The notes below the pieces were generated by a model that was not told where the DNA came from, did no database searches, and saw only the letters and a program-made list of their open reading frames with translations. From Pascua guehoae (lineage: Eukaryota > Basidiomycota > Tremellomycetes > Trichosporonales > Trichosporonaceae), in the NCBI GenBank assembly GCA_001600415.1, contig BCJX01000024.1, positions 118,040-182,039 of the forward strand: 64,000 nucleotides of DNA, written 5' to 3'. This document shows, one piece after another, positions 1 to 64,000 of the stretch. Within the stretch, counting starts at the first letter, position 1, and every line of letters starts with the position of its first letter. The position numbers and the translations under genes were made by a program.

Positions 1-1721
1 TGCACGCAACAAGACCCAGTCGTCCGCATGCGGCCCTCTATGGCGTCGTGTCCATCCAGAACATGTCCTCTCGTGTCTATCAGCACGTGAAGTGCAATTC
101 GCTCCAGTGTGATGCCTACCTATCGTGTCAACAGGCCGGGGTGGACGAGACGTGTGCGTTCTCTCCAGAGTGCATGGCTGCGTTCTCGCACATCGACAAC
201 CCGGATTCGACGTTTCACGCCACATGGTTTGCCACCGCCGCATCGGGGCCATGCGCGCCACGGATGGGGAAGAGAAGAGGCTGCAGCGCGGAGCGTTAGC
301 TGCAGACGATTCCGTACGATCCTTGCTGGAAGCATTTGAGCGACATGTTTGGCATGTTTATCCAACGACAGTTTGCAGGTTTGCACCGCCATACACTGAG
401 TTCTACGCCAAGTGCTACTCCCTCGATCCTGATATGGGTCCAGATGACCTGGCCATGAACATTCAAGAATGGACGGTAAAGTCTGCACCAATCCGGGTCC
501 ACATAACTGCAGTGTCGGTCCACCTGTGTCAGCCGAACCGATGGCCGATCATACGAAACGAGCGTGCGGAGTGAGACGCCAGGTTCCTCTCGCTTGACGA
601 ACCGCGCCGAAGTGGGCGACGAGCAGTTCCTGGACGGAAGAGTGTACGTAGTCTGGCGTTCGGTCTACAGCCATCTTGACTCCCTGTCCTTCGGAGACGC
701 CCTGGAACACACAAAAACGCACACCCTCATGCATAGAATGTACAAAGTGCGCCAACACGCCAATACCCCATAACGGCTCGGACTTTGTGAGCTGAGAACG
801 ATGGCAACGACGTCATATATGGCGACGCCGACTCCTGGCTCGTCATCACGTCAGAGCCCCTTACGACCATCAACCCTCCCAGTTCCGGCCCCTTGGCCAG
901 ACCCCTCAACCTACATTACAGCCCTGTTTCCCCTCATGCTCCTGCATGCATCACTGCATGGCCCGCCCCTTTCCCCGTGCAGTGTACATTTTGCATTGTC
1001 CACATGTCAGGCATTTTCTTGGTATGTTCTGGAAATAGTTGGGATGACAGAGCCGAGCTGGAGGCGAGTCGCTGTTGATGTTTCATCGTGCAAAGTTTGG
1101 ACCTGTCGCCTGTCGCAATCTTCGGTTTGAGCACGAAACAGGCCGCCCCTTGCTCAGACGCGCAACATGTTGGTATCCTCCTGCTGTGCATCCTGTCGGA
1201 AAGTGTACTAGTGATACATGCATGGCCTTCCTGCCATCTGCTTGCGACGCAAGGGCGTTAACCTGGTGGTGGGTAGAACAGACCCAGGCACGCCTCGCGG
1301 CATCGGAGTCCGGTCCGCGGCCCGATGGCAGGACGCGCCGCACTTTCCTTTTGCTAGTCCGCATTATCACCCCACCTCTGTTGCCGCGGGTATGCGGATA
1401 GGGTGCGTCACCTCAGGGGTAAGGACGACTACCATACGCTGGTGTTCACAAATCAGCCCCTCAGTTGCTTAGACAAATGCGTGCAAGTTTACGAACACTA
1501 TACGGAATCTGACAAAGGCTCGATGAGCACATGGTGACACTATCTCGCCCTGGAGAATCCCAGCAGAGGGAAAGGGCTGCATGCCTGGGCATCCCTGCGC
1601 CACTGGCAAACCTTTCCGTCACAATCTGTACACGATCATGTATCGTGTGCATCTAAACATGTCCTACCTGTGTCGTGCTTACTCAACCAACCACCTCGGC
1701 TCTATATTGCTGGGTCACCCT
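1..1721. other. No supported gene; intergenic or unresolved
   Basis: Short reading frames are present on both strands, but none shows a recognisable domain, a convincing exon chain or a Kozak-like start. The stretch probably contains flanking UTR of the gene ending at 1722 and perhaps the edge of a gene outside the window. I see no RNA gene or mobile element in it. Confidence 0.5.
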
Positions 1722-3890
1722 CTAGAAGTCACCCGCCTTGGCGTGACGCGGCGGGAGGGGCGGCGGCACAGCCTTCTTCTCGGCGTGGCGCGGAGGGAGG
1801 GGAGGGGGCACAGCCGCGCCAATGGCGTCGGGACGGGCAGCAGCTGCGGCTGTGTCGTCGTCTGCCTGCTCAGAGTACGCGGGGGGAGGGTAGGCGGGCG
1901 CAGACCCAGTCTCGTCCTCGCCTGCGATCGGGCGGTACGATGGACGCTGGGACCAGCGCGCCTCAATCTCACGCTGGGCGGCGACAACCTCGGGTGTAAT
2001 GTCCAATGGCGTGCCAGAGCCGAAGAGGCCGACGCGGGCCGGGGGCAGAGGCTGGAGGATGCGGTGGGCGAAGAGGTGCTGGCGCTTCTCGTAGTCGTGC
2101 GCCCTGTGTGTCAGCTGGCTGCCGACCGCCATGTCCCAGAGTCAATTAGAGCCGGGAGTCAAGAACGTGAGAGGAGACGTGATGGCCTCACGATGTAGCC
2201 CCGTGCACTACAACCCCGTCACAACACTCACCACATGGCGGCACCGACGCGGTTGGAAATGCTAAAGTAGATGCCAATAATCGGCAGGCTCTCGAGCAGA
2301 GCCGCAGCAAAACCAAACGCTGTCGTCAGTTCCCATTCGGCCTCCTCCAATGATCCAATCTCACCGCGGTAGGCCCACTTGCGCTCCTCGACCCAGGTCC
2401 ACACGTCGGATGTGTTCATCTTCTTCTGCTTGAAGTACGGACGGTGGAGGTACTCGGCTGTGCCAAGCGCACGCATTGCGGCAATTGCCAGTGGTGCGAG
2501 GAGGGGCAGGTTTGGCGAGAGCGGCAAGAGGATATCTTGGCGTCAGTCGGTGAATGTAGCAAAAGGAAGGAGGGGGATCGCGGCCGCTGTCGATACGCCG
2601 GGTGAAAAGAACCTGCCGTGATGAATTGCCCAGCATGTCATCCGCGAGCGGTCAGACAGCGGGACACCGCCTTTCGCTTTGTGCCACAGAGGCAGAACAC
2701 TGCTGAATCGCCAGCGGATTGTTACGTGGAGAGGCAGATCCCCATGACCTCGCACGCGACACTTGAGAGCTGTGGTTACTCACAGTTACGAATCACCATC
2801 TGGCACGGCCACCACAGCATGACTCGAATCCATTTTTCGGTGTGGTGATCGTTTCCCCACGCCTTTAGCTGCTCCCGAGTTGGGCGAGGAGGTTGCTGCC
2901 ATTCTTCGACATAGCTCTGGGAATTAGAACAAAGCCGATCACGGCGTCATTCAAATGTGTGAGGTACACGAAGCAAGGGAGGACAGAATCAGTGTCACGT
3001 TTACGGTCCCAACCGAGCACGGCAGGCGCCGCCGTCGGTCCTCGCATCTCGCCCCTCTATCAAACACGACACGCCCATAGCGCCACTCACCTGGCTCCAG
3101 AACTCTGCAGGCTTGCGCCGAGACGCTACTGTGAGGTTGTACGCTCGCGCTCGCGCGATACGGAGGTTTTTGCGCATGAAGAACTTGAGAATCGCGCCGA
3201 GCTGCGGGAGCAGCATGAGAACGTGCGTGTCTGAGGTTGGTCAGTTTGGTTCTTAACGTTTCGGAGGGAGGTAGGATGAAGAGTGGAGACACAAACACTG
3301 CAGGTCAGGGGATGAGGAGGTCGCCCCCGAGCAGGCAGTGTAACGTCCTAGAGGAGGCTGTTACCCGCCCAGTGGAGTGAAGCGTGAGCCAGAGACTCGT
3401 CGATCCCCGCATTGGTAGATCGATGACCCGTCGCTTCACTACGTCGACCACGAAGAATACTGTCCCACGCAGCGGAGCCGACTCTCACTGCCATCGTCAC
3501 CACCGGGGTGTCGTCTGACGGAGACCAGACGCTGCAGGTAGAGTGGTAGTTGCCCCTCCCCCCGTTGTTCCTCTCGCACACTCTATGTCTCTCCTCATCT
3601 CCCCCGTCTCTCATCCCAAGTGACTCACAAAACACCAGATCGACACTAATAGCCAATGCGCCAGTACCAATAACAACGCGCTCGCTGCGTCCGCGCAGCA
3701 CAAAGCGCTTCACGATCCAGTCCATAAAGTTCCACCCGAGGGTGGCGTACGCCGCGCCGACAATCGCGCCGCGGACGGCCGCATGCTTGACCTTGGCGAG
3801 CACGGGGTCGCGGATCGACGCGTCGGTGAGGAGGCGGTACAGGCCGATGACGGTGTAGGTCGGGGGCAGGGAGAGGAGCTCGGTCGGCAT
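1722..3890 (-). CDS. EI24/RRT8-like multi-pass membrane protein
   Basis: Five exons on the minus strand: 3890-3629, 3230-3091, 2916-2784, 2535-2232, 2103-1722. Phases agree and give about 406 residues. Hydrophobic stretches occur near residues 30-50 (exon 1), at VLMLLPQLGAILKFF (exon 2), at LLPLSPNLPLLAPLAIAAM and at AAALLESLPIIGIYFSI. The last is followed by SNRVGAAMWAHDYE, which matches the family signature ending in a conserved Asn-Arg and a His on a helix. Fungal relatives (RRT8/LDS1 type) sit on lipid droplets or internal membranes; that location is inferred here. The C-terminal 90 residues are proline-rich, with two near-identical PPPLPPRHA motifs resembling SH3 ligands. The first intron is 398 nt, long for this genome, so a small missed exon between 3231 and 3628 is possible. 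The start at 3890 is the first ATG in frame with exon 1. Confidence 0.72.
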
Positions 3891-3942
3891 CGTGGTGGAG
3901 TTGAGAAGGGGGTCGGGTGGGGAGGGAGGTGGGAGGTGTAAT

Positions 3943-4005
3943 GGGGGGGGGGGGGGGATTTGTTTGTAGGGGGGGGGGGGGGGGGAGAGGGGGGGGGGGG
4001 GGGGG
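3943..4005 (+). repeat. Three long G runs upstream of the EI24-like gene
   Basis: G runs at 3943-3957 (15), 3969-3985 (17) and 3989-4005 (17), separated by short spacers. The 9-nt word TGTTTGTAG occurs at 3961 and again at 4009. The cluster is 53 nt upstream of the ATG, so it lies in the promoter or 5' leader; the transcript would read C runs. Run length may be inexact in the assembly. Confidence 0.8.
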
Positions 4006-4017
4006 TATTGTTTGTAG

Positions 4018-4984
4018 TTGGGAGTGAGTGGAGATAGTTGGAAATTGCAAAGTAGCAAGAAACGGCCTGTGGACGTTTGGACGTTGCCAAAGAGGAATGG
4101 ACACTTGTCACCCCTCGAAAGGTCTGTGCGTTCGCAGCCAGCATAGCCGCAGCCACTGCGTCACAGAGTGGAGGTGGAAATGACGCGTACGGTGAGTGCG
4201 ATTGGTGGCCGCGATCGAGTTGCGGATGTTAGGGCCAAAGATGTTCATTACGGCCGCCGAGCGCGGGTGCTCCGTTGGTGCTGCATGTAGAGTAGACGCC
4301 GCAATCGGACTGGTGATGAGGCAGATGCATGATTGTAGTGTGCGAAATCAGAGGCCAAAATACCACGTACTCATTGAAAGGACCACGACCCCAACCGTGC
4401 ATCGTAGACTGGCTGGTGTGGAAAACGCACCACGACAGGCAGGCAGATCGTCATGTCGTCATAGTGTGATTCCAGGTGTGGCAGTCTGCGAGTCTGGTAC
4501 CTCCCCTCGCCATTCAGACTCTCACTCTAGCAGCATTGTCCACTTCTGCACGCACACAAGACTAGATACTGCATGTTGTCTGGTCCCTGCTAGAAGTGCT
4601 ACTCGTGGGGTGTGCCACAGCTCAAATCATCCTTCAACCATCAGAAGGCTACCATGAGCCCAAACACAGTGGTGTCCTTTGGAGGCGTGCAACGTGCGCA
4701 GTATTTGCCAAAGGTGCCACAACTGGGAAGCGAAGGGGGTTACCGTCGCAACGAAGGCTGCTGTGCCTACCCTCTTGTCGACGGTGTGCACATGACAAGC
4801 CTGCCCCCATGCACAGCGGCATTGTAATAGGGAACCTAACTTAATCCACTACCACGCCCCTGGACAGTGCTGACGAGAGGAACAATGCGCCACATGGGGG
4901 ATGGGGGAGGCAGCGAGGCAGGGGGGCGCAAGGTGACAACGAGAACGCTGATCATTGATCATTCTTGTTCGCGTTAGCCACTCT
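4018..4984. other. Intergenic, nothing recognised
   Basis: Mixed-composition DNA between the minus-strand gene starting at 3890 and the plus-strand gene at 5342. Short open frames (for example 4196-4657) have no domain or splice support. It presumably carries the promoter of the upstream gene. Confidence 0.5.
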
Positions 4985-5160
4985 AAAGGAAGCAAGAGAT
5001 AGGGAGGAGGGAGAAGGAAGGGGGTGGAGGAGGAAGGGCAAGGAAAAGGGAAGGAAGGACGAGGGAAGGAAGGAAGGTAAAGGAAGGAAGGGGTGAGGAA
5101 GGAAGGAAGGCATTGGCGGCATGGAGGAAGGAAGGAAGGAAGAAAGGATGGTGGGATGGA
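4985..5160 (+). repeat. Polypurine GGAAGGAA tract next to a core promoter
   Basis: About 170 nt made almost entirely of A and G, dominated by GGAAG/GAAGG units. It ends directly before the TATA box at 5164. Such mirror-like polypurine tracts can adopt unusual structures; no function is shown by the sequence alone. Confidence 0.8.
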
Positions 5161-5163
5161 AGA

Positions 5164-5170
5164 TATATAA
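5164..5170 (+). promoter_or_regulatory. TATA box of the orphan gene at 5342
   Basis: TATATAA lies 172 nt upstream of the start codon at 5342 and is followed by a pyrimidine-rich CTCTCT leader, a typical arrangement for a strong fungal promoter. Confidence 0.6.
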
Positions 5171-5341
5171 CCAGTCCACTTGACCATCTCTCATCTCTTC
5201 CATCTTCATCTCCATCCCAACTCGCTCTCTCTCTCCACTCTCAGCTCTACACGAGCAGCGCCCTCTCAACCACCACTCCTGGCCAACTCCAATCCCCCCC
5301 AGCCCCCGACAAATTCCCTACCTCCCACGCACCTCACCACC

Positions 5342-6394
5342 ATGCGCATCCGCCCGGCCAACGGCGGCACCCTCCCCAACCCCGAGGACCCTCCCGCGCT
5401 CGCGCCGACCGACGTCTATGCCGAACTGGCCACACCCCCCGCTATCCCTTCAACCCCGCCTGTCGAGCAGGCAGTGGAGGACGAGACGCCCACACCAAAG
5501 GACACAACCACAACCCCCACAGCAAACCACGACAAGGTGGTCGACCTCGACCCCGCCGCCCTTCCCTCAGAGGGTACAACCCCCGTGGCCACAAAGGACA
5601 ACAACAACAAGGCCGACATCCCCACCGTTCCCTCGGGCGAACCCACCCTCTCCACCCCAACGAACAAGATGACCGACCTCGCCGCGCTCGCCTCCCACGC
5701 CGCAGGGACAGTCTCGACCGACGTCCAGCTCACGGCCAAGGATCCCAAGCTCGCCAAGCTCGCCGGCGCAATCACACTCAACAGCGCCAACATGACCGAG
5801 ATCACCGGGCTCGCCGCGGCGCTCGCGGCCCAGAAGGCCGAGATGGCCGAACGCGCCTTTACCCTCGACTCGCTCCTCCACACGTTCACAAAGGCGACGC
5901 CCGACACGATCTCCGATACGATCGCGAGCCTGGCCGAGGATATCCGGGAACAGCGCTGTTTCCTCCTCCAAGTGCAATACGACGCACTTGCTCGCAAGCC
6001 ATACATCCCGGCCGAGGATCACCCGGACGGCCACAGCACGATCGACCAGGACCGTATTCTCCTCACGCATAGCTGCACCGACGCCCCGAACGACCTTGAG
6101 CCCCATGACGACCTGACCGAGAATGCATCTACCAAACACTACTTGCTCTCGCGTTTCGACCGTCTCGCGCACGACACGCTCGCTCTCTGCACCATCCGGC
6201 CGACCACCAAGGACCCTCGGGCCACGCCAGCCCGCGTGCGCTTCCAGAACCCCCATGGCCCGGTCACCAAGCCGTCCCTCGGAGTCACCGCCATCGTCTG
6301 CGCTGTTTTGGCCAGCTGTGTCCTCGTGGCTGCCAGTACGTGGATCGTCAACGCGGTCGAGTCGGTCCTGCCGTGCATGCCGTGCGTGCAGTAG
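5342..6394 (+). CDS. Orphan protein with C-terminal membrane segment
   Basis: Single exon, 350 residues; the start at 5342 has a good context (CACCACCATGC). I recognise no family. Residues 1-130 are Pro/Thr/Asp-rich and look disordered. A middle part (about 130-250) is helix-prone, with alanine-rich stretches such as ITGLAAALAAQKAEMAE. Near the C-terminus (about 312-336) is one strong hydrophobic segment, VTAIVCAVLASCVLVAASTW, followed by a short tail ending CMPCVQ, so the protein may be tail-anchored. Cysteines beside the membrane segment could be lipid-modified; that is speculation. The absence of introns contrasts with neighbours. A TATA box and pyrimidine-rich leader suggest strong or inducible expression. 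Confidence 0.75.
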   Translation: MRIRPANGGTLPNPEDPPALAPTDVYAELATPPAIPSTPPVEQAVEDETPTPKDTTTTPTANHDKVVDLDPAALPSEGTTPVATKDNNNKADIPTVPSGEPTLSTPTNKMTDLAALASHAAGTVSTDVQLTAKDPKLAKLAGAITLNSANMTEITGLAAALAAQKAEMAERAFTLDSLLHTFTKATPDTISDTIASLAEDIREQRCFLLQVQYDALARKPYIPAEDHPDGHSTIDQDRILLTHSCTDAPNDLEPHDDLTENASTKHYLLSRFDRLAHDTLALCTIRPTTKDPRATPARVRFQNPHGPVTKPSLGVTAIVCAVLASCVLVAASTWIVNAVESVLPCMPCVQ

Positions 6395-6741
6395 CTCGAC
6401 ACGATCGACACGCCTGCCTCGCAGCCGCACACGCGCTACGCATAGATAACAGGTCACCACCAACGACCTCTAACCATGCGGACAGCTCGCCACACTTCAA
6501 CCACTCCATGACGTCCCCTCCACACAGGAGGACGCAAGCCGTCACACCATGTAGCACACAACCTATCCGTACCTCATGCACAAGATGTGCCCTGTTGCAG
6601 AATTAGTCCAACCACCAACCAAGCGTTACCCGCCAGCTGTCCGTGCCAACGTGAACCACTCTTGCAACACTACACAACGACACTGCATGCGAGATCGATC
6701 CCACCTAAATGCCACATCCATACCTAGTCTAGCCGTAAATC
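6395..6741. other. Convergent 3' intergenic region
   Basis: About 350 nt between the stop of the orphan gene and the stop of SLA1 on the other strand. It should hold both 3' UTRs. No gene or terminator hairpin is evident. Confidence 0.6.
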
Positions 6742-9700
6742 CTAGTACCCGCCGCCGAACGGGTTCTGCTGCTGACCCCAGCCCATCTGGCCCATCTGCG
6801 GGTTGTAGCCCGTCATCTGCGGCGGCATCATCCCACCGCCCATGCCCATCGGCATGCCCGTGCCCTGCATCTGCATGCCAGGCATGCCTGTCGCCTGCGG
6901 GTACATGCCGGTTTGCTGCGGGTACATGCCCGGCGCGCCGTTGTAGCCCGTCGTGAGCGGGCGCAGGGCGTCGTATTTGCCTGTGGGTCAGAGTGGTTCG
7001 GCACTGCCTCGCTGCACTCTCACCTGAAGGCTGGGGGTTCTGCCCCTCGTCCTTTGTAAAGTCTGTGCGCTTCATGGCCGAGAAAATGTTGGACGGGGCA
7101 AACTTGTCGTCGCCACCCGCGCCCGTCGGCTGCGGCACCTGCGGCGGCGGGGGCATGTTGGCAATAGAGTTAAAGACCGTGTTCTGCTGCTGCTGCTGCT
7201 GGGGGTATCCGCCAAAGCCAGTGTACGCTGGGCATTAGTACAACCAGCTTGCGAGTGAAAGTGAACAAAAGACTTACCCGGCTGCATCGCCTGTTGCTGG
7301 AACCCAGGCTGGTATCCTTGCATGCCCGTTGCCATGGGCTGCTGGAAGCCAGTGGCCTGGGGTGCCATGCCGCCCGAAAAGCTGCCAGCGCGTGTGGGGA
7401 CAAACATGCCCGTCACGGAGGGTTGCAGAGGGTTGAGAAGACCCTCGTTCTGCTTGACTGGCGCAAGCGGCCCGCGAGGCGCGTTCAGGTCCACTGCAGG
7501 TGGTTGTTGAATCTGCGGCACCTGTTGCTGCTGCTGCTGTTGTTGCTGCTGGAGGTGTGACATGGGAGCGGTGGTGTTGGCTGCGCCGAGGCCATAGCTC
7601 GACGGTGGGGGCAAGCTCGGCTGCGGGGGCATAGACGTCGCCCGCGTCAGCGTACCCTGCTGTGCTGCCTGTGCCAGCTCAGGGTTGGGCGCGGGGACGC
7701 CGGTGCTGGCGGGGCGCAAGGCCTGAATCTGGGCAAGAAGGGCGTCAGTCCCACCGTTTGCTGACGGGGGCGACGCCGTGGCAGGTGGGGGTGTGGGTTG
7801 CGCAGGCGGCGGTGCCGGCGACGTGGGCTTGGCGGCAGGCTTGATAGTCCAAGCGTCATCGTCAAAGCCAGACAGGAGGTTTTTCGCTGGCTCCGGCTCG
7901 GCGGCCTTGGGCGGCTCCTTCTTCTCTTCGGGCGGGGGCGAAACAGTGACAGGCGGAGTAGGCTTGCGCTCAGGCTCGAGTGGCGTGAGGGATACCTTGG
8001 CAAGCTGGTCGGAAGCAACTGCGAGCGCCGCTGCTTCGACGGTGGCTGGAGCTGTAGACGCCTTGCGCTCGGGTCGTCCGCGGCGCGTATTGTTGGCCAA
8101 CTTGCCGTCGGCGTTGGTGAATAAACCAGGAGGGGGGGCCGGCGCGGGACCCTTGGCACCACTGTTCTCGTGCTCTTGCAGCTTGCGGGCATACTCTTCG
8201 TCCGCGGTGAGCTGCGCTTCCTGCTCGGGCGTCTTCTTGCCGTACCGTCCCTTGATGACCTTGTTGACGCGAATGACATCACCCTCGCGCAGACCGAGCT
8301 TGCGCATGGTGGCGGGGTCGAGGTCGGCCAGAATGGTCTCGTCGATACGGTCGCGCTCAAAGTTGGCCGTGTAACGGGTGCAGTCGTCCATCTGACATCC
8401 GGCGTCGAGGAAGAAGGCAAACCAGTCGAATGCTGGCTTGCGTGGCTGCTGGGGCCGCGGCTCACGGCTCTCGCGCGGCTCACGCGACTCACGCGGGTGA
8501 CGCTCTGAGCGGTGGTGGGACTCATTGCTGAGTGTCTGCGACGGCTTGCGCGGCTGCTTTCCGAGTGGAACGTCATCGTCGTCGATAGACTGTTGACGGC
8601 GACGCTGCATTTGCTTGCGAACCAGGTTGACGTCCTCGGGCGACATTTTCTCGAGCGGTACCTCGATGATGACACCGTTCATCTTGTGCAGACGCAGCTT
8701 GTTGCCGCTCATTCCCAGGAATTCGGCCTCAACCTTGAACTGGCCAGTGCGGTCACTCCACACACGGGTCCGGTTCGGGTTGGGTTCTGTTGTCAGTACG
8801 TTTCCGTGTCTTGTCGTGCTCACTAGGCCGGTCCTCCTTGGGGGGTTCTGGCGCATTCTTGCCCCTGCCGCTTGGCAGGCTCCGTGCAGCCTTGTTGACG
8901 TCCTGCGCCGATGGACGCTTGGACACCTCGGGAGGCTCCCTGCTCCGGGCCTCTTCACGCCTGGTTGTCAGCAGTCGTCACATGTTGGTCAATGCTTACT
9001 TTTGCGCCCGACGGCGCTGCTCCTCGTCGTGTCGAGACGCCCTGTGCTCACGCTTTGCGCGTTCCTCGAGCTCAATCTGCTCGGCCAGCTCGCGGTCGGC
9101 GGCCTCCTGGGCCTCGCGCTCACGAGCCGCACGCTCAATAGCACGCCGTTGCTCAGCCTTGCGTTCCTCTGCCTTGCGTGCCATCTCGACATCGGCGGCA
9201 GCCGCGGCAGCAGCCTCCTCATGGGCGCGGCGGCGTTCGGCCTCCTCGTCGTGGCCGTTCGAGACCGGGCTCCCGCTAGCCCCAAGCTCGACGTATTGCG
9301 CAGGAACGACACCCTCCTGTCCTCTAGAGTTGCGAACAAGCCACCACTCGTCGTTTTCCTTCTCAACGACAGTGAGCTGCTCGCCCTCGACCACAGTGAG
9401 CTCGTCGTCGCCGCCCGCGTCAAAGTCGTAGAGAACGACGCAGCTCTCTTCGCGCCTGGCAGCAGGTGGCGCAGCGGGAGGCATAGACCTCTGTGGCGGT
9501 GGCAAAATCTCTGTGGGAGCGTCCTCTGCCCAGCGCACCGATTTGGTAGGGGGGTGTTCAGCCGGCGGCGGAGTCACCGCCTCTTCCTCGTCCTCCTCTT
9601 CGTCGTCAGAGGGTCCTGCAGGCGCCTCGTTGGCGACCTCGAGTGCCTCGCCGGCTGCCGCCTTGCTCAGCTCGAGCTTTTCGATAATGGCCGTGGACGT

Positions 9701-10591
9701 CTTGGAGCTGCCCGTGTTGAACTGCAGGGGCTGACCCATGCCCGCAATCGTGAGCGACAGGACCTTGGACGACGGCTGCTCGAGCGCCTGGAGATCGGTA
9801 ATGGGGTGCTGCTTGACTGGTGCCTGGGGGGGTTAGTACAACTTGCGAAACAGCACGGCCCACCTTGTCCGTGTCAGAGGCAAAGAAGATGGTGCCGCTG
9901 CCGACGCCCAGAGTGCCCTTCTTCTTCTTCTTGCCGTCGAGTTGGGAGACTGGCCACGTCTCCACCTTGTCCTTTGTCTTTAGCTCGCGTTGGCGAGCCG
10001 CGATGACACGCTGGCGCTCCTCCTCCTCCTCGGCGGCCCGCTGCGCCTCGATTTCGGCTGCGGAGGGAGCATGTCCCGCACCCGCGGCATCGAGCTCCTC
10101 GCAGTAGTTGCGGGGCACAAAGCCCAGCTTGTTGGTGCCGTCAATCTGCACAAGGACCCATTCATCCTCGTCCGCATAGACGTGCAGGACAGCGTCCTCG
10201 TCCATCGACAACTCCTCGGGAGAAGTGGACTCATATGCAAAGAGCGCCCTCGTGTGGCCGACTGGAGGGACCTGGTGTCAGACCTAGACCAGACCGGATT
10301 ACGACCTACCTCCTCGACGTAGGTCTTAGGAATGAGACCGACGGGGCCGTCGGTACCGTTTTGGTCGCCCTTGAGCTTGGCCTTCCACCATCTGTTTGTG
10401 GTTGAGACAATGTCGAGGTGGAGGGAAAGGAGGCACGGTCAGCATGAGATCTCGGGTACAGCTGGTCGCACTCACTCGTCATCTGCCTTTTCTATGATGT
10501 AGAGTATCTGGTTCTCGGCAAACGAAATCTCATCTTGGGGGTCCTGGGCTGTATAGTCGTACAGCGCCTTGGCGACGCCGACATAGGCCAT
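6742..10591 (-). CDS. SLA1: Actin cytoskeleton-regulatory endocytic adaptor Sla1
   Basis: Eight exons: 10591-10476, 10391-10310, 10271-9864, 9823-9000, 8960-8824, 8786-7278, 7227-7024, 6980-6742. All phases agree; about 1172 residues. Order of parts: N-terminal SH3 (about 5-64, ALYDYTAQDPQDEISF), second SH3 (72-126, ALFAYESTSPEELSM), a third SH3 (about 326-380, VLYDFDAGGDDELTV), a charged Glu/Arg/Ala helix (385-470), the SHD1 domain (about 524-580, with RVWSDRTGQFKVEAEFLG), a SAM-like SHD2 (about 640-705, DWFAFFLDAGC), a proline-rich region, a polyglutamine run, and C-terminal TG(M/F/Y) repeats of the kind phosphorylated by Prk1-type kinases. Sla1 links cargo carrying NPFxD signals to clathrin coats and the Arp2/3 activator Las17 at cortical actin patches. 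Domain order and starting SH3 match the yeast protein, so the identification is firm. Confidence 0.95.
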
Positions 10592-11222
10592 GGTGGCAGT
10601 GTGTCAATGGGTGGTGGGCCGAGCGAGGTAGCGACTGGGATGGGGCTGCGATGCGATGCGAATCAGGGGGGTCACCGGTGGCGCCGAGTGGATGGGTCGG
10701 ATAGCAATGGTATCGCTAGGGAAAGACTGTGTGTAGATTTGGTATGGGAAGCAACAAGGAAGTGGATACCAGAGACAGGATGCTGAGGGGATTGATTGAT
10801 GGGTCGATTCGAGGTAGAGGTTGAACGACGACGACATGTGCAGACTGACGGGGAGACCATGGACCATGAACCATGCTGGCCCGAGCGGGGCTGACCCCCG
10901 ATCCGATCACCCAGCACCCAGGCCATGCAGGCCACCCACCCCCCTTGCCCCGCACACTGCGTACACTGCGTACTGCCAGGACGACAGGCACATGGCACAC
11001 GGCTGCGCGCCCTGCCTCGCTTCCTCCATGGCATCCATGGGCGGTGGGTGAACCTGCCATTGTGGCTGACCAGGGTCGGGCCGTTTGATATTAAAAGGGG
11101 GGGGATCGGACAATGTCATGCACACCCGACTGCCAAGACCCGGCCCATCCACTGCCATCCATCTCCTCCATCCATGTCCTCAACTGTGAACCGCCTCTCT
11201 TTCCCATTCCCCATCTAACGCC
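10592..11222. promoter_or_regulatory. Divergent promoter region, SLA1 / RMD1
   Basis: About 630 nt between two start codons on opposite strands. An AT-rich element, GATATTAAAAG at about 11087, lies 130 nt before the RMD1-like start and could serve as its TATA-like element. No other feature was recognised. Confidence 0.5.
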
Positions 11223-13544
11223 ATGTCTCGTCCAAATACAGGCTCCTCTCGCCCTCTGGGCACAAACGCAAAGCCCACAACCGGCATCGCCAGCGTCCCG
11301 TCGCGCCGCAGCGCCGGCGCTCTCCCTGGCATTGCTCGCACTGCCTCCACTCTGCGCCAGTCGGCCTCGCCAACATCACCGACCGGTGCGCCGGGGTCGC
11401 TCGCATCGTTACCTGCGCATCTCCGGCATCTGTCGGCGCCGCGCGTGCCCTCTCCTCTAGGAAAGGGCACGCCGGCGCGGCAAGCGAAAATGTCTTTCCC
11501 CGTGCGGACATCCAAGACGACCGAGAAGCACGTCTTCCTTCCTGAAGATGCGCAGCTGGCTCCGCTCCCTGCTTCGCCGATGGAAGTCGAAGTGGCTTCG
11601 CGTCCCAGCCGGCCCCGCTCGCATTCGGCTGCATCGATGGGTGCATCGGGCACTGCGTCGCCGCACCGTGGCCCCACGGCCCTTCCTCCCACTGGCGAGG
11701 AGCGCTCGGAAGCCGAGAAGATGACCAAACGCGAGCGCGAGGAGAATCACCTTCCCCGCCTCACTGCGTACAGCACGGCAGAGGGATACCGCCTCAAGCT
11801 CCTCCAAGCGTTCCTCAAGCGCGAGCACGGGGTTGGTGTCGTGCGCGTGTATGACGATTGCATCTATGCGGTAAGTTGTGCGAGCCGCTGTGTACTTGTG
11901 CGATGCGAGGCTGATAACGCCCAAGGTCTACAACCTGCCCTTGCTTCCCGGCTACGGAGCGAGCACAAGGATACGCAGTTCCCCAGTGGTAAAGTCGCCT
12001 GGTGGCGTGTCAATGCTGGAGCGCATGACCCAGGCCGAGGATGTCGGTTACAACGACGAGTACTTCCCAGTGGTGGAGATTGAGGATCCGGATGACCCTC
12101 AAGAGTACCGCGCTCCCCACGACCCGTCCGAATACGTCTTGAGCAATTCGCCGCCGTCGCCTGAAGTTCCAACAATTGAGAGCCTGATGGTGGAACAGCA
12201 CGACGGCGATCTGGGAGAACACATGACGCACAGCCACACGACTGTGACTGATCCGTTCGAGGCTACTTCCCCTCCAGAGGGCACCAACGGTAACGCAGAA
12301 CATATTCACATTCCCGGCACGCACATGTCACCAACGCACCCAGGCACTCTCGAGCACGTACCGTCCACTGCACTTGATCCCTCTGAGCTTGGCAGCCCCC
12401 AACCTAAACCGCCGTCGATCAAGCGCCGCCGGTATCCCGAACCTCTGCGCCGCCACCGCCGCTCGCACTCAAATCACCAGATTGCCGAGGCCGTCTTCTT
12501 CTCGTACGGTGTTAGCGTCTTCTTTGGATTCCAGCAAAACGAGGAGCGCGAAATCATGGCCGACTGCGAGACGGCGGGCGTTTGGCAGCACCCGCTGCAG
12601 GAGGATGACTGGGAGGTGGACGAGTTCCACTATGTTGTGAGTGAAGTCGAGTCTCGACCGTGGGTGCGCTGGCTGACGTGCAGTATGACGAGGATGCCGA
12701 GTCTCCACGCATCTACAATGACATGTTCAGTGAGTTATTCGTCAAGGACCATAATTGTAACTCACACGCAGCGTTTAAATCCCGTTCGCATCTGTTCAAG
12801 CTGTCGCTGGCACATGCGATTGCCCAGTCGACAAAGCTGTCGGTATACGAGTCCAAGCTCCAAGAGTCTCTGGGTCTTACAGCGTCGATTCCCAAAGAGC
12901 TCGCAATGTCGGGCCAGCTCAAGCTCAACCGCATCCAGGCACTCAAGATGACTGGCCGGCTGTTCAAGCTCCGTATGGATGTTAACCTCATTGGTGGTAT
13001 TCTCGGTATGTACCGTGCCCATGGTTGCCGCTGACTCCGCCAGACACACCAGAGCTGTTCTGGTCCGAGGCGAGTCTGTACCCGCTGTACGAGGCCATCA
13101 ACCAGTATCTCGAAATCGGCCCGCGTGTGCAGGTGCTCAACGAGCGTCTTGGCGTGGTTGGCGATTTGGTACGTGAACCGGTGCCATACCGTGCCGAATG
13201 TTGCAAAGCTGACAGCTAGCTCGAAATTATCCACGAGTATATTGACAGCCGCGCGATGCACCGCATCACCTGGGTCATTATTTGGCTCATTGTCGGTGCT
13301 GTCGTGGTCGAGGTGGTGAGTTTCAACTTGGCGAATGGTGGTGGTGAGGGGCGACAGGCGTGGCGTATCTGGCCCTCCGCACTCTCGTCCGTCCACCCCA
13401 GTGCCAGCGCTTCCGGCCATCCCATGACTCACAGCTAACCCCCAGGGCGAGGTCCTCGCACGCCTCGTGTTCCACTCGATCGCCCGCGAAAAGGGCGACT
13501 TTTTGTTTTTGCGCGCACTGCGCTCCGTGTCCCCCGTTGCCTAG
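11223..13544 (+). CDS. RMD1: RMD1-like DUF155 protein with C-terminal membrane anchor
   Basis: Seven exons: 11223-11870, 11926-12636, 12684-12729, 12772-13005, 13044-13168, 13220-13315, 13446-13544; phases agree, 652 residues. The first 160 residues are Ser/Pro/Arg-rich and probably disordered. The DUF155 core includes EAVFFSYGVSVFFGFQQNEE (about 420-440), the DEFHY segment, FKSRSHLFKLSLAHAIAQST, and the LGL/IPKELAMSGQLKL stretch. A C-terminal hydrophobic helix, ITWVIIWLIVGAVVVEV (about 600-618), anchors the protein. Family members (yeast Rmd1/Rmd8/Rrg/Mrx10, human RMND1) act at membranes; Rmd8/Rmd1 types are cytosolic or endomembrane, RMND1 mitochondrial. No clear mitochondrial presequence is visible, which favours the Rmd1/Rmd8 branch. 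About 115 residues between the two halves of the conserved domain (around 12090-12470) are acidic and low-complexity. Confidence 0.9.
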
Positions 13545-15015
13545 GTCAGTCGCGCGGCGGCACATGTGTTGTATCCAGTACACCCGTAGCATAAATGTCG
13601 GTACCGTCAGTCCACCATGGAATAGTATGTGACGTCTGGCGTGGGCGTCGGAGTGTGTAAAGTGCGTATCGGGAGCAGGTGGTGGCGACCTCGGCGTCTC
13701 GACAGATATACACATGTCCGAAAAGTCATGAGACTACCACATGAAGCTATGTGGGATACCACAAGCAGACAGTGTACAGTGTGCGTCGTTGCATTGCATA
13801 GAGCGTCCATGCGCAACTTTGAGCTCAAAGCGGCAGTGGCAGCCTCAAGACTTTCCAGACGCTACATGTCAATGAGAGCCGACTGGGGCGGGCGACGATC
13901 CTAGCCCATGTAACGAGTTGCAGAAAGAGCGCAAGACAGCGGGGATGGTACCCGACAGAGTCTTAGACTGGGAGAGTGGAGAGCGCAGCGGTGGCGAGCG
14001 AGAGAGCGGATGACGAGCGAAGGCAGAGCGATTAGCCCCAGTGGAGTGTGCTACCCGAGCCCAGCGTGCAGCACTGTGGGATCAGAGCACCGACGACGAG
14101 AGGAGGAGAGGGACGACACTGACCAGCGACCGCAGCTACCAGTACACACCGCACTGAATGGGGAGTCGACATGCATTTCCCCACGACCACCATGCTGCCG
14201 ACGAGCGCAAGCAGACGCGTTAGACGCGTTGTTCCTGCGAGGGTGCGAGTCGTCGGGACAGAAGGGTAGGGGCATGCGGGGGTAGTTCTGAATCACGATG
14301 GGGACGGAGAGCCCCGCCATGGCAGAGCGCGGATGACTGGGCTGGACACGTACTTGTGGACGTGTACGGGTGGACGTGTGGACGTGTGGCGACTCCAGAC
14401 GCACAAGCCAAGCCACACCCTCGCCGGGACCACTGGGCCGGTCGTCGCCTGCCCAATTCCATACTGGCATACCGCGTACCGCGGCGCCCGGCATGTGGTT
14501 CCAGGTGGGTTGTGGAATGGGACACGCAGGCGGGTGCCGGTCGCGTGTGGCGGCGCCACGCTTGTGGTGACTGTTCTCGAGAAAGTAATTAGGAAGTTTG
14601 CATTGTCGTATGCGTTGATAGTGGAAAGTGGTAGGCAGTATGTGGAACATTGAGGTCGGCGCCATACGCACGACCGGGGCCCAGTCAGTCTAGGACGGCC
14701 GCTACAACTCGCCTGCCTGCTCTGGGTCGACGCCAACGGCATTCATTACGCTGTGGGATTATACGATTATACTTCTAGCCAAACCAGCCAGTGGCCGCGT
14801 GATATCTGTTTTGTTCTGGGTTGCTACTTTGTCTCCTCGACGTTTCAGGGCTGGCCCGTGTTCCGACTCCAACGCAGAGTGGGACTCGGGCTGGGCTCGT
14901 ACGCTCGTACTCGCCGTACTGACACTCGTACGCGTGCTCGTCCTGGACTCCTATTCGAGCTCGTACGCCTTCTCGTCTTCTCGAGCTCCGAGATGGTTTG
15001 CTGCCCATGTCGCAC
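13545..15015. other. Intergenic, contains a GAGAGCG-rich patch
   Basis: No supported gene. At about 13970-14035 there is a GAGCG/GAGAGCG-rich purine patch that resembles a second patch at 28560-28680, sharing the order GAGCGCA.CGGTGG.GAGCGAGAGAGCG and then TGACGAGCGAA. Several short frames (14010-14285, 14333-14653) have no domain support. Confidence 0.5.
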
Positions 15016-16340
15016 CTAGTCGACGTAGAGCGTGTTGCGCCTGATGCCGCCCCATGCGCGTGCCTTGAACGCGATCGCGAGGATGAAGCAGAGCGCGATG
15101 AAGAGGAAGATTCTGATGTCAGCCGAGCTGTGGACAGACGGTGGGTGGGGAGAGGGTACGAGGACGCGGGGCCTGCACGGTGGCGAGGTTTGCCAAGAGC
15201 CTGCTCCCAACAGGTCGGATAGCCATGTGGAGAAGACGCATTGTGAAGGTCCGTGCAGCGCATACAGCAGACCCACGCCGCACACGGCGGCCGATCACGC
15301 CCGTCCGTGCGCTGCTCATGTCCTTGGCGCTGCTGCGGGAATCGGGGATCGGGGCCATCATCAAAGTGATCGGCCAGTGTAAATTCGTTCCCCTCGTCGT
15401 ACGTCGCACAATTTTCCACCAGCCGCGGCCAGTCGTCGCATGCGTCGCACGCTCGGCATGCACAGCACCACGGCGCACCCCACATGCACAGATCCCACTC
15501 CCCACGCTGGCCCACTTTTTTTTTTTTTATTGGCAACTCGGAAACTCACGTGTCAATCCACCCCACGACGACGGCAGTCTTTACGGTCCGGCAGTGCCTA
15601 AAGGTCTCGGACGAGTTGCTGCAGCTAATCTTGCTCGTGAGGCCCGTGACGGACGCGACGCCGATGAGGAACAGGAGGCTGGGGTGTGAGCGCGAGCTGG
15701 AGCTGGCTGGGGGACGCAAAATTCGTCACGCCGGACGATTATTCGCATCCGAGCTGCCAGAGTACAGTCTGCAGGTTGGAGCTTGGAGCCTGTAGCGCAT
15801 ACTCACAATGCAATGATGGTTGGGATGAGGTGGGTGAGGATGCCCATGATGGCCGAGTGGCCGAAGATCTGGAAACCGATCGTGAACACGACTGTGGGGG
15901 TTAGTGCTTCTCCTCGCCGTCGTACGAGGTGGGAATGAGGGGGGACGAGGGGGTCGGCGTGGGGCCGGGTTAGCAGGACCAAGCGATGGCCAAGCTGCGT
16001 GGGTTACACGGGCCCGCCGCAGTGCCTCTGCTCGGTGGTGCTCGCACCCGGCCGCCCTCCAGCTCCTAGCCGGACGACCACCACGGCTCGCCTCCTCCCC
16101 CCTCTCGCCATTTCGCCACCGAGCACCTTGGCCGCACTCACGCGTCCAGAAGGTCGTCCACACGGACGCCGTGAGGATGATCCGCAGGCGGTCGCGGTAC
16201 GCCGCCGTGTGGTGCTGCGGGTATCCCTCCTTGTTGTACTTTGCCACGAGGAAGGACGAGACGCCGAGCGTGATGACGGCAAAGATGAGCGTGAGCGTGA
16301 AGATGGTCGCGTGCCCGATGCGGACGAAGCGTTCGTTCAT
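15016..16340 (-). CDS. MARVEL-like four-transmembrane protein
   Basis: Four exons: 16340-16142, 15891-15807, 15678-15550, 15127-15016; phases agree, 174 residues. Four hydrophobic segments: ATIFTLTLIFAVITLGVSSF (about 10-30), ILTASVWTTFWTLVFTIGF (55-75), a third around HLIPTIIAFLLFLIGVASV (86-105), and IFLFIALCFILAIAF (about 141-156). A cysteine-containing loop with three Cys (SCSNSSETFRHC region) lies between segments 3 and 4, as in many fungal MARVEL proteins at the plasma membrane or eisosome-like domains. The last intron (15128-15549, 422 nt) is unusually long and contains a T11 run. Localisation is inferred from the fold only. Confidence 0.8.
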
Positions 16341-17998
16341 CTTGGAGGTGGGGTGGTGGGGGAGCGAGGGAGAAGAAGGGTCGGGTGGGGTCGGTTTTGG
16401 TGTTGGGGTTCGGAGAACGTGAGCGAGTTGTGCGAGTCGGTTGGTTGCTCAGTCTTGAACGCGGGCGGCGAGTCGAGTAAAGTAATGATTAGTTGGGAGG
16501 TTGGCAAGGTGTCCAGAATGGTCTTTATAGCCCAAGCTCGGGTGGCCACTTTCTTTCGGCCGGCGAGCGAGAGAGTGGGTGGGGTGGGGTGGGGCTCGCG
16601 CACGGTAGCATGGTACGGTACTTTGGCTGGGGGTGGGGTTGGGGGGGTTTCTTGCTTGGCTCTTGGCTGGAAAAAAAGGCGACCAGGGCGACCAGGCAGC
16701 CAGCGCAGGGGCCCAAAGGGGTGGGTTGTTACGGGATCGGCATTATGATGTCATTGTTCAGGGAAAACACGACAAACACCCAACCAACAACAAACCAAAC
16801 CAACAACAAAACGGCGCGTTGTTTGGGATGGGCCGTCAGAACTCTGTGCCTGGAGATTGAATAGGAGAGACCAATTTCTCGACTTGGCCATTGCGCGCCA
16901 CTGCTTTTGTGACGACACAGGGTCCAACGCAACTGCTTGACGATCAGCTGGCGGCGGACGAGGCCGCGTTGCACGTCACCAGCTCCACTGGAATGGACGT
17001 TCGTGGGAGCCGCCCATGTGCACAGAGTTGGACGCGGATGCCAGGCTCGTGGACGGGGTTCGTCCACATGGAGAAGGTTTGGATGGTGGGATTTGAACAA
17101 GGGCAGATGACTGTCGACCGATACACTGCTGGTGCGGTGCGGGGTGGAACTGCGAATTCGGCGACCGACCGTATGAGAAGGAGAGAGGCTGCTGCATGCA
17201 TGACCCAGCAAGAAAGAACCGACAAAAAGAGACCTCATATCCACTCTTCCGTCGCTCACTACGAGCGCGGCCGCGCGTCGCAGGGGGTTTGCTCTGACCC
17301 TGGCGCCTACACCTCGGGGGTTTCGTCGAGATTCCAACCAGCAGCCGCGTTCGGAGGTCGGATGTCATCAAATGGTACGTTACGACCGCAATACCACCCA
17401 TCCTAGTTGGATAATACAAAATCAACCATGTATTTGACGAGTCCCTGAGGCCGATTTCACCCATACTCATCGTCTGGTGGCACTTTGTCCATCCTCTCAA
17501 TGCCATGCAACCCGTTCACAGCTCTGCAGCTCTGCAGTCTGTCATCTAGTGAATTTGCTTGGTAACAAACATCTCCTGGCGGAGCACAAGCCGGCTGGTG
17601 CAAGCTTCCAAACCACCAGGATCTCCACATTACAGACCCGACTTGTGAAGGGTGTGCAGGTTGAAGTGATAGTCCTGCCATGAACCTGATACCTTTGGAA
17701 AGCGATCGGAGGGGACAAAGAGATGAAAGAAAAGTGATAGTGTAGACCAATGCAAAGTAGTAGACACTTCTGTCATGCTATTCTGAAAGATATGAACGCT
17801 AGTCCATCGCCGGGGCCACACCCGCCGGGGCCACCCCCGCCATGGCTGTTGTGGTCGTCGTCGCGGTGTGCGTTGGCGGAATGGTTGCCCTGCCAGTCAG
17901 CACTTTCAGTACGAGCCACGACCCTCGAAGCAAATTCGTACCATTTAGAAACTGCATCCACCGCCGCCGCTACAAAACCCCCCAGAGTCGCTGGTTCG
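16341..17998. other. Intergenic, no supported gene
   Basis: Promoter of the MARVEL-like gene lies at the left (a CTTTATAG element at about 16522). The rest contains only short frames without domains or consistent splice sites. Nothing else recognised. Confidence 0.5.
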
Positions 17999-19077
17999 CT
18001 ATCCGTGGAGACTGTACACATCGACCCAATCATCATCGTGAATGCCGCAATACACCCAGCCCCGTTTTGCCCTGCATTTCAGGCACCAGGTCCTCGCCCT
18101 ATGTCGAGCTTCCCACCGCTCTCCAACAACCACCTCCGGGGGCCAAACCAACCACTTGTACTCCCCTTGACAGTACAGACATTTGTGGCGGTGCACCTCG
18201 GGGTCCAAGGCACTATGCGCTTTGTGGGTCTTCATCATGCGCGCATTCGCATCTAGTCGACAGAGGTAGCACGCATCGTACGCTGGGGTGCGATATGCCG
18301 CTGGGAGGTGCGGTGCATGGTTTGCTGCTTGAATAAGCTCAGCACCTCGGGTGCTGTAGGTGGACCAGCGGAAGACTCTGCGACATAACACGCAGTCCCC
18401 CACAATGGAGAGCTCGTCGTCTTTGAGGTCTTCCAGCAGTGGGTCCTCGCCGAACGGCCCCGTCACCCGTGGCCCGTAGCCCGCGGCCTCGGATGGCGAC
18501 ACTGAGAATACGTCCTCGTCAACGAGCTTTCGGAGCTCGAGCAGCCTCCGCCGCGCCTTGAATGCAGCAAGTGAGCGCTCCTCGACGTGTTTCAGGTGCT
18601 CAGCTGCAGCCAAGGTCAAAGCGACCGATCTGCCCATGTCCCTTGCCGATCCTTTGACCGCCTCCTTGGCAAGGGCGTGTGAGAAACCGGCGGCTTCAAA
18701 CAGAGCGACGCAAGGGTCGCGCTTCCGGGACTTCCGGGTTGACCGGTGAGAGGTCTCGAATAAGGGAGTTCTCAAGGTGCCTCGATACCAGTGAGAAAAG
18801 ATTGTGACTGTGGCGTTAATACCGAGATAACAATACGCCCCAGGTTTAGTAACATACCAGTTCCTGCCAGGTGGTCTTGGTTGAGGGACGGGTCGAGGAA
18901 GGACTTTGGAATGTGAATAGGCCGTGACCAGCGGTGGGGCTTTATCCACCTCGACTCTGGCGGCCCATAAACGCCGGCTTTGCGAGTATCACGCTTGCCC
19001 AACGTCACCGGCGGCAGCGACTCCTCCACCTGGGATCTCTGCTCCCTTGCCCAAGACGACGATGATGAAATGGGCAT
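17999..19077 (-). CDS. Cysteine-rich orphan, paralogue A of a divergent pair
   Basis: Two exons, 19077-18858 and 18807-17999, separated by a 50-nt intron; 342 residues. No known family recognised. The C-terminal half holds five paired-cysteine knuckles: CVLC (212-215), CYLC (253-256), CLYC (283-286), CLKC (315-318) and CGIH (327-330), the geometry of two or more zinc sites. Before them is the motif ERSLAAFKARR. The neighbour at 20045-21905 shares all of these with nearly the same spacing (41/43, 30/30 residues between the first three), plus a split-codon (phase-1) intron a few residues after a shared IP-(6)-PSL motif. These two genes are therefore duplicates, transcribed away from each other. 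The start at 19077 is preferred for its CACGATG context, but an in-frame ATG at 19248 would add 57 residues. No signal peptide or membrane helix is seen. Zinc binding is inference; function unknown. Confidence 0.8.
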
Positions 19078-20044
19078 CGTGGTTGTTGGCCAAAAGGGGA
19101 GTGCGTGCTGACTAGCGGGTTGGGGTGAGAGGGTGTGGTGGCAAAGTCGACGGTATGAGCCAGGTGGCAATTGAGGAGCCGAATACACCGATGTGAAGTC
19201 CGGGGTATTATATGAACCGATTGGTGTTGGCCGCCAGTCAATGTTCAAGAATCAGTGTGATGTTGAACAACATGATCCGATCCGGGCGAGTGGTGCAGGA
19301 GAGTAGACGTACGGAGGGTGTCAAGAAGGAACAAGAAGTGGCGTAGGGTGTCGGCTCTTGCAAGGTGTGCACGTCTGCAGCAGCTCGACATCTGCATGCC
19401 TCAGCACCCTTGCGCCTTCTCGTTCCTTTTTTGACGCCGCCTCAACCAAGTATGTGGTCATCAGACCCATCAGGTGAAGCCGAGCGGCCCAAGTAGCTGC
19501 TAGCTGAAGCGTGTTGGAGGGTGGAGAGCCGCCTTGATCACAGTCAACAGAGGCCCGTTCACCCGGTTATCGGCTTATCCGTCACATCGGCTTCCTTGCC
19601 AAGACATTCCAACAAGTACAACCCTTGCCGCCCTTGCCGTCATGACCTCCTCGCCCTTGCCACCCAGAAGAGGTATCCCGAAGCAAGCTTGACAAGCATA
19701 CTGTGTTCTGCACTGCACTGCAGCAAAGCATATATAGTACACGACTGTGCACTTGCACAAAGACAAACCAAACAACATCACATCCCAACGATCGCCGACT
19801 TGCACACCATATCCAGTCTCATACTTGCTCGACTCGGCGACTCAGACTCTGCGCAAGCCATACATACGACTTTACCCGATCGACGCGAGCTTGGTCACTC
19901 TTCTCGCTTCCTTTCATTGTCTACGACCAGAGCGTTCCTGCCACCATCATCCCCACCGCCCTCGAAGCACTCCAACAGCCCGACAAGCCCGTGCCGCCAG
20001 CTAGCAGTAAACCATCATCTTACAAGCTCTTGTCACCACCCAAA
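19078..20044. promoter_or_regulatory. Shared divergent promoter of the paralogue pair
   Basis: About 970 nt separates the two start codons. A TATATA box at 19731-19736 faces the plus-strand gene and predicts a long leader of roughly 280 nt. An AT-rich TATTATATGA at about 19206 may serve the minus-strand gene if its start is 19077. The arrangement could allow co-regulation. Confidence 0.5.
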
Positions 20045-21905
20045 ATGACCGCTTCGTCATCATCGCCTTCGGCGACGAAGGCAGAAGTCCCCTCAGAGTT
20101 GGCATCGTCATCCCCGAAAGAAGTCCCGTCATTATTCTCATCGGTTGCGTCGTGTTCCCCCTCCGAGGAGACGCAACTGCAACTGGCCCGCGACCAGCTC
20201 AAGCTGAACAAGGCTAGTGCACGCGATTGGCCAACACAGGCCGCGCTACCTACATCCGTACACCTTGCACGACGGTGGTGGTATCCATCTGTTCGCATAC
20301 CCACGGTCGCTTTCAATCCCTCCCTGCAGTCCGAGTTCCGGTATGCCTGTACGTTGGGCATACTGTCCGGCTTCAGGTGTCCCGCCGCTGACCGCAGTCC
20401 GGGTGCTTAAACGAAATCTGGGCCCCTGTGTCTCGATTTCCGAAATACTGGAATTTGCGGTTTGGGCCATGTGGGGCTGGTATGGAAGCGAGTTATTCCT
20501 CCTTGGCGACCACGTGCCGCTGAGGGGAATCGGCTGCGACGGCGACATTGCTGAGGCAATGGCGGCGACTGGCCGCGTGCACCGTGCAGTTCGGATGATC
20601 ACCATGGCGGCCGACCACGTCGCACATAGCGACGAACGTGCTCTTGCGGCATTCGAGGCAAGGAGGAAGGCGCTCGAGTCACAAGGCATCTCTCTCAAGG
20701 ACCCGCTGCGGTCGACCCCAAAAGAGGCTATACTCTGGACAGACGTCTCCTCGTCCACCCCGTTCCTCTCTCGGGCTGACGCGCGTGCAATCGCCGGCAA
20801 GTGTAAAGTGTGTCGCAGCCGATTCTTTGATTGGCGCCCTCTTACCCTTCGAGGCGCCGAGTTATTCCAGACCCTCCTCCGTCAAAGCTCGACTCGTCAG
20901 TCGGCTACCGGTACCCACAAGGCAACATTGCCGGCAGACCCCTCGACCAAATCAGCTCCTTTGTCATCAGGGGCCTCAAGCTCTTATCCACGACCCACAC
21001 CTTCTTCATTCCAGCAGCGTTGGTCCGTCGTACCGTTCGTCAGTGAGGAAGACAATGCCCGGCACCTCGAGCACAGCGACGAACGCGCACTTCGTGCATT
21101 CAAGGCAAGGCGTAAAAAGGTCGGGTGGAGCCCTGAGCATATGAGCGGTTTGGCCGACCCGCTCTCTAACTCGCCCAAGGTGGCTTCATACTACCTGGAG
21201 GACGATCTCAGTGGAGAACATCGCGGGGAACTCTACTTCTATGATAGGAAATGGGATGAACCGCTCCACAAAGCCGACCGACGCGACATTGCTGGGCAGT
21301 GCAGAGTATGTCGCCATGCACACTTTGACTGGAATGAGTTTGCCCTTCGAGGGGCGATGATCTTCCAATCTACTGCCCATGCACACCACATCCCACTCCC
21401 CGCATACGGTTCCCCCGAGTACGACGCCTGCTACTTGTGTCGACACGTAGTAAAGTACGAGGCGGACAAGATCCACCGCGCCCACGGCGACTGCGACCCA
21501 GCCGAGCAACAGCACGACTGCGCGATCTGTAAAAAAGACTGTCTTTGGCGGGAGAAGGCGAAGGAAAGGCAGAAGGAAAGGCAACGGCAGAGGGAAATTG
21601 AGAAGAAGAACGAGGAGGACAGAAAGAAGAGAGTCGAGTTGGCCAGACTCAATCGCCTCAAACAGTGCAGGGAACGCTGCACCGATTGCGAGTCGGCACG
21701 AAACGTTTCTCCGACCGCCAATTGCTCGGTCCACCACGACGGCTTCAGTGGTGGCTGGGGCAGCGGCGGCGGATGGGGAGGCGGCGGCGGGTGGGGTGGT
21801 GGAGATAGTGGAGGCGGCGGCGGGTGCGGTGGTGGGGATAGTGGAGGCGGCGGTGGAGGCGGCGGCGGAGGCGGAGGCGGCGGCGGGGGTGACGGTGGTT
21901 GTTAA
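20045..21905 (+). CDS. Cysteine-rich orphan, paralogue B with duplication and Gly tail
   Basis: Two exons, 20045-20348 and 20398-21905, with a 49-nt intron; 603 residues. The start has an ACCCAAAATGA context. Residues 1-60 are Ser/Pro-rich. The region around 155-260 carries HSDERALAAFEARR and CKVC (237-240) followed by LRGAELFQ. The same block recurs at about 328-425 (HSDERALRAFKARR, CRVC 403-406, LRGAMIFQ), so the first half of the domain is duplicated in tandem. Only the second copy continues into CYLC (446-449), CAIC (476-479), CTDC (529-532) and CSVH (544-547), matching paralogue A. Between the third and fourth knuckles is a charged Lys/Glu/Arg helix (about 480-525), absent in A. The tail (about 552-603) is mostly glycine with a few Trp, Ser, Asp and Cys. 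No known family recognised; zinc binding and nucleic-acid or protein binding are guesses. Confidence 0.8.
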
Positions 21906-23130
21906 AGTGAGAAATCTTCCTTGAGAGCCGTGCTCAGACTGAGGGGCTAACCGTAGGTTTCCAGACGGATCGCAACTCTTACAGCAATGACAATCACGAC
22001 GACAATTACGACCTGTACATTTTTCATTGTTGGTGTCGAGATGGGAGAGGAAGCGATGCATGAATATTATGAGTCTCATATACAACAGAAAGCGGCAGTT
22101 TGGGCTGACTGCCGACGCTGTGGTCGCCATGTTGCAGATGGGATGTGAGGGTGAATAGTGGCCACCTTGGCAATTCCGGCAATTCCCAGCTGAGAGTACC
22201 TTGCGCCCTCAGTCCTGGTCTCCAATCATCCCAGCTACACCCACGCACGTTCTCCCTCTCGATGTCAATCTTTGTCGCCGCCGTCGTTATGGTCTTTCTA
22301 CGTGTTATCCACGCTGTCCAATATTGCATCCCGTCTCAGCGTCTTCTTCGTCCTTCGCTGCCCTTCGTCGTCTCTTCGTTGCAAGTTCCTGCTCGCCATT
22401 ACACCGTGTCATTCGACTGGCCTGCCTCGGCTTGTTGTCACTCCCAGGCCCAGCCTTATGTCCACCTCCTAATCGTCCTTACTCGTTGTCCTGTGTAGGT
22501 TTCGTTTCCTTGTTAAAAAGCTGGCAAGCCAGTCGCCGCCAGCGACGACGCGCCCTTGGACTCTTCGGCTCGGCATGCCAAATCTCCATGTCAACCTTTC
22601 TTTCCTTCGCCGCCATACACACAGGTGCTTCCAGTACATTGATCCCACACAGGCCCGAGTGACCCCCTGATCTACATTTGTTACTGCCGTTCGAGCATGG
22701 CCACATGGTTAGGGACCGGGGTCGCCATACCAGATGACGATTGGCAACGTGCTTAGACGGCTATTCACCATTTGCTCTCCCACCCGTGAGCCGATGGTTG
22801 TATACTTTAGCATTACACCGACTCCTAGCTGCTCAGTGTTCCCTTTGTTGGTGAGCTCTCCTCGCTATCATTTCCCAACTACTAATGCGTTGTTCTCTGA
22901 TCGAGGACATCGACCATCGCCTCTTGCTCGCCAGGCTGTTTTGGTAGCCTCCCGCGCCTATCGAGGTTCAGTTTCAGTAAGGCGTCACGATAGTGAAGCA
23001 AGCACATGTGGTAACCGAGGCAGAGTATGACATCCTGGCCCCAGCTATTATCTCCATCAGCTCGACCTATAACAAAATACCACGCCAGCGCGACCGTGCG
23101 CATTCCTACTCAGATTCTATATGTAGATAT
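21906..23130. other. Intergenic, no supported gene
   Basis: Contains 3' flanks of the plus-strand orphan and of the minus-strand reductase. A plus-strand frame at 22145-22498 has one hydrophobic stretch but no other sign of coding. Nothing else recognised. Confidence 0.5.
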
Positions 23131-24152
23131 CTATGGCTGTTTGACAAGGTTGGCCTTTGTCATCTTGTAGACGGTACTGTCGAGCAAACCAAGGGGCAAA
23201 AGCGGGATAACGTAGCGAAGTAAGGATGCTCCAGCGCCGAGCCACATCACGGGAGGCGGCGATGCTGCGACGATTGCTGCGCCAATCTTTTTCGCAGTGG
23301 TCTGCACGTTGGGTCCTTTGTTGAGTTGGTCGACCTGAACCTTCTTGTACTCTTCCAACATTTCGCCATAGTTGTCAAAGTAGCCCGAGGGTTTGGCGGA
23401 TCGGAGCGAAAACTCCTTTGCACCGAGGGACATGGCCGTCTTGACGGCGGCTGCGAGTCAGTACAGAGTACAAATAGGTAGTGTCCCTTGACCTGCGGCT
23501 TCTTTAACCCATCCTCAAGTGGAGCCTATGGCATACTCACAAAGCTCAATGGTAATTGTCGTAACGCCAAGATTCTTCATCTCGCGGCGCATCGTGTCCG
23601 ACAATACCTGTACCGCAGCCTTGGACGCTCCGTAGCCTCCCAGCCAGGGGAAACCCCAGCGGGCCGCACTGCCGACATTGACGACGACACTCTTGTGGCC
23701 CGTCTTCTTGGCCGTGTCGACGAGGAGGGGCGTGAAGGCCTGCGTCATTGCGACGGGGGCGAAGACGTTGACTTCGAACATTGCGCGGAGGCGATCCAGG
23801 TCGGTCTCGATGACAGGAGCAGACCCAGCCACGCCAGCCTGAGGTCAGCGAGCCCATTCCAGTGTGGTAGACAGGTCCAGAATCTGACGGTACACACATT
23901 GTTGACAAGAACATCGAGCCTCCCGCCAGTCTTCTCGGTGATGGTAGCCTTGGCTTGGGCGATGCTTTCAGGCTTCGTCACGTCCAGCTCAAGAGTGTCG
24001 AGGCCCTCTGCGGCCAGTGGCTTGAGCGTCACGTCATTGCGTGCCGACACAAACACCCGGTACCCGCGACGCTGCAGGTCCAACGCGAGTGTGGCACCGA
24101 TGGAGGTGGGCTCAGAGCAGCCGGTGATGAGTGCAATCCGTTGGCTCGACAT
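23131..24152 (-). CDS. Short-chain dehydrogenase, AYR1-like
   Basis: Three exons: 24152-23898, 23838-23541, 23450-23131; phases agree, 290 residues. Rossmann start IALITGCSEPTSIGATLALDL (about 6-26) with the glycine-rich cofactor loop, VFVSARN at the end of beta-2, LDVT around residue 60, LVNNAG (80-86), the catalytic serine in VVVNVGSAARWG and the YGASK motif (Tyr-x3-Lys) after it. The length and the downstream C-terminal hydrophobic helix (MWLGAGASLLRYVIPLLPLGLL) resemble NADPH-dependent 1-acyl-dihydroxyacetone-phosphate reductase (Ayr1), which acts on lipid droplets and the ER in phosphatidate synthesis. Substrate cannot be assigned from sequence alone, so a general classical SDR remains possible. 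Confidence 0.85.
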
Positions 24153-25442
24153 AACAAGTTTGCGGTGGCAGGTTGAAGGAGGGTTAGAGTGGATCCGGGG
24201 AGTCGGTGATAGCGAGTTGGATGGGGTTGAGGCCCGCCGTTTAATAGTAGAACGTCCAGAAAAGAGCTTGGACAGAACGGTGCTTCGGGGTTGAAGCCCG
24301 TAGCAGGACTGTCGGCCGTCGGCCTTGTGTTGACGATAATCGCGTGGCCGACGGTCCTGACCAAGCATGGCGTGACCAAACTATGACACCATCAAAGCGT
24401 TTGCCTGCAACGAGCGGCTCCCAGTGCCGGCGATTGCGCCAATGTGTCTGCATCGGTCGCGCATTGTCCGACATGAGCCCCCGTTATCTGGAGATGCTGG
24501 AGGAGGGGCTTGATCGCCGGTGGCCATTTGATAGCCGGTGGTCATGGCATTGTGAGCGCTGAAAAAGAATCATGCCAGTGCGCGGAACCGTCTTGCGCTC
24601 ATACCGCGTATCAGAACAGATCAGTAGAAGGTTGCCTTATTTCTGTCCGCCAATTCGCGCTTCCGTTGAGCATACCTGATGTGAGCCTTGCAGTGAGGGT
24701 GCGTTGGTGAGGAACAGAGTCAACATGAGTGGTGAAAGCTCGAGATCCATCAAACGTACGTCATTGCCGCCACAGCGCGCCACTTGGGGCAGGCAGATTT
24801 TTGCTTGTATGATCCCCCCACATTAAATGGATCTGGGTGTTCCCTCTGATTCCCATCTGCGCGCTGCGGTTGGCGCTTTTTGATCGTTTTTGGGCCCCGG
24901 TTCTTGTCCGCATCCAGCCAGACCTTCCCTCGGTCACCACCCCCACCCCTCTCAACACTCGCTGGCACACGATCCAACACCGCCGACATCATCGACGGCG
25001 GCGGGCTCAGTGTCGACGACCCTCCCAACCCACCACACACACACACACACCCTCCGTTGGTGCACACTGGCATACCCTGTGCATCTCCCCCCCTCCCCCA
25101 TCTCGTCTGCAGGCGCGGCTCCACCACGCCCGCATCGGGTTTGCCCACGTGTCGCGGACAATAGGGTGGCGGGGAAGTTGACATATTGTTGGAAGAAACC
25201 AATCGGACGGACATCGGCTCGATCGACCATTGTTGAGACGTTTAAAGATTTCGAGCTCGGCCTCAAGTGGCGACGACCACGACACGGACAGTAGCACAAA
25301 ACGCACACAACCTGTATTACAACACAAACCCCAGGCACAGAACGACCTTGAACGATACAAGACGCGCATACCCCCTTCTCCAGCTTGCACAAGCCCTCGA
25401 TCTTCCGACGCCTTTGGTGGAACCCCCTCACTGCCATCCACC
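24153..25442. other. Divergent promoter region with a short CA repeat
   Basis: About 1.3 kb between the reductase start and the OTU-gene start. A CA repeat lies at about 25034-25050. The frame of the OTU gene stays open upstream to about 25230, but the better start context is at 25443, so 25230-25442 is treated as 5' leader. No other gene recognised. Confidence 0.5.
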
Positions 25443-27251
25443 ATGACCGACTCACCACATCCGTTAGGCTACGATCCAGACCCGGCGTCGCGCGGCGAAG
25501 GCAGCAGTACAGGACGGACGCGGCATCGCAGTCCATCGAGTTCGGGGCCTGCATCGCCTGTGCGCAAGGTTGCGAGGTACACTGGACCGGGTGAGGGGCC
25601 TGTGCGTACAGTGGCTGGGCAAGACGTGTCGCCATGCCACGCTCGACCACCACCCCTGAGGATTATCCTGCGCGCTCCAGCCCTTGTGCCCCCTCCCAGC
25701 GATGCGGTAGCGTTCCCGCCAACCAAGCGGCGCATGTTAGTCGGCGGCGGACGTCCTCGGCGAGCCGCGGCTGCGCGCCGTGGCGGCGCCTCTGGTGGTG
25801 GTGCCAACTCGGCCACGCACGACAAGGACTCACGTACACCGCGGGCGTCGCGTGCGTCGCGCCGCACGCGCTCTCGGCGGTCGACGGCAACGCCGACGAC
25901 GCTCGAATCCATCGCGGCCGAAGCAGTCGCGATCCGCGCCGAGGCCGAGCGTCTGGGTCTCATGCTCCGCGACGTGACGGCCGACGGCAACTGCCTGTTC
26001 CGCGCGCTCGCCGACCAGCTGTGGGGCGACCAGCGGCGGTACGTCGAAGTACGCAAGCTCGTGTGCGACCACCTCGAGTCGGCGCGTGGCGAACTCGGCG
26101 ACTTTGTCGCGGGCTTCCTGAACGATGGCGAAGACTATGACGCGTACGTGCGCCGCATGCGTGGCGACGGCGTGTACGGGAGCCACATTGAGCTCCTCGC
26201 CGCGAGCAAGGTGTTCCGGCGGAGTGTGCGTATTATTCTCTCACAGACGAGCTATACTGTCGAGTATCTCGCTTCCACTGCCCCTGCGTCTGCGTCTGGA
26301 GACGACAAGCAAGCCCCCGCAGAATCCAAGCGGCCTGCACGTAGAAGCACGCGTTCGACGACGACCATCCTTCGCGCCGAGCCTGAAGCAGGCGACGCGG
26401 CGGCACCACCTTCGGATAACCCAGAGTACGCGTCGGCGCTCGCCGACTACATTCCCCCGGTCAAGCCTGGCGCCAGCATGCTCTGGCTCGCACTCTTCGC
26501 CGAGGCCGAGCACTATGAGAGCGTCCGCCGCCGTGACCGTGGCGGCACAGGCCCTGCCGAGATTCCCGACACACTCGCAGTCCCCCACGCACGCGACGTC
26601 TCCGAGGCCGCGCGCAGGGAACGCGGTGAATCCATCCCCGAGACTGTGGACAAGCGGAGCAAGGCAAAGGGCGACAAGGACCCGCAGACTGGCCGTCTTG
26701 CCCAGCTCCTCGCATCCCTCCCTGCCGGCCACGGCGTGCCTGTCGACGCAGCGGCGGGCGTCCTCGCCCGTGCAAAGGGTGATGTCGGCGCGGCCGTCGA
26801 GATCCTCATTGAAGACATCAACCTCGGCGTGTACGACGGCGACGACGCCAGTCCCGACAGCGGCACCACCAGCGCCACGACGCCCGACCCGAGTGCAACC
26901 CCGCCCCCGTCCGCCGTCGACGCCGTCACCGACCGCGAGTCGTACCGCGAGCGTGCGGCGTCGCCGAGTTCGTCCGAAGCCGACCCCGCGTCGCCCACGA
27001 GCACCGCACCCACGAGCCCGCTCAGCCACGCAAGCAGCGACGACGACGACGACGCCGAGAGCGAGTACAAGGACAGCGACATGGACACGGATCCCGAGCC
27101 CGTCACCAAGCGCGAGACCCGCGGTCCACCGCGAGAAGTCAAGCACCTACCCCGCAAGACGGCGCAGCGCGAACGTGTGCCCGACACCGAGCCCGCGGGC
27201 GAACAGGGACGCGTCCTCCGCCCCCGACGCCGCAACGGAGGCAAGATGTAG
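25443..27251 (+). CDS. OTU-domain deubiquitinase
   Basis: Single exon, 602 residues with the ATG at 25443 (CATCCACCATGA context). An in-frame ATG at 25230 would add 71 residues. The OTU cysteine protease domain spans about 165-365: the loop VTADGNCLFRALADQ carries Asp181 and nucleophile Cys184, followed by YVEVRKLVCDHL, a GVYGSHIELLAASKVF segment, and catalytic His357 in AEHYESVRRRD. Such enzymes remove ubiquitin; OTUD3-like proteins share this layout. The OTU domain is interrupted by an acidic/basic linker of about 45 residues (about 283-325). A UBA-like helical segment (LPAGHGVPVDAAAGVLARAKGD, about 424-455) follows, suited to holding ubiquitin chains. The C-terminal 150 residues are acidic then basic and disordered, with NLS-like clusters. 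Confidence 0.9.
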   Translation: MTDSPHPLGYDPDPASRGEGSSTGRTRHRSPSSSGPASPVRKVARYTGPGEGPVRTVAGQDVSPCHARPPPLRIILRAPALVPPPSDAVAFPPTKRRMLVGGGRPRRAAAARRGGASGGGANSATHDKDSRTPRASRASRRTRSRRSTATPTTLESIAAEAVAIRAEAERLGLMLRDVTADGNCLFRALADQLWGDQRRYVEVRKLVCDHLESARGELGDFVAGFLNDGEDYDAYVRRMRGDGVYGSHIELLAASKVFRRSVRIILSQTSYTVEYLASTAPASASGDDKQAPAESKRPARRSTRSTTTILRAEPEAGDAAAPPSDNPEYASALADYIPPVKPGASMLWLALFAEAEHYESVRRRDRGGTGPAEIPDTLAVPHARDVSEAARRERGESIPETVDKRSKAKGDKDPQTGRLAQLLASLPAGHGVPVDAAAGVLARAKGDVGAAVEILIEDINLGVYDGDDASPDSGTTSATTPDPSATPPPSAVDAVTDRESYRERAASPSSSEADPASPTSTAPTSPLSHASSDDDDDAESEYKDSDMDTDPEPVTKRETRGPPREVKHLPRKTAQRERVPDTEPAGEQGRVLRPRRRNGGKM

Positions 27252-28532
27252 CCTACCCCCTTTGATATTCTTTACCTCTTCACCTCTTCACCTTCTTCAC
27301 ACCCACCCTACATAGTCATACAGTACAGACGCGCTAGAGGCACGACAGAGGCACAGCCTCGGTGCCAGCCTGTTGTACATACCATTCATGCATTCCCATT
27401 CGGTATCGTGGCCACCGACTACATTCTGCCTTGCGGATGTTTTGAGCAACAGGTGTTGTGCTCACGTCAAGCGGATCGCCACATTGGCTGTCCAGGGCGC
27501 GCGGCAGGAGCCGTCGGACCGTGTGGACATTTGGTTTACAAGGCGTAACCCAGCGCGGAGGTTGTGGACATGTGTCCCCACATCTCTTTCCCAATATTAC
27601 CAAGCTGTATCGGCGAATGGAGCTACGATGCCAGCCCTCGAAACCTCCCTTACAGTCCGAACTTTCCTGCACCGTTAACGATGTCTAGCCGCGATGCGGT
27701 CCTCTAACCAGCCTGATGGTTGCGTCGACGACGTTCTGAGCCTGCAGATCAAGTAATTTCCGACCGAGATCTGTGCTCTGCGTACACATCCACACTCCAA
27801 GACGAGCTGTGAATATCCAGCTGCGTAAAGAAATCAGGTGACGCTGCCGTACGATCCCGTCAGCCCCTACGCCTGGCAAGCCAGACAGCGACTTTTGGAA
27901 CGGCAGCTCCCAGTAGTGGCCGGTAAACCCCCCTCGAATTGTTTATGGCGTGGAGGAGGAAACGAGGAAAGGGCACGGTCGTGCTTGAGCTTCAAAGCAG
28001 TTCTGCTGGCTCCCAAGTCTTCTGACGTACACGGTCCGGTGTGTGGGTGACGGCGAGTGTGCCCTGTGTTGGGTATGTCCCAGGTCTTTCAAGCCTGTTT
28101 ATTGCAACCGGCTGACAGGATAGGCAAAGCAAGTTCAGGTTAGAGAAGAGCGAGCTCCCACGGGACGGTTGCTGGTGATGTCAATGCGGTATGGAGTGAA
28201 AGCGACGATGCCTTGGATTTTATCAACACTGCTTCCAGAAATTGGGCTTTCAGCTGTACTCTCATGGCGGGTGTAGTCAACAAGTCGTGCCGCCCGGGAA
28301 CGGTCGCCGCCAAACCGAGCCGAAGCGGACGAGGGCTGATAGTTGAGTTGCCTGAGGTGTTAGGCTGGGAAGCAGTCGATGGCGACGAGTGATAGTTGAT
28401 AAGGGTCAGACCTTGCTTGGCACCCATCCCCGGTGGTTTCGAAAGCTGCGAGGTGGTTAAATCAATGGTGTCAATATCAATATAGTGCGGGTGTACTTCA
28501 AGGCTGTCATGGGAATGAGCTCAGTCTGCCGA
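27252..28532. other. Intergenic, no supported gene
   Basis: Only short frames without domains or splice chains. It includes the 3' flank of the OTU gene. No RNA gene or terminator structure recognised. Confidence 0.5.
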
Positions 28533-28790
28533 ACAACTTCAGCACCAGGGACAGTGCAAGGAGCGCAACGGTGGAGAGCGAGAGAGCGAGAGGGGAAAGG
28601 TGACGAGCGAAAGGGCCGAGCGGAAAGGTGGAGAGCGAGAGAGAGCGGAAAGGTGAAGAGCAGAGAACAGAGCGATTGCGAGAGCCACAGAGTAGAGTGG
28701 GCGCAGATTAACGGAGCGAAGCGGAGGTGGGATGGACAGAATACCGACAACGAGGACAGTGCGAAGAGGGAGCGACAACTTCAGCACCAG
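28533..28790 (+). repeat. GAGAGCG-rich block bounded by 16-bp direct repeats
   Basis: The word ACAACTTCAGCACCAG occurs at 28533-28548 and again at 28775-28790. Between the copies is a purine-rich GAGAGCGA/GGAAAGGTG block. Part of the block resembles 13970-14035 in the same window. The remaining stretch to 29262 is the promoter and leader of the downstream hydrolase gene. Confidence 0.6.
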
Positions 28791-29262
28791 ACCTAGTTGA
28801 ACGCATCGCCGCACGCCACTGTGGTAGCGCCTGAGCCACGCTACGCGATGTGCGATCACGCAGGCGGCCACGCAGCACACCCCGTAGGCGGGCATGTAAG
28901 CTCGACACCGTTGCTGAGTAAAGAGTTGTCAACAGCCAAGGGATGTGTCCTTGGCGTCGTCGAAACAGCTCTTGGGTCTGGGGGTGGAGGCTTGGCCGGC
29001 GTCCGCCTCCGTGTCGGCAATCTCCGGCATCTTGGGGCTGCGGCGTCCACCCTCGGCGTCGGCAACCTGGGGCCGTGGACGAGAGTGCGCCCTGGCTCGA
29101 CCTCCACTCTGACTAACCGCCAGGCCGCCAGCCCTGGGCCCCAGCATGGCCTGCACTTCCCACAGCGACTACATCTTGCATCTTGCATCCTCCCTCCCAC
29201 CCTCTCCCAACAACACCATACTTTCAACCACCCCCCACCCCCCACCCCCACCACAACTCGCC

Positions 29263-31463
29263 ATGACACTCGAAACCGTCTCGACCAACCGCGTCGCCTC
29301 GGGCACGCTGACAAAGTACAAATTTCCCTCCAAGTCGCTCGGCGGGCTCGACACGCTCGTCAACGTCTACACTCCCGACGGGGCGGACAAGAAGCCCGTC
29401 CCCGTCCTCTTTTACCTTGCGGGGCTGACGTGCACCGAGGACACGGGCGCGCAAAAGGCCGGCATGTTCAATACGGCCGCAAAGGAGGGTATCGCGCTCG
29501 TCTTCCCGGACACGAGCCCGCGGGGCGCCGGCGTCGAGGGCGAGGATGATGACTGGCAGCTGGGCACTGGTGAGTTGGGACTGGTGGGCGGTGCCGGGTT
29601 GCGAGGGGTGGAGGTGGGATGGTGTCTGAGGGAAAGGCGTGTGTGTGTGTGTGTGTGTGTGTGGTGGTGGTTGGGGGGCGTGTTGTTGTTGCTGGGGCTG
29701 TGGCAGGAGAACAGGGCGCTGGCGAGGCAACATCAAGGTTGTCCATGCCCAATGGGCACTGAGCCTCACATGTGTGGACGATCGTCAATGCCATAGAGCG
29801 CCAGGTCATAGAGTTAGTGGAAGAGCTCCACGTCGATCAACGATGGTGGGGGTGTCGATCATACCGTGGGAATCGGTGCCGGACCAGCGATGGGCAAGGC
29901 CGACGTCGTCGGTGCTCTCGGAGTGCTCTCGTGCACCGACTGGAGATGGGAGATGGATGTGGCGAGCAAGGTGGAGATGGCATGAAGTTCAGCTCCAGCG
30001 CCGAAGTGTGTTGATGGAGATGTCATGGTCAAGGGGTAGTCACCGCTTGCACGCAATGAGTCGAGGTGGACGGTGCCGCTAGAGAGGTATGGTGCCCGGG
30101 GACCGATGGTCACGCCAAGACGGCAGAGATAGGAACGGTGTAAGGACATTGTGGTCACCACTTGCATCCGATAGAAGTTGGATGTGCGGAACACTACCAG
30201 CGATACCCCTCTGCAGCTCACGACCGAATACTCACACCCAGGCGCCGGCTTCTACATCAACGCGACGGCCGACAAGTGGAAGAAGCACTACAACATGTAC
30301 GACCTGGTCGTCAAGGAGCTTCCCGAGGAGCTCAAGGCGGCCAAGCTCGGCCTCGACTTTGACCGCTGGTCCATCACGGGCCACTCGATGGGTGGACACG
30401 GCGCGCTCACCATCTACCTCAAGAACCCCAAGTTGTTCAAGAGCTGCTCGGCGTTTGCGCCTATTTGGTGAGTGGCGTCCTGTGTTTGAAATCTGGAGAG
30501 GTAAGGTGAGAGCGGGAGGCGCCCGGGGGGAGGGGTGGGGAAGGGGGGACAACGTCTGGTGATGGGTGAGGGGTACGCCATGGATGCGTACGCTCGCCGC
30601 GCATTGGAGGCTGTTCCCTACTATATTCTGGGACACAGTCGTGACACACGCCGTGTTCTCATTCCCTCATGTTCTCGTCCGCTCGTTTCCTTGTGTCGTC
30701 ACTTCCCGTGTCCTGCTGTGATCAAATCGTCGTTGTGGCACCATGGCACCCTTCATTCTTCGGCGCACTTGCGGGTCCTTACCTCTGACAGGACCTGACG
30801 GGACGTTGGAGGTAAAATGTACCTGGGGCATCGAAGAGCTGGGGAGGGCCGGGGAGTTTTCGGGAGAGCCAATATCGACACCTAGTTGTCTTGAATGGCA
30901 AAAACAACCTTGGGGCAGGGGTGACGAGTGTACCAGCCTCGCATTGGGTCGGGATGAGTAGACTGATCATCCTTCACCTGGACCAGAGCGAGGCTGGTAT
31001 GAAGTGATGCACACTCGGCCCCAGTCGCCTCCCACCTTGTTCTATCGCCGTCCACCTACTCCATAACGCCACATCGTGTCCCGCCCACTCTCGCTCCAGA
31101 CTGACCCGCAGCAACCCCTCGCGTGTCCCCTGGGGCAAGGGCGCCTTTACTGCGTACCTGAACACACGCACGCGCTCTTCCCCGCCCTCGGAGTGGCTCC
31201 CGCACGACGCCTCGCACCTGCTCGCGGCGTCGGACGCGCCCGCAGGCTCGCTGCGCATTCTCGTCGACGTGGGCACGGACGACCAGTTCCTCAAGGCGGG
31301 TCAGCTCACGCCCGAGGCACTCGAGCAGGCCGCCAACACGCGCGACGAGGCGCCTGGCGAACTCACCCTGCGCCGGCAGAAGGGGTACGACCACTCGTAC
31401 TACTTTATCTCTACGTTTTCGCCAGAGCACGTCTCGTGGCATGCGCGGCACCTCAAGGCGTAA
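29263..31463 (+). CDS. S-formylglutathione hydrolase (esterase D family)
   Basis: Three exons: 29263-29569, 30242-30467, 31112-31463; phases agree, 294 residues, the usual length for the family. Conserved blocks: VLFYLAGLTCTEDT with the oxyanion-side segment, the elbow GHSMGGHGA with Ser151, Asp234 in VDVGTDDQFL, and His272 in YDHSYYF, forming the triad. The enzyme hydrolyses S-formylglutathione to formate and glutathione after formaldehyde dehydrogenase, in the cytosol. Both introns are exceptional here, 672 and 644 nt, against about 50 nt in most neighbours. Intron 1 holds a GT repeat. No peroxisomal-type C-terminal signal is seen; the protein ends in HLKA. Confidence 0.93.
29639..29662 (+). 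repeat. GT dinucleotide repeat in hydrolase intron 1
   Basis: Twelve GT units in the first intron of the S-formylglutathione hydrolase gene, 70 nt after the donor site. It creates many alternative GT sites but the exon chain is unaffected. Confidence 0.85.
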
Positions 31464-31570
31464 GCGCCGAGCCGACGCCGAGGCCGTCTGTTAGTTGAAG
31501 GCAAGCGACGAGACGAGGTAGGCCAGTGCCTCGAAGATGCAACATTGAGTACATGACACTTTTCTGACCT

Positions 31571-31639
31571 GTTCCGAGCTGAGCTATGAAAACTCTCATT
31601 CTTACGGCTGCCGTTCCGAGCTGAGCTATGGAAAACTCT
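31571..31639. repeat. Direct repeat between convergent genes
   Basis: A 26-27 nt unit beginning GTTCCGAGCTGAGCTATG occurs at 31571-31596 and 31613-31639, with one extra G in the second copy. The second copy overlaps the stop codon of the minus-strand orphan at 31638, so that gene's terminus may have been shaped by the duplication. Confidence 0.75.
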
Positions 31640-32330
31640 AACGGCGGCGGCTGCCCTTCTTCCTGGAGAATCCCTGGCCGCGACGCTTCTTCTTCGGCGG
31701 AGCGTCCGTGAAGTCCCTGATCCTGGCCGCGTCCTTGATCCGGGCCTTTGCCGTGGCTTCCTCCTTCTCCCAGTGCTTGATGTCCTCCTTGCACGCCTCG
31801 ATATACTGGTCACGCTCGGCAAAGACCTCGTTGAGGGTCGTGGCGTTCACCAGCGCCTCGCACGCCGAGCTCGTGTCCCACTTGTTGCTCTCGTCGGCCT
31901 GGGAGGCGACGACAATCTTGATCAGGTCGAGCATTCCCGCCTCGTGCGCAAGAGTCTCGTCATTCTTCCACTCGGCGCGATCGTAGATGGCGTTGAGCTC
32001 CGACTTGGCCTTGGCCAGGTTGAGGTCGGGCGATACGAGCTTTGGGTCCGGGTTGCGCAGGTTGGCAAAGGCCATGAGGTCGGCGGCCGTCACGTACGTG
32101 CCGCGCAAGTGCTCGGGCGCGAGACGCGGCGAGCGCAGGTTGCGGCACAGGTTGCACTCGAGCAGGTCGCTCCGCTGGAGGAGCGCGCTCGGCGACGCGG
32201 GAACAGACTTGCACACGCCTGTTGTTGTCAGCGACCGTGGTTGCAGGGGAAACGTACCGTCGTGACCCAGGCCGTCGCAAAACATCATGTTGGCAAGGTC
32301 GGCCTCTGTGCTCGTCTTGATGCGGACCAT
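31638..32330 (-). CDS. Small basic orphan protein, likely nuclear
   Basis: Two exons, 32330-32258 and 32218-31638, intron 39 nt; 217 residues. Family not recognised. A CNLC knuckle at about 51-54 follows a short N-terminal segment with another cysteine (MMFCDGLGHDG), which might form a small metal site. The central part (about 75-190) is predicted helical and charged, including a likely coiled coil near ERDQYIEACKEDIKHWEKEE. The last 25 residues are strongly basic (KKKRRGQGFSRKKGSRRR), a bipartite-like nuclear or nucleolar signal. It lies tail-to-tail with the S-formylglutathione hydrolase gene, 174 nt apart. Function unknown. Confidence 0.75.
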   Translation of the reverse strand: MVRIKTSTEADLANMMFCDGLGHDGTFPLQPRSLTTTGVCKSVPASPSALLQRSDLLECNLCRNLRSPRLAPEHLRGTYVTAADLMAFANLRNPDPKLVSPDLNLAKAKSELNAIYDRAEWKNDETLAHEAGMLDLIKIVVASQADESNKWDTSSACEALVNATTLNEVFAERDQYIEACKEDIKHWEKEEATAKARIKDAARIRDFTDAPPKKKRRGQGFSRKKGSRRR

Positions 32331-34992
32331 GGTGTTGAGGTAGGGGAGTTGATTGAGGTTGGGGTCGGGGTGTGGCCTTGGGTCACGACGTGATGAGCCG
32401 CAGCCGTGTACGTGTATGATGATGGTAGAGAGGCAGTGTTTGGAGTGAGGTGTCGCGCAAGAACGTCGAGAACGTCGAGGTCGCGCGTACCGCAAGAGGA
32501 TGGGGAGAGGTATGAGGAGAGGATGGAGAGTCTCGACCAAGAGTGTGTCGCTCGAGGAAGAGGTGATGGTGATAGGAAGTGTGTCGCTGAGGAAGAGGAG
32601 GTGATGGTGATAGGAAGTGGGTCGCTCAGGAAGAGGAGGTGATGGTGATAAGACGTGAGCTCAGCCGGCAGTCATTTATGCACGTCGCAGACATGGCAAG
32701 CAGGACGGCAGAACCGGCACCAGCATCCATTCTGCCAACCCAGCGCGTGTGATAGCTCGACATGGATCGTTTGACGAGCGCGTGAAGGCAGATTACAGGG
32801 TTCGAATGGGGTGACACTCGCATCGTTTTGTGTGTTCCAAGTGCCTTGCCGTACGCGCAAGGCGGAACATGATCGGTACGGCGGAGAACAGAGGAGAACA
32901 GAGGAGCGCAGAGGAGCGGAGCGCTGCACCGCGGCTGCGCGCACCCCCAGGGCTGAACAATAACGCAGCCAACGCCACAATCCCCTCGACATTGTTCCGC
33001 ACCGCCACCCCGGTGCTGTCGGATCACACCGCGCACAATAGGCATTCAGACGCGGGGGGAAACCGGCGGCAACAGTCGTGCGTGGACGCGGTAATGCACT
33101 CGGCGTGTGGTGCTATTGTGTCCTTCGTTCCCGGCAGCGTGGCATGCGTACTTGTTGTCCAGACACGCTACTGGTGCCTAACACTCGTCTTCACGTCGTT
33201 CTCGTGGGGGAGGGGGTGTGTCCTCGCACCAGAGAATTTGGCGTGGTTGGCCCAAGGCCGATAGACCCGGAGATGGACGCGTACGGGTGTCCCACCGTGG
33301 TCTTGTCGCGTGCACAAAACGCGTTGTTCTCATGACGCTTTCGCCTTCGCACCAACAAAACGCGTTGCTCTCGTGACGCCTTCGCCTCTGCACTGGCTTT
33401 TTTCCTGTCACTCCAAGCTCGCGACTATGGGGCCGGAGGTTGCCTCGACGTATGTGCACGTCGAGCCCCTGAGCCTTGCAGTCTTGCCATGCAGGCGAGG
33501 CCGTGTGGAGTGTGCAAAGAACAATCCTCAACGTGCACGCTCGCAGTGTGCTGTCGCAAGTACGCTAGCCTCCTTGAATCTGCGTTTCTTTGCCTCTTCG
33601 GAGCTACACGTAGGTAAGGCCATGGGACATATCCCATGGCACCCGTTCCTATTGTGCGCGAACACGGCGTTCAAAGTACTCACAATTCCTTTCCATGCCG
33701 TCTCCATCACACCCCACCTGACATTATTCATGAGGGCCGAAATGCCCCGTGTAGACTTGGCACTCTAGGCGAACCCGTCAGGTGACCCGGGTCTGCGGTG
33801 AGGATAACCATACTTTGCACCACACCCTTCTCCGTGCCAAGTCCTGGGTAAGCGAGGTGTGCGTGTGTGGACGGGGTCTGAGGCGAGGCAGCAACGATGC
33901 CACACGCCATACAGTGCATTCTGCGCCGCGCTTCGGGCACAGTGCGGCAACTGTCTCGGGAAGCGAAAAGGCGCGGTGTTGCGGTATTCTATCCTGCTGA
34001 CGCTGCTGTGAAATTCCTGCACGCTCTCGCTGCCACAACGAGGCCACACACAATATCTGGCTGCTTGGGGTGCAGTTCCTCCATCTCCAATTTACTCAGG
34101 CGGGCTGCCGATCACCGTCTGGCTAAACGTCTCGTCTAAACGCCTCGCCTAGCCTTCCATTTTCCGACATGGGCATACATTGGTCCTTGCACATCGCACA
34201 CACAACACACACCCAGAGTTGAGGACTTCCTCGTGGGAAAGAACAGTAACGGTGACCGCGTGTTTGCCGTGCCTGCACCCTCGCTCGGCGTCCACACCGT
34301 CTGCCCTTCTAGCGTAGGACCGAAAGCTGTGGTCACATGTCAGCACTATGAGTATCGCCTCGACACCTGGGAAGAAAAGACACCCCTCGTCGTGGAACTT
34401 ACCGCCAAGGCTTGGTCTTGTTCTCACGCATCTCCGAATGGCAGGGGAGGGGTGACGTGTTGGGTACGATGGCGATTGAGGAGGTGTACAGCGAGTCAGA
34501 AACGCCTGCACCGAAGAAGCATGTATGGTCCGCCGTGTATGCTCCGCTTTTTGATGCGCAGCGCCACACACCGATTGTGTGATGGAATCGCCAAACTCGC
34601 CCCCTGGTTGACCCCACCGCGTTTCAGTTCTCGAGTTTCCACACACAATGCCTGGTAATGTGCGGTTTTGTCATGTGACGGAAAGAGGCATCCCCAAATA
34701 TCGCTCACCATGTGCAAGGTGCCCTCGGCCAACAGGTTCGCTTATGATGCAGGGCTCAGTCCAATGTCACCCAGAAGCCATATGGTGCGGACGAATATCT
34801 CGGCTGTGCCCGTTCGTACATGGCGGTTGCAGGGCTGCTACGGTACCGCAGGTCCTCCAAGGCAACCAGTACATCGTCATTATCAGACTCCACAAGCACA
34901 CCTCGGGGCATGGTCCAGGTCGCGCCAGCAAAGGGCCTCCACTTGCGATTTTTGTAGATTAATTTACAGTAGTCTGCTCCTTGAGCGCGCGT
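32331..34992. other. Gene-poor 2.6 kb, no supported gene
   Basis: Only short frames. There are small purine repeats: GAAGAGGTGATGGTGATAGGAAG copies at about 32557-32650 and a GAGAACAGAG repeat at about 32881-32920. I found no domain, splice chain, RNA gene or transposon terminus. This is the longest gene-free stretch in the window and marks the left edge of the accessory region. Confidence 0.5.
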
Positions 34993-37468
34993 TCAATACC
35001 AAAGCGCCTTCACCACATCGGGCCTGCTGAACACAGCCATGCGCTTCTCGCGGAAATTGTCCTCGATCGGCGTGAGATTGCGCGGCGCGAGGACGATCGA
35101 GTGCTTGTTGGCCGGAAACTGGTGGGGGCCCCAGTACGTGGCGTTGACCACCCCCTGCGACGGCGTTACCCAGCGCCTCGAGCGGGGTGGGATGTTCTCG
35201 CCGTTGGGGTCGAGAAAGTGGACAAAGTTGATCCTGTCGTCAGCAGGTGAGACAGGCTGGGGTGCGTACCAGTAATTCATCATGGCCTGGGAGAGGGCGA
35301 CATCGTCGGCCGTGTAGTTTGCCGCGGGGGAGACGAAGCCGAATACGTAGTAGTTGTCCAGTGCGTGAGGGTCTGGTCGTCGTATCAGAATGTACAGTTT
35401 TTATGCCCGATCAAGGGGACTCTACTCACAGCCCAGGAACGGAGGGAGGCCCGGAGTGGGACCTTGGAAGATGTAGGTCCAGGTCTTGGCGAGGCCGTGC
35501 TTGTTGGCGCTGCGGAGGAAGAAGCGGCGCGGGGCCATCCAGGAAAAGTCTGTGAAGATTGCAGTGGCTTGTTTGAAGCTGTGGTCAGGTTGGTCCGAGC
35601 TTGTTTGAGTAGGAATGGGGACACGAAGAAGCCAGCTCGTGAGAGAATGGGGACGGCTGAGGTGGAAGGAATGCAATATGGGTTTCAGGGGCAGCAGTCA
35701 CTCGTCATGATTGACTCGACGCACATTGGGTCCAAGCCGAACGTCTGGTTTCCTGTTTCGAATGGGCTGATATAGTGTTAGTGGCAGTTCCGGGCCCGTA
35801 AATTAAACATACCATCCGAGGGCGGGGTCGTTGGGATATTCCTCGAGTATTTCGCCCAGTACGCTGTTGTTGAGAGGGAAGGGCGACCAGCTGGCGAGTT
35901 GGGTCGAGATGCCCGTACTGGCATTAATGGTGGCCTCGATGATGACTGTGGCTCTGGGCGTTAACTCCGACTACCTCTCCATCGGCTCGACCCACTCGTC
36001 CCGGGTGTTGCCCGTGATAAACGGGATACGCGCAATAGAGCCCTTTGCGACGAGCGAGTGAGGGTGGTCTGGGATGAGATCGCCATCGATGCTCGGCGCC
36101 CACATTCCGCTGCTGTCAGTACATTACTATATGATGACCCACGCGAGGGGGCGGGCTAGCTTTATAGCAAAGCTCGCGTTTGTCAATTTGCCACCATCGA
36201 GCGCCTTGAGACAGGCAAACGTTGTGTCGTTGCCGGGCGTGGACGCGTTGCAGCCTGCAGCTGCGACAATGGCATCGTACTGTGCCTGCCACAGCTGGTC
36301 TGTGGGGCCCACGGGTATCATGCTCGGAGCGCCTGACTGCATGATCTGAGTGTGAGACGGGAGCTTTGCAAATGTCGTGCGGGATACGGTAATGTAGGGG
36401 CAACTTACTGCGCCACGGAAGAGGTCCATTGACTGGTTGAGCATGAGGAGCGAGATGGACATTGCACCAGTAGCCTGCCCTGCGGCCGTGATCTGACGTC
36501 AGACAGACTCAACGTTGCGCATCCTACTGACCTTGCATGAGTCGCCTCCAAACGCGGCAATATTCTGCTTCACCCACTGAAGGCGAGGATAATGTCGCGC
36601 AGGCCGAGGTTGGCGGCGCCATTGGCCGCCATCTGCTTGCCGTACCTGGAGCAATCAGATCCTACCAGCTGCAACTTTTACTCACCCCCACCCAAAGATA
36701 CCGAGGCGGTAGTTGAACGTGACCAGGATAAACGGCCGGTCCTACCATGAGCCCTTCTCCCTGCCACCATTTGCTTACTGTCTGGGTCCCGTAGCCGACC
36801 ATTGCCGGGCTGAGGTACTGCGTTGCCGCACCGCCAAAGAACCCGCCGCCGTACCTAACAATGTCAGAATTCATCAGCTTGGAAGAGAGGGGCTTACACC
36901 CAAACCATGACTGGCAGTCCCGCGTCGGTCCCCACCACGCCGTGTGGCGCCATGATGTTGATGGTGAGGCAGTCCTCGGATGTGCCATACGACCCGGCGA
37001 GCTGCTTGCCCAAATCATAGTCTGTGTACTGGAGACAAGCAGGCGGAGGGGTTGTCGCCGATACGTTTGCAGAATAGGCCTTTGGCTTCGGACGGGCAAA
37101 ACGGAGGTCTCCAATGGCTACGTGTCAGTATCCCACCCACTGCCCACTGATCGAACAGAATGGTACGAGTGAATGCCGGGAGGTGAGCCGCCGTACTACG
37201 TGAATGATACAGTAACAGCCACAATAAGACACATGATAGACTCACGCGGCTGGGCATAAGGGATACCCAGGAAGCTGTCCAGGCCGTTCTGGGTGACGCC
37301 AGTGATGCCCACAGCGGACCCGTCGCCCGTAGTTGGCCAGATGGTGGCGGTTACAGTGGCCAGCTGGGCACGAGAAGTGGCAGTGGCAGTGGCATCGCCG
37401 CTGTTATCGGCCCGGCGAACAAACGCGCCCCAAGCCAGTGGAAGAATGAAGAGAAGGAGAGGAAGCAT
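34993..37468 (-). pseudogene. Type-B carboxylesterase/lipase, frameshifted and without catalytic Ser
   Basis: Thirteen exons: 37468-37246, 37117-36898, 36854-36779, 36741-36686, 36645-36532, 36492-36409, 36345-36143, 36109-35975, 35953-35813, 35766-35725, 35578-35430, 35372-35270, 35233-34993. It starts with a signal peptide (LPLLLFILPLAWGAF) and keeps family landmarks: FLGIPYAQPP, SEDCLTIN, GGGFFGG, FNYRLGIFGW, FRGAIMQSGAPS. Two lesions are seen. In exon 5 one base is missing at about 36577-36582, where the frame needs AFQWVKQN but runs into TGA. At the nucleophile elbow the usual G-x-S-x-G reads GQATG, so the serine is alanine. All other exon phases fit. Intact relatives are secreted esterases or lipases. 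A sequencing error could explain the missing base but not the alanine, unless that too is an error; the copy may be a pseudogene or a pseudoenzyme. Confidence 0.78.
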
Positions 37469-39090
37469 TGCGGTGGGTGACCTTGGGTGTCAGCGAAGCC
37501 TTCTGGGTTCTGTGACACGTCCATGAGAAGATATACCTTGTTGGTTGGGGTGCCAGGGGGGGGGGGGGGGGGGNGGNGAGGGGGATAGGACAAACGAGCT
37601 ACAAGTCGCTTTCTATCACCCATGACCGTCAACAGCCCTCGCCGGTTTCTACGGATCCGACTGTAGCTATTCTAGGTAGACGGTCGTCCTTGCTCACGAG
37701 TCACGCCAACCAGGCGGCCACTCGCCAAGTGCTGCGGATCCCACGCGGATAAAAGTAGATAGACATCCTTGGTCGAAAGGTATGCTCGCAAGAAAACATT
37801 AGAGGCTGGCTAGGACTCTGACAGATGCATACCACGGCAAGACAGAGTCCAGAACCCAGATCCCCCGTCGACCTTCATTATCAGATCCCATATGCGCGGG
37901 ATCGACGAGTAGCACCATGCAGCGGTTGTGATCCGCAGGCCGCCAGGGAATGTGGCACAAACATTCCACCCGGAAATAGCCTGGCAAGTCGATCCCTTCG
38001 TTAATCTAGACGCGTGCGTGCGACGTGCCTCAAGCACTCCACTTCGCGCACCCAGGTCGTGGCCATGGTGACTATCTTGTCACTCCATACGTAACCTGTA
38101 GACCTGCAGGTGACGACAAGGTTGGAGGAATGGCGATCCTCGTAAGTGGGGCTCCCGCTCAAGGACGAGTCACGAGATTTGAGGCATGGCCGACTACCAG
38201 CGCCTTCTCGATCGTGTCGTTCCACATATCGCATTCAACCTGCATCCACGCACACCATATCATGTCCATGGTATCCACATCGGACCCGCACGGACACCTC
38301 GACTCGATGCTTCTCATGGATCTATTATTGGCCACGTAAGCGACGTTCAGAACATGACATGAACTTGATTGTTCCCCAAAGCCATTCTCCCTAACATTTG
38401 CACCTCGTCAACACTACCATCATACAGGCTCAGCACACGACCAGTCGATCACATGACGTTCCCCCCCACGCCGTTTGGCCAAATCCGGGCATCCGGGCGA
38501 TGCGCAGCCACGTTCTCGTCGCTTAGTGTCGTGGAGAACGCCAAGGCCGATAAAGTGCTCCAATCTGTGTCCTATACTAGCTTGCGACCAAATCGGCCCC
38601 GGCTGTTATATTCACCAACTCGTGAACTGCACCGCCCAACCCCAGCCGTAAGCACCAGCATGTCTCCTGGACGGAGCGGACAGAGCACGAGTCCAGCTGG
38701 CTCCTCGTGGCTGCTCTCCCGCTCACCTGGGATACTCAGCATCCTGTGCGGTGTGGCCTGGGTCGCTCCAAAGACAAACGGTTTGGCAGTCGGGCTCAGG
38801 TGCGCGACCGTGCTTTCCGTCAGCCCCAGACCCCGCACGCTGAACCCGTGAGAGTAGTGGCCAAACTCATCGCAGTGGCGAGGTGCTTCCTGCGTGCCTC
38901 ATTTGGCATTCATCCTGTCGTTGGCCGTCTCAATCCCGGATGGTACTCAGGTCTCGACTGAACTCGTAATGCGGTGTCCGGTAAGAGCTTGTACTCACTG
39001 CCACTCTCTCAGCATCAATAGCTTTGCAACAACCAACCCGAGAACCCTCCGGCGCCTGCGCACCAGAACACCAATCACATCAACGCCATA
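37469..39090. other. Intergenic with G run containing ambiguous bases
   Basis: A G run at about 37556-37580 contains two N bases (37574 and 37577), a point where the assembly is uncertain. The rest, to the first tRNA, has no supported gene. Confidence 0.6.
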
Positions 39091-39195
39091 GCCTCTTTGG
39101 TTTAGGGGTATAATTGCCGCTTCGGGTTTCGAAGCAACATCCGCTCGCTACTGCAAGCACTTGCGGCAGACCTCGGTTCGAGTCCGGGAAGAGGC
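39091..39195 (+). tRNA. tRNA-Pro (CGG), intron-containing
   Basis: Acceptor stem GCCTCTT pairs with AAGAGGC. The anticodon stem GCCGC pairs with GCGGC around the loop TTCGGG, giving anticodon CGG. A 35-nt intron at about 39127-39161 sits at the canonical position after base 37. The T-arm CTCGGTTCGAGTCCGGG is intact, and a T5 polymerase III terminator follows at 39199-39203. Confidence 0.9.
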
Positions 39196-39825
39196 CAGTT
39201 TTTGGGTATTTCTCTTGTGAATGCGTGATGGGTGGACGTGATGGGTGGATGGGTGGTAGTGGAAGGCCCTGGGAACGGGAGGATGGTGGTGGCGGAGGTA
39301 TTGGCGTATTGGCGGTGCAGGTGTATTCATGAGTGAGCCCTCGGTTGACTGCCACACTTCTGCAGGCTCGTACCATGCGAGTTCAGCATGTGTTGCGCCG
39401 TGACAGGGTTCGCACTGAAGGGTAGGGGCAACGATGGAATGGCTGAGAACATCATTAGGCCTACTGGGACGGGGCCAAAGGATTCAGAGGAAAATGCTAC
39501 TGAGGTGCTAGTCGCGTACGAGGCTGGTGGTTGCCAGCTCCGAAGGGATCACCGTCAATGCTAATACGTGTGACCTTGTGGACATGAGAACAGAAGCGAC
39601 GCGTGGATAATCTAGAGTGATACGGGCACTATGCACACCTTGCGAGCGGCGGTATGGGCAGAAGGCCGACGCTATGGCCGCAATGCGGCAGATCGGAAAT
39701 GAAGGTGGAAAGGTGCCACTCTGCCACACCAACACTCCCAAACGACCATTTCCAACACCTCAAACCCATCCCAGGTCGGCACAGTGTCCCCCGAACGCTG
39801 GAGCTAGCCCATGGACACCAAAAAA
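39196..39825. other. Spacer between tRNA genes
   Basis: No supported gene. It contains the T5 terminator of the proline tRNA at 39199. Confidence 0.5.
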
Positions 39826-39947
39826 GGTCACGACGGGGCTCGAACCCGCGATCTCCTGATAACTTTGAGCGGACAAGAGGATTGGATGGAATGCCTCTTG
39901 GGTGTCTCAAGTCGTAGTCAGACGCCGTACCATTTGGCCACGCGACC
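39826..39947 (-). tRNA. tRNA-Arg (ACG), intron-containing
   Basis: Read on the minus strand, acceptor stem GGTCGCG pairs with CGTGACC. The anticodon arm is TCTGA-CTACGA followed, after an intron at about 39911-39861 (51 nt), by A-TCAGG, giving anticodon ACG. The T-loop GGTTCGAGCCC is present. A T6 run directly follows the 3' end on the minus strand (39825-39820). Confidence 0.88.
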
Positions 39948-40407
39948 TGCTGGATACAGCGCCAGTGTCCGAGGTGGTGTGGGGTGGGAGGGAGAGGAGG
40001 CCGAAGGGATAGTTGTAGAAAGGGAAGAAGGAGCGAGGCAGCGAGGGGAGGACAGAGAGACGAATCTACACCGTGTCGGCAAGTGGGAGCAGTATGGTAA
40101 GCTGTCGCAGTGGACAGTGAACCAACACAATGTTGCCAGTGGACCGCCCAACTGCTTGGTCATGCCCTTGCACCAACCTCAGTGAACTGTCAGATTGTTC
40201 GCCAGTATGCCATCCTGATGCAGAGCGATACGCTGCGCGCCTCATTCCAGTGGAGTTGATGGCAGGTGGAGCCGCAATGCGAGCCAATGAGATACCGCAC
40301 GCGTCTTCGCTGGGTTGTTCCCCCAACCCCCCTTCCCGTCTTCTCCTTCCACCACCACCCCATTCTCCCTCGGCCCGTCCTCCTCGTCCTCGGCTTCTTA
40401 ATATCGA
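39948..40407. other. Spacer between tRNA genes
   Basis: No supported gene or repeat. Confidence 0.5.
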
Positions 40408-40494
40408 GGCGATTTAGCTCAGTTGGCCAGAGCGCATGCTTTACAGTTACAAACTGTTACGCATGAGGTCGGCAGTTCAATCCTGTCAATCGTC
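40408..40494 (+). tRNA. tRNA-Val (UAC), intron-containing
   Basis: Acceptor stem GGCGATT pairs with AATCGTC (one G-U pair). D-arm GCTCAGTTGGCCAGAGC. Anticodon stem CATGC pairs with GCATG around a loop with anticodon TAC at 40442-40444. A 14-nt intron lies at 40446-40459. T-loop GTTCAAT is present and a T5 terminator follows at 40513-40517. Confidence 0.88.
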
Positions 40495-41338
40495 AACGAT
40501 ACGGTTCAATCCTTTTTGGTGTGCAGGGGCCGTCTTGATTGTGGGTCTGATGGAGTGTCAGTTGGTATCGGAAGGGTCAACATGACCAGTGGTGGCTTCA
40601 TTGTCAAGTGCCGATTGGTGGAGCTAGGAAGGGATGCTCGCGTCATGTCCTCGTCACTTTAAGCATCTTCTCGTTACATGGACAGTGATGGTCTGTGCTG
40701 CCTCTCTTGTCTTCCAGGAGAGGACGAAAAGACCAGCTGCGAAGCCAACATAGCACTCTGACTGTTCCTCCGAGTTACGGTCCCTCATCCGCATGCACGG
40801 TGCCCTTGTCAAGCCGAAGAAAAGGAAGCGTATGCCCAGTGCGGGAGCATTGACCTGTTCTATAATTCGAACGGCCGCGTGGCGGACATTGAGCAGTCCC
40901 GTCAGCAGTGCCACTGGTGTGCAACTACAAGTGACATGTGAGAACGTCAACATACGCTCGTTTCCAGGCCCCTGATGGGTGGGTGAACAGGAAGCGCTTT
41001 CAGCGAAGCCACCAGAACGTCAGAATTGTGACGAGTCGGTGAAGGATGTTGGTTCAGAGTAGGTTGCCAGCTTGTTAGCCAAGAGAGTCATTGCCGCGTT
41101 CGAGCCATAGCATTACATTGCTCATGTCCACAGTTGTGCTTTTCATAGGGGAACGTCGAGTCCTTCCTTCCTCTTGAACCCTATTCATATAAACCCCAGA
41201 CAGGTGTGTGATGCACTCATTGACCATTTATATGAACTGTAGTAAGACTTGGTTTATCCCGGTACTTTGGAAAACTACTACTCTGGCCAATGCCCCCTCC
41301 ATCCCAAGAGGCTGGTTACCGTATCACGGGAGAAACAT
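40495..41338. other. Intergenic, no supported gene
   Basis: About 840 nt between the valine tRNA and the transporter remnant. Only short frames; no repeat or RNA gene recognised. Confidence 0.5.
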
Positions 41339-42669
41339 TTATAGGTGTCGCCTCCCCTCTGCGTATTCCTGTTGCGCCTCCTGTGAGCGGGTTTGGGCTT
41401 CGGTGACATAGGAGGCAAATTGGCGGGCTGGGATGTTCTTACGGAACAGCTCGTCGAGCTCTTCGTAGGAACGGTGCTTGGTTTCCGGGTGACAGAAGAA
41501 GAAGTAGACGCAACAAAGAATGGAAAAGCCGCAATATACGAAAGCAGTCTTGCCCTGCAGATTGCCTTGGTTCGGATTGAAGATGTACGGCAGGACGAAG
41601 GACCACATGGTCGTGGAGAGACCTTGGACCAGCAGCGTGATCGATGCCGTCTTCTGTCGAAGGCGAGATGTGGCAATCTCGGCCATGGCGACGTATCCAG
41701 TCGCACCGATCGTCGCATTGTAGAGGCAGCAATATAGGATGATCATGGCACTTGCTGCCTTGTTGAGAGCCGTGGTACCTCCCGTGGCAAAGCCGCCAGC
41801 AAGGAAGAGGTTGATTGTGAGGATCACAAGCCCCCAGAATGACAGTCCTCGTCGCCCAAAGCGGTCGATGAGAAACCAGGAGGTAATATTTCCCACGGCG
41901 GATAGAACTTGCTGAATGATGGCGAGATGGTATGAGGCTTGCGTGTCGAATCCGGCGAGCTGGTAATAGTATGTCGCATAACCTCTGATCCAGAAGACAC
42001 CCGTCCAGGCCTGGATAGACAGAGGCGCAACAGCCACCATGGACCGTCGAAGATTGGACTTTCGGAAGCTGAGAACAGGTCAGCTGAGAATAATTGTCGT
42101 GGCCATCGAGGAAAAAAAAGATTCACTCACCATTCAGCCCATGTCCCACCCTCCGTTTCCTGCTCAGCCTCCAAGGTCATTATTGATGACAGCCATGCGC
42201 TTGGTTACCTCGTCTCCTTTCTCGCCCAAGCGCTTGAAGCATCGAATAGCCTGGTCGTCCTGTCCTTTGGTGATGTGCCATGTCGGAGACTCGGGCATGA
42301 AGGGCCACAGGAGGAGACCGATGCCAGTCACACCATATTGAGCGACAAAGAGTGATTTATAGGCCCAATCTTTCGGAAGCGTGCCGTACTTGTTGGTGAT
42401 GAGCGATTGGGTGAAGGGGCCAAGGGTTAAGGCGATCGGAGCCGCAGCACTCAAAATGCCGCGAAGAGCCTGCGGAGCGAGTTCACCAATGTATGTCATG
42501 CAGACGGGGACGAGAACGCCAATGCCCAAGCCGTTGATGAACTTGCCGGCGAAATACACGGCGTTTCTCTGAGAGGTCATGTTTGAAATGGTTTCGATTG
42601 TGATGCCGATCATCAGGATGTCATATGTGATGAAGAGTGACCATTTGCGGCCAATACGATCCGAAATGT
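41339..42669 (-). pseudogene. MFS sugar-transporter remnant, 5'-truncated and frameshifted
   Basis: Two exons remain: 42669-42131 and 42068-41339. The sequence begins at the loop-2 signature DRIGRKW and continues through the sugar-porter motif PESPTWHITKGQ, RGYATYYYQLAGF, the loop-8 DRFGRRG, ATGYVAMAEIATSRLRQKTA and the PETKHRSYEELDELF signature near the C-terminus. The first 100 or so residues, including TM1-2, are missing: upstream of 42669 no matching exon is found and the plus strand carries another gene. Near 42178-42186 one extra base breaks the frame: the reading must shift to give the expected TLEAEQETEGGTWAEC before the donor at 42130. Intact relatives are plasma-membrane sugar/H+ symporters of the fungal hexose or alpha-glucoside type. 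Truncation plus frameshift argue for a dead copy, or an assembly join. Confidence 0.8.
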
Positions 42670-42735
42670 CTTGAAAAAACGTCAGCGACAGACACTGCAG
42701 CTTGGCTTCCTGGTACGCCCGAGGCTTTAGCATCG
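42670..42735. other. Junction between two truncated genes
   Basis: Homology to the transporter (minus strand) stops at about 42669 and homology to the glycosidase (plus strand) starts at about 42735. In between are 65 nt with a TTTTTTCAAG acceptor-like end on the minus strand and no recognisable repeat or transposon end. Confidence 0.65.
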
Positions 42736-43672
42736 GCCCAATTCCCGAACGCTACGTGGCTCAGTCTTGATGGCGTACAGACAGGTCATATGGAGCCCGT
42801 CGATGGCAAGGGCGAAAAGGCACCTGGCTGGGAGGGTCAGGTTCTACTTTGGACTGGACGTTCCCCTTACGTCGCGGTTCGAAAGATGTACGCCGCTACC
42901 AGACTCAACGGTCGTCACATCCCAGTAATGGACCTGGAAGCTCATTACGAGGCCACCAATCACTCCTTTGAGGTGCGTGCTGCTGGTTTTGACATCTCGC
43001 TGATCAGTACCAGGTGGGAAGGGTTCTGTGGACCGCACGGGACATCCGCCTAGGGGGTTGGCAATCGGTAAGTCTACAGTCATCCTTATTGAAGGAGGAG
43101 GCTTACATTTTGCAGATCATGTCGGGAGCCTGTGGCTATACGTATGGCTGCAATTCCATCTGGCAAATGCACAATGGCGAGTCGAAGACACACCCGCCCA
43201 TCGAGCCACCTGTGAGTGTCTCCGTCTTGTGGTTGGGCTCACAGTTTAGACCACCGCGTATACCAATTGGTATCTCGAGCTCGATCTCCCGGGCGCGTAT
43301 CAAGCTGCAATCATCCGCAATGTCGTTCTGTCTCTTCCCAATCCTTCCTTGCGGATTCCCGACCAATCCATCATTCTTTCTGACACCCATGAGCCGAAAG
43401 ACGACAAGTGGGCCGAAGACAAGCTCGTGTGTGCCATGAGAGGACAAGGCTGGTTTATGGTCCATTTACCTTACGGAGGCGAGGTCGTGGTCGATCTGCA
43501 GAAGGGTGGCATCGAAGGTGCTTGGCGCGCTTGGTGGGTGGATCCGCGATCAGGAGGGCGGGAGCTTGTCCAACGCTCAGCACATGTTGGTGAGAAAGCC
43601 TTCAAAGCACCCAGCGAGGGCTGGTTGAACGGAGACTGGTTACTACTCGTCGAGCACGACGTCTGGCTTTAA
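42735..43672 (+). pseudogene. DUF4038/apiosidase-like glycosidase, 5'-truncated
   Basis: Exons 42735-42972, 43008-43067, 43116-43211 and 43250-43672; splice phases agree and the frame is open to the stop at 43672. Recognised blocks: WLSLDGVQTGHMEP, HIPVMDLEAHYE (catalytic-side segment), SGACGYTYGCNSIWQMH, and a C-terminal domain like the putative collagen-binding module, with VHLPYGGEVVVDLQKGG, RAWWVDPRSGG and NGDWLLLVEHD. The family (DUF4038 and related GH140 apiosidases) has about 450 residues with an N-terminal half of the TIM barrel, the signal peptide and first catalytic acid, all missing here. Upstream of 42735 the same frame is open only because it is antisense to the transporter. Without the first half the product should be inactive. 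Confidence 0.75.
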
Positions 43673-45426
43673 GTGTTTGGAAATCGCAGGTACAAACGGT
43701 GTTCTCGATTCGGAACCGACCATTGCGATATCCAGGGGGCATCGTTGTATCCTGCCTGCTACATATTCTCTGAGAATGGAATCATGCTGGGCATGCATAC
43801 TTGTGGAGTCGAGGATTGTCCAGTTGTGTATAGACACTGATGTAGGCAGAGAAGGGGTACACGACGGACAGAACCTGGTCAAGTGTAGCGATACACGTAG
43901 GGCCCTAAATCAGGCTGTTTTGCGACGTCAATTACTCAACACTTTTCGTATGGCCATGTATTGGTTTTATCAGCGACACCTGTTGTAACCATGTGGATCA
44001 ACATCATATGTCAAGCACAGATGTCTGCAAACAGTAGAAAAGGAGATATTGCATGTAGAAGATGTGGTGGGTGTGCTTCGGGTGGCAAAACTCGTCATTC
44101 TCAACCAAAAACTGCCCAATTGGGTGATTTTCTGCTGATTTGACCCTCCTGAGAATTACATGTATAGCTCCACTGGTTAATCTGATTGAGTAGCGTGGAA
44201 GACGTGCAAGGCGTGGAAGATAGATGTGTCTATTGTGCATGTATATAGACTGTTAAATGCATATGTGTTCACCCAAAGTTTCCAGGAAATCCCCTACGAA
44301 AGCTGGCGAGCAACGCTGGTAGAATGTGAACATGCCATTTGTCGCCACAGGCGTTTACATACGCAGGAACCCACGGCGCCGGCTGCTACGGAAAGTGCGC
44401 GGCCGAACAGCATGCAACTGGGTAGTGTTGTAGTGTTCGGCAAGAGTGTGGCATGTGCCAGGCGTTCCTCGGTGTTGTTTCGGCCAGTGCCGTGATCGGG
44501 TTCGAAACGCTGGAATGGACGTCTTGGGTGATCGGGTGGGCGGGCAGCTGGCGAACGCGTCATCGGCGGGGGTGGTGATGGCTAAGCCACGGCCGAGGAT
44601 TCGGGGCTGGGCCCCATGCTGGGACCAGGGTGGGGGGCTGGGGCTGGCCGCGCCTGGCCGCCAAGACGTGCTGCGAGCGATATTGGACCTCGGGCAGGGT
44701 GGGGCATGTTGGCATATGCTGGATGGGTGACATTGGCATATGTCGGGTGGGTGGTGGACATTGGCATATGTTTGGTGCTGGTTTGACCTCGTTTGACCTC
44801 GGCCACCGCCGGTGGTGGCTGTGGATTTGCCACGGGACTGGACGCATTTGACCACTTTGTTTTCATCATTTGCCACTTTTGCATCAGTGGCGAGCTGCGC
44901 GAGGTGGCGGGGCGGGGTCGAGTGTGGCACACGTGGCATATTCGCCCTCGTTGCAGCCATAAAGCACGCCATGGCTCACCATATACTGCACCGACGACGT
45001 CTGGGCATGCATTGCATGTCGACATCGACCGCATGTGCGCGCATGTACTGGATGCACTGGATGGATGCAGGCTGGGATACACTGTATGTACGACGACGAC
45101 GCCGGCATGCCGAGCACGAGCTCACCATCGCTCGCAAGCATGCGCGCACGGCCAAGCATTGCAAGCGCTTGCATCAGCAGCCAAAGTGGAAAACACGAGC
45201 TCGTAACGCATTGCTGCACGCCACCGCTCTGCGTGTCCTTATAAAGAGGGGGATGCATGCGATTCGGAATGCATCCCAACACCAAACGTCACTAGCAACT
45301 GCACTCGCTCTCCGTTCCAGATTACTTGCTCGTCGTTCCAGATAGCACCTACTACAGCTACGCTTCCATTCCGAAGCACCCAGCCCCAACACCACCCCAC
45401 ACCACTACCCCTACCCAAACGTCATC
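43673..45426. other. Intergenic with short tandem words and TauD-type gene promoter
   Basis: No supported gene. At about 44707-44775 the word GGCATATG recurs three times, twice within ACATTGGCATATG. At 45000-45150 the DNA is rich in GCATGC/GCATGT palindromes. A TATA box (TATAAAG, 45240-45246) lies 181 nt before the next gene. Confidence 0.6.
45240..45246 (+). promoter_or_regulatory. TATA box of the TauD/TfdA gene
   Basis: TATAAAG preceded by CGTGTCCT and about 180 nt upstream of the ATG at 45427; consistent with an inducible catabolic gene. Confidence 0.55.
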
Positions 45427-46743
45427 ATGGCCCCCGCCGCCGTCGCCATCCCGCAGGCACCCCACGCCTTCCGTGAGGGCCCCAGCACACCCCCGCACCT
45501 GCGCATCCACACGCCGCCGGCGTCGGCGCCCGTGCGCGTCCTCACGTCGGGCCAGATTGAGCCCAACCATGACACGCTCCAACCGTACGCCAACTTCCCC
45601 AAGGAGGTCACGGGCCCGACAGTATGGCAGGGCTCGGACTTTGCGTCCAACCCCGAGCTGTGGAAGCGGCAGTGGACGCCCGAGCTCGTGCGCGACCTCG
45701 AGGACGCGTACGATGCGTGGGCGGCGACGGGCCTGAGCCTGCCCGAGATTAACCGCGTGAGTATCCCACAACCCACCCAGAGAAACCCACCCACTGACGC
45801 CCGCAGACATCGTTCCCACTCGGCGCGGGCGTGACGGCCTTTCTGTCCGAGATCCGCGACCACATTGTCAACGGGCCCGGGTTCATCCTGATTCAGGGGC
45901 TGCCGGTGCAGTCGTGGCCGGTCCCCAAGGCTGCGGCCATCTACCTGGCCATTGGGTCTGTGATTGGCATCCCGATCAGCCAGAATGCAAAGGGCCACAT
46001 TCTGGGCCACGTAAAGGACCTCGGCAACGACCCGACCCAGACGCACAAGGTGCGCATCTACACGACGACGGCGCGCCAGTACTTCCACACCGACTCGTCG
46101 GACATTGTCGGCCTCCTCTGTCTCCACCGCGCACGCGAGGGCGGCGAGAGCGACGTCGTCTCGTCGCACCAGCTGTGGAACACGCTCCAGAAGGAACGCC
46201 CCGACGTCGCTCAGCTCCTCGCCACCCCCAACTGGTACTTTGACCGCAAGGGCGAAAAGTCGGCGGGCCAAAAGGACTGGGTCCAAAAGGCAGTCTTCTA
46301 CTACCACGACAACCGCGTCATCTGCCACTTTGACCCATACTACGTCACTTCCAGTGAGTACCCCATCCCAAACCTATCAAACATCCACGCTAACCACCCC
46401 CCCAGTCCAGCGCTTTGTCGACGCTGGCCTCATCCCGGGCCACACCCCTGCACAGCTCGAGGCCATCAAGGTCCTCGAAGAGACCGCCCAGCGACTCGCG
46501 CTTCACATGGTCCTCCAGGTCGGCGACATTCAGTTTGCAGGCGAGACTCACGTCCTCCACGCCCGCACAGCCTATGTCGACCACCAGCCCCCGCACCCTC
46601 GCCGCCACCTCCTCCGCCTCTGGCTCGCCACCCCAGAGTCCGAGGGTGGGTGGAAGCGGCCATACCCCGACAGCAGCCACCCCAAGCGCGGCGGTATCCA
46701 GGTCAACGACCAGGTCGAGACGTGCCCCCTCGACGCAGAGTAG
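45427..46743 (+). CDS. TauD/TfdA-family 2-oxoglutarate dioxygenase
   Basis: Three exons: 45427-45756, 45807-46353, 46406-46743; phases agree, 404 residues. The Fe(II) facial triad is visible: His204 and Asp206 in QYFHTDSSD, and the distal His344 in HVLHARTAYVD, followed by the 2-oxoglutarate-binding arginine in the PRRHLLRLWL segment. Other family blocks are GPGFILIQGLPV and the IGIPISQNAKGHILGHVKD loop. Such enzymes hydroxylate small sulfonates, herbicide-like ethers, amines or other substrates with release of CO2 and succinate; the substrate cannot be read from sequence. The first 50 residues are proline/alanine-rich. It lies beside the remnants of a transporter and a glycosidase, which hints at a former catabolic neighbourhood, but there is no direct link. 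Confidence 0.92.
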
Positions 46744-47197
46744 GCAACGACGCGGAGATGGTGGCGTTGGAAGGATTGTAAATAGCATTATTTAATCAGT
46801 TGTACACTACCATTCATGAACAGTCATTTTCATTGGCTTGAACGCGTGTTGCGACTTGGTGCGGGCTGGCAGAGCTAGGCTGTTTGATTGTGGTGGAGGT
46901 GCCGTTGGTAGAGACCGGTGGTCGTCACGGTGTTGGCCGACGTGCTGCCTGAAACTCGGCTCCACTGCCTGTTGTGGCGTCTCGGAGCGTCGTAGCACGC
47001 CCGGCGTCAGCTTTGTTGTTCTGGACAGGCCGTCAGGTTGCCCATTAAACTATCCCCAGCACTCCGCCAGCACTCCGCCAGCACTCCGCTAGCGCTGCTT
47101 CTAGTGGGGAGTGATCCCGCATGAGTGAATCAGTGCGTCGATGTGATGTGATGCAGAAACCACCGCTACTAGTCTACCTCTGGCCGCCGGCAGACGT
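46744..47197. other. Convergent 3' region with an 11-nt tandem repeat
   Basis: Three tandem copies of AGCACTCCGCC (last one varied) at about 47058-47090. No gene is supported here. Confidence 0.65.
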
Positions 47198-48881
47198 CTA
47201 CTTTGAGTCTTCTCGAAGGAGGACATATTCGCGCGAGCTGGTACCGAACTTGATCACTGGGTGTCAGCGTATGGAGGCAGTGCGTGGACTGCTGCCAGAA
47301 CTTGGACTCGAAATGTGGGCTGTCTGTCGCTGCCTCAGCAGAGCCACTGCCCATCTCTCCCTCTGTCCGTCTCGTAGAGCTCCGATCTCGTAGAGCTCCG
47401 ATTCGACCCGCAGTGGCTCGTTCTTCTTGTTCTGTGATCACAAGCCTCCCCCCCACTTCCAACTTGACCACCTCTTTCCCACATGTACCCCTTGCCTGCA
47501 ACCCCCTCGCTTCCGTCACTCACCGTCCGAATTGCGCAGCTCGTAATACCGCGTCGTAGGGATCTCCTTGCCATTGACATACGTCCCGTTTGTCGACTCG
47601 AGGTCGATGATGAACGGCTTGACCTCTTGGTGCTCGTCGCCAAACTCGTTGCGCGTTGCAATCAGGCGGAACTGGAACGCTGCGTGCTGCTTCGAGCACG
47701 AAGGGTGTGCGACCGGAATGTCCGTCACGACCGCGTCGCGGCCGACGAGGTAGCAAGATTGGTGGTAGATGTGGATGAGGTCTGGGGTTAGCAGGGGAGG
47801 GGGGGGGGAAGGGATTAACAGGCTTGGAGTAGAGGTAGGTTTGTCTTGGACGGAGATGTTACGTGGCATCGGCGTGACCCGAGCAATGGACATTGTTGTA
47901 CTGCCTTCGTACCGCTGCACATCCCTCGTGGTGCATGCCGCGTGGCAGACGAAGAGCAACCACACCGGGTAAATGAATGCCGCACGTCGAGACGCAGGAC
48001 AACTCGTGCTCTGTGTACGCTCTGCACCAAGATACGCAGCACCCACCGCACGACGCACAATACCGACCGCATCCTCCGCCTGCACGCTACTCTGTGCACT
48101 CTCCTGGCCAAGCGTACGCCGCAGCCCCCACACATCGAGACCTCCACTCAAGTTCAGACTCACCAACCTGCTCCTCGCCCTTGAACACATACAGCCGCCA
48201 GTTCTGGACGGGCTTGCGCGCCTCGGGGGGCTCGTGGTACTTTAGCGCGACGCCCTTGACCGTGTTCGACTCCTTTGCGAGGATGCCCGAGTTGGAAAAG
48301 TTTGGCTTGGGCGGTGACTTTGGGCGGTCCACCTGGGAGTTGGCGTCAGTGGGTGCTGGGTGCGTGGGGTGGTGTTGTTGGTGCAAGTCGTCCAGCTTCG
48401 TCACTCGGTCGCGTGGCTGCCTCTCCCTTTGCCTCAACGTTTGCTCTGGTTTCTCTCGCTCCCCTCTTTCCCAGCTCGCCCCTGCCATTGCCCACATTCT
48501 GGTGCCCTCTCCAGTCGCCATCTCGTCCAGGGCCGTTAGGCAGACCTCGCAGTGACCACAAGCACAGCCCAACCGTACCACCCTCAGTCCACCCGCTGCA
48601 CCAACACCACGCCTCCCGGCCACGTTCAAACTCACCTCACCCCCCGCCCCATCCTCGTACCGTTTCCGGTCCGCCGCGCGCTCCCGCTCCCGATCCGCCG
48701 CAGTATACTCTTCCTTGACAGCGACCGGCCCGCCCCATCCGGCGTCCCGCTCGCGTCCCCCGCCTCCGCCTCCGCCTGCCCCGCCGCGCCGCGGTGATCG
48801 TGACCGGCCATAGTCGTCGTCTCTCCTCCGGCGCGGCGAGCGCGAGCGCGTGCGGTGTGGTGGGCTGTCCCTTGTCGGCAT
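47198..48881 (-). CDS. FHA-domain protein, SNIP1/Pml1-like splicing factor
   Basis: Four exons: 48881-48636, 48332-48164, 47781-47524, 47256-47198; phases agree, about 243 residues. The N-terminus is an RS-like basic region (RSRSPRRRRDD, RSRSPRRGG) and a Gly run. Then comes VDRPKSPPKPNFSNSGIL and the pre-FHA segment LKYHEPPEARKPVQNWRLYVFKG, which is diagnostic for SNIP1/Pml1. The FHA domain covers about 120-243: DLIHIYHQSCYLVGRD, SCSKQHAAFQFR (Ser and His contacts), DLESTNGTYVNG (Asn-Gly contact) and FGTSSREYVLL. In yeast and human this protein belongs to the RES complex on the spliceosome and binds phosphothreonine. Three introns are long for this genome (303, 382 and 267 nt). A 16-nt tandem duplication lies in the last intron at 47370-47402. 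Confidence 0.9.
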
Positions 48882-49328
48882 GGTGTATGCGTTCTGGATG
48901 GTGGATTGTGGATGGAAGGCTGTGTTGTGTTGTCAAGAGTGACAATGGCCAAACTGAAATTGGCCACCCAAGCGAGCCAAGCCAGCCTGGCTGGAGTTTG
49001 GTTCCTGGATGTTGAGTGAGTGACTGCAGTGGCATTGCCGATCCGATCACGACGCGTCGACCCATTTGCTCCTCTTCACAACATTACATTCTACTCTTGC
49101 ACTCTTGCACTCGTTTCATTCCACCGCACACCCGTCCGCTCCACAATCGCGCAACCCATCCACTCAGACGCACCCAAGCACACCTTGTCCAGCGCAACAC
49201 GCGCGCGCCCCAAGCCACCCGCGCAACTCGAGCCCCGGCGCGTCTCCCTCGGGCTCACCCCAGCGACGACAACCGCGCCGCCCCCTCTCCCACAACCACC
49301 CAACCCACCACCGACCTCCCCACCGCCA
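48882..49328. promoter_or_regulatory. Divergent promoter, FHA protein / coiled-coil orphan
   Basis: 447 nt between two opposite start codons. No clear TATA box. The frame of the plus-strand gene is open upstream to 49020, so a longer N-terminus is possible. Confidence 0.5.
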
Positions 49329-50490
49329 ATGCCATCCCTAACGGAGCAACTACGCTCGCTCCAAAACGAGCTCGAGCTCTCAGCGTTTCTCAACAAGGGC
49401 GTCCTCCAGACCAACGCCGAGCAAAAGATCCGCATCGCCGAGCTCGAGGCCGAGAACGCCGTCCTGCGCAAGGCCGAATCGCGCCTCGCAGCGACAGAGG
49501 ACGCGCTCGAGGACGCCGAGGCGCGCGTGGCTGCGGGCGAAGAGGCGCGGCGGCGGCTCGTGGAGAAGCGCGATGCGGCGCTCGCGCGCGAGGCCGAGCT
49601 CCGGCGCAGGGCCGAGGAGGAGCGGGATGGATACAGGGGACGGCTGGAGCGGTTGCGCCGCGCGGTCGGGCAGGTGCAGGACGTGCTGGCCGATGCTGAG
49701 GAGCCTGTGGTGAGTGAGCCGGGGTACGGGCGCGGGGTGGCGACGAGTGGGTGTATCTGTTGGGTGCAGAGGCACTGCTGCCGCTTGCTCCACCACCACA
49801 CACCAGGGCTAGAACGCTCTCAGCCGTCGCTCCACCGCCCCTCACTTCCCACACTTTCCTTCCACTGCCATAACTGACGGCAGCGCAAATCCCGTGCCTC
49901 GGCACCCGCACACACCCACGCCCCGACGCCCGCATCGCCCCTCCCGCGCCCGAAACGCCGGCGCGTCGCGCCCCCGAGCGACGACGAACGCGACGGCGGC
50001 GGCAGCGAGGAAGGAGCGGGCGCGAGTAGCACCTACTCGCATGCGCCGTTGAAGGTTGCCATGAGCCGCAGGGGCAGCCCGAGCAAAAATACCAACAACA
50101 GCAACGGCAACGTTCGTAGCAACGCTGGCAACAATGCCAAAAGCAACAACAACAACAGTCGGAGTACAAAGGCCACACCGGGGAGTACCCGCCCAAGTAC
50201 GAGCAGACCAAATACAGCCGCGAGCAAACGACCCCGGCCAATCGATCGCGACCCCATGGACGACTGGGACGATGACGGCGACGACCTCGACGATGACGAC
50301 GACGCCGCGCCCCGCTGGCGCTCGCCGACGCCACACGTGCCCACGCGCGCCAAGCGGACGCGGCGGACCGAGCGGCGCGCCGTCGTCAAGGACGAGCTAG
50401 AAAGTGATGGTACGTGGCATCGGCTAGAGCTAGCGGGTGTAGCGAACAAGGGGTACACGGTGGCTGATGGCAGATCCGCTTGGGCTGTGA
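49329..50490 (+). CDS. Nuclear-type coiled-coil orphan
   Basis: Three exons: 49329-49709, 49884-50409, 50474-50490; phases agree, 307 residues. No family recognised. Residues 1-125 form a continuous heptad-like Glu/Ala/Arg/Leu coiled coil (for example LQTNAEQKIRIAELEAENAV). Next, a Pro/Ser linker has a basic PRPKRRR signal, then an Asn/Ser-rich low-complexity stretch (about 195-230), an acidic run (DDWDDDGDDLDDDDD, about 258-272), a second basic cluster TRAKRTRRTERR, and a short tail ending ESDDPLGL encoded by a 17-nt last exon. The layout suggests a chromatin or nuclear scaffold partner; this is inference. Start chosen at MPSLTEQL, where the coiled coil begins. Confidence 0.7.
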
Positions 50491-50865
50491 AGGACGTGAC
50501 CAGTGCTGCGATCCGCGGATTGGGCGTGTTGGACGTGTGGTGTGCCCAACGGCAAGCCGAGGAGGCGGGGGTGTGAGCAGCCGAGACGGGCAGAGAGTCC
50601 CGAACACGGCGCAGAGCTGTCTCGCTTGAGAGCTACAAGTGCTGTCGAGGAGCATACGAACGAGGGTTACAAAGTTGTACAAGTCCCATGAGGAGAGCAT
50701 ACGCGCAAGAGCGCGTGCTCATGTGCAGTGGTCCATGTAGTGCTATGAATGTAGCCTCTATCTACGGCAGTGCAGTGTGGGTGCGGTGTGTTGTGCTTGT
50801 TGTGTTGTGCAGTGTAGTGCAGGGTAGCGTCGCGCTGTGCAGTGTAGTGTAGTACGTGTTGTTTT
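50491..50865. other. Convergent 3' intergenic region
   Basis: 375 nt between two stop codons. GTGCAGTGTAGTG-type words recur at about 50770-50850. No gene or RNA recognised. Confidence 0.6.
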
Positions 50866-53578
50866 TTACAGATCTCGGCTCAAAGCAAGCCCGCCCATCT
50901 GGGCCGTCACGTCGCGAGTGTCGCCAGCGAAGCCATTCACGGCCGCCTCCCGGCGCGCGTCGCCGGCCTCGCGTCGGCTGTCCTGCCCCTGCTGTCCGTC
51001 GTTCTTCTCCTCGCTCGTCTCGTCGCTCTGCCCCTCGCTCTGCTCGTCCACTCGCTTCCCCGGAACCTCACCAGCCCCATCCCTTCGCCCCTTGGGCACG
51101 CGCTTGACAAAGCGCGGAAACGAGTAATCGCCACGGGCGAATTTGATGCGCTTGGCCTCGCCGAGGGAGCGGTACGGCAGCAGCCAGACGGCCGCCGTGA
51201 CGCGGGCAGAGGTATCCTGCAAGTCTCCACTCTCCAAACTGCTGCCACCCCCGCTCTCACCTTGGCCCTCACCCTCACCCTCCTCTCCAGCTCCCTCGCC
51301 ATACCTCCCCTGGGCCCACCCCCGCACCCTCCACCGATTCAGCCCCCACACCTCGCGGAACACGACGTGGCCCATCGCGAGCGTCGTCATGCCCTCGCGC
51401 GCGGCGCGCGCCAGGCTGTCGAGGCTGACAATCGTAAACGGGACGGAAAAGTGCGCGACACGGGGCGCAGGCAGGCGGCGCGGGTTGATGAGCGCGGGCA
51501 TGGCTGCGGCTGCTGCTTTTGCGCTGCGGTCTCCGGGCGGTAGGCGGGTGTAGGCGTTGTACTCGTCGACGAGGGACGTGGCCATGGACGCGAGCGAGGC
51601 GTGGAAGGGTGTGCCCTGTGGGGGTGTCGGGGGGTGCTGTGGGGTTGTGGCGGGGAGGCGCACGGCAGGGGCGCCGTTGCGCATCGTGGGGGTGGGAGCG
51701 TGCGTGTCGACTTGGTTGGCTTGGACATGCCCGACTGGGTCGTCGGAATCGGCACCTGCACCGTCGGCGCACCCACTGCCGCCCTCGTCAAACACCCTCA
51801 GACGCATGTGGGCAAACACGCCCGCACGGCCCTCGTACCTGCTCCCCTCCCAGAAATCGCCCTCCTCGAGGCCTGTGAGGCGGCGCATCCGCCGCTGCTC
51901 GGCGCCGTCGCCGATCACCTCGTCGCTCGAGATGGTTTCCTGGAGGTAGCGCACGGCCTGGCGCGTGGCCCACAGCTCGACGCCGCCGGGCGCGCCCATG
52001 GGCGCGTACCCTGCCGCGGTGAGGGTGGCGGCGAGTTCCTCGATGACGGGCGAGGCCATTTCGTCCACGAGGGCGCGGACGAGTTCGCGCGAGTTTTGCG
52101 ATTGGCCGTGTTCGGGGTCGGTCGGATCGGCGTCGGTGTCGGCGTTGGCGTTGTCGGGCTTGGAGCTAGAGTCGGAAGGATCGTCCGCGCCCTCGCGTTC
52201 GTGAACGACACCTTTGGGGCGGTAGAACCGCGCCCGCGCCTCCGCCACGTCCGCGGGCAGCGGGTGGTGGAGGATATCCGAGCACAGCCCCATGAGCGCC
52301 GTGGGGTCGAGGTTGATCCGGCGGGACGGCTGAAGTCGTGCCCCGTAGGGTCGGGCAAACGGCGCCAGTGGACTCGGTGTGGTTGCCTCCAGGTCGGCGA
52401 GGGGATGCGGGGGTGCGTCGCCGAGGCATGTGGGCAACGACGCCATTGCGACGTCGCGCAGGTCGCCGAAGACGAGCCGCACACCCAACGCGCGGACCGC
52501 GGCAAACACCCCGGGCACGCGCGGATCGGCGTGTCCCCCCTCTGGAGCCTCGGCGATGCGCGAGAGGCGCAGTGTGATTCGTGGCGGGGACGCGCCAGGG
52601 ATCCTCGGCGCCGACGCCGCGAGCGCAATCAGGTCGGTCGCGAGCCGCAGCAGGCTGTTATCAGGTACCTGCGTGCGCCGCCTGTGTCTGCTGGCCCCGC
52701 CATTGCCGTTACGTTCTCCCGCCTCGGCCTCGTCGTCACTCTCGTCGCTGCTCGTGAGGTACGAGTCGGCCTCGCGGAACTCGGCCAGCAAGGACCCAAT
52801 CTTCTTCGAGTAGATCCGCACCCACTCGGCGCCGCCGCGCGCCACCACATCGATGAACGCCTCGCGCTTCTTGGCCTTGTTCCCGCGCTTTGTCGTGCCC
52901 GACACGCCCGCGTTGCCCGCCTGCATGTTGATCCGCACCGCCGGGATCGGACCAGTTGCGAGCACGAGCGTCTTCCACGACGTACACAGGGCCTGCACGT
53001 AGGGCAACGGGTCCTCCTGCGGCGGGCTCGGGGAGGTCTCGAGCTAGCGTTAGTGGTGTCCAGCTAGTTGGCGCGTCTGTCTGCTATTGTCCTCGTGCAT
53101 TTTATGCAAGCTCTCCTTTCCATTGTCCCCTCTCTCGACGGCGACCACCCGAGTGCTCGCGGAGTGCTACTTGCACTGTCAACCCTCAGCTCACTCTCTT
53201 CTGTCGCACACGTATCCGGTGTTGACCACCTTGGGACTTGTTGCAACTCCTACTATCCTCTCACGACAGCTCACTCTCAGGACAGGTGTACGGGGTCCAC
53301 ACCACACAACCACCGGCCACTTTCACCCACGCACCTCCGGAGTCCCACTCCCGCACATCAACTCTACTCACATTCCGCAAAAGCTCATCCTGCGCATCAA
53401 ACATCTCGACAAACTTTTTATACCCGTGTGTGTCGTCGCCGCGCCAGGGCGCCACCGCACACCGGTCCATGACGGGCGGGACGTAGACGAGGCGGCGGGC
53501 GTCAAATGCCCGGGCGTGCGCGAGGAGCTCGTCCAGAAGCACGCGGGCTTGGGCGAGCTCGGGGCGGTAGTCGCGCAT
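50866..53578 (-). CDS. DUF1308 protein (UPF0415/C7orf25-like)
   Basis: Two exons, 53578-53372 and 53043-50866, intron 328 nt; 794 residues. The N-terminal part (RPELAQARVLLDELLAHARAF) and the block PYVQALCTSWKTLVLATGP with VVARGGAEWVRIYSKK match the family of human C7orf25. The C-terminal part (HFSVPFTIVSLDSLARAAREGMTTLAMGHVVFREVW) fits the DUF1308 PIN-like core. The middle (about 130-480) carries acidic, disordered insertions (SSDESDDEAEAG; a Ser/Asp-rich stretch). The function of the family is not established; a PIN-like fold is reported for it, which I cannot verify here. Confidence 0.82.
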
Positions 53579-53958
53579 CCTCGGGTGGAGTGGGGGTTGG
53601 GAAGAGGTTTTAAATGCGAGACTCGACTCGAGGCGAGTGTCGGTGACAGATGAATGGTGGATGGATGGGGTTGTGGACGTTGTAGAAAGTTGTCAGACGA
53701 CCTCCACCTCCACACGCCACTCTGTCGTTCGGCCCAAAGCTGCCTCAGATTCCGGAAGACCGACAGACACCCGCCACGGAAGACCAAGACATTACCACAC
53801 AGCCGTTTGCATGCAGCTGGCCCCGTCGCTGTCACATGCTCGCACTGCAGACATGCTCCTGTGCATCATTACCGTACACCTCAATGATGGGCTACATGGT
53901 ACGCCGACTATAAACCCCTAGACATGTGTGCTGGGGTGCCCTCCCTCTCTCCTCATCT
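53579..53958. other. Intergenic, no supported gene
   Basis: About 380 nt holding the promoter of the DUF1308 gene and the 3' flank of the RBR ligase gene. Nothing else recognised. Confidence 0.6.
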
Positions 53959-56041
53959 AGACGTCTACCGAAAACTGCCAGCGGTGCTGCTTGTCAGCTT
54001 GGTCTGTGGTAGAGCATCTAGCCGACTTACCTCAAGGTAGCCCTTCAGCGTATCGTCGAGAAGAATGTCGTGGCGCTTCTGGACGTAGGCGGCCTGGTTG
54101 GTCACGTCTGAGCGAATCTGGGCAATGGGCTGACCGGCCATGTCGGATTCGAGAATATAACTGAGGTTCTCGACTGCGCGCTCGAGGTCGCGCTGGTTGT
54201 CCTCAAAGAGCTCGGTCATGTTGTTGCGCTTCAGGCTGTGGTGTCAGTGCTACACTCTCCAATACGCGTTTTAACCCACTAGAAAGCAAGGCAGTACGAC
54301 CACTTGAGCAGAATGCGCGAGGTAATGACGACGCTGACGGCGTCGCGCGCAAACTGCACCTCGATCCACGAGAGGTTGCCCGAGTTCTGCATCTGCTCCA
54401 TCTTCTTCTCGGTTTGCTTGTAAAAGTCGGCATCGAGCTTGGCAGACTGCTCGTGGTTTGCCCAGCGGTTGAAGTACTGGCGGGTTAGCAGCGGATAATG
54501 CGCGTAAACCCACGTGAAGATACCGTTCCAGACTCTGGCGGCTCTTGGCCTGGTTATCCCTGGCGTTGACACCAGCCTTTTCGTCAAAGCGGTTGCACTG
54601 GTACCACGACGTGCCATGCTCCGACCACGGGCCCATGCACACCCAGCAAAACTCCCACTTGCACTTCTTGCAGGTCATGTGGCTGACGTGTTAGCATCCA
54701 ACTCGGACAAGGCCTACCACCCACTTGCAGCCACCATTCTTCTCGATGGTCGAGTTGCACTTGGGGCACTCCTTGGTGTGTGCGCTGAGCCAGTTGGCCG
54801 TCTCCGAGTCGTCGGCACACTTCTTCTCCCACAGCTTGACAATCTTGCAAATGACGGGGCGGTGGTCGGCCGCGTAGCCACAGCCAAAGCACAGCGAGTG
54901 GCCACACTTGCACAGCACAGTCGGGACCAGCTGGTTGAGCATGCGAGGAGGCGCCTGCGAGCACTCGATCGCGTACTCGCACCCAGGGTGAGGGCACCAG
55001 CGCAGGTTTGGTGAGTCGGCCACAAACGCCGAGTTGAGCAGCTCGTGATACCTGGAAGTCAGTTATATGCACATGACCTGCGAGTTACAGTCAACTAACC
55101 TGGTCGCAACCACCCCGTCCACCAGCTCGTCCACTGCCTCTTCACGCACAACGCGGTTGCAGTCCTTCTCCATGCATTGGACGCGTCCGCTCTCGCCCTC
55201 CTCCTTGATCTTGACCGACAGGTATTGCTGCCAGCACTCGCGGCAAAAACGGTGTCCGCAGCCGAGCGAAAACGTCGCAGACTCAAAGTCGTCAGGGGGA
55301 TAATCGTTGCAGCAGATGGGGCATTCGAACGCCTCACGGCGCCTTTGCCTGAAAGGATTGCGGCTCTTGAGGGGTGGTAGGGAAGCTGTCGACGTGCTCG
55401 GGGACGATGGTGGGGAAAGACCAGCAGCCTGGAGTGACTTGGCGGGGTCGGTCCAGAACTCTTCCTGTAACCGCTCTGCGTTCCACTGGTAGTGGCGGAG
55501 GAGAATTTGGGCTGTCGAGGACTGATCGTCAGCCACAGTGTTTCATTCACACTGTAGATCGTAATACTCACGGGGACTTCGAGGAGCTCTTGGATCTTCT
55601 TAACCTCCTTCTCTTGCATCTCGGCAAGCTCCTTGAGGGAGCGCACTTTGTACGCGACGTCATACGGCTTCTTGGCGGGCGGCTCTGTGGCGTCAGATGG
55701 ACGATGGATGATGGCTGACTCACCTTCGATACCGGGACTCATCACATCAAAGACGTCCGGCTCAGTCTCAGAGTCTGTCGTGGGTGTTAGTACGGTGTAT
55801 ATATGGAGGGAAGGTATGGTTGCCTGAAACCGAGGAAGCCCGAGGAAGGTGCTCCCTGGTCACGCGTGGCGTGCGATGCCACACCAACTCTGGATGCGAT
55901 GGCGAGCAGCTCCTCGCGGGTGGCGAGGGAACGTGTCGCGCAGCAAGGTATCTCAGACCACTTACCCTCGTCCATGTACTCATCCTGGCCAAAGCCGTCA
56001 TCATCGACGTCGTCATAGAAGTACTCGTCGTCGGAGGACAT
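53959..56041 (-). CDS. Ariadne-type RBR E3 ubiquitin ligase
   Basis: Nine exons: 56041-55966, 55774-55724, 55684-55572, 55521-55100, 55051-54725, 54682-54514, 54476-54280, 54235-54031, 53991-53959; phases agree, 530 residues. An acidic N-terminus (DDEYFYDDVDDDGFGQDEY) is followed by a UBA-like segment (ILLRHYQWNAERLQEEFW), RING1 with CPIC and CGHRFCRECW, the IBR with WCPHPGCEYA, CKCGHSLCFGCG, and the Rcat domain with CPKCNSTIEKNGGCNHMTC, whose GGC cysteine is the thioester site. The Ariadne domain covers the last 200 residues (SLERYLHYFNRWANHEQSAKL; QHRWQFSVDV end). RBR ligases take ubiquitin from E2 (UBCH7-type) onto their own cysteine; Ariadne proteins work with neddylated cullins. An ATG at 56206 in the same frame could extend the N-terminus by 55 residues. 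Confidence 0.95.
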
Positions 56042-56878
56042 GTTGGAGCCCGCCGGAGTGGAGGTGCCGAGGTCGGTGTGGGAAATGGCAGTGGAGCGTG
56101 CACGCTTTGTGGGGTGTGGTTTGCTCTGTGGCGATGGAGAGTCACGGAGTCGTTTGTTGCAAGGAGGGGGGGAAGCGGTCGGGGAAGGGGTCGCGATGGG
56201 CGGCACGGTGGGCGAGTGCGCGCTGGGACGCGATCGAGTGGCGAGGCGGGTTCAAGGGAAGGTTGATGCAGGTCGTTTCAATTAATGGGTCGTGTACATG
56301 GGTTTGTGTGGAGGGTCGTGGTATCCGAACAAGTTTGCGTCAAGGTTGGGGAGTGGGGGTGGGGTGGGAGAGTGGTATGCTAGTGAGGGAAGTGCGATGG
56401 GTGATGAAGATGATGATGACGAAGAGTGCAATGTGTCAAGACAAGACAGACAGAGAGTGGAAAGTGGCGGAGTGTGGATGACGAAGGGGTCCATCCATCC
56501 ATCCACACCAAACGCCCGTCCGCTCCAATTCCCCCTTTCCCTCTCGCCTCGCCTCGCTTCAACTCTCCGACTGGGACCGACTCATCCCCCGTCGCCTCCA
56601 CCCTCCACTCTCCACTCTCTCACGTCGTCCATCTGCTTTGGGTGGCGGCGGCACTGTCCCAACACCCCAACAGCCAAAAGACGGCGCCAAGGCACGCGAC
56701 GGTTGCATGAAACACGTGGCAAATAACACGTCACCATTTATTATCAACCCCTCTCCTCCATCGTCTGTTGCCATTGTCCGATGGTGCTGAGTTTGTTTCC
56801 AACCAAAGACGACGACTTCGGCGTCACCATCATCAAACTCTGCAGACTTCTCGCGCAACAGCCGCCCGTCTGGACACC
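56042..56878. promoter_or_regulatory. Divergent promoter, RBR ligase / NUP84
   Basis: About 840 nt between opposite starts. It includes a possible 55-codon N-terminal extension of the ligase (56042-56206) and pyrimidine-rich stretches near 56520-56620. No clear TATA box. Confidence 0.5.
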
Positions 56879-59773
56879 ATGGTCCACTCTCCGCCACCAC
56901 AGAGCGACTCGCTCTACACCGACTTTGCGCGCATCCTCTCGGGCTACCACGCAAAGTATGCGCAGGCCGGTCCATCGTCGGCGCAGCTCGACACACCCAT
57001 CCCTTACGACATGGTCCTCGACGAGGATGGAGGCATGGTGACTTCCCTCATGGGGTCTCTGACTGAATAGTGGGTAACTAGCAATATGGAAGGTGCTGAC
57101 ATCCAGCCTGAGGACGCACAAACCCGGAGACGGTGTGACGGGTGACGAGTACGAGTCCATCTTGCTCGAACATCGCACCTGGGCGTTAATACGAGCTGTT
57201 TACGAGTGGGTACCACGATCTTAAGCCCGTAAGCTACCCACTAACTCTCAGGAACCGCCTTCATCGCGCCGATGGATTTGCCCCGCCTTCAGCGCAGGAC
57301 CAGATCCGCGAGAGCCCATACACGACTCCCGAGGAGTTGGTGCAAACAATCGTCGACGAGGATGACGACCTGAGTCTCTGGGCTGTCCTTCTGGACCATC
57401 TCCAGAGCCGACCGTTTGGCTCGTCTGCACCACCTCTCGAGGCACGCCACGGCTACCTTCCCTCTACTCTGCGCAAGGCTAAGGCCGCACGCGTGACCGG
57501 CGGTGCGGGTGGCCCACCTTCCCTCGACCCCGACTTTACGCTGCGCGATCCTCACGGCCCGGGGCTTGCGGGAGAGGACACTACGTACCAGACGCCATTG
57601 CTCGAGACGCTATGGGACCTTGTGCGCCACGGCGAATTGGACCAGGCCGTCACGGTCTGCGAGGAAGGTGGCGAGCCATGGCGTGCGGCATCGCTCATGG
57701 GCGGTAGGCGATGGTCGATGGGGGGATTGAGTGAGCAGCTGACGCTCCATATCCATGAAGTAGCTGACCCAGCAGCAAAGGAGAGCCTTGCTCTTACCGC
57801 ACTCCAGGGCAACCGCTCACGCGCACTGTGGAAGAAGAGTTGCCGCGCCATTGCGAAGAACGTGAGTGGCCCGATTGCGCGTCTGTTGCACACTTACCTA
57901 ATGTCAGCCTACCCTCTCCTCCGCCGAGCGGCAGCTGTACGCAGCACTCGTGTCCGACCTCCAGACGCTCCTCCCCGCATGCGACAGCTGGGAGGACCAA
58001 CTCTGGGCCCATGTCCAGCACCGACTGGAGAACCGTATCGACCGTCGCTGGAACGAGCTCGGAGGGTTCTGGCAGGCCGAGGACAAGTTGATCGGCCGTG
58101 ATGAGGAGGAGCGCATCGAGCTTGGGAGCGGTGGTCTCGAGGAGGTGTTTGCGAGCATTGGCAGCGTGCAGACTGGCGAGGTTGCGTAAGTTAACTTCGC
58201 GTCGTGCTCGACTAACTCTGCAGTCGTGCATCACAGAACCCATACTACGTCGCGCAGAAGTTGGTCATCCTTGGCCGCTCGGAGTCACTACTCGACACAT
58301 TTGCCGACCGCATTGCCGGCCTGGAGCTGTCTGTCTCATCTGAGTGCGTAGTTCGATGGCTCCTCTCTCATAAACCCCGCTAATGCCCAGACTCCTGGGC
58401 CCATTGGTTCGTTTCTTTGCTCACCTCGTGCTTCTCCTCCGCACACTTGGTCAACCAGTTCCCGAAACGGCCGCGAATGCTATCATCGAGGCATACCTCG
58501 GCATTCTCGAGCGTGAGGGTAACGATGCGCTCGTGGCGATGTACGCAGCATGCCTGCGCGAGGGCAACGGCGAGGAGAGTTACGCGAAGTTCTTGCGAGG
58601 TGAGATAAAAATGTGGTGCAGAGCTGACGCCAGCCATGGACCCCAACGCCACGCGCGAGGCCAAGGAGGCTGCACTTCTCCGCGCCAAGCAACATAACCT
58701 GGACGTGGCGGTCATTGCACAGGAGACTGTCCGCATGACCCTCGCCGAAGCGTTTGCTGTGGGTACCTGTCTCTCGCGGTCATCACCCACTGACATTTCA
58801 GACCATTCCGTCGCTCGCCCCTGGTCAGCCAGACATCACGTCGTTCACGTCGAGCCTGACGGACCGCGACGTGTACCTGATCCGTGCGATCGAGTGGCTC
58901 ACAATGGTGCCAGAGACTTACGAGGAGGCGCTCACGCGCTCCAACGACGTTGCCCGCTACTTCCTTGGTGAGATGGTGCGAGGTTAACTGAGCTGACAGC
59001 AGCTCTCGGACAGGCAAACGCTACACACGCGCTCCTCAAGACGATCCCAGAAAACCTTCCCGGCGACGAGGACCAGGTCGCCGAGCACGCCGACTACCGC
59101 CGCCTGTTTGCCGTCTTTGCCTGCCACGATGCTGTCGACGAAGTGCTGGCACGCGAGCCAAAGCAGACGTGTGTAGACTGCTAGACCATTGCTATTCTTC
59201 TCAGCTAACACGCAGTGCGTCCAAGGCTGAGCAGCAAAACTGGCGCAAGCGTCTCCTCTCAGTCCTCGAGCAAACGCACACCGACACGTGTGCGCTCCTG
59301 ACGTCCGACTGGCTTCTCTTCAACGTCTCGTCCAAGACGCAGTACGGTGAGTATCTCAATGCTGTGTTCGGTACCGTATCCTCTCACTGTGCTTTTTGGA
59401 CCCCCTCCTTGCCCCTGGTCTACCGCCGTCACCTGTTGTCTCTCCCTCGAGCTTCGTCCAAGCCACAACCAACTAACACCCAGGCTCGCAACGCCGCAAG
59501 GAGCTCCGCCGCATCCGCCAGATTTTCGTCCCCGACCTCGTGCTGCGCCTGCACGCGCGTCTGGTCGCCGCCCGCGCCCTCTTCCCCGAGCTCCTGCAGC
59601 GTGCACTCGAGCTCCCCACCCTTGTCGCGGCAGAGCAGTACCGGGTCTACCCCGAGTTCCTGGGCGACGCACAGCCCCATCGCCTCACGGCGTATCTGGA
59701 CCGCGTGCGTGAGGCTAGCCTCTTTGCGCTCGAGGGCGGGAGCGGGAGCGCGTTTAGGGCTATCGCTGCATAG
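56879..59773 (+). CDS. NUP84: Nucleoporin Nup84/Nup107
   Basis: Eleven exons: 56879-57069, 57107-57205, 57252-57861, 57908-58185, 58224-58343, 58391-58599, 58634-58758, 58802-58967, 59003-59168, 59216-59346, 59484-59773; phases agree, 794 residues. Recognised segments: LLETLWDLVRHGELDQAV (ACE1-type crown helices), EPWRAASLMGGRRW, a WEDQLWAHVQHRLENRID helix, and a C-terminal stretch RLTAYLDRVREASLFAL, all typical of Nup84/Nup107. This is a scaffold subunit of the Y-complex on both faces of the nuclear pore. There are ten short introns, evenly spaced. The start at 56879 has an ACACCATGG context. Confidence 0.94.
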
Positions 59774-60090
59774 GCGGCCGGTGGCGGGCACAGCAGTGGA
59801 GAGGTGGGGTTGACGAGTCGAACGAGGTGAGATGCGCACACCCAGTCAAGCCAGTAAGCAAGCCGCCTCGTGAGTGGCGTGTCGTGCTACGCCGGCAGGG
59901 AGTGGACCGAGATACAGGATACAGTATAGCACATGCATGCTTGAGATGTCTCGTATCTAGCTATCATATCCGGTGTGGCAGGGTGACAGGCGCGAGAGCT
60001 TGGACTCTCGGCGGAGGGATGGTGTGGGGGGAAGGGGGACCTCGAGGAGTGGGATGCAACGATGGTGGGTGGAGGAGTCACAAGTCGGGA
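59774..60090. other. Convergent 3' intergenic region
   Basis: About 320 nt between the stops of NUP84 and the BTB gene. No gene or repeat recognised. Confidence 0.6.
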
Positions 60091-63069
60091 TCAAGGAGTG
60101 AGGGTAATGTGGAGCCAGTACTGGCTTGTCAGCACTACACCGTGCATCGCTCTGGGGTTCTCACCTTTTCCGTACCGGGGCTGAGGGCGGCAAACGTCAT
60201 CTTTGGCTGGAACATGCGGTCAAACACTGAGGTCAGCGGAGGTGTCCATACATGGAGAAGAGATGGCAACAGTTACGCGGGGGAGTAGTGGCTGTGCCGC
60301 ACTCCGGAATACTCACACTGCATGACCCAGCTCTTTGCAGTGCTCTGGCATAAGGGGTGGGGCATGACGAGGCTGGGGTTTGTGGGGAACGTTTCGAGCT
60401 GGCGGAGGCAGCGGAAGGCAATGCTCGGCTGGGGCGGGCCATAGCGCGACACCGTCTGGTTTGCCTGCCGCCACTTTTCGTCCAGGAGCGCCTGACAGCG
60501 CGACGGGTCGGGGCAGTCCTGGCGCTGGGAGTTAGTCGAGCTGGGTGGTGGGATGGAGACCTGGGTTGGGTTGAGGTTGGCCGGGAGAGGTGCGAGGGGT
60601 TACAGCGATGTGACGGGGGGTGGGATGGACTGCGATAAAGCAGAGAGTCTGACGTGATCAAGACTCTATGCCAGGGAGACAAAATTAAGTGGCACAGAAT
60701 ACGTACACAGGCATACTCCTTCTTGACGTCGATGCTGCCGAGCTTGAGCAGGCGTTCAAGGAACCACGTCCGTCTGGGTGTTAGCGCGGTACAGAGGGGT
60801 GGACGGGGTGCACGACATAACGGAGTAACCAGGGCAACGCTGCAAATGCAGACCCATACCCACCGCATGCTAAGCTTTAAACGGGTTTGCTCCGACAGCG
60901 AGTCCATCTCGGCCGCATCCCACGTCGCCTGGTCGAGCACAAAGCGCGAGGCCTCGCGATACAGCTCAGCGTTACCGTGGATCTCAGCGAGGGCGAGAGC
61001 GATCACGGGGCGTCCCGAGGCGTGGGTGAGGAGGAAGTGCTCGCAGAGCTTTTGGAGCGACGAGACGAGCAGCTTGGAGGCGAGGGTCAGGAGCTGCGTG
61101 TGAGCGGGGACTCATGCAGATGGCGAACACCAAATCCATCTGGATCTACTCACGCCAGCGACGTTGGTCCAGGTGATCTTGCACTCGAGGTGAGGGTAGG
61201 CCCAGAAAAGGAAGTCCTAGGTTGTCAGCACTTAAAGCAGGTGGTGGCAGTCTACTGTGCGCGCTGGGCGTTCCTTCGACTCGACCTGTTGTCGCCGTCG
61301 ATGTAACCGACTGAACATACCTGGAAAGCGACAGGGCTCTCTTCATGGAGCTCGACGACGGCGTCGACCTTCTCCTGGGCGTCACTCTTACTCGCACGCC
61401 ACGAGACGGGCTCGATGAGGCTACTCCGCGTGCTCCAGTTGCCTGTACCGCGCCGTGCCGAGGCGGTCGTGACGGCGGGCGGGCATGGCCCGCTTGGACG
61501 GAGGCGGAGGGGCGGCGCGAGAGGCGACGCGACGCGCGAGTGCGGCTGGGCATTTGTGTCTTGGGCCAAGGGCGATGTGGGAGCGGGGGTGGATACGTTG
61601 GCGGCTGGGGGTGGAGAGGCCGAGGAAGTGTAGGGTGGGGGTGCGGCGCCCGTGTCCGTCGGCGTGGGTGCGCTGCGGGGGCGTTCTGGCGCGTCGGGGT
61701 GGCTGGGGTTCGGGTGATGGTTGGTGGAGAGGTGGTTGCCAGGACCAGACGTGGGGCGGTGATCGGGAGGACTGTTCATTTGTGCGCCTGCGAGTGGCGA
61801 CGTCGAGCTCGCGGCACGATCTGAGCCCTCAAGCTCGAGGAGGGCCTCGAGTGGCGAGCGCGACGGGTCAGGAAGCTCACGGAGCTCGCGGAGAATGTCC
61901 GCCACAGACGGGCCGTCCTCGACCGCGTCGAGGTAGACAGAGGCCGTGTGCTCGTCCTCGCCAGAGGTGGGGGATAATGTGGAGAGATTGCTCGCACGAT
62001 GCGAGCGCGGGGACGGCGCGTGTAAGTCGAGAGGGAGCTGGGAGTGGTGAGGGTGGGGTAACGGCTGAATAGGGACATTTCCCGTCGTCGTCACTGGTGT
62101 TGGGCAAGTGGGCGGCTGGTCGTCGTCACGCTCATGTTGCGGTGGTTCAGCCACGATTCGTGTTTGAGCGCGGGGCGAGCAGCCGTTGTGCGTGTGATCA
62201 ACGTCCTTGACGGGGTCCGTGTCTGTGGGGCTCGGGGCACAATCGGGTTCACGTCCAGTCGTCTCGGCCCATCTGCATCGTCAGTCTGTGACCATGTAGA
62301 TAGATTGTAAGTTGGGGTAGGTACGGAGGGAGAAAATGTGACACCAGCCCGGCAGCGGCCGGCAGATTGTGAATCAATGGAGAAGCCGATCGCGACGCTG
62401 GCGGAGACGCCCTGGCATGTAATGAGGCGTAAAGAAGCATGGCCACAGCGTCACGCAGCACGCAGAGGACAGGACAGAGACTGGGCACGCCAACATGCAA
62501 AAGCGCGACACGTACGATCCTTGGAGCAGGGCGTGGAAGAACGGGCTGGCAAACCACAGCACCTCCTTGTGGCACCAAAACTCGTGCTTGCCGACAATGA
62601 CCTTGACGCGGCCGGGGAGCGCGGCGTCACGGCGGAACGTAGGATGCACGACAATGTCTTCTTCGTCCTCGTCCGTCTCGGACCCGTGCGTCGGGAACGC
62701 AGGCGACGAGTATGACCGCGAGTGACGCGGGGCCGGCTGGTGCTGCTGCGACGGCGACGGTGTGGGGGGTGCGAGTCCAGGTTGTGCTGTTGCGTTCCCG
62801 ATAGGGAGGCCGTGGACCGAAGCACCGGCACCAGTCCCGCTGGTGCCGCTGCTACCGTACCCGTACGCTCCTAGTCCTGGTCCCGAGTTTGAACCACCCG
62901 CGCCATAAGCTGCCGATACCGTCGAGCGCGCCGACACGGCGTCGTCGAACAGGTGCGATCCAGGCACCGGCGTCGGCGAGTAGAGCGGTGTGCTCCCCGG
63001 GGCCAGTTGGGGGTGTGCCGGGGAACGCGGGTTGCGTGAGATTAGCAGGTGGGAGGGGTTGGCCGCCAT
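60091..63069 (-). CDS. BTB/POZ protein with a split BTB domain
   Basis: Eight exons: 63069-62516, 62272-61321, 61216-61154, 61093-60864, 60774-60708, 60524-60317, 60226-60165, 60120-60091; phases agree, 721 residues. Residues 1-150 are Ser/Gly/Pro-rich. The BTB start (VKVIVGKHEFWCHKEVLWFASPFFHALLQGSW) is at about 152-185. A disordered insertion of roughly 280 residues follows, Pro/Ser/Thr-rich with an acidic LEALLELEG patch. The BTB then resumes at about 482 with DAVVELHEESPVAFQDFLFWAYP, continuing into a helical BACK-like part (KLLVSSLQKLCEHFLL and beyond). BTB domains dimerise or bind Cullin-3; the C-terminal region with PDPSRCQALLDEKW has no family I can name. The last three exons are short (208, 62 and 30 nt). 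Similar split-BTB proteins occur in basidiomycetes, as far as I recall. Confidence 0.82.
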
Positions 63070-63442
63070 CGAGGCATGGGTGTTGGGTAAAGTGATACAA
63101 AGAAAGAGAGAGAGAGCGAGTTGTAGTAGGTAGGTAGTGGACAGGAGTCGTACGTAGGTCGAGCTGCGATGCGGGTCGGGGCGGGGCCCTGGGTGGCGGG
63201 TGACTTGGGTGGGTGGTCGGAGCGCGCGCCGTCACAAAGGTGCCTGGCTCCTGGCTGACACCCCAGTCATCCATCCATCCATTTCCCGCCCTAGTCTCCA
63301 TCCATCCAGTCCACTCACATCCCAACACTACTGCTATTAGTGCGCTTGCATGTCCCGTCTCAATAAAGTGCTCGCGCGCCTCGTACAATACAGGTGTATC
63401 CATCTAGTCAAGAATGCTAAAGAAGTCCATTTAGGTACCTCA
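63070..63442. other. Intergenic, no supported gene
   Basis: About 370 nt holding the BTB gene promoter and the 3' flank of the helicase gene. Nothing else recognised. Confidence 0.6.
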
Positions 63443-64000
63443 CTACTTCCTCCCCCTCTTAAACTTCTTCTTCGGCATGCCACCCTGCACAACGTCATCG
63501 TCGCGGTCACGGTCGTCGTCCCTGCCTCCCCGGTAGCCCTTGTTGCGGCCGCGCTTTCCGCCCGCACCGCCAGTACCCTCCTCACGCATCTCCGCCTTGG
63601 CCGCGCGCCCGGCCTCGGCAACACGGTCCGAAAGGATGGCGACTGCCTCCTTGTCGACCTCAAACGCAGGAAGCTGGCGCCCAATCGCCGCCTCGATACC
63701 CTTGAGCATCACGACGTCGTATTGCGTCGTCAGCGTGATCGATTTACCCGCACGTCCGGCACGGGCGGTACGACCAACGCGGTGGACGTAGTCCTTCGAG
63801 TTTGTTGGAATGTCATAGTTCTACGAGAGTGAGCAACAAAACGCTGTTACCAAGAGTGCCGACGCGACTCCCGACTTACAATGACGAGATCAACATGGGG
63901 AATGTCAAGACCACGCGACGCAACGTCGGTAGCGACCAGAATCTTGCGGCCACCAGACTTGAATTTGTTCAAGCTGCCTTGGCGCGCACTCTGCGACATC
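63443..64000 (-). CDS. RRP3: DEAD-box RNA helicase Rrp3/DDX47, 3' part
   Basis: Two exons visible: one from the window edge (64000) to 63880 and the last 63820-63443. The first shows [21 protein letters not shown] (helicase motif V and nearby); the second shows [23 protein letters not shown] (motif VI, with Arg finger), then [20 protein letters not shown] and a Gly/Arg/Asp/Lys-rich tail ending KKKFKRGRK. The motif VI and C-terminal sequence fit the Rrp3/DDX47 branch, which works in 18S rRNA processing in the nucleolus. About two thirds of the gene lie beyond the window. Confidence 0.9.

Follow-up and report, generated by a model that had tools for sequence, protein, structure and literature searches.

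Two genes, A and B, lie head to head in the genome of the yeast-like fungus Pascua guehoae, within the 64,000-nucleotide stretch analysed here (the window), as deduced from open reading frames and splice-site enumeration (Table 1). All splice sites of A and B are predictions. The gene models bear out the divergent pair of 342 and 603 residues described in a first-pass annotation of this DNA. Their first exons measure 220 nt (A) and 304 nt (B), and the predicted introns fall 11 (A) and 10 (B) residues after a 'PSL' tripeptide common to both proteins. An alternative acceptor for the intron of A, 27 nt further (intron end at 18781), would give a product of 333 residues. The homology of the two products, likewise proposed at the outset, is evident from BLASTP (E value of 6e-24, 37% identity over 166 residues) and from a search of the organism's own genome, in which A and B match with an E value of 2.6e-19. 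Similarity between their first exons is modest, 99 of 5,000 shuffles scoring at or above it.

Table 1. Features of the A and B locus (positions in the window; residues numbered in each protein).
Feature	Position	Strand	Basis
Gene A, 342 aa (or 333), stop included	exons 19077..18858 + 18807..17999	minus	open frames, predicted splice sites, protein-level conservation with B
Gene A predicted intron, 50 nt, phase 1, GTATGT..CACAG	18857-18808	minus	splice-site enumeration; phase as in B, near-homologous place
Spacer between predicted start codons of A and B (divergent), 967 bp	19078..20044	none	gene-model coordinates
Gene B, 603 aa	exons 20045..20348 + 20398..21905	plus	open frames, predicted splice sites
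Gene B predicted intron, 49 nt, phase 1	20349-20397	plus	splice-site enumeration
A, residues 106-147, UBA-like helices (FEAAGFSHALAKEAVKGSA at 110-128) up to HLKH (144-147)	18587..18712	minus	module profile, UBA-only profile
A, putative zinc modules, residues 144-330: HLKH144+CVLC212, HAPH237+CYLC253, HKAH268+CLYC283, CLKC315+CGIH327	18038..18598	minus	conservation; pairing proposed
B, degenerate internal copy, residues ~145-280	20526..20933	plus	copy-copy BLASTP 3e-19
B, full copy, residues 324-547: HLEH324+CRVC403, HAHH429+CYLC446, HRAH461+CAIC476, CTDC529+CSVH544	21063..21734	plus	motif positions, conservation
B, Gly/Trp/Ser-rich tail	21735..21902	plus	composition

Both proteins contain five cysteine knuckles, starting at residues 212, 253, 283, 315 and 327 in A and 403, 446, 476, 529 and 544 in B, exactly where the first-pass annotation had placed them. 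The even spacing it reported applies to the first three knuckles and not to the remaining ones; the histidine motif that it noted before knuckle 3 is present, and HxxH motifs before knuckles 1 and 2 had been missed. The HxxH motifs preceding knuckles 1, 2 and 3 start at residues 144, 237 and 268 in A and 324, 429 and 461 in B, and another starts at residue 175 in a degenerate copy inside B. This copy, overlooked in the first-pass annotation, also holds a sixth knuckle, CKVC at 237; HVAH175 and CKVC237 are retained, the second HxxH and CxxC are lost, as is the third CxxC, and the third HxxH reads HKAT, with one His left. The gap between the first HxxH and its CxxC is 64 residues in A, 75 in the full copy of B and 58 in the decayed copy. 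A stretch rich in K, E, R and Q precedes CTDC in the full copy. All 16 potential ligands are conserved between A and the full copy of B, where they possibly make up four candidate zinc sites; zinc binding at these His and Cys residues is suggested by that conservation. Serial HxxH+CxxC modules with four such sites would fit the pattern better than one compact fold of five knuckles and two or three zinc sites, as had been envisaged.

Searches of Pfam, NCBIfam and PHROGs with A and B, and of PDB sequences with A and with an A/B profile, gave no convincing match, in agreement with the earlier view that the family is not recognisable. PDB sequences returned no match at all; the other collections returned sub-threshold matches, to the unrelated families DUF6461, DUF6027, SLX1_C, CEP104_ZnF, zf-CXXC and APH_6_hur and to a PHROG zinc-finger entry (E value of 0.014), which were taken as chance. 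Protein-collection searches found no relative of A or B at E≤10 among 2,759 candidates, or among the 7,998 best-sharing candidates, and a control search with a neighbouring gene did work. Viral and prokaryote contigs yielded no confirmed match; for the relatives' family, the search covered such contigs and this genome's assembly. The literature matches listed, as far as their records extend, hold no account of such a family.

Chained searches within the genome, leading from B to C5 and then to C15, C20, C7, C2, C1 and C14, revealed 12 further genes that combine UBA helices with an HxxH and a CxxC. In each module of the 12 retained frames, G[FY] lies 25-34 residues before the HxxH, which precedes the CxxC; the frames were filtered for having this motif, so that its presence is partly due to selection. 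In 11 of the 12, CxxC occurs once over the entire frame and the next 60 residues are free of HxxH; the twelfth has two modules in tandem (13 modules in total). The HxxH-CxxC gap is 6-20 residues in 12 of the 13 modules and 63 in the remaining one. In a leave-one-out comparison, the scores of 12 modules, each against a profile made from the rest, ranged from 26.9 to 61.0 bits. Module queries reached 14 distinct places at E≤10, with the module present at 11; C1:853587, C23:149763 and C17:181009 (E values of 0.09-0.16) lack it and were dropped. The weak matches C1:904564 (E value of 0.08) and C14:699982 (0.30) were retained for their motif and leave-one-out scores, and C2:2288259 was reached through Pfam UBA only. 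C10:1086745, from a search with the tail-less full copy of B, has no module, and the matches of B to C14:535341, C11:886475, C1:3078577 and C12:1206318, which were judged to be of low complexity or unclear, were left uncounted. At least 18 Gly in some 40 residues, as in the tail of B, also occur in five of the 12 other frames. With A and B, the family as defined here would comprise at least 14 genes in one genome.

The modules of the relatives have UBA character. Seven of 11 match Pfam UBA at E≤0.1 (best 1.2e-7), C7, C2:2288259, C15:571751 and C15:628771 lying above the Pfam cut-off, and against the PDB the module profile finds the UBA domains of USP14, USP5, USP13, NUB1 and Mud1 (best 6.6e-8). 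Neither A nor B matches Pfam UBA at E≤10. Nevertheless, the N-terminal part of A matches the module profile, and the view of A and B as a five-knuckle fold standing alone is not supported: against a profile of 12 modules from which A and B were left out, A reaches 17.1 bits, above all of 4,000 shuffles (best 9.8), and A is the only clear match among the 678 open reading frames of the window (E value of 1.2e-4; next 0.53). The UBA-only profile, in which one of 13 rows (C2:2288259) is shortened, also gives A 17.1 bits, reached by none of 5,000 shuffles. With GF114, HLKH144 and CVLC212, A thus has the features of the UBA-HHCC family, with an HxxH-CxxC gap exceeding that of all 13 modules and a score below that of every true module (at least 26.9 bits). 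The module profile also matches other HxxH/CxxC stretches of A, if weakly (2.0 and 0.7 bits). Comparison of A with C5 alone was not significant (268 of 3,000 shuffles at or above), and a profile-profile comparison (hhalign) was weak (probability 3%, E value of 0.015), yet in the correct register. An AlphaFold2 model whose input was limited to A and both copies of B is all helix and of low confidence (pLDDT 64.3, pTM 0.60); in it, A forms short helices at 108-112 and 117-124 and a long helix at 128-165, with GFS (114-116) in a turn. These three modelled helices occupy the places expected for UBA, with a pLDDT of 69-87 by block against 64.3 overall. Fold comparison of the model, which barely covered the UBA-like part of A, gave no confident match.

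The placement of B would run through its homology to A, its own profile test having failed: it has no match to the module profile (-12.5 bits), and its UBA part scores 0.9 bits against the UBA-only profile (318 of 5,000 shuffles at or above). Once A is included in the module profile, B scores 8.5 bits (best of 3,000 shuffles 7.9). The first link from B to C5 is mainly its Gly-rich tail. In searches of the genome at E≤10, the tail-less full copy of B found no family member except A and B, A found no member of the module family, and the module queries recovered neither A nor B.

We propose that A and B belong to a UBA-plus-HHCC family, as members that diverged fast and have several modules, and that each HxxH pairs with the CxxC downstream of it; leaving function aside, this is on balance the probable reading. 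The unit would consist of UBA-type helices, the third running into H-x2-H, with C-x2-C placed 6-20 residues further on (63 in one gene); a single structural zinc, bound by its four ligands, would tie the end of helix 3 to the segment that follows. A would begin with a unit whose UBA helices are still recognisable, continue with the shortened HAPH+CYLC and HKAH+CLYC and end with CLKC+CGIH, giving a mostly helical chain with four zinc sites. B would comprise a decayed first copy, an A-like layout, the charged stretch and the glycine-rich tail.

The missing Pfam UBA matches, the weak hhalign result, the failure of B against the module profile and of A and tail-less B to retrieve any module gene, and the empty search of solved structures would all be expected if A and B were an unrelated orphan family with a multi-zinc fold of its own, the UBA likeness being chance and the Gly-rich tails low complexity. 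We consider this rather unlikely, given that A outscores every shuffle with profiles that never saw it, stands out among the frames of the window and draws extra profile matches on its other HxxH/CxxC stretches. More doubtful still is a reversed pairing of each CxxC with the following HxxH (CVLC+HAPH, CYLC+HKAH), resembling C2H2 fingers and leaving the last CxxCs as separate sites. The resulting spacings, C-x2-C-x21-H-x2-H at knuckle 1 of A and C-x2-C-x11-H-x2-H at knuckle 2, are plausible for zinc; against it, HxxH precedes CxxC, with none in the 60 residues after, in 11 of 11 single-module frames, and the decayed copy of B, its second pair gone and its third reduced to one His, keeps HVAH with CKVC and lacks any HxxH over the 80 residues that follow CKVC. 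A cross-brace finger of a ubiquitin ligase, RING or other, is highly improbable: the order H-x2-H then CxxC recalls RING-H2, and in the PDB the end of the module profile bears a weak resemblance to the ARK2C/RNF165 RING (E values of 0.039 and up), but Pfam gives no RING, PHD or FYVE match for A and B, and the single-module relatives have four ligands, not the eight of a cross-brace.

In 182 aligned codons of A and the full copy of B, identity at codon positions 1, 2 and 3 is 0.55, 0.55 and 0.44, and where both have the same residue, the third base is identical at 6 of 17 fourfold sites and 26 of 34 twofold sites; GC3 is 0.67 and 0.64 in the pair against 0.64-0.83 in seven neighbouring frames. 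That the pair is decaying or non-coding, as its lack of relatives in protein collections, the decayed copy inside B and a negative score of the B frame in a rough test of codon usage, for which the window served as training set, might suggest, is scarcely credible in view of two open frames, fully kept ligands, a divergence that is greater at third positions than at the other two and this GC3.

As UBA-plus-HHCC proteins, A and B would likely act as non-catalytic, zinc-stabilised scaffolds for protein-protein binding, ubiquitin perhaps among their partners. Tentatively, a UBA fold may have been converted in this basidiomycete yeast lineage into a zinc-stapled module, spread over at least a dozen genes and built into four-zinc rods in one pair, which would represent a class of zinc-dependent domains, binding ubiquitin or other proteins, that has not been described before. 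The model predicts four zinc ions per A domain and one per simple module, and, if true, single-module relatives could serve to link orphan Cys-rich proteins to a common fold.

Like C2H2 zinc fingers, the modules have two Cys and two His each; they differ in that the order in the relatives is H-H-C-C, no C2H2 family is among the Pfam matches of A and B at E≤10, and the low-confidence model is all helix. UBZ, NZF and ZnF-UBP are ubiquitin-binding zinc fingers whose ligand order and fold differ from those of the A/B modules; putative zinc and possible ubiquitin binding would be shared with them, and none is among the Pfam matches of A and B. There is also a likeness to UBA domains (PF00627; the USP5/USP14, NUB1, Mud1 and Rad23 type), many of which bind ubiquitin and which are usually metal-free. 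The modules of the relatives share their helices with the (M)GF turn, whereas A and B lie below Pfam detection and the helical part of B is eroded; unlike UBA, the relatives' modules add an HxxH right after helix 3 and then a CxxC, so that, if the model is true, a zinc site could be an integral part of a UBA domain.

The two divergent genes A (minus strand) and B (plus strand) share five CxxC/CxxH knuckles, and all ten knuckle positions reported by the first-pass annotation proved correct when checked against the sequence. Gene A encodes 342 residues (333 with an alternative acceptor) and gene B 603 residues. The predicted introns, 50 nt long in A and 49 nt in B, are in phase 1 and are located 11 and 10 residues, respectively, past a common 'PSL'. 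Homology of the two proteins is evident from BLASTP (E value of 6e-24) and from a search of the organism's own genome (2.6e-19). Identity at codon positions 1, 2 and 3 is 0.55, 0.55 and 0.44 (calculated over 182 codons), with third-base agreement at 6 of 17 fourfold and 26 of 34 twofold sites; third positions have diverged most, as expected for old coding duplicates under retaining selection. B also contains a decayed second copy of the domain (residues ~145–280; BLASTP E value of 3e-19 against the full copy); this copy, which holds a sixth knuckle, CKVC237, had been overlooked.

As had been noted, no known family is directly recognisable: neither searches of A and B against Pfam, NCBIfam, PHROGs and the sequences in PDB nor two runs against a collection of 5.8 billion proteins returned a convincing match. 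As a control, a neighbouring long open frame, an OTU protease, gave 33 matches in the same collection, the best in Apiotrichum porosum (56%) and the other named ones mostly in Kwoniella and Cryptococcus, plus Cutaneotrichosporon. These matches place the organism in the Tremellomycetes, most likely within Trichosporonales or close to them. At the present sampling, in a collection that covers the organism distantly only, the pair is restricted to its lineage.

Chained searches of the 33.6-Mb genome starting from B lead to a family of modules composed of UBA helices, an HxxH after helix 3 and a CxxC (UBA-HHCC). B retrieves a match on contig C5 (E value of 7.3e-12) that overlaps its third HxxH–CxxC unit, a charged stretch and a Gly/Trp tail, which provides most of the score; neither the full copy of B without this tail nor A finds it. 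The C5 protein without its tail retrieves C15:630014 (contig:position; E value of 4.8e-5), which in turn retrieves C20, C7, C15:571751, C15:628465 and C2:1070271. Later genome searches add C1:904564 and C14:699982, the Pfam UBA route C2:2288259 and C1:152001, and an additional genome search C2:1065653. Module queries match 14 distinct places, 11 of them with the module, and retrieve neither A nor B; three places (E values of 0.09–0.16) were rejected as devoid of the module. The 12 kept frames show G[FY], an HxxH 25–34 residues on (25 or 26 in 11/13 modules) and then CxxC, an order whose presence is partly selected, since the motif was used in choosing frames. In 11 of these 12, the whole frame holds one CxxC, and the 60 residues that follow it contain no HxxH; the twelfth carries two modules in tandem, the CxxC of the first joining the second UBA directly (CNMCALLSMGF). 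Each of 12 modules scores 26.9–61.0 bits against a profile of the rest.

Two UBA-HHCC genes on C15 lie ~2 kb apart or less, with a third ~57 kb off (among loci L021, L029 and L040), and two on C2 lie within 5 kb (L042 and L076), a clustering that suggests local duplication. A basic-aromatic motif (WWRxL, PWYRRL or RGLxRLF type) occurs just upstream of several UBA modules (L021, L037, L040, L046, L047 and L064); by eye, RRWWYP in B and HRWSRP in A may be its counterparts. A short frame in locus L015 combines CxxC and HVRH with a Gly-rich run; it is similar to the C-terminal end of B and could be a further member or a chance likeness.

A 12-module profile, with A and B excluded, matches A at residues 107–154 with 17.1 bits, the best of 4,000 shuffles (2,000 of each protein) reaching 9.8 bits, and places A at the top of 678 window ORFs (E value of 1.2e-4; runner-up 0.53). 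A profile of the UBA part only also gives 17.1 bits on A (1–143), attained by 0 of 5,000 shuffles (window E value of 3.6e-5; runner-up 0.079). Additional matches at A 232–259 and 250–287, corresponding to the later HxxH–CxxC units, are too weak alone. The score of A is below that of every true module, the Pfam UBA search does not detect A, the A–C5 pairwise comparison is not significant, and the hhalign comparison is weak (3%, E value of 0.015). B by itself fails with both profiles and is therefore a family member via A only. The link of the pair to the modules is provided by one profile match. An isolated new fold is probably not the case; A and B probably form a zinc-rich, derived offshoot of a family of UBA type that has expanded in this fungus. 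The original observation is real and well made, though misread in part.

The two or three zinc sites first proposed may also require revision. An HxxH precedes each of the first three knuckles (A 144, 237 and 268; B full copy 324, 429 and 461), of which the first-pass annotation had described the third alone, and all 16 ligands, counting CLKC and CGIH in A and CTDC and CSVH in B, are conserved between A and the full copy, so that three HxxH+CxxC pairs and a terminal site would give four possible sites. In A and B, 58–75 residues, including the ERxLxAFxARR motif, lie between the first HxxH and the first CxxC. By eye, LRGAxxxQ resembles the RGDxxxA with which helix 3 of a relative begins (TRGAELIQAANHAPH in A versus TRGDVAAAIDLALHETH in C15:571751), and the second and third knuckles thus look like shortened copies of the HxxH–CxxC unit. 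The decayed copy of B retains HVAH together with CKVC, which favours the upstream pairing; it has lost the second pair and keeps one His of the third.

AlphaFold2, given A and the two B copies only, predicts an all-helical model of middling confidence, in which the first three helices of A (108–112, 117–124 and 128–165) follow the UBA order; fold comparison of the model yielded no usable match. A and B constitute a putative non-enzymatic binding scaffold, with ubiquitin as one conceivable partner.

Coordinates of the module frames and other window features discussed
Feature	Location	Strand	Remarks
Tandem two-module frame C15:628k	L029:7738-8412 (contig C15)	minus	225-codon open frame, twelfth of 12
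Short frame	L015 ~1498-1626	plus	
OTU protease	window 25182-27248		
SLA1-like endocytic adaptor	window 7075-9832	minus	fragmented; SHD1, SAM_4, SH3 and PH_SLA1 matches
Ariadne-domain match (Pfam)	window 53968-54243		sub-threshold, E 1.3e-4, 22.3 bits vs cut-off 23.5; could be one exon of a gene for an RBR-type ubiquitin ligase
Two single undetermined bases (N)	window 37574 and 37577		

Judged by profile comparison, the helical part of the relatives' modules is a UBA domain. Eleven modules were run against Pfam (the 13 less C14, which has a long insert, and C2:1065653), and 7 of them have a PF00627 match at E≤0.1, the best at 1.2e-7. Pfam UBA places in the genome number 18 at E≤10, six of which (5 genes) are in the UBA-HHCC set; frames inspected at 8 of the other 12 lack the module. 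A family of the UBA-HHCC kind was not among the matches listed by a literature search. In relatives with a single module, the HxxH and the CxxC would together be the natural ligands of one zinc, which would tie UBA helix 3, at its end, to the segment after it. Compared with the PDB, the 11-module profile finds the solved UBA domains of USP14, USP5, USP13, NUB1 and Mud1 (best E value of 6.6e-8), and most of these matches stop at profile position 33–38, the first His of HxxH being position 37.
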